Of a stretch of 64,000 nt of DNA, positions 1 to 64,000 are shown in pieces. The stretch comes from Conus ventricosus (lineage: Eukaryota > Mollusca > Gastropoda > Neogastropoda > Conidae): contig CM031620.1 in assembly GCA_018398815.1 (NCBI GenBank), forward strand, positions 67,918,260 through 67,982,259, read 5' to 3'. Under the pieces are notes generated by a model that saw only the letters and a list, made by a program, of their open reading frames with translations, ran no database searches and had not been told where the DNA came from. The first letter of the stretch is position 1. Every line of letters starts with the position of its first letter. Position numbers and translations under genes: made by a program.

Positions 1-297
1 TTATATCTCTTGTGGTGATCAGCTTCTACAAAAGATGCCCTGGCAAATCCAGTGCTGATGTGCTTTAGTTCTCTGGATCCATTGATTAGAGGAAGTTACG
101 ACTGGTCTAAGGAGAATGAAAGATCTTCCAGTGATACTCAAGCACTTGCTACCTGACGAAACCCACCAAGACCAAGATCAAGACTCGGTACAACAGACAC
201 TCAGAGAACAGTTTGACGAGAGAGGAGGAAATTTCATTCTGATCGAAATCTTCCAGAGGTAAATGATGGCACCAGGATGACTCATGGTGGAACTCTG
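1..297. other. unassigned sequence left of the piggyBac insertion
   Basis: No MCM6 exon is recognisable here. A short acidic, glutamine-rich reading stretch (about 118-262, + strand) looks codon-like but matches nothing I know. The piggyBac element begins at 302, so this stretch was once continuous with 3598 onward. It is presumably MCM6 intron, because the next recognisable MCM6 exon starts at 4850 and the exons for the N-terminus are not in the window. Confidence 0.4.
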
Positions 298-664
298 TTA
301 ACCCTCTTAGCACTACATAAATATAATTTATATGCTGAAATACTGGCTTATAATTGAAAACTGCAAAGACGTAAACGGGTAGTGCATGTTTTGTGTTTTA
401 CCACTCTCTATAAACATTAGACCCATAAACCTATACATTTTTAGAAGAAGAAAGAGTGGACTTTGCAATAAAGCATGGAAATGACATACCTTGATTGTAG
501 TGACAGCAATAATCCAATGAAGTAGGCAGCTCACAGATGTAAAAAAGTACAAAAAAATGTCACAAAAATAAAGTATCTCAATCACACATATAAGTCTGTT
601 GTATTGTCCAAAACTGCAAAAAAAGTATTACAGATGTCCCTTTCACACCCCCACAAAGTTGAAA

Positions 665-3408
665 TCATCTCCTGTGGTACCTTGCAAAGCACTCAGGGCA
701 CAGTCCTACATCACATGCAGGGCACTCAAAAGACGATCTGACGCGCCGTGTCATGCCCAGCAACACAGTTCCTCCTGCGTCCCACTGCCAGCGTTCCTCA
801 GGTGATGTCCAGGTGGTGCAGGGCCAGGCTGGGGTTGGTCAGGCTGGGCAGGGGCCACTTGCAGGGGAGGGTTCTGCCTGTCTGCCTCCATCTCAGCCGC
901 CGTCCGTCGCCGTGTCACCACCTTCACTGGGTAATAATTCCCTGCCAGGCCTTCAACAACCTCCACCATGAAGTGGTATCTTGTCAGTTTGGGCACATCA
1001 CTGGTGGTTTTAGTATATATAATGTAGCTATTCAGAATAGCTCTCCCAAACAGAGAAAATGCCACTTTCAAGTCCACTTCAAGGTGCGCCGTTCGCTCAA
1101 ATATTTGTACAGCCGGGCATCACTGAGGTCGATTCCTCCCATTGCAGAGTTGTACTTGACAACAATCTTGGGCCGCTGCACCTCCTGCCCTCTCCTGTTC
1201 TGACCTGCATGAACCTGAAGATGAAACAGTGCTGAGGAGCACAGGAGTTCTGCCTCCATCCTTGTAGGCCACACACAGCAGGGGCCCCTTGCGACGCTCG
1301 GTCACTTCCTGGTTTCCAGCCGCTGGTTGATGGCAGCTCTGGGCAGACCCCTCCTGTTCTTCCTCACAGTGCCTGTGGCTGTGGTGCCTTGAGCATACAG
1401 GTCAAGGAAGAGCTCTGGTGAGGAAAAGAAATTGTCACAGCCAAGGTGATAGCCTCTGTGAAGAAAGTTACACCCCGTCAGCAACCGCATGACTAGGGCG
1501 TATGTGAATCCTTGGGGAGGGAGAGCTTCTGCAGATTTCTTCCCTTGTACACTTCAAATCTTGAAGTGTACCCAGTTTGACTGTCACAAACACACCATAA
1601 CTTTACTCCAAGCGGGCATGATGTTTCTGGGGCATGTACATACGGAGGTGGGGGGTTTTGCCTTTGAACCCCACCATGCTCTCATCGATGCTAATGTCAT
1701 TGTCAGGATTGTAGTGGTGGAGGAAGACATGGTTGAAGTGGTCAACTAGAGGCTGCACTTTGTACACTTGGTGGCGGGGGTCATTAGGAGGAGGCTGCTG
1801 AACATTGTCATTGAAATGGAGGAATTTCATCATGAGCTGGATCGGTCACGTGAAAAACGTTCGTTGAACCATGGGGTCCTTTGACCTGCGACGAGTAGTA
1901 TTCCAATAGGAGCTGATGGTAGGCTTCCTGATTAGGCCCATATTGAAACAGATGCCAAGGAAGGCCCTAAGCTCTTCTGCTGTTGTTCCCCCCTCCTGAT
2001 CCATTGATGAACAACAGAGTGGGGCTTGCGGCGCAGGTAGTCTGCGTGGGCATCAATCCACTCCTGGCTGTAGGTGTTGGTCTCGTTGACGATTCTGTTC
2101 ACCAAGACAGGAGTGAAAAATAAGTTGAAATAGTCCAGGGTCTGGCATCTGGAGGTGGAGCATGCTTGGGCCAGGGACAGCTGTAAAAGCAATGGGTGGA
2201 GGACCAGGATCTTCCCCAATGACAGGCATCCAAATGCCGTGAACGTCAGGGCCAGGATCTGCAGGGCCAGCACCCCAGCACCGTCATCACCTTCATCACC
2301 CTCATCACTGGAGTCTGGAATTATAGTGAAACAAACACTATTTGTAAGTATTGTTGTGTGATGTAAACTGCATCATAAATTCAACTCCCTCCCTAACACT
2401 CCCCCCCCCCTCCCTGCCCTCATGATATGAAATAAAAATATATATATATATATATGGGGAGAGAAATAAGGGGAGGGGGAATCCAATGTTTGCTCTGCAA
2501 TGTAGAATGGCAGGACATAAGTAAAAAAAAAATGCAGTCAGAAAAGTAACTTTACAGTGTTTCAAAACAATGACACGCCCACTCGACAGCCTTCCAAAAA
2601 TATCCAGAATATTCCAAGCACAGTTCATAACTAACGCACACAAACCAGAAGACTAATAGACATAAACAAACAACCCTGTGGTAAGTATATAAACTACATA
2701 ATAAAATGCCAAATTTATGTGCAATAATCACAGCACTACCCCCCCCCCCTCACCTCCCTATCGCCCCCCCCACTCCCTCCCACCCCTGAGATAAAAAAAA
2801 AATAAAATAAAAAAAGAACCAAAATTATGGGGGAGAGAAATAAGGGAGGGGGATCCTATGTTTGTTCCACAATGTAGAATGGCAGGGCATGATAAGTAAA
2901 GAAGAAAAATGCAGTCATGAAAAGTAACTTTACAGTGTTTCAAAACAATGACACGCCCACCTGACGCCCACTACGAATATTCCATACCAGCAAGCACAGT
3001 TCACGACTGTAACTGACACAGACCAGAAGACTTATAGATATAAACCACTGCTTTACTCATCCATTTATGTGTACAAAGAAAACAAAGTGAGAATAACAAG
3101 AAAATACCCCACCGCCACTCCCAAATCAAATGTAAACAAACCGTCGAGTCACCGAGTGACTGACAATACCACTCCACACCTACACCCTGTCCGCCACACA
3201 CACTCAGTCACTCATGGCTGGCGAAGCCAGCACACAGTCGAACTCCTTTCACACCATTAGCAACAAAAACACAGCAATGTTTACCTTCAAAGTCGCTGTC
3301 ATGGTCGCTATCACCGATAGACTCGTCGCTCGTACCATGAGGAATTTTTTCGTCCTCGTGTTCACTTTCAGTGGCGCTCATGTTGACAGAAATAGGTCGA
3401 CTTGACAA
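665..3408 (-). pseudogene. piggyBac transposase, interrupted
   Basis: The reading frame is scattered over several minus-strand segments. An acidic N-terminus (3408-3283) is followed by a likely intron, then a segment with NETNTYSQEW (about 2080), the core with DESMVGFKG (about 1690), GCDNFFSSPEL (about 1435), then MGGIDLSDA (about 1130). These hold the three aspartates of the piggyBac DDD catalytic triad. A Cys-rich C-terminus with CPACDVGLC ends at a stop at 665-667. Family knowledge: the enzyme cuts and pastes at TTAA. Frame changes occur near 1300, 1500-1600 and 1840-1930, so as printed it is broken. All catalytic aspartates are retained, so the breaks could be recent or sequencing errors. 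Confidence 0.85.
2375..3010. repeat. ~380-bp tandem duplication inside the piggyBac element
   Basis: Two imperfect copies lie in the presumed intron of the transposase. For example, the 3' portion ending in ACAATGACACGCCCAC occurs at about 2565 and again at about 2945. Both copies carry a C run, an A-rich stretch and a GGGGAGAGAAATAAG segment. The copies differ by small indels. Confidence 0.75.
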
Positions 3409-3597
3409 ACCGGTCGATAAAAAAAATGGCCTGATTTAGCCTGGAGGAAGACTGCCTCAAGCTTTCCGATTGGTTAATTTCACACAAAGACGCAGTGCTC
3501 AGCTAATCAGCGTGATGCGTGAGCGGAGCCACGCGCAGGGCCTGTCGTGCTCAGCCTGGGCAGCCTTGTGCGTGGCCCGTCGTGCTAAGAGGGTTAA

Positions 3598-4370
3598 CTA
3601 GTGAGGTGTATCCTTGTTGACTAGGCTAGTGAAAGCTGCTCTTAGTTGCTTTCATGGACCGTTGGTTGAGTCGTCGTTCAGTCTGATGTCTGATATCATA
3701 GAACAAAGGCAACACAGGTATTGACATTGAAACATTTTCTGCCATCCAGACTGTGAAATATTCTTTTACTGCAGGAAAGTTACTGCTGTTGAGTGTTTTG
3801 GGAAAAAGAATCCTCTGAAAGAGTCTGTTGATAAGAAACTGACTGCCAACATGTCCAGTGCTTGGAGAAAGAACAAAGAAAGGAAGGAGACTAACAAAGA
3901 AATAAGGACGAGCTCAATCAGCAGCTAGGTGTCACAGATCAGGTGTCCAAAAGAAAGGCAACTGAAGAGATCCTTGCAGAAGCAAAAGATCCAGACTGCT
4001 ACACCAGAAAGCTGTTTCACAGTCAACAGATTTGGAGAGCACCAGCAAGACAACAGAATCACCCAGAGACCTGGTAATTCCAAGCACCAGCAAGGCAGCA
4101 GTTAGCAAACCACCACAGAGGGCAGCACCACAGTCCAGCTCAGGAAAGGACTCATCTGGATGTGAATCACAGAGGGCAGCACCACAGTCCAGCTCAGGAA
4201 AGGACTCATCCGATGTGAATCACAGAGGGCAGCACCACAGTCCAGCTCAGGAAAGGACTCATCCGGATGTGAATCACAGAGGGCAGCACCACAGTCCAGC
4301 TCAGGAAAGGACTCATCCAGTAAACGAAAGCAGGCATCCATTTCAATGTTCTTTTTTTCGAAGTAGGGTG
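3598..4370 (+). pseudogene. fragment of a transposon-like N-terminal exon with a Ser/Gln-rich repeat
   Basis: The + strand shows broken coding-like sequence that is Lys/Glu-rich, then Ser/Gln/Pro-rich. It ends near 4327-4366 in a KRKQASISMFFF-like peptide followed by a possible GT donor. Such Lys-Arg then Phe-Phe motifs occur near the N-terminus of many BED-finger hAT-derived proteins. That link is inferred from resemblance only. Stops interrupt the frame near 3925. The fragment lies in the MCM6 intron. Confidence 0.4.
4112..4318 (+). repeat. 54-bp tandem repeat, about 4 copies
   Basis: The unit contains GGCAGCACCACAGTCCAGCT followed by CAGGAAAGGACTCATC. Four copies follow one another with one or two base changes and a 1-bp indel. 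In one frame each copy encodes a QRAAPQSSSGKDSS-type peptide. Confidence 0.85.
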
Positions 4371-4511
4371 AGTATTTTTGTAATGTTTGCATGTGATCTA
4401 TAGATGAAACCGTGCCCAAAAAAAAACATATTTTATGCTCTCTGAATGTTTCATTTATTTGCCCAAAATACACAAGATTGCACAGATATGCATCCTTAAG
4501 AAAAAACATTT

Positions 4512-4542
4512 TCCGGGGGGGCATGCCCCCGGACCCCCCTAG
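4512..4542. repeat. GC-rich palindromic motif shared with 52889-52920
   Basis: The self-complementary segment CCGGGGGGGCATGCCCCCGG is followed by ACCCCCCTAG. Nearly the same segment recurs at about 52889, preceded in both places by similar A-rich sequence and by CAGATTGCACAGAT-like or GATTGCACAGAT sequence. It probably marks a dispersed repeat family. Confidence 0.6.
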
Positions 4543-4849
4543 ATTTCCTCTTTTTTGTCTGTTACCAGTTCCCACCCCTGAGTGCTGACATACGCTTGTT
4601 CTGAGCACAATTGCTTCAGTGCAGGAGTTTTAATGAAATACCACACCAGGGAAGTATTGTAAGGAGGCAGATTGTGAAAATATGTCTGTTGACGTTCATC
4701 AGGTCTGTTTTTCAGTCCAGAGGTGGCCTTCGTGGCTTACTGGGCAAAAAGCATGACTTGAGATCTCTCTTGACACTATTTTTGAGGGGTGTATGTTGAC
4801 ACCATCGACGTGTCTCATCAAAGTTGTGGATTGTGCTGTCATGTTTCAG

Positions 4850-34682
<29,833 letters not shown>

Positions 34683-35317
34683 GTGCCTGTCACAGACAGA
34701 CACTTGAGTGTGTGACTGCAGAGAGCAAGAAGCTTAAGTGTGAACATAGTCTCGTTTGAAATAGACTGTGCATTGGACATTTGGTGGATTTTTATGGCAT
34801 CTGTAATAGGTATATAGTCTTGTTTGAAATAGACTATGCATTGGTTTACTTTTCTGGGATATGAAAAGTAAACTTTATTTTCTGGCAGGGATGAAAAATA
34901 AGATGCATGCTTGTTTACTAACAGTTTTGTACAGGCTTCAAGAAGACTTCATTGACATTATGCATTGAACACTTTTGAAGATTATTGAAAGTAGTTTGTA
35001 TAGAACATCTGTGGATATTTTGGATGCATACAGACTATGCTGGAGTCGTGATCTTATTGGGGAAGGGGGCGGGGAGTGTGATAAAAAGGCATTGATAGCT
35101 GCTAATTAAAGCAAAGCTTCATCATAAAGGGATATGAGCAACTAGGTGCATGTTTTGTGATCTGTGTGAAATCAAATTGCTCTGTGGAAAGGTGGAGCTG
35201 CACTGTTGCCACATTTTGTGCCGACCATTCTAGACCAAAACTTGGAAGATCACCTTGTTTGATTTTTTGGGTCTAGTGTACTCCTTTCATTAAAGAAGCT
35301 TTTAAGCAGTGTGTCCC
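34683..35317 (+). other. MCM6 3' untranslated region (predicted)
   Basis: AT-rich, no further exon. Two near-copies of TAGTCTYGTTTGAAATAGAC lie at 34747 and 34817. ATTAAA at 35289-35294, followed by a GT-rich stretch (GCAGTGTGTCCCAGTCTT), is the most convincing polyadenylation signal. An earlier ATTAAA lies near 35105. Confidence 0.55.
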
Positions 35318-37482
35318 AGTCTTTATTTCACTTGTCTTGGAGACGGATGTCTGTTGAGACATTACATCTCTGTATTCCAGGTTCTACAGTGCAGATTGTT
35401 GTTCAGTAGCTATCAGGGCAGTATTTACACCTCTGTATTCCAGGTTCTACAGTGCAGATTGTTGTTCAGTAGCTATCGGGGCAGTATTTATTGAAATCCA
35501 GAGGATCACCCTGCTCTCCCCTTTAAAATTTTTTTTACATTTGAAGTATATGAAGTAAAAAACAAAACAAAAAATTATTGGATTAAAAGACTTATGAAGC
35601 AATTCGTCGATTACTTTGTTTCTGCGATGTGCTAGAAAAGCTGTAGAGACGAGGTGGGAGTCCTTCAGGGTTTTTACCAGAAAAAAAAAAGCCCATGAGT
35701 TGAAGTTCCACGTGGTAAGAGGACACTTTTCAGATCTCCTGTGGTGTGGTTCTTAATAATGAGGACAAATTCTGTAGCGCCCATCCTAACAATGTAGGCT
35801 ACAAGGCGCTTTACAACTTTTGACGATTCACCATCTAAAAAATATAAGTAGCCCGGACACATGCTCACACACACAATTCTACGTTCACGAGTCGTAAACA
35901 CACACTCTCTTCGCTCTCTCCCTGACCGTTTGTCTCTCATCTCTTCCCATCCGTCTATCATTTCTTCCCATCCGTCTCTCATCTCTTCCCATCCGTCTCT
36001 CATCTCTTCCCATCCGTCTCTCATCTCTTCCCATCCGTCTATCATTTCTTCATGTCATGTCCGTCCTATGCGTCTGTTTAAATGCATTTGATGTATTATC
36101 AAGAATAATTGAATGTTGCAGATTTCTTCTCTGCTTTTTCTAAGCTACCTCAAAATTTCATTAGGTTTGGAAAAGAAAGGGGAAAAAAACCCTGGGGTAC
36201 ATATCTTAGCCCCCATCTCCAGTTCTTACCATGAAAGGGAAAAGGCATCGTATGCTCTCCCTGGAGAGTGAGTACCTTCCTTGAAGGGAGAAAAGCCACA
36301 TGCACACTTTTCATTAGGTTTGGAAAAGAAGGGGGAAAAAAACCCTGGGGGAACATATCTTAGCCCCCATCTCCAGTTCTTACCATGAAAGGGAAAAGGC
36401 ATCGTATGCTCTCCCTGTAGAGTGAGTACCTTCCTTGAAGGGAGAAAAGCCACATGCACACTTTTCGTGCAGTCAAGTTATGTTAGCATACACTCCTCTC
36501 CCCCCCCCCCCCCCCAGTCCTAAATGTTATCTTTTGCTTATGGAAGATCAACCAGAAATACAAGGAAAGCTACTTTTTTTTTTTATCTGCTTATTGTTTC
36601 TTCTTTCCTTACTTAAGTTGGGGGAAAAAAGCAGCAGCAAGGAAAGCTGCTTTTTTCTGTTCGTTGTTGCCCCATCTTTCCTTTGTAAAGAAAAAATGCG
36701 ACCTGTGCCTATAATTTTTCAGTGTTTTCTAGCTCTCCATTGAGTTTGCCTTCAATCTAGGTCTTTGACCCTCTCGTAGCACAGCTTCCTCCGGGCTTCT
36801 CATAACCTGTTTTTAGCAGGTTTGGGAGGAGCCTCATTTCAGCGCTGTGAGACCATCTTCCTTTGTCACTTCTGCGTCTCTTGCTGCATTGCATAGCCCC
36901 CCCCCCCCCCCTTTTTTTTTTTCTTTCCTGTTTTAGGTCGGTCTCTCTGTAATGCTACTTCATAGAGCATCATGAAGAAGCTCCAACCCCATCTCATCCC
37001 TGCCTTGGGTTCTCCAGTCAGTGTCGGTCCTGTGTTGGCGCTTGCCAGCATCACTCGCTCTAGCTGCCTTATTTATTTGTTGTCCATCTGTACTTTTGTG
37101 TTTTTTCTGTATGCCTGTCTTCATTCTGCATGTCAATTTTTTGCATGGCTCTCTTGCATTGTCCGTCTTCCTCATCTCTGTCTGTCTCTTTTCCTGTATT
37201 GCCGTCTCCTCCATGTAACTGTATTCCTGTGTAACCCATTTCCATCTTGGGTAACTTTTCCAAAGTGTAGCCAATGAGCTGAGAGTATTGGGGGCCCCTA
37301 AAATGAACCTTTTTCAGAGTGATGGCTGGTTTGGGATGCCCTTATTTGAAGGTAAAGAGTGACTAGGCTGGAGAACTCCCTCAGATCCAAGGATTTCCTA
37401 GAAAACCAGCAGGTTTTCAGAAGCAGGAAAGGGGTAAAAAAAATAAAAGAAAAAAAAGAGGGTGCTTGTGTGTGCTGTTTAA
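35318..37482. other. intergenic DNA with short tandem duplications
   Basis: Holds a ~67-bp duplication (35370-35490, GTATTCCAGGTTCTACAGTG), a 21-bp array of CATCTCTTCCCATCCGTCTC type (35938-36050), and a ~156-bp tandem duplication (36156-36468, TTTTCATTAGGTTTGGAAAA). C runs lie at 36501 and 36899. No gene recognised; open frames here are repeat-derived. Confidence 0.7.
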
Positions 37483-37600
37483 CCCTCTTTTACTCAGTTT
37501 CTCGACTGCAAACTTCCCCTTGATTTTGGATTCTTTTCTCGTTTCTGCCTAAAAATGGGTACGTGTGATTAATAACTATGGGGAACGTGTGTGAACCTCT
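37483..37600. mobile_element. possible piggyBac-type end (TTAA CCCTCTTTTACTCAG)
   Basis: TTAACCCTCTTTTACTCAGT at 37484 has the TTAA plus CCCTCTT signature but no matching partner within the window. It may be the 3' end of the minus-strand piggyBac at 39842-41357, separated from it by the MITE (37604-38287) and element E (38532-39787). Confidence 0.4.
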
Positions 37601-37603
37601 TAA

Positions 37604-38287
37604 CCCTCTTTTGCATGCACTTACCTTAGCTTAGTTACGCCGAAAAAACCGTCGGCAAGGTAAGTAACTCCGTAATTTGAACATGGTTACCCAATTAAAA
37701 AATTAATTTAAAAGAGAGGAAAGGAAATAGTCAAATGAAAATAATTTTTTAAAGTCCTACGAATATATATGTTGCTACATCATAAGTTTGAAGAATATCA
37801 CATGAGCCATTTACTCGGGGGGGGGGGGGGGGGGGGGGGGGGGGGAAATCTTCTTCAGAACTTTCTTCCGAATCATACCTGGAACATCATCCCAGTCGAA
37901 ATCTAGGTCACTCTAAGCTTCATTACCCAGCACTTTCACTAAGTGTTATGCCCTAAATCCTACAAATCACAGTATCTTCATCACTAGATCTCGTTATAGA
38001 ACGGCAGAAATCAATGTTAGCGATGGCGAAAAAACAGCATTTCGACCACAAAACTTTAAAAATTCGTAACTCGAGAACTACGGCACGTATCGACTCGCGG
38101 TTTTTTGCAAACGGAAGTAAATGGCCACAGGAAGAAGGAAGTCACGTTCTCGCGAGACTTCCTTTTCTACGAGAAATATGGCGGCGCCCATTGTTGCCAC
38201 GTGTTTTACCGGGCGCTGGCAGGCGCTCAGCGTTTTGGCTGTGTGACTTCCGGTTGGGCGCTAGCGGGCGCTCCGCTGTCAAGAGGG
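37604..38287. mobile_element. 684-bp piggyBac-type MITE, copy 2
   Basis: TTAA at 37600-37603 and 38288-38291. Ends CCCTCTTTTGCATGCACTTA and GCTGTCAAGAGGG. Collinear with copy 1 (19557-20215) including TAATTTAAAAGAGAGGAAAG and a shared open stretch beginning MAKKQHFDHKTLKIRNSRTT at 38023. A G28 run at 37818-37845 replaces a short AT segment of copy 1 and probably accounts for most of the length difference. Confidence 0.92.
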
Positions 38288-38763
38288 TTAAGAGAAATCC
38301 GCTCCCTGGCAGTACAGGTCCCACTGGTTGTCCCACCTATGTCATACAGAACTTGTCACTTTTCACACACAATACTGAACTGGGTCACTGCCCAATGCTC
38401 TGTATGGTGTAGTGTTTTCATCAGCCCTTGCAGTTCTACAAACTACAGCTGGTTACATATCTCCACAGTCTTCAGTTGCACAACATAGTGTCACTGTACA
38501 CACTCGCTACTAAACGTCACGGTCACAGCTGCAGACCTGCCTACCCCCTGAACTCTGAAGTAGTTTCCAGGCCAAAATGAGAAGTTTTACAGCCAAATCA
38601 GTAGTTTGCACGGGAATTTTTTTCATATCGACATTTCACATTGGGCCATGTGTTTTGCTTGCTGATGCTGTGTGTGTGTTTGTCTTGTGTGGGCATTGTG
38701 CGACACTGTGTTTGTGCATGGTATATGTGTGTGAATGCCAGTGTGCGTGCATATGAATATAAA

Positions 38764-38832
38764 TCGAGGGTTGACTGCCAGAACCAGTATCTCTTGTATA
38801 CGAGACACTGGGTTCTGGCAGTTGACCCTCGA
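38764..38832. repeat. imperfect inverted repeat (~29-bp arms)
   Basis: TCGAGGGTTGACTGCCAGAA on the left is matched by TTCTGGCAGTTGACCCTCGA on the right with two mismatches. AGTATCTC and GAGACACT continue the pairing around TTGTATAC. Confidence 0.9.
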
Positions 38833-39019
38833 AATGGTGTGTGTCTGTACATGTGTGTGTGTGTGTGTGCGCAGGCACACACCCATTGGGGGGGGGGATG
38901 TGGGCGTCACAGAGAGGGACTGTATGGCCTTGACTTCATTCTGTTTTAGACATTGCTGGAGGTTTGAGCTGCCATCTCCATAATGACTACTGTTGCCTGG
39001 AGTCTGGTCAATTGTGAAG

Positions 39020-39450
39020 TCAGGAAACAGATTTCATGGCTGTTGTCAAGGTGTCCGATGTTGCGATGGGCAAACTTGAGTCAGCAATTATCTGGCAAAC
39101 CATTGCTTCTGCTCTCGTAACTGAGGGCTCCCAAGTTTTTTTAAATTTTTTATCTTTGTCGGTGCTCTTGCTGGTTGTCACAAACGTACTCAATTTGCTT
39201 TGCTTTCCAATTGCCTCAGCGAACTGTTCATGTGAGGCACTCGAGATGCGTTTGTAGTCAAAAATGTTACTGCTCCGGACAGAAAAATCGTTTTCCCTTT
39301 TCTTGATGCTATCAGGAATGGAAATTGTTCCTGATTGCATCGCAGAAACGTCCGTGATGCAGTCTTGGCCTTCTTCACAATGCATTTTGCCGAATCCAGA
39401 ATTTCATCATCGGACTCGTGTATTGGTTTTGTGAGTTTAGTTTCCGCCAT
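39020..39450 (-). pseudogene. BED-family protein of element E, frameshifted
   Basis: Minus strand, starting MAETKLTKPIHESDDEILDS at 39450, with a degraded finger (FLTTNASRVPH, where histidine and cysteine spacing is lost). In the next frame comes EAIGKQSKLSTFVTTSKSTD and VTRAEAMVCQIIADSSLPIA, the post-finger helix pattern (RAE...P..) also seen in elements A, C and D. It ends at 39020 without a catalytic domain. Confidence 0.6.
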
Positions 39451-39841
39451 TTTGGTAGAATTCAAGTGGGCTGTGTTCAGTATTACTGTCGCATTTTGCC
39501 ATCTGCCTGCTTGGATTGAGTCAAGACAATCACGGCAAGAGTGTCGCAGCTCATGCAGGCGGGTGTTCTTCTGAACGCACTCTCTGCTTGCACTCGACTG
39601 GCTTAAAAGGTGATTCGGACTTTGTCCCTTGCTTCACTAGCGTGGCTTTCTCGTTATTTTCATCAGTTAGAAAATGACGTAGTCGGACAAATCTAAATAT
39701 CGTTGCTTTCTAAAAAAAACGTAGCTACGTAGTTTGCAAAAATAATGCGTAGTTTTCTATGACCAAAATGTAGTGTAGGCAGGTCTGCAACTGTCACTGA
39801 AAAACATTGGTATGCAAAACAAAAATAAACATCACAGCTAC

Positions 39842-41357
39842 ATTACTGTTGGGCTATGTTTTGGCCTTGATAGTCCAGAAAACAACTATTTTTAGGCCAG
39901 CAAAGGGGCACATGACAGAAAACACTTGTACAATGTTTCCACTTGATATCCCTTTGGTGTCGAACGGCCAATTCTGACACATTGACACCTTAGGCCTGCC
40001 CTCAATCTTTTCCACTCGGTGGTGATCAATGGAGTCTGGCGATTGAGATTTCTGGTACTGCCTTGCTTCGCCCAGCTTTGCGTTTTCTGGAAGTAAATCC
40101 AGCACGAAGCTGTTTAGCGATGTTAACATGATGATGAAACCACAGGTGATCATGGGCCTTCTTTGGGGGTTGAGCGTGTGGTGACTTTTCCCAGGTGAGA
40201 AAGGCTTGAACAATGCACAGATTGGTCAAGAGTGGAAGATGTACCACCACCGTTTTTTTGTTTTGATGACCAACAGGATAGTAGGCACGGTACTGATCTG
40301 ACTTGTCAACACCACCCATGTACTTATACTCAGAGATGACTGTCGGTATCGCCTTTTTATTCATTGTTGTCATACCTGGAGGCTGATTGTTGCTCAGGAG
40401 ATAAATCTGACAGTTGTCTTTGTAGACTGTAGTAGCCATCAGTGAGTCTTTCTGCATTTGTATCAGGTCTCCATTTTCCTTCAGTCTGGCTATCTTGGCT
40501 TCCTGTGGCAGTCCCCTGTGGTTACGGTTGACTGTCGCACAGGCATATGTCCCATTCGTGGCCAGGTGTGTCATCAAAGGGACACTTGTGAAAAAGCGGT
40601 TGAAAATACAAGTGCCTGTTCTGGTTGTAGCATGGTGATGCCAGTTTGTCTACCACTTCATGGCCCAGACCGATATTTGTGTTTACACAGCTAGCACGAC
40701 TAGTGTAATGTCAAATACGACTAGTGTAATGTCAAATACGACACAATAGCTGGTAGTAGCATCACCCATTTCCCACAGCTTGATGCCCCATTTTGTTGGC
40801 TTGGCTGGCATACTGTTTGAAAAAACAATGCCACCCTTGAAACCTATCAATTCTCATTTCACGGCCGGGACAAGAATTGGCTTTGAACAAAGGGAGAATA
40901 AGATCGATAAATGTTCTTACCTTGTACAGAGTGTCATAATCAAAGTGATCACGCCCAGGTGTGTTGGACAAATCCCGAAGGTGGAAATATTGATTCAACT
41001 TGAAAAAGCGATTTTTAGGCGTGACACTGCTGATCCAGGAATCATCGAAACGTGGGTCACTAGACCAGTAGCACCACAGACGTGGCCGACGCTTTACTCC
41101 CCACATGATCAACAGAGAAAGATAGGCTCGCATCTTTTCAGGTGTGGTATAGAACCAAAGAGGGTCGGGTGCGCCCTTTGCGGCTTGTTTTTGTCTTGCA
41201 CGCCGGTTTGTTTCATCGGCAGCAGTCTTAAAAAAACAGAGTTACAAACAAAAAGAAAAAATCAAGTGTGTGTAGCAGTGTCGGGTAATGAATGAGCGGG
41301 TCCAGTGGGTTCCTGAAACTGAGGCACTTCTGCCATGTGACGAGTCGCCATGTTGTC
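39842..41357 (-). pseudogene. second piggyBac-type transposase, decayed
   Basis: Minus strand from MATRHMAEVPQFQEP (41357). It contains MRAYLSLLIMWGVKRRPRLW, NRFFKLNQYFHLRDLSNTPG, REMRID (first catalytic aspartate), FNRFFTSVPLMTHLATNGTY (where the family has FDRFFTS, so the second aspartate appears as asparagine), YKYMGGVDKSDQYRAYYPVG (third aspartate) and a Cys-rich end with FCHVPLCWPKNSC stopping near 39842. Stops and frame changes occur at about 41250, 40800, 40600 and 39950. It is a different subfamily from the copy at 302-3593. Confidence 0.87.
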
Positions 41358-41364
41358 TAACAGA

Positions 41365-41376
41365 GAATGTAAATAT
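41365..41376. repeat. left copy of the direct duplication flanking the satellite array
   Basis: GAATGTAAATAT here and at 50271-50282. The right-hand copy is the first of several GAATGTAAATATGTGA tandem units (to about 50360), so the duplication may be an insertion target or part of that small array. Confidence 0.75.
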
Positions 41377-44300
41377 AATGCTGAACAATTAAGTAGTGGG
41401 GGGAAAACAAGTGCAGGTTCACAATTCTTCAGTCGTTATAGTAATGACTTGGCAAAGATTTGAACTTTTAAAAAAAAAAAAAAAAAAACTGAAGATGAAG
41501 AAAATGGGGGAATATATTATAACTATGAGAAGCCCTTCACTAGCTGCCTGAGGGAACCATCATAATCTCTCTCGAAGGCACATTTATTTGTATTGCCTGC
41601 TCCAGGCTTCGTCCGCTGATCGGACTCATCAGGGGACACGGCGATTGTGTCTGTGCTCTTGTGTCAATAGAGACACACCACAGTCCATAATTCTGTGGTG
41701 TTCTCACCGCCAAGGTTCAAAAAAAGAATCCAAAGCACCCCAAAGCAGCCAGCGAAGGTAGTAATGGAACAAAACAAAGGTGTGGAGAGAAAAAAGTTGC
41801 TGAAAAACTAAAAGCAATTATTCAAGCAGTTATAAAATGTAAGGGACAATCTTTGAGCCTTATGCTTGAGGATCCATTCAAGGATGCAAGGGAGGTCAAA
41901 AGATATGGGACGTGATGAGTGGTCACACTCGCTGTTCAATAACCCAAGCATTGTGAGTGGCTAGAATTGTACAGAACAACCTTTACTGGATCTCTAAGAG
42001 ATGCAATCTCCCACTGATTGACCACAACAATGAAATGCTGAACAATTAAGTAGTGGGGGAAAACAAGTGCAGGTTCACAATTCTTCAGTCGTTATAGTAA
42101 TGACTTGGCAAAGATTTGAACTTTAAAAAAAAAAAAAAAAAAAAAATTGAGATGAAGAAAATGGGGGAATATATTATAACTATGAGAAGCCCTTCACTAG
42201 CTGCCTGAGGGAACCATCATAATCTTTTCTCGAAGGCACATTTATTTTGTATTCCCTGTCCTAGGCCTTTCGTCCGCTGGATCGGACTCATCAGGGAGGA
42301 CACGGTTTGATTTTTGTCTGTGCTCTTGGTGTAAATAGAGACACACCACAGTCCATAATTCTGTGGTGTTCTCACCGCAAGGGTTCAAAAAAAGAATCCA
42401 ACAGCACACCCCAAAGCAGCCAGCGAAGGGTAGTAAATGGAAAAAAACAAGGTGTGGAGAGGAAAAAAAGTTGCTAAAAAAACTAAAAGCATTATTCAAG
42501 CAGTATAAAATGTAAGGGACAATTTTTTGACCCTATGCTTGAGGATCATTCAAGGATGCAGGGAGGTCAAAAGATATGGGACAGTGTGAGTGGTCAGCTC
42601 TGCTGTTCAATAACCCAAGCATTGTGGTGGCTAAGAATTGTACAGAACAACCTTTACTTGGATCTCTTAAGAGATGCAATCTCCCACTGATTGACCAAAC
42701 AATAGAATGCTGAACAATTAAGTAGTGGGGGAAAACAAGTGCAGGTTCACAATTCTTCAGTCGTTATAGTAATGACTTGGCAAAGATTTGAACTTTAAAA
42801 AAAAAAAAAAAAAAAAAATTGAAGATGAAGAAAATGGGGGAATATATTATAACTATGAGAAGCCCTTCACTAGCTGCCTGAGGGAACCATCATAATCTCT
42901 CTCGAAGGCACATTATTTGTATTGCCTGCTCCTAGGCCTTTCGTCCGCTGGATCGGACTCATCAGGGAGACACGGCTGATTGTGTCTGTGCTCTTGGTGT
43001 CAAATAGAGACACACCACAGTCCATATTCTGTGGTGTTCTCACCGCCAAGGGTTCAAAAAAGAATCCAACAGCACCCCAAAGCACCCAGCGAAGGGTAGT
43101 AAATGGAACAAAACAAAGGTGTGGAGAGGAAAAAAGTTGCTGAAAAACTAAAAGCATTATTCAAGCAGTATAAAATGTAAGGGACAATCTTTGAGCCTAT
43201 GCTTGAGGATCCATTCAAGGATGCAAGGGAGGTCAAAAGATATGGGACAGTGTGAGTGGTCAGCTCTGCTGTTCAATAACCCCAAGCATTGTGAGTGGCT
43301 AAGAATTGTACAGAACAACCTTTACTTGGATCTCTTAAGAGATGCAATCTCCCACTGATTGACCAAACAATAGAATGCTGAACAATTAAGTAGTGGGGGA
43401 AAACAAGTGCAGGTTCACAATTCTTCAGTCGTTATAGTAATGACTTGGCAAAGATTTGAACTTTAAAAAAAAAAAAAAAAAAAAAAATTGAAGATGAAGA
43501 AAATGGGGGAATATATTATAACTATGAGAAGCCCTTCACTAGCTGCCTGAGGGAACCATCATAATCTCTCTCGAAGGCACATTTATTTGTATTGCCTGCT
43601 CCTAGGCCTTTCGTCCGCTGGATCGGACTCATCAGGGAGACACGGCTGATTGTGTCTGTGCTCTTGGTGTCAAATAGAGACAACCACAGTCCATAATTCT
43701 GTGGTGTTCTCCCCGCCAAGGGTTCAAAAAAAAGAATCCAACAGCACCCCCAAAGCAGCCAGCGAAGGGTAGTAAATGGAACAAAACAAAGGTGTGGAGA
43801 GGAAAAAAGTTGCTGAAAACTAAAAGCATTATTCAAGCAGTATAAAATGTAAGGGACAATCTTTGAGCCTATGCTTGAGGATCCATTCAAGGATGCAAGG
43901 GAGGTCAAAGATATGGGACAGTGTGAGTGGTCAGCTCTGCTGTTCAATAACCCAAGCATTGTGAGTGGCTAAGAATTGTACAGAACAACCTTTACTTGGA
44001 TCTCTTAAGAGATGCAATCTCCCACTGATTGACCAAACAATAGAATGCTGAACAATTAAGTAGTGGGGGGGAAAACAAGTGCAGGTTCACAATTCTTCAG
44101 TCGTTATAGTAATGACTTGGCAAAGATTTGAACTTTAAAAAAAAAAAAAAAAAAAAAATTGAAGATGAAGAAAATGGGGGAATATATTATAACTATGAGA
44201 AGCCCTTCACTAGCTGCCTGAGGGAGCCATCATAATCTCTCTCGAAGGCACATTTATTTGTATTGCCTGCTCCTAGGCCTTTCGTCCGCTGGATCGGACT

Positions 44301-46136
44301 CATCAGGGAGACACGGCCTGATTGTGTCTGTGCTCTTGGTGTCAAATAGAGACACCCCACAGTCCATAATTCTGTGGTGTTCTCACCGCCAAGGGTTCAA
44401 AAAAAGAATCCAACAGCACCCCAAAGCACCCAGCGAAGGGTAGTAAATGGAACAAAACAAAGGTGTGGAGAGGAAAAAAGTTGCTGAAAAACTAAAGCAT
44501 TATTCAAGCAGTATAAAATGTAAGGGACAATCTTTGAGCCTATGCTTGAGGATCCATTCAAGGATGCAAGGGAGGTCAAAAGATATGGGACAGTGTGAGT
44601 GGTCAGCTCTGTGTTCAATAACCCAAGCATTGTGAGTGGCTAAGAATTGTACAGAACAACCTTTACTTGGATCTCTTAGAGATGCAATCTCCCACTGATT
44701 GACCAAACAATAGAATGCTGAACAATTAAGTAGTGGGGAAAACAAGTGCAGGTTCACAATTCTTCAGTCGTTATAGTAATGACTTGGCAAAGATTTGAAC
44801 TTTAAAAAAAAAAAAAAAAAAAAATTGAAGATGAAGAAAATGGGGGAATATATTATAACTATGAGAAGCCCTTCACTAGCTGCCTGAGGGAACCATCATA
44901 ATCTCTCTCGAAGGCACATTTATTTGTATTGCCTGCTCCTAGGCCTTCGTCCGCTGGATCGGACTCATCAGGGAGACACGGGTGATTGTGTCTGTGCTCT
45001 TGGTGTCAAATAGAGACACACCACAGTCCATAATTCTGTGGTGTTCTCACCGCCAAAGGGTTCAAAAAAAGAATCCAACAGCACCCCAAAGCAGCCAGCG
45101 AAGGGTAGTAAATGGAACAAAACAAAGGTGTGGAGAGGAAAAAAGTTGCTGAAAAACTAAAAGCATTATTCAAGCAGTATAAAATGTAAGGGACAATCTT
45201 TGAGCCTATGCTTGAGGATCCATTCAAGGATGCAAGGGAGGTCAAAAGATATGGGACAGTGTGAGTGGTCAGCTCTGCTGTTAAATAACCCAAGCATTGT
45301 GAGTGGCTAAGAATTGTACAGAACAACCTTTACTTGGTTTCTTTAAGAGATGCAATCTCCCATGATTGACCAAACAATAGAATGCTGAACAATTAAGTAG
45401 TGGGGGAAAACAAGTGCAGGTTCACAATTCTTCAGTCGTTATAGTAATGACTTGGCAAAGATTTGAACTTAAAAAAAAAAAAAAAAAAAAAATTGAAGAT
45501 GAAGAAAATGGGGGAATATATTATAACTATGAGAAGCCCTTCACTAGCTGCCTGAGGGAACCATCATAATCTCTCTCGAAGGCACATTTATTTGTATTGC
45601 CTGCTCTAGGCCTTTCGTCCGCTGGATCGGACTCATCAGGGAGACACGGCTGATTGTGTCTGTGCTCTTGGTGTCAAATAGAGACACCACAGTCCATAAT
45701 TCTGTGGTGTTCTCACCGCCAAGGGTTCAAAAAAGAATCCAACAGCACCCCCAAAGCAGCCAGCGAAGGGTAGTAAATGGAACAAAACAAAGGTGTGGAG
45801 AGGAAAAAAGTTGCTGAAAAACTAAAAGCATTATTCAAGCAGTATAAAATGTAAGGGACAATCTTTGAGCCTATGCTTGAGGATCCATTCAAGGATGCAA
45901 GGGAGGTCAAAAGATATGGGACAGTGTGAGTGGTCAGCTCTGCTGTTCAATAACCCAAGCATTGTGAGTGGCTAAGAATTGTACAGAACAACCTTTACTT
46001 GGATCTCTTAAGAGATGCAATCTCCCACTGATTGACCAAACAATAGAATGCTGAACAATTAAGTAGTGGGGGAAAACAAGTGCAGGTTCACAATTCTTCA
46101 GTCGTTTATAGTAATGACTTGGCAAAGATTTGAACT

Positions 46137-46171
<35 letters not shown>

Positions 46172-49100
46172 AGATGAAGAAAATTGGGGGGAATATATTT
46201 ATAACTATGAGAACCCCTTCACTAGCTGCCTGAGGGAGCCATCATAATCTCTCTCGAAGGCACATTTATTTGTATTGCCTGCTCCTAGGCCTTTCGTCCG
46301 CTGGATCGGACTCATCAGGGAGACACGGCTGATTGTGTCTGTGCTCTTGGTGTCAAATAGAGACACACCCAGTCCATAATTCTGTGGTGTTCTCACCGCC
46401 AAGGTTCAAAAAAAGAACCCAACAGCACCCCCCAAAGCAGCCAGCGAAGGGTAGTAAATGGAACAAAACAAAGGTGTGGAGAGGAAAAAAGTTGCTGAAA
46501 AACTAAAAGCATTTTTCAAGCAGTATAAATGTAAGGGACAATCTTTGAGCTATGCTTGAGGATCCATTCAAGGATGCAAGGGAGGTCAAAAGATATGGGA
46601 CAGTGTGAGTGGTCAGCTCTGCTGTTAAATAACCCAAGCATTGGGGAGTGGCTAAGAATTGTACAGAACAACCTTTACTTGGATCTCTTAAGAGATGCAA
46701 TCTCCACTGATTGACCAAACAATAGAATGCTGAACAATTAAGTAGTGGGGGAAAACAAGTGCAGGTTCACAATTCTTCAGTCGTTATAGTAATGACTTGG
46801 CAAAGATTTGAACTTTAAAAAAAAAAAAAAAAAAAAATTGAAGATGAAGAAAATGGGGGGAATATATTATAACTATGAGAAGCCCTTCACTAGCTGCCTG
46901 AGGGAAACCATCATAATCTCTCTCGAAGGCACATTTATTTGTATTGCCTGCTCCTAGGCCTTTCGTCCGCTGGATCGGACTCATCAGGGAGACACGGCTG
47001 ATTGTGTCTGTGCTCTTGGTGTAAAATAGAGACACACCACAGTCCATAATTCTGTGGTGTTCTCACCGCCAAGGGTTCAAAAAAAGAATCCAACAGCACC
47101 CCCAAAGCAGCCAGCGAAGGGTAGTAAATGGAACAAAACAAAGGTGTGGAGGGAAAAAGTTGCTGAAAAAACTAAAAGCATTATTCAAGCAGTATAAAAT
47201 GTAAGGGACAATCTTTGAGCCTATGCTTGAGGATCCATTCAAGGATGCAAGGGAGGTCAAAAGATATGGGACAATGCGAGTGGTCAGCTCTGCTGTTCAA
47301 TACCCAAGCATTGTGAGTGGCTAAGAATTGTACAGAACAACCTTTACTTGGATCTCTTAAGAGATGCAATCTCCCACTGATTGACCAAACAATAGAATGC
47401 TGAACAATTAAGTAGTGGGGGAAAACAAGTGCAGGTTCACAATTCTTCAGTCGTTATAGTAATGACTTGGCAAAGATTTGAACTTTAAAAAAAAAAAAAA
47501 AAAAAAAAAATTGAAGATGAAGAAAATGGGGGAATATATTATAACTATGAGAAGCCCTTCACTAGCTGCCTGAGGGAACCATCATAATCTCTCTCGAAGG
47601 CACATTTATTTGTATTGCCTGCTCCTAGGCCTTTCGTCCGCTGGATCGGACTCATCAGGGAGACACGGCTGATTGTGTCTGTGCTTTGGTGTCAAATAGA
47701 GACACACCACAGTCCATAATTCTGTGGTGTTCTCACCGCCAAGGGTTAAAAAAAAGGGAATCCAACAGCACCCCAAAGCAGCCAGCGAAGGGTAGTAAAT
47801 GGAACAAAACAAAGGTGTGGAGAGGAAATAAGTTGCTGAAAAACTAAAAGCATTATTCAAGCAGTATAAAATGTAAGGGACAATCTTTGAGCCTATGCTT
47901 GAGGATCCATTCAAGGATGCAAGGGAGGTCAAAAGATATGGGACAGTGTGAGTGGTCAGCTCTGCTGTTCAATAACCCAAGCATTGTGAGTGGCTAAGAA
48001 TTGTAAAAGAACAACCTTTACTTGGATCTCTTAAGAGATGCAATCTCCACTGATTGACCAAACAATAGAATGCTGAACAATTAAGTGTGGGGGAAAACAA
48101 GTGCAGGTTCACAATTCTTCAGTCGTTATAGTAATGACTTGGCAAAGATTTGAACTTTAAAAAAAAAAAAAAAAAAATTGAAGATGAAGAAAAGGGGGGA
48201 ATATATTATAACTATGAGAAGCCCTTCACTAGCTGCCTGAGGGAACCATCATAATCTCTCTCGAAGGCACATTTATTTGTATTGCCTGCTCCTAGGCCTT
48301 TCGCCCTCTGGATCGGACTCATCAGGGAGACACGGCTGATTGTGTCTGTGCTCTTGGTGTCAAATAGAGACACACCACAGTCATAATTCTGTGGTGTTCT
48401 CACCGCCAAGGGTTCAAAAAGAAATCCAACAGCCCCCCCAAAGCAGCCAGCGAAGGGTAGTAAATGGAACAAAACAAAGGTGTGGAGAGGAAAAAAGTTG
48501 CTGAAAAACTAAAAGCATTATTCAAGCAGTATAAAATGTAAGGGACAATCTTTGAGCCTATGCTTGAGGATCCATTCAAGGATGCAAGGGAGGTCAAAAG
48601 ATATGGGACAGTGTGAGTGGTCAGCTCTGCTGTTCAATACCCAAGCATTGTGAGTGGCTAAGAATTGTACAGAACAACTTTACTTGGATCTCTTAAGAGA
48701 TGCAATCTCCACTGATTGACCAAAACAATAGAATGCTGAACAATTAAGTAGTGGGGGAAAACAAGTGCAGGTTCACAATTCTTCAGTCGTTATAGTAATG
48801 ATTTGGCAAAGATTTGAATTTTAAAAAAAAAAAAAAAAAAAAATTGAAGATGAAGAAAATGGGGGGGAATATATTATAACTATGAGAAGCCCTTCACTAG
48901 CTGCCTGAGGGAACCATCATAATCTCTCTCTCGAAGGCACATTTATTTGTATTGCCTGCTCCTAGGCCTTTCGTCCGCTGGATCGGACTCATCAGGGAGA
49001 CACGGTGATTGTGTCTGTGCTCTTGGTGTCAAATAGAGACACACCACAGTCCATAATTCTGTGGTGTTCTCACCGCCAAGGGTTCAAAAAAGAATCCAAC

Positions 49101-50270
49101 AGCACCCCAAAGCAGCCAGCGAAGGGTAGTAAATGGAAAAAAACAAAAGGTGTGGAGAGGAAATAGTTGCTGAAAAACTAAAAGCATTATTCAAGCAGTA
49201 TAAAATGTAAGGGACAATCTTTGAGCCTATGCTTGAGGATCCATTCAAGGATGCAAGGGAGGTCAAAAGATATGGGACAGTGTGAGTGGTCAGCTCTGCT
49301 GTTCAATAACCCAAGCTTTGTGAGTGGCTAAGAATTGTACAGAACAACCTTTACTTGGACTCTTAAGAGATGCAATCTCCCACTGATTGACCAAACAATA
49401 AAAATGCTGAACAATTAAGTAGTGGGGGAAAACAAGTGCAGGTTCACAATTCTTCAGTCGTTATAGTAATGACTTGGCAAAGATTTGAACTTTAAAAAAA
49501 AAAAAAAAAAAATTGAAGATGAAGAAAATGGGGGAATATATTATAACTATGAGAAGCCTTCACTAGCTGCCTGAGGGAACATCATAATCTCTCTCGAAGG
49601 CACATTTATTTGTATTGCCTGCTCCTAGGCCTTTCGTCGCTGGATCGGACTCATCAGGGAGACACGGCGGGATTGTGTCTGTGCTCTTGGTGTCAAATAG
49701 AGACACACCACAGTCCATAATTCTGTGGTGTTCTCACCCCCAAAGGGTTCAAAAAAGAATCCAACAGCACCCCCAAAGCAGCCAGCGAAGGGTAGTAAAT
49801 GGAACAAAACAAAGGTGTGGAGAGGAAAAAAGTTGCTGAAAAACTAAAAGCATTATTCAAGCAGTATAAAATGTAAGGGACAATCTTTGAGCCTATGCTT
49901 GAGGATCCATTCAAGGATGCAAGGGAGGTCAAAAGATATGGGACAGTGTGAGTGGTCAGCTCTGCTGTTCAATAACCCAAGCATTGTGAGTGGCTAAGAA
50001 TTGTACAGAACAACCTTTACTTGGATCTCTTAAGAGATGCAATCTCCCACTGATTGACCAAACAATAGAATGCTGAACAATTAAGTAGTGGGGGAAAAAC
50101 AAGTGCAGGTTCACAATTCTTCAGTCGTTATAGTAATGACTTGGCAAAGATTTGAACTTTAAAAAAAAAAAAAAAAAAAAAATTGAAGATGAAGAAAATG
50201 GGGGGGAATATATTATAACTATGAGAAGCCCTTCACTAGCTGCCTGAGGGAACCATTCATAATCTCTCTC
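41377..50270 (-). repeat. ~668-bp tandem satellite with a hammerhead core in every full unit (retrozyme-like)
   Basis: Units begin (at AATGCTGAACAATTAAGTAG) at 41377, 42034, 42706, 43374, 44044, 44714, 45381, 46047, 46726, 47396, 48069, 48732, 49403 and 50069. There are thirteen full units and a partial last one ending at 50270. Copies are nearly identical apart from single-base indels and an A-run of about 18-25. Each full unit has one hammerhead-like motif on the minus strand (near 41605, 42264, 42936, 43605, 44276, 44942, 45609, 46289, 46958, 47629, 48296, 48965 and 49629). Minus-strand open frames of 60-145 codons arise in every unit but are disrupted differently in each, so I do not treat them as genes. 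Confidence 0.95.
43566..43643 (-). ncRNA. hammerhead ribozyme, representative copy (unit 4)
   Basis: Minus strand: CTGATGA, stem II GTCC-GATCCAGC-GGAC, then GAAA. These are the two invariant core strands with a perfect 4-bp stem II. Downstream, AGGC can pair with GCCT (stem III, ~26-nt loop), leading to a U-U/C cleavage point in GCCTTCGAGAG. Stem I pairs TCTCC before the core with GAGA after the cut, with a C-C mismatch at its base. All three stems of a type I layout can therefore be drawn, though stems I and III are weak. The same motif is intact in about nine other units; units 1, 6, 11 and 13 have base losses or changes in stem II or the core. Confidence 0.75.
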
Positions 50271-50360
50271 GAATGTAAATATGTGAGAATGTAAATATGT
50301 GAGAATGTAAATATGTGAGAATATGTGAGAATGTAAAATATGTGAGAATGTAAATATGTG
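50271..50360. repeat. short tandem repeat GAATGTAAATATGTGA
   Basis: Five or six copies of a 16-bp unit with small variants lie directly at the right edge of the satellite. Confidence 0.9.
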
Positions 50361-50692
50361 AGTTCAAGCTCACCCATGTTATTTTGCACGAAAACCCCCC
50401 TTTTCACATCCAACTCACGTCCATCTCATGTCAATTTTAGCCAAAATTAAACACCTGTTTTACAAAAAAATTAACACGCCAAACCATCTAAAATTGACGT
50501 AATCAGTACATTGAAACGGGGGCTTACGTGCTAGATAAGATTTGGTGATCGTGAACAAACATATTTACATTCTCTCCAAGGACAAAAAAATTAAGGGTTT
50601 ACAGTACGTTCTTCTACTTCCAGCACCATTAATAAATCAGAACAAACAACGGGCCCTTCCGTCTTGATTAGTTATTTTTACATCTAATGAAT
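50361..50692. other. spacer between the satellite and the minus-strand ORF
   Basis: AT-rich. ATATTTACATTCTC near 50563 is an inverted copy of the flanking repeat. TTGATTAGTTATTTTTACAT and onward recurs at 53143-53175, marking the start of a duplicated segment. Confidence 0.55.
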
Positions 50693-51202
50693 TTATAGCC
50701 CATTAATTAATTCTTTAAATTCACTGTTTTTTCCAACTGAGATTAATCGATAATCGCAAAATCCTGCCCTAGTTGATGGCAAAACCTTTAAAACTGTAGA
50801 CGGGTAGCCATCAAACAAATTAGTATCTGTTCTTAACTGTTGTAAATGAACATACAACATTGGGTTCACAAGAAAATCAGATGGTTTATTACCTTCAAAT
50901 TTATAAACATCTTCTCTTGTACTAAATCTATAAGTTCTATTGCTACCGTGGAAGCCTAAGATTCTTGCAAGCCCCTTAGGAAAAGTATACTCTCTTCTTT
51001 CTTCTAGTGGGAAATGTATAGTAATTCTGAGGTTTGCTTCGTTAATTTTTAACAATATACCATATTCGCCAAGTACTTCTTTTATTAAAGAACAAAAGTT
51101 GTAGTAACCATCAGGTATTTGCACATTAGTTATTTGATTGCCCGCCCCGTTACTAATATTGATCCAGTTATTTTGGGCTTCTTCAGATACGTTAGCCCAC
51201 AT
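50693..51202 (-). CDS. uncharacterised 169-residue protein, possibly virus-like or Maverick-like structural
   Basis: Open frame from 51202 to a stop at 50693. It has VQIPDGYYNFCSLIKEVLGE (about residue 28), a short beta-rich stretch, FPKGLARILGF (about 77), FLVNPMLYVHL (about 111) and STVLKVLPSTRAGFCDYRL. The order IPxGYY, a LxxILGF motif and a late LYVxL strand recalls minor capsid or penton-type proteins of Maverick/Polinton elements and related viruses. I recognise the pattern, not a specific family member. Upstream codons without a start continue to about 51240, so it may be 5' incomplete. A decayed paralogue lies at 53090-53740. Confidence 0.4.
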   Translation of the reverse strand: MWANVSEEAQNNWINISNGAGNQITNVQIPDGYYNFCSLIKEVLGEYGILLKINEANLRITIHFPLEERREYTFPKGLARILGFHGSNRTYRFSTREDVYKFEGNKPSDFLVNPMLYVHLQQLRTDTNLFDGYPSTVLKVLPSTRAGFCDYRLISVGKNSEFKELINGL

Positions 51203-51640
51203 AACTTTAAAGCCAATTTCTTTAAGGGCAATTCTACAACTCCCGCGCCAATGGGAATTGTCAGCAAAAACGCTGATTTCTGCGGCAGTAAAATTTGCTT
51301 TCCGCGAAAACGAAATTGCGTCCGCGAAAAAAAAAATCGGGGGTACAAAAAATATAAAGCACCGGTTTTAGCTGTTGCTGAACTGGTCTCGGCTGGCCTA
51401 GACCAAGTTATACTAACGCGAGCGTTATCTCGTTCTCTGTTCTCGTTCTCGCGGAAGTTTGGGTATGGACGATCGAGACTATTGCAGAACGCGAGCGTAC
51501 TGTGTTTGCGTGCTGCGAACGCCTGCCTCAGTTACCCGAATCGCCAGCAACAGCAGCTATTAACTCTCGCGGGCAGCCGAAATTTGTGAATGTCGTGACT
51601 TTCTGCGCATGAGCAAACTTTGAACAGGTGAGTTTTCAAC

Positions 51641-51938
51641 ATGACGTGCCTTGGTCGTGTGGTAAACTTCGGCGATCCGTTCGAAGACAAGTGCCCAAAT
51701 AAATGGAAATGGGAGCGGATATTTGTAGTTGTGGAGGTGGAAATCGGAGATGTAGTAAAGAAGGAGCGCCTTGGGACGCGCTTTCGCAAGATAAATATCA
51801 GTGGAGCTGCACGGTGTATTGTCTGCAACAAAGACGTATCTTACGCCAATCGTGGTGTTTCAACACTGACTGACCATCTCCGCTCAAAGAAGCATCTGGA
51901 TAAGTGTGCGTCTCTGGAAAGTAATCAACGTTTGCCAG
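51641..51938 (+). CDS. BED-type zinc-finger exon of a transposon-derived protein
   Basis: Starts MTCLGRVVNFGDPFEDKCPN, with KWKWERIF, an acidic EVEIGDVVKKERLGTRF, then a BED finger ARCIVCNKDVSYANRGVSTL with TDHLRSKKHLDKC. All four zinc ligands (C, C, H, H) are present, unlike the other BED remnants here. A GT donor (GTAAGA) follows at 51939 in phase 1. G+C-richer sequence with CGAGCG motifs lies upstream (51400-51600). No following exon with a catalytic domain was found. Proteins of this form head many hAT-like or hAT-derived genes. Confidence 0.7.
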
Positions 51939-52460
51939 GTAAGATTCTTCTCAGTGACAGCAGTAAACAAGGGAGCTGCTTGTGTGACATTCTTCTCAGT
52001 GACAGCAGTAAACAAGCTCAGTACAGCATAAACAGGGACTGCTTTTAAGACATTCTTCTCATGACTCAGTAAACAAGCTCAGTACAGCGTAAAAAAGGAG
52101 CTGCTGTATACATTCTTCTCAGTGACAGCAGTAAACAAGCTCAGTGACGCAGAAAACAAGGGAGCTGCTTGTATACATTTCCGTAACAGCATTAAACAAG
52201 CTCATGACAGCAGAAAACAGGGGGCTGCTTGAAATGACTTTCTTTCAGTGACAGCAGTAAACAAGCCCCATTTACAGCAGTAAACAAGGGCGCTTGGTGA
52301 CATTTCTCGTGAAGCAGTAAACAAGGGAGCTGTTGTATGACATTCTCTCATTTACGCAGTAAACAGGAGCTGTTGTATGACATTCTTCCAGTGACAGCAG
52401 TAAACAGGGGACTCTGTATGACATTCTTCTCAGGACAGCAGAACCCAGGGGAGTGCTTGT
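51939..52460 (+). repeat. ~45-bp tandem array starting at the donor of the BED exon
   Basis: About eleven decaying copies of CATTCTTCTCAGTGACAGCA followed by GTAAACAAGGGAGCTGCTTG. The first copy overlaps the splice donor region. Confidence 0.9.
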
Positions 52461-53089
52461 GGACAGTCTTCTAAAGCGTAACTTCAAATCCCTTCCTGTT
52501 TTCCTTCAGGATACTTGCTCATTTCTAGAGGTAAATGCCGGGTGCCAGTGCTGTAACCAGTTAAGTGAATGTGTGCGGGCTTAAACTTTCTTTTGTGTTT
52601 TGGGGTGTTCTTTTTTGGTTGGTTGACCAGTTGGTTGTTGGGTTGATTTTTTTTTTTGGGGATTGGTTGGGTGGTGATTGTTTTTTTGTTGTTTGTTTTG
52701 TTGTTTTTGAGCCTGTGATCTTTGTGTCAGCTGTGAGATAAACTATAGAACTGAATAAAAACATTTTGTGGATAAATTGTTTTTGTTGTGTTTTAATGCT
52801 AATTTACTTATTTTTTTACGTTCATAAATCCTAAAAATGAAGTCAGGAAGCCCAGATTGCACAGATTTTGATCTTGAAAAAACAATTTTCCGGGGGGGCA
52901 TGCCCCGGGACCCCCCTAGTTTTCCGGGTTTTTCCCTTTTCAGTCAATTCATGCCTGATTGGTACGTTAAGAACACCGCTCGTTTTGCTTGGTAATATAG
53001 ATGTACATCTTTTTTATAACTATTTAAAAAAATTAATTAATATAACGAAAGTGTTAACGTCCGGGGGACTGGCCCCATACTTTTCTAAT
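52461..53089. other. spacer with the shared GC palindrome
   Basis: G/T-rich stretch 52590-52720. At 52889 is the motif CCGGGGGGGCATGCCCCGGG then ACCCCCCTAG, also present at 4512. From about 52960 the sequence resembles 53730-53800 (TTAAGAACACCGCTCG versus TTAAGAACACACGTTT). Confidence 0.55.
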
Positions 53090-53740
53090 ACGCTTTCTAC
53101 TTCTAGCTCTATTAATAAATTCAGAACAAACAACTGGCTTTCCTTCTTTGATTAGTTTTTTTACATCTAATGAATTTAATTTCGCTATTTAATTCTTTAA
53201 TTGCTGTCCCCGTCAAAGGGATATAACTGATAATCGCAAACCCACCCGCCCCATTTGGGTAGCAAAACCTTTAGAACTGTTGAGGGAATTGCCAGCAAAC
53301 AAATTAGCACATGTTCTTAACTCTTGTAAATGGACATACAACATGGTTGCGGAAATCAGAAGGTTTATTGCCTTTAAATTGTTAACATTTCCCCTTGTAC
53401 AAATCTATAATCTTGTCACTGCTGTGAAAACCTAAAATTCGAGCAAGTCTTTGGATTTGAAACTTCTCTTCTTTTTTCAGTGGGAAATTTATAGTATATT
53501 CTGAGGTTTGCCTCGTATAATTGTTACAATATGCCCAAATTCGCAAAGGGTTCTTTTAAAGAACAAAAAGTTGTAGTAGCCATCGGGTTATTGTTAATAA
53601 AGTATTTTGTTTTGCCTTTTTTCGCTTAACATTAATCCAGTTATCAAAGCCTTTTCGATATGTTAGCCCCATAACATAAACCCAATTTCTCTAAGGAAAC
53701 CCTATAATTGCCGCGCCTATTGTCAATTGGGTTTGTTAAG
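53090..53740 (-). pseudogene. decayed paralogue of the 50693-51202 ORF
   Basis: The nucleotide sequence follows 50640-51235 in order (CTTCTAGCTCTATTAATAAA, ACATCTAATGAATTTAA, AACTGATAATCGCAAA, CAAACAAATTAGCAC, GCAAGTCTTTGGATTT, AAAGTTGTAGTAGCCATC) but with many small indels, so no long frame survives. It is either an old copy or a badly called one. Confidence 0.7.
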
Positions 53741-56700
53741 AACACACGTTTGTTTGGTTTATATAGATGCGCATCCTTTTATAACTTTTTAAAAATGTAA
53801 TATAAAAATGGACCTTTAAATATAAGAAGTGCTATTTTACAATGTAGAGGTTTTATAACCCCAAATCTTTGGACTTCAGCATTTAACCATTGCAGTAGTT
53901 TGAATCATATGTTTTAAAAGTCAATTTTGTAAACCCACTACAAATTTTTAAAATCCGCAATAAAGAGTGACAGAGTCCCACGCATGGTTCCACCCTTGGC
54001 CTTTTCCAGAATCATTTAAATTTTGCCATTTACTGCGAAAACCACTGCTGTGGCTTTTCTTATGCAAACATTTAAACACCCCAATCTTTTAGTAGGTCAT
54101 ATATAACTTTCATGTTTATTCCCATTTACAGACGAAATACTAACCAACGGGCAAGTGCCCCTCCCAACAACAAGCGTTTAATTTCCATTCAACAGCCCAA
54201 TGAACAATAAGCATATGAAAGAATCTGCCAACAAATTTTTAACATAACCCTTTAACGACTTAGACAAAAGTTAGCCCCACGGGCCAGGGTTGGCACCTTT
54301 GTATTTGTGGGTGAAATAGAGAATTAATTTTGTTTACTGGCCTGCCCACCTCTTTCCAACCAAACGCACAAGTTAGATTAGGATCAATAGAAAAAACACC
54401 CTTATGCATGGCAACATTCATCTTAGATGAAAGTAAAGGCCTAACAATGCCAGGAGTGCAAAGACTAAATGACTCCATACGGACATACTTGGTTGCCTAT
54501 TAGAGCGAAAGCACAGCCAAGTCTAGCATAGTAGATCGTCTACAGGCTTTGATGCTAAAACAATTTTAGTCAATTTAGAAGATGCAAATTAATTTGGGGC
54601 GGGTTAGATTTGCCTGCCAGCATAACAAAAGGTATAAAACGTTCTTGCACATCAGGTCAAAGTTGACTTTGTTGTAGTTATGGTTTTATACAAATGCGCC
54701 CTCCGACCTAGACTACAGATTGGCATGTTTCAGAATTAAACAAGAAATCCTCATTCTGGAGATCAAAACTAGGCACAATAAAGGTTTAAACACAAGCCGC
54801 CCATCCATTTTAAAGAAAGTACCCACCCCTGAAAAAGCGTCCAGTTATAAACACCCTAGAAGCGATCCCCCACCAGTTAAACGCCCCAGCCAGAAAGCAG
54901 CCCACCTGTTATTTTGCCCCCAAACTGACAGCCATACTACGAAAGCGGCCCTTGTTGTGTTTTAACTTTAAACTGGATTGCCATACTTATTTCACAAAAA
55001 TTAATCCAGCAGCTAGCACCCCCTAAGTCCCAAGATGATCAGCCATAAAACCCAGCCACCTACCTATAGTAGACAAAACCCAACAAAAACACTGCCTTTA
55101 TGCCGGGTAGAGCATCAAGCGTTTAAGCAGCTAACTTCTTTAATAATTTAGCTAGGATAGCAATTGTATTTCAAAATCCAACTTTACCGGGCTGATTTGT
55201 TGAGGTGTTACGGCCCTGTTGGCCACTGCCGTTAAGCTAACGAGTGTAGAGATTAGCAAACCCAAACAGCTGTTAAATCAACTATTGTAATCCCCTCTTC
55301 TTCTGAAAGTATCCTATTCTTTCTGCTAACGTAGTGTTTTCATGAAGTATTTGTTTATACTTCTCTGATTCGGTTATTTGTATTCAAGATTTCCTGAGAA
55401 TAGAAATTTCTTTTAACTGCTCTCCCCTTTCACCATTAACACCTGATTTCTGCTGATTCTAGCCTTTTCTTCTGCCTAAATGTTAACACCCTATTTTTTT
55501 TTCCCTTCTATCTCTCTCTCTACCCCTACATTTTTGCCTGCTGACATTAGTTGTTCCTATAACGTAAAGCATCCTTTATAACCTGCAGTTCAGGGTTTTA
55601 AGACCTGCGATTTTGCGTTTAAAAGTTTCTCCATTTTAGACTCGACATGGAGGATCATTAAATGTTTCTAATGTTTTTCAAACTGTCTCCTCACTTAAAC
55701 TCGTTTCAATTTCTGCTATTGCTTCTTTTCATTTCTTGACCTAAATCTTGAAGGGGGTCATTTCTTCAGATTTTTGCAACTCGCTCCAAGTTTTTTAAAA
55801 GACTAACAGCCTCGGGCCCTTAAATTTTAAAATGTTAATCCCCTTTGGTCGGCAACAGGGATCCTCTGTTTATTGTTTTTTTAAGTTTTAAAATTTTAGT
55901 TGGTCGCTTTGTTGTAACTCTTACAAAATTTCTCTGCTATTCTTATATCAGATGGTTGCTTTTATCAATCTTAAAATCAAAAGGACTATACCTTCTGGGG
56001 GCTCTAATCCAAAGCTTATGTAAAGAGTTAATTCTATTTGTAATGTTCTGCCGAGATCGCTAACTGAAGGGGTGTTTTCGTTTCTTCTAATGAAGGGCTG
56101 AGAACCTTCTGCTGCTCTTTCGAGTTCTTCGGTAATGAAGGACTAATTCTGTTTCATTTTTCCAATAAAGGGGCTGAAGATCTTTCTTTCTGCTTCAAAG
56201 GATAAATTGCGTCAAAATCTTCATTCCATATTTTTATTATATTTTTTTTTTGTTTTATAAAAAAGAACTCATACGGCTGTGACCTCGTCCATAAGAAAAG
56301 AAAAGAACCCCACGGTGTAAAAGGCATAAGAGACTGTAATTAGGGTAAATCCATCACAGTTCAGCCTGGACAAGATTTAATATTGGGTTTCCCTGATCTT
56401 GGGGGCTGACGATGTATAATCCAGGCACTGCTAAATATCATTCAAAATAGATATTAAAATCAGCTGATCCTAATGCTACTGTTGTTGCAAATTTTTAGGG
56501 GGGCTATCATTAACATATAGCAATCAAACTGGGGGGCCAGAAAAAGTCTTTGTACTAAGCAGCAGACATTTTTCCCCTTATTCTAAATTGTGGTGCCTAA
56601 AAAAGAAAGAAAAGAAAAGTTTATCAGGAATACAAGATCAAACAGCCTCAAGCACAGAGTTGGGGCTGGGGATGCAAAGAATGATGTTAAAGATGAGGCA

Positions 56701-59160
56701 GTAGCAGAACTTTGGCAACAGATTCTGCATCCCTCTAGATTTTGAATGTTAAAGACGCAAAATGCAATATTACCAAGGCGCACTAAAAGAAAACTTGCTT
56801 ATGAACTGACATTAACCTAGCGGTTCTGTGGGTTTCTGTTTTAAAGACCCTGAAGCTAAATACACATTAGCGACATCTCTTTTAGTTTGTTTGTTCAAAC
56901 CCTGGATGGCTAGAACATTTTAACCCCCAGTAAAAAAAGTAAAACCAGTATTTATTAGAAAACTTTTATGGCATGCCATTACAAAAAAACAGAAAAAAAC
57001 GAGACACTCTCTGGAACTACATCAAATCAGGCTTTGAAGTCTTTTAAAAGGAATTTTGTTCTTATTTACTGAAGAAACAACTCCTTTTCAGAGAGAATCA
57101 GAAGCGTTTTATAATCCAAAAATTGAGAGGGTTACTGTGTAATAAATGGTAAGTCTGATCATTGTATTCAGGGTGGACTTTTACCTCAAACATTTGAGAA
57201 ATAGAATTGTTCGCTGAGGGAGGGAAAGAATCCGCAGTTGACCGTGTAGTAAAAAACTTCCCTTTATGATTTAAGACTTGAAACTACTTGAAAGTAAACA
57301 TGGCCGTGGTTTGATTTTAGATCCCATTTGACAACAGATTGTTGGAAGTGGAGAAAGTTGGGCAAGATGGATTAAAATAAATATTCACAAAAAAGCAGAC
57401 GGAGGACGGCCCATACAAATGCATGTTTTTATGGTTTGTGATGCTCAATTAACTTGAAAAAACAGGCTAAAGTAAGGCCTTTTTTAAAAGCAGAAGAAAA
57501 TTCTAATAAAACAGATGGATAGTTTGAAGTTTCTGCAAAAAATCCGCACTGTCCCTTTCGCGGAAATTTCTGGTGTGGGAAAACGTTTTCGTACTTGATT
57601 GTACAAACAATCTACAGGTTCATTACGAGCAATGTATATTCTGCACAACCATTAAGCAAAAAAGTCTTACAAAAAAGGAAGTTTATTTGACAGACGAGAA
57701 TATTTTTTTAGTTGATCTAGCGACAAACTGAGCGACTGTTTTAGAAAATTCTATAGGCTTTTAGGAACTAAACACTTTTATTATGAACTGTTCAGCTGAA
57801 CAGACATTTTAAAAAAAAAAAAAGCTTTGTCAAAGGGTGGCCTTTAGCGGGCGCCACAAACCCTGTTTCTGTTTGGCTTTAACTCAAAAATACAGCTGTC
57901 TTAAAGACTTTCGATCGGGAGTTAAAAAACAGTTGTATTAATTTACACTAAGGACAAAGATTTTTGAAGAATGTTTAGTGAAAACTATATAATAAAAGGG
58001 GGAAAGATGAGCTAAAAAAATAAAAGAGCAGTTAGAAACATCTAAGCACGCTAAGCTATGCTACGAAATGACCCTCCAGTTCGATACGTTTTTTTATTGT
58101 AGATTTTTATTATTGGCTGCTTACAACAAATTGTTTATTATAATTTGTTTAATAAAAAAAAGAATGTTTTGGGGCCAGAACCAAAGCGGACTAGCTCCTA
58201 ATTTCACTGCAGTAGAGCTAAAGACTTGGAACACAACTGAGTTTGATCTAATAGGAGTGCCAGGAATGTTTATGGATTGGTACACAGAATGGGTGGGGTT
58301 TACAAAAACGAACAAAATTTAAGACAAAAAACGGCAGCAAATCCTACCCTGAAGAGATAAGAAATTTAAAAGCAAAAAGATTTTGGCAAACCGAAACCAA
58401 ACTCATAAAGAGAAATACTTGGGCGTTGCATCCTGAATTGAGGCAAGGGAACAAGGCGATTTTGAAAAAATCGTTCAAAAAAAAGTTCTTTGGGTTTTTT
58501 CCCATATGCAGAGATTTTTATGAAAATTTGTATAACCTTCCTTGGGTTTTTGTGCTAGCATAGGTAATAACCATTTATGGCATAATTTTAATCTTACAAT
58601 ATTGCTTTTAAAAGGGTGGTAACGACACAAAAATAAATCATGCGTTGGGTTGTCACTCTCACACAGACACTATTACACTTTGGGGTGTTCAATTTTGCAT
58701 GGTTTTTAAAAAATTTTATATCTAAAAATGACCTAAAATTTAAGTCCTAATGTATATTAGCTGTAAGTGAGTGAATTTTATTCAAGTACAACTAAAAGTG
58801 AACATTTATGAAAACTTTAATGAAGACCCAACCCTTTTATTTTAGGGCATTCAAAGAACAACAGCATCAAGATGATCTCCACAAATTTTAAGTTTTTTGG
58901 GCAAAAAAAATGAAATGATGACATTAGTGACACGAGTAAAGTGAAACGCAGTTTTGGGAAAATCGGCTTTTAAAGTTTGGTACAAAATGTAAAAATAGTT
59001 GCAGACTTTCTCTTTTCAAACCATGCTGTTTTCTGCCTCTCCAAGTTCTGAAATGAAAAAAAAACATGGGCCTGAACTATTCAGAGCACCTGCGGGAAAA
59101 TCTCTTGGCCCTTTTGTAACCTGGCGGTCCGTAGTCTTCGGGCTTTGACGATCAGCTGGT
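53741..59160. other. poorly resolved sequence, probably virus-like or transposon remains
   Basis: Homopolymer runs of all four bases are frequent and frames break every 100-250 bp. A minus-strand stretch at 54260-54478 (SLCTPGIVRPLLSSKMNVAM, ending LTFV) and a plus-strand stretch at 58068-58322 (NFTAVELKTWNTTEFDLIGV) are the longest readable pieces. I do not recognise either. The left part continues the gene order started by the ORF paralogue. Confidence 0.4.
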
Positions 59161-59161
59161 T

Positions 59162-59533
59162 TTAAGCTTTTCTCCACCGCTTGATCCTCCCCCCATCCAG
59201 CTCATGGAACACTTGGTGGTATGGTTCCTTCTGGCATCCCAAATTGGTAAAATTTCTCAGGCGCCCATCCCCTCCATCATGTATGCAATTGTTGCTCAGA
59301 CACAGCCAAATGAGACGAGGCGACCAAAAAAACCCGTTTTCGGGCAGCGTTCCCAAACAAGTTGTGGAAGCTTTCATAGTGTTTGGGTAACCCCCCCAGA
59401 GCACAATTGAAAGGCAGTGTGTCAGAGGACAGTTTTCTTTAAAAACTGTCTGATGGCTTGGCAGACATGGGTGGCAGTGCATTTCTGTTGGGAATCGTAG
59501 GAGGATTCTTTTTCGAAAGGACACCCACACCAC
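59162..59533 (-). CDS. uncharacterised 123-codon open frame
   Basis: Reads KKRILLRFPTEMHCHPCLPS-type sequence with CHPC and HQTVFKENCPLTHCLSIVL. The cysteines and histidines do not fit a zinc finger I know. Surrounded by broken sequence, so it may be a fragment of a transposon protein or chance. Confidence 0.2.
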   Translation of the reverse strand: MVWVSFRKRILLRFPTEMHCHPCLPSHQTVFKENCPLTHCLSIVLWGGYPNTMKASTTCLGTLPENGFFWSPRLIWLCLSNNCIHDGGDGRLRNFTNLGCQKEPYHQVFHELDGGRIKRWRKA

Positions 59534-60227
59534 AGTTATATGGACTTATTCCGTTTCCCCTAATTCCCAGATGTCCCTCTGCAGCCCTCACATCCCCTAC
59601 ATTGTTCCTGTTCAGCCCATAGTGCCCCTTTAATGTTCAAATCAACTTTTTTGTCAGTCCCCCTTCCCACCAATCCCAAATCCATAGTTTTTTACATAGT
59701 TGGTATTTCTCCTTTCTTCAGTGCTGCAACCTTGTTGTCCCAAAAATGTCCCATTCTTTTTGGACATTCAAGCACTCAACTTTTTAAATTTTAAAATCCC
59801 TAAATGGTGGTTCAGCTTTACTCACAGACGAGAATATTGCTGTCCCCATCACCCAAAAAGAAACAATTTCAGTTCATGAAGAGTCTCACTTCGTTCTGAA
59901 CGCCGTCACAGCTTCTGCTGGCTCCATGCTGCTGCTGACCTTCATGATTCTTGTCGCATTAGGGCGTGTGTCCCGCTTCCACTCAAATTAATTTCCCTTT
60001 TTCTGTCTCTTTTTTTTTTTCGGCATGCACGCAGTAGTTGGACTGACAACAGTGTCGATGACTTTTAATTTTGTTTTGTCCACATGAGACTGTAACACCC
60101 ATTCTTTGACTGGAAACCTTCCCTGCCAGGTTCCTCGCAGGAAACAGCGACCTTTTCCCCTCCCTTTGATGCCTTCCCAGTGCAATGAGGGAAAAAGGAA
60201 TCCATCTAGCAAAAACATGTGAAAATA

Positions 60228-60761
60228 CATCTTGTCAAAGGGATACTGTCGCAGAAAAAAATACTTTTGCCGTGAAAACAACATAACACACATAAATTTA
60301 AAATGAAATACCACAAGCACACACAAACACACTAATGACTAGACATTCCTATTCAAAAAACACATCATGACACACCACACTCTTACAAAACCTAGCTGCA
60401 AAAATTCATGCCCACACACGCATACATCATATAAACACACACACACACACAACCCCACACACACACACATTCACACACCCACACATTTGCACACAACACA
60501 CACACACACCCCACACACACACAACACAACACAAAACACACACACACAATGTGAATATACATCTTGTCAAGTGCAGGTACTGTCGCGAAAAAATACTTAT
60601 CGTAAAACAACATAAAAAACCGTACACATCAACATGAAATACACACAACACACACAAACCACTATATGACTATGAAAATTCCATACAACACACATCATGA
60701 CACCCCACACTCTTACAAAAAACCCAGCTGCAAAAAAATTTAGCCCACACCGCATACATAT

Positions 60762-60801
<40 letters not shown>

Positions 60802-60900
60802 CAACAACAACACACATTCACACACCCACACAACACACACACCACACACACACACAAAAACACACACAACAAAACACACACATTCACAAAACCCCCATGT
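60228..60900. repeat. ~333-bp tandem duplication with (CA)n tracts
   Basis: ATACATCTTGTCAA, TACTGTCGC, AACAACATAA, CATCATGACAC and CCACACTCTTACAAAA, then CA repeats, occur in the same order at 60226-60480 and 60555-60900. Open frames across the CA tracts are artefacts. Confidence 0.85.
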
Positions 60901-62213
60901 TTGCACACACACACACAAAACAAACACAAAAAATAACATTTTTTACCTGCAGCTTTCTTGTGTGCTTTTCAAACAGCATTTCTCGGTTACATGAATATGG
61001 CCTTTTTGTGTAAGCCCGCTTGTCATGTACATGGGGAAATTGCATGTTCATATTCCCCAGGAATCGTTTGCCTTGGGTAAAAAATTTTTTCCTATGGCAA
61101 CATTGCAAGGGAGCGTCTATTCACTTCATATGTTCTGCAACACTTGATGATGTCACAAAGAAATTTCTGTGTTGACACTGGCAGTAAACGTCAGTTTTTG
61201 ATGCCAGCGAACTCCTGTCTTCAGACAAAAGACGACTGCCGTTGGGTTTTTACCCAAGGTCGCTAATCAGGGCACAGAAAGTTTTAAATACCCAAAATTT
61301 CAATATTTTACATCGATGAAGCGAAATCCTGTCATTCTTGCTCATCATCAAAACTCAACATCGATTGAGAGCTTTGTTTGAGCTCGATGACGACATTGAA
61401 GCTGGGGCGAAGTGTTGTTTCATTTTTTCGCGACGCTTTCCCCCGCTTGATTCGAGGTTCTTGTATCGGTTCCCATAAAAATTTACGCTTTTTTGGCCTA
61501 TCACCCTCTGTGGTTTTTTCTTTCCCTAATCAAACGATGTTGGGGCACTTCAAAGGGAAAAGATTGTAAACTCAGGTGGGATATTGCAAGAAAGATCTTT
61601 TATCGGAACGAAGCAAACGACCGGGTACAGCAGCTAAAGCCAAGCCCCCAACCGAGAAAAGGAGCGCGCTGATTTGGGCGAAGAAGCGAAAGTAGCTTCT
61701 CTTTGTGTCTGTTGCTAGCTATTCAGCCAGCCAATGAAATTGCGTGTTCAACTTGTTTCTCGTCGTTGAGACTTTTTCTTCCTGTGTTGCCTTTGAAAAT
61801 TTTTTGATGACCGACTTCTAGAAGTGGAGATATGAGGTCTCAAAGTGATTTAGGTCTCAAAGTTGCCGAATTTTTCCCTTTGCTAAGATTGTGAGAAATT
61901 TAAAAAACCAAAAAAAAAATCGATAAAACAATAAAACGAGTTTTATTTGCAAAATGGCTTGCACAGAAGTGTTCTAGTGATGAAAGAAGGTAATGGCCGA
62001 AATAAACCCAAAATAACATTTTTAACGTTTTGTCAAAAATTACTTGGTACCCTTTCCCTTTACGGAATTTAAAGTTGAACTACGAAGCCCCAAGTATACA
62101 CTATAAGAAAAACTTTAGAAAGGCTTTGAATGCAGGGCCCTTTCTTGTTAGCTTGGTTCCAGGAACACAACAGAAAAAACGGTTTTAAATAAAATAGCGC
62201 AGGGTTTTGAATA
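60901..62213. other. no recognisable gene
   Basis: Mixed sequence with a few moderately long frames (for example 61378-61569) that match nothing I know. A homopolymer-rich texture suggests consensus errors. Confidence 0.4.
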
Positions 62214-62612
62214 TTGCTACGAAAAGAGTCCTTAGCTGAAGTGGGGGTGACTCGTAGGTTAGAATTTACCCCAAAACTAGAATCAACTATCCTAGCAAAG
62301 ACGATGATTTTTTGCTTTTTTATTACTCCGAGGATTAATACAGTTTGCCAGACAAGTTTATTAGAGGCTACAAATAAAGCTGAAAACTTGGATGACCCTT
62401 TAAGCTGTTATTGGGTTTTTACTAAAATCGGGGATGAAAAAAACGCTCTTGCATTTGACAAGGTTACTGTGATGGTTGACAAAAAACAAACTAACGTACT
62501 TTACTTTATTTTTCCTAAAGTTGTTGATTTTATTGCGTTTTACTCTGTTGATGAAGTGCTGCCAGAAGGATTACTAAGAAAATATATAAAGTTAATTAAT
62601 AAAAAATCTTGA
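62214..62612 (+). CDS. uncharacterised 132-codon open frame
   Basis: Begins MLRKESLAEVGVTRRLEFTP and includes NKAENLDDPLSCYWVFTKIG, KVTVMVDKKQTNVLYFIF and VLPEGLLRKYIKLINKKS. Codon-like, with alternating charged and hydrophobic segments, and longer than neighbouring frames. No family recognised. The ATG may not be the real start, since coding-like sequence precedes it in another frame. Confidence 0.3.
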   Translation: MLRKESLAEVGVTRRLEFTPKLESTILAKTMIFCFFITPRINTVCQTSLLEATNKAENLDDPLSCYWVFTKIGDEKNALAFDKVTVMVDKKQTNVLYFIFPKVVDFIAFYSVDEVLPEGLLRKYIKLINKKS

Positions 62613-64000
62613 TTTAAAAAATGGAGGTTCAAAAAGTTTAGGTTAAGGGAAATAAATGAACTTCAAAAGGAAATAGAAATGACTTGGTAAGTATAGGATT
62701 AAAGAAAAAAATATGCTAAAGCTTTAAAAAACTCTTTTTATGTAATTATGCTCATCCCCTGTAGCTAGCGTAAGTGCGGGGGCTGTGTTACTCTTTTAAA
62801 CCCCCGGGGCCAGGGGCCGGGCCCCGTTTGCATTAGGGGCCCTTTTTTTAGGTTTAGGCGCCTGTCTATGGTTTAAGTGCGTTTTAAAAAAAAAATTAAC
62901 TCCTAAATTCAAAGCACACTGCATTGTGCCCTAGCATCACAAAACTCGTTCTTAAATTAAAAAATAGCAAATCTTACAGGAAAAAACATTTCAGACGAAG
63001 AATTTCGAAACTTTGGCGCGGCGATGATTTCAACGACAAAAAATTTAACTTCAAAAGGAGTGGGGAAAGACTTTTACTTCAGACGGGAGACACTGTGCAT
63101 TAAACAGAACATTTAAAAAAAAACCCGAACATTAACCCCCAAAATAGGCAAAATGGTTTACTGCTTAACCCCCCAACTGAATGGCGACTAGAGAAAAACG
63201 GCTCGGGTTATTGTTTCACCCCCACCTCCCCACTGTTTCACATTCTATCTTTGGGGGATTGAGAACTTAAAAATTAACTTGGGTTGTACTTACTTTAAAA
63301 ACCCAACAAAACCTAACTTTTTACTTAATTAAACCTAAATACTTATTTAAAACCTAACTAGACTTATTTAAGAAACCTAAAGTACTTTTAAAAAAAAACT
63401 ATTTTTTTTCACTTTTCTTTAATTTACTTGCACTTACTTAAAAATATTCTATAACTAACTTAACTTGTCTTTTATTCTTTTAAATGACTTTATCTTTCTT
63501 AAAAAATATTCATAGAAAATGGGTTACAGCAGGAGGCAGTTTTTTTTTTTGCAGAAGCCCCTTCTTCTTCTTTTACTGGGTTTGTGGGGGGTTTGTAACT
63601 TTGCTGTAAGTAAGGGTTGACATTTGTATGCTAAAAAAAACCCCCCCAACAACAACAGCACAAATTCATAAAAAACTCTTTCGTTTTATTGTGATTGGTT
63701 GTTAATTCGAGGCGGTGCGGGGGGCGATGTTGTATTACTATCAAAAATTTTTTTTTTTGTGATTGGGTTTTTTTTTGGGAGCTGTTCCTTTTAGCAGTTT
63801 AAAAGTCCAGCCCAACCCGTCCGGGGGTTTGATTTAAACATTACTACCGTGGGCATTCACTTTTGGGCATTCGTCTTTTGGGGGCCCTGCGGACTGTCCT
63901 GTGGGGGCTTCTTCTCCCGATCGCTCATTTTTTTTATTGCGATTTAAAATTTTAAAATGATCAAAATTAAATTGATAAAAAAAATTTAACCCAATGAATG
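62613..64000. other. AT-rich, error-prone end of the window
   Basis: A GC-rich burst at 62790-62850 (CCCCCGGGGCCAGGGGCCGG), then AT-rich sequence with repeated ACTTATTTAA and AACCTAA words at 63300-63420 and many homopolymers. No gene recognised. Confidence 0.5.

Follow-up and report, generated by a model that had tools for sequence, protein, structure and literature searches.

A dispersed 668-nt hammerhead repeat of Conus ventricosus as a candidate retrozyme-type retroelement

A hammerhead-bearing tandem array in the window

The window, the whole 64,000-nucleotide stretch of Conus ventricosus DNA that was analysed, carries on its minus strand a tandem array of 13.3 units (13.32) of ~668 bp at positions 41377-50270. 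A BLAST search with one unit as reference returned one partial and 13 full units, the latter matching it at 93.9-97.9% identity, which together with the spacing of the CTGATGA motif confirmed the 13 tandem ~668-bp units of the original prediction. The predicted extent, 41377..50270, agrees with the boundaries set here by a 12-nt target-site duplication. The 3'-side copy of this duplication (ATATTTACATTC, minus strand) occupies 41365-41376; the 5'-side copy, at 50271-50282 on the same strand, lies within a 16-bp minisatellite that contains the same letters, which calls for caution in reading the duplication. Because ATATTTACATTC is found on both flanks, the array, 8.9 kb in length, looks like a single insertion in the hammerhead sense. 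Its 3' terminal tail, ending in TTCAGCA at unit position 227 (41379-41402, minus strand), marks the presumed start site of reverse transcription. The GC content of the unit was 0.41, below 50%, and its two longest reading frames gave no Pfam match. Within the alignment of the array, 87 substitution columns were private to one unit and 19 were shared between units, while gaps occurred in 92 columns, part of which may be sequencing error. Several of the 19 shared columns were neighbours and resembled misplaced indels.

The CTGATGA motif occurred 13 times on the minus strand from 41626 to 49657, at a spacing of ~668 bp. Across the whole window there were 26 matches to it, compared with a shuffle mean of 9.6, and 26 was reached in none of 100 shuffles. 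In a typical unit, CTGATGA is followed by GTCC, an 8-nt loop, GGAC and GAAA; CTCC lies just upstream of this core and GGCCTAGGAG just downstream. Read as RNA, this gives a type I hammerhead with a stem I of CUCC/GGAG, continued by a GUGU/CA internal loop and GCC/GGC, a stem II of GUCCG/CGGAC, and a helix III consisting of a lone A-U pair around the palindrome GGCC. The predicted cut falls after CUA, between GGCCUA and GGAG, and was preferred over a cut between CCUUC and GAGAGAG because a clean GGAG/CUCC stem results. That other drawing of stem III, which placed the cut at the 5' boundary of the array, was dropped since stem I then fails. Stem III, which had been drawn together with stem I around the predicted cut, is corrected here to one A-U pair.

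A strict descriptor (CTGANGA, a stem II with 3 bp or more, GAAA, stem III, NUH, and a stem I with 4 bp or more) matched nine of the 13 units, one unrelated weak site outside the array at 7510, and nothing in five mononucleotide shuffles of the window. It missed the units at 45639, 44971, 42294 and 41632 through small indels. The core had been claimed for every unit in hammerhead order, and this held, in strict form for 9/13 and with indels for 4/13. All of the hammerheads lie on the minus strand. Intact copies were located at 48959-48999, 47622-47662, 46951-46991, 46282-46322, 44270-44310, 43599-43639 and 42929-42969, the last with its predicted cut between 42933 and 42932. The copies at 49621-49661, where a 1-nt deletion shortens stem II, and at 48289-48329, with a stem II variant, also pass the descriptor. 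Damage was seen at 45604-45643 (a 1-nt deletion after the predicted cut), 44936-44975 (a shortened GAAA), 42258-42298 (indels in and beside stem I) and 41600-41636 (several deletions). Across the window and the sampled loci, 91 hammerhead segments meet the type I layout.

The covariance-model check proposed with the original prediction went against it. A search with Rfam gave no hammerhead at the gathering score, a search of the array with E values up to 10 gave no hammerhead match, and the best Rfam hammerhead score on a 151-nt stretch was 14.4 bits, compared with a threshold of 48.5. The minimal helix III is perhaps the reason for the miss. HHR_Amex1 of the axolotl and newt-type hammerheads likewise have a helix III of one pair closed by a palindromic tetraloop, and their cleavage is reported to be poor in single molecules and better in dimers (PMC7229834). 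In our folding predictions, a lone molecule preferred a competing AGACAC/GUGUCU hairpin (probability 0.61-0.71, with stem I at ~0.25), whereas the unconstrained fold of two 47-nt molecules was a double hammerhead held by a 6-bp AGGCCU helix. The dimer was placed at −33.5 kcal/mol compared with twice −12.3, which is 8.9 kcal/mol better than two monomers. By these models, the active form is most likely a dimer joined through the AGGCCU palindrome, a form absent from the original prediction.

Conservation of the structure was assessed on 26 rows chosen for variety. Here 94.9% of the pair cells hold, compared with at most 50.2% for slid structures, and this level was reached in three of 500 shuffles. 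One U-A pair of stem II was replaced by C-G in three rows and by U-G in two; this change depends on the alignment placement of an inserted C. Covariation was weak in these rows, with one pair changed on both sides, which was equalled by 347 of 500 shuffles. The predicted circular unit was 53% paired (z of −0.64 over 60 shuffles) and therefore not unusually structured.

Dispersed copies, their ends and their relationships

The motif is also present in independent copies elsewhere in the genome, as the original prediction demanded of itself: an exact 27-nt core had 4,338 copies in the 3.52-Gb genome from which the window comes (reversed control, 0), and the 24-nt 3' tail had 4,052. A 37-mer with up to three mismatches gave at least 8,000 matches, a figure that carries no argument. 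Eighty loci were fetched, of which L009-L080 were used to describe the family of the 668-bp unit (family A). With position 227 counted from the predicted cut, the 3' end lay within 6 nt of it in 46 of the 49 family A insertions that had the hammerhead region and a readable 3' end, the window included. The exceptions were in L013 (minus), L025 and L074; L024 and L042 were unreadable, and rows of a second family, family B (three in L013, and L066 plus), were set aside. The 5' ends were scattered round the unit, yet non-uniform (KS p=0.026), and 32 of 60 complete insertions were shorter than about one unit. Copies found by their tail often had broken cores or cut sites (for example L047, L059, L061 and L063).

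Target-site duplications of 9-16 nt outside simple repeats accompanied 11 of the 60 complete insertions, compared with a mean of 0.7 and a maximum of 4 in 200 trials of random flank pairing. A (TA)n run of at least 10 nt adjoined 37/60, compared with 15/1,717 background windows taken from the wider flanks. In most of the (TA)n-flanked insertions a duplication is indistinguishable from the repeat. The word satellite in the original prediction is half apt: the array resembles one insertion of a dispersed retroelement whose 3' end is fixed and whose copies are truncated on the 5' side.

Relationships among units were investigated with a tree that combined full units of the window and of 25 loci, 52 in all, the multi-unit loci having been picked as clusters among the first 100 listed sites of one contig. 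All 12 insertions with at least two full units formed single clades, with an SH-aLRT support of at least 95 in 11 of them and 92 in L030. Locus labels changed 11 times over the tree, which is the minimum, compared with a shuffled mean of 23.3, and none of 200 shuffles was as low. Median divergence was 1.6% within the other arrays and 1.9% within the window array, compared with 7.5% between insertions. Young arrays, L030 and L031 among them, had nearly identical units.

Units continue unbroken across position 227, which places the start site internal to the template. A start no more than 3 nt from the predicted cut was seen in only one of the 60 insertions, compared with 0.6 expected, so linear monomers cut at that site are not the usual template. 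A circular template fits both the unbroken position 227 and the starts away from the cut, and an uncut multimer is its main alternative. Among insertions of at least about one turn, 6/28 stop after a whole turn plus another 12-37 nt, compared with 1.1 expected (P=6e-4, in a range chosen after seeing the data), as if copying had stalled on meeting its own start.

A candidate mobiliser and the rival explanations

The genome holds many Penelope-like elements (PLEs): of 5,490 first-look candidates, 150 were scored, and these gave 151 matches to the GIY-YIG frame of the window. The window copy itself, with a GIY-YIG end, lies at 12360-13054 on the minus strand between 12-nt duplications (GGCAATTCATTA, at 12348-12359 and 13055-13066) and carries, on its far side, part of its own 3' end in inverted orientation. 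We propose this element as the kind of enzyme source that family A may use. Both reverse transcriptase and GIY-YIG were matched in loci L034 and L035; a single one of these matches, GIY-YIG in L034, reaches the Pfam cut-off. The sequence that the two loci share stops soon after a hammerhead-like CTGAAGA...GAAA, a motif recognised by eye, and the inverted 3' piece is present in L034 and absent from L035. The 668-bp unit showed no sequence similarity to this sampled PLE family (L034-L036), and no autonomous partner carrying the family A tail was found. The unit as a pseudo-LTR of a PLE was without support, with neither PLE similarity nor a Pfam match.

Family B is a relative with a ~733-bp unit and 3,287 core matches at up to two mismatches. 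Its 3' site lies near position 380, with the L013 array ending at 380 and the copy in the window at 383, the latter a 5'-truncated insertion at 27433-27745 on the plus strand. Unit positions 140-239 had been considered as the 3' end of a LINE, from a match at 27507 near a reverse transcriptase fragment, and this match proved to be the family B copy. Copies with both outer ends formed by the 3' end of the element are mainly found in this sister family: among its first 100 listed sites, family B neighbours within 4 kb were head-to-head in 16 cases and tail-to-tail in none (p=3e-5). The listed sites of family A gave 1 vs 1 when found by the tail and 0 vs 0 when found by the hammerhead, and outward 3' ends occurred in one of 60 insertions (L075).

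The purified PLE protein of Anolis is described as starting reverse transcription internally at two nearby RNA sites, and as cutting AT-rich DNA and extending both strands (PMC11167929). The mobiliser of family A is likely a Penelope-like protein, in view of the traits shared with such elements, namely an internal start past a minimal hammerhead, insertion at AT-rich targets and outward 3' ends, these last mainly in family B. In family A copies the internal 3' start and the AT-rich target are seen, and outward 3' ends are rare. In the same account, mutation of the hammerhead does not abolish insertion of the Anolis element, whose main substrate is unprocessed RNA (PMC11167929), so circles need not be the template.

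Starting from what is observed directly in the copies (the hammerhead layout, dispersal, a common 3' end, scattered 5' ends, duplications, the link to (TA)n and single-clade arrays), we read the 668-nt repeat as a retrozyme-type, non-autonomous retroelement whose circles are likely copied over several laps by a Penelope-like protein, and give this reading a probability of about 60%. We infer from the layout and the ends that a transcript of the repeat would cut itself at the predicted hammerhead, probably as a dimer, and that the cut RNA would be ligated into a circle. A Penelope-like protein would then start target-primed reverse transcription at one fixed site inside the circle and run several laps, which would yield a tandem array. 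Taken one step further, the arrays would be lap counters, with the PLE reverse transcriptase rounding a ribozyme-made circle from a fixed site, 13 laps in the present case. To this step we give even odds, lowered to that level by the unprocessed templates of the Anolis system (PMC11167929) and by the small outward-end signal in family A. If it is true, the genome holds thousands of fossil products of rolling-circle reverse transcription, and the hammerhead matters because it supplies an endless template.

Two of the alternatives keep the hammerhead family and change a single player, and we regard each of them as unlikely. The same element may have been mobilised by a LINE-type reverse transcriptase instead of a Penelope-like protein, given that 9-16 nt duplications, 5' truncation and a fixed 3' end also fit LINE-driven SINEs and that the window holds a LINE-type remnant (an RVT_1 match at 26286-26696, below the Pfam cut-off). 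Against a LINE stand the start internal to a continuing unit, the lack of any A-tail in the copies seen, the (TA)n targets, and family B copies whose two outer ends are both 3' ends, like the window PLE and L034. The template may also have been an uncut multimeric transcript of a genomic array, with the hammerhead playing no part in copying. Copies do cross intact hammerheads, PLE transcripts are themselves multimeric in the scheme of PMC11167929, where unprocessed RNA is the main substrate, and the uncut multimer of a uniform source array could also give near-identical units. However, the source arrays would have to be very uniform to produce a single clade in 12/12 arrays and the near-identity within L030 and L031, and the stops just past a whole turn (6/28 vs 1.1 expected, in a range set post hoc) count against such a template.

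Much less probable still is a classical tandem satellite that was both spread and made uniform as DNA, through unequal crossing-over or DNA circles, with the hammerhead as a passenger. It would account for the low divergence within arrays and for the damage to 4/13 hammerheads in the window. It is opposed by thousands of dispersed copies, with 32/60 complete ones under about one unit, by defined insertion ends, with a 3' end shared among copies, 5' ends that vary and duplications, and by the 87 private vs 19 shared substitution columns of the window array. We give as little credence to a dead family, in which the motif descends from an active hammerhead and most copies, the window array included, no longer cut. 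The broken cores and cut sites of tail-found copies and the missing Rfam score point that way, and the young arrays, in which units are almost identical and cores intact, point against it.

Comparison with known systems

In a non-exhaustive search of the literature on retrozymes, hammerhead ribozymes and PLEs, no description of the family A element was found. The 2020 retrozyme paper of Cervera and de la Pena proposed that circles are reverse-transcribed, with PLEs as a strong candidate and, in its results and discussion, without direct evidence (PMC7229834). Metazoan non-LTR retrozymes, as described there, share with family A a type I hammerhead, tandem units of low GC that range in number from dimers to long arrays, duplications of more than 4 bp, no coding region found and co-occurrence with PLEs. 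They differ in their length of ~170-400 nt (~150-450 bp), compared with 668 nt here, and in their highly self-paired circles, a property that the predicted circle of family A does not have (PMC7229834). The retrozyme-like identity originally suggested is partly upheld, by the type I layout, tandem arrangement, low GC, duplications and dispersal, and departs from the type in length, Rfam score and circle structure; the remark that the unit is longer than usual animal units proved correct. The element lies outside the published retrozyme description in unit length, Rfam threshold and predicted circle structure.

The amphibian repeats, i.e., the newt satellite and HHR_Amex1 of the axolotl, are alike in their one-pair helix III, palindromic tetraloop and expected dimer, with a unit of ~330 nt compared with 668 here, a likeness drawn by description and not by sequence (PMC7229834). 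PLEs with minimal hammerheads share the internal start past the hammerhead, the AT-rich targets and the extension of both strands (PMC11167929, PMC7761336), to which the outward 3' ends of family B may be compared; they carry reverse transcriptase and GIY-YIG domains, whereas the family A unit has neither. Plant LTR retrozymes are also non-coding, with hammerheads separated by ~700 nt, and differ in their type III hammerheads, LTRs, primer-binding site and 4-bp duplications (PMC7761336).

Measured here beyond the description of metazoan retrozymes are the fixed internal 3' end, the association with (TA)n and the single-template arrays. Family A and B copies record a start site, a target preference, arrays made from a single template and, in family B, outward 3' ends, which narrows the choice of mobiliser and brings the circle model within reach of a test that needs a single RNA and a single purified protein. 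At 668 nt, the unit extends the size range of animal ribozyme repeats.

Host and Transposon Sequences Around the Array

An MCM6-like exon lies on the plus strand at 5279–5641; its top PDB match was the human-type MCM6 (E = 1e-26), which places the start of a host gene close by. The 3′ side of the family A hammerhead array is adjoined by two pieces of a piggyBac-type transposase (40026–41241, minus strand; DDE_Tnp_1_7), and its 5′ side by an open frame of 224 aa (50693–51367, minus strand), for which Pfam returned no match and PDB none that was convincing.

A Penelope-like element (PLE) copy on the minus strand (12360–13054) includes a segment of its own 3′ end in inverted orientation, and the 12-nt duplication GGCAATTCATTA belongs to this copy. 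Directly past its stop codon is a hammerhead-like motif, CTGAAGA...GAAA (12466–12438). By eye, a piece at 16535–18443 was similar to the reverse transcriptase end of a PLE; a Pfam search of this piece gave no match. Beside it sit two arrays of a 52-bp minisatellite, both built from one unit type (16862–17112 and 17789–18443). A minisatellite unit of ~37 bp (ACATAGTGAATTGTGGGTGCC...) was likewise common to two separate arrays, at 32386–32801 and 34150–34565.

Insertion Lengths Relative to Whole Turns

Among the 28 insertions of about one turn or more, six (L009, L011, L020, L028, L030, and L044, all loci of the same genome) ended 12–37 nt past a whole turn, compared to 1.1 expected for this range, which was chosen post hoc. 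The end points of three of the six coincided to within 1–2 nt.

Orientation of Family B Copies

The second hammerhead family, family B, is represented in the window by a 5′-truncated copy (27433–27745, plus strand), which adjoins a degraded reverse transcriptase (26286–26696) and other transposon-like remnants. Its unit length of ~733 bp was taken from locus L013, where an array (2214–4711) consists of two opposed halves joined head to head. Among the first 100 sites listed on contig C1 of this genome, family B neighbours were head to head in 16 cases and tail to tail in none; neighbour pairs were rare in family A, unlike family B. The outer 3′ ends of the L013 array are ~33 nt apart (positions 347 vs. 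380), which resembles what has been reported for PLEs, with their pair of start sites and a "tail".
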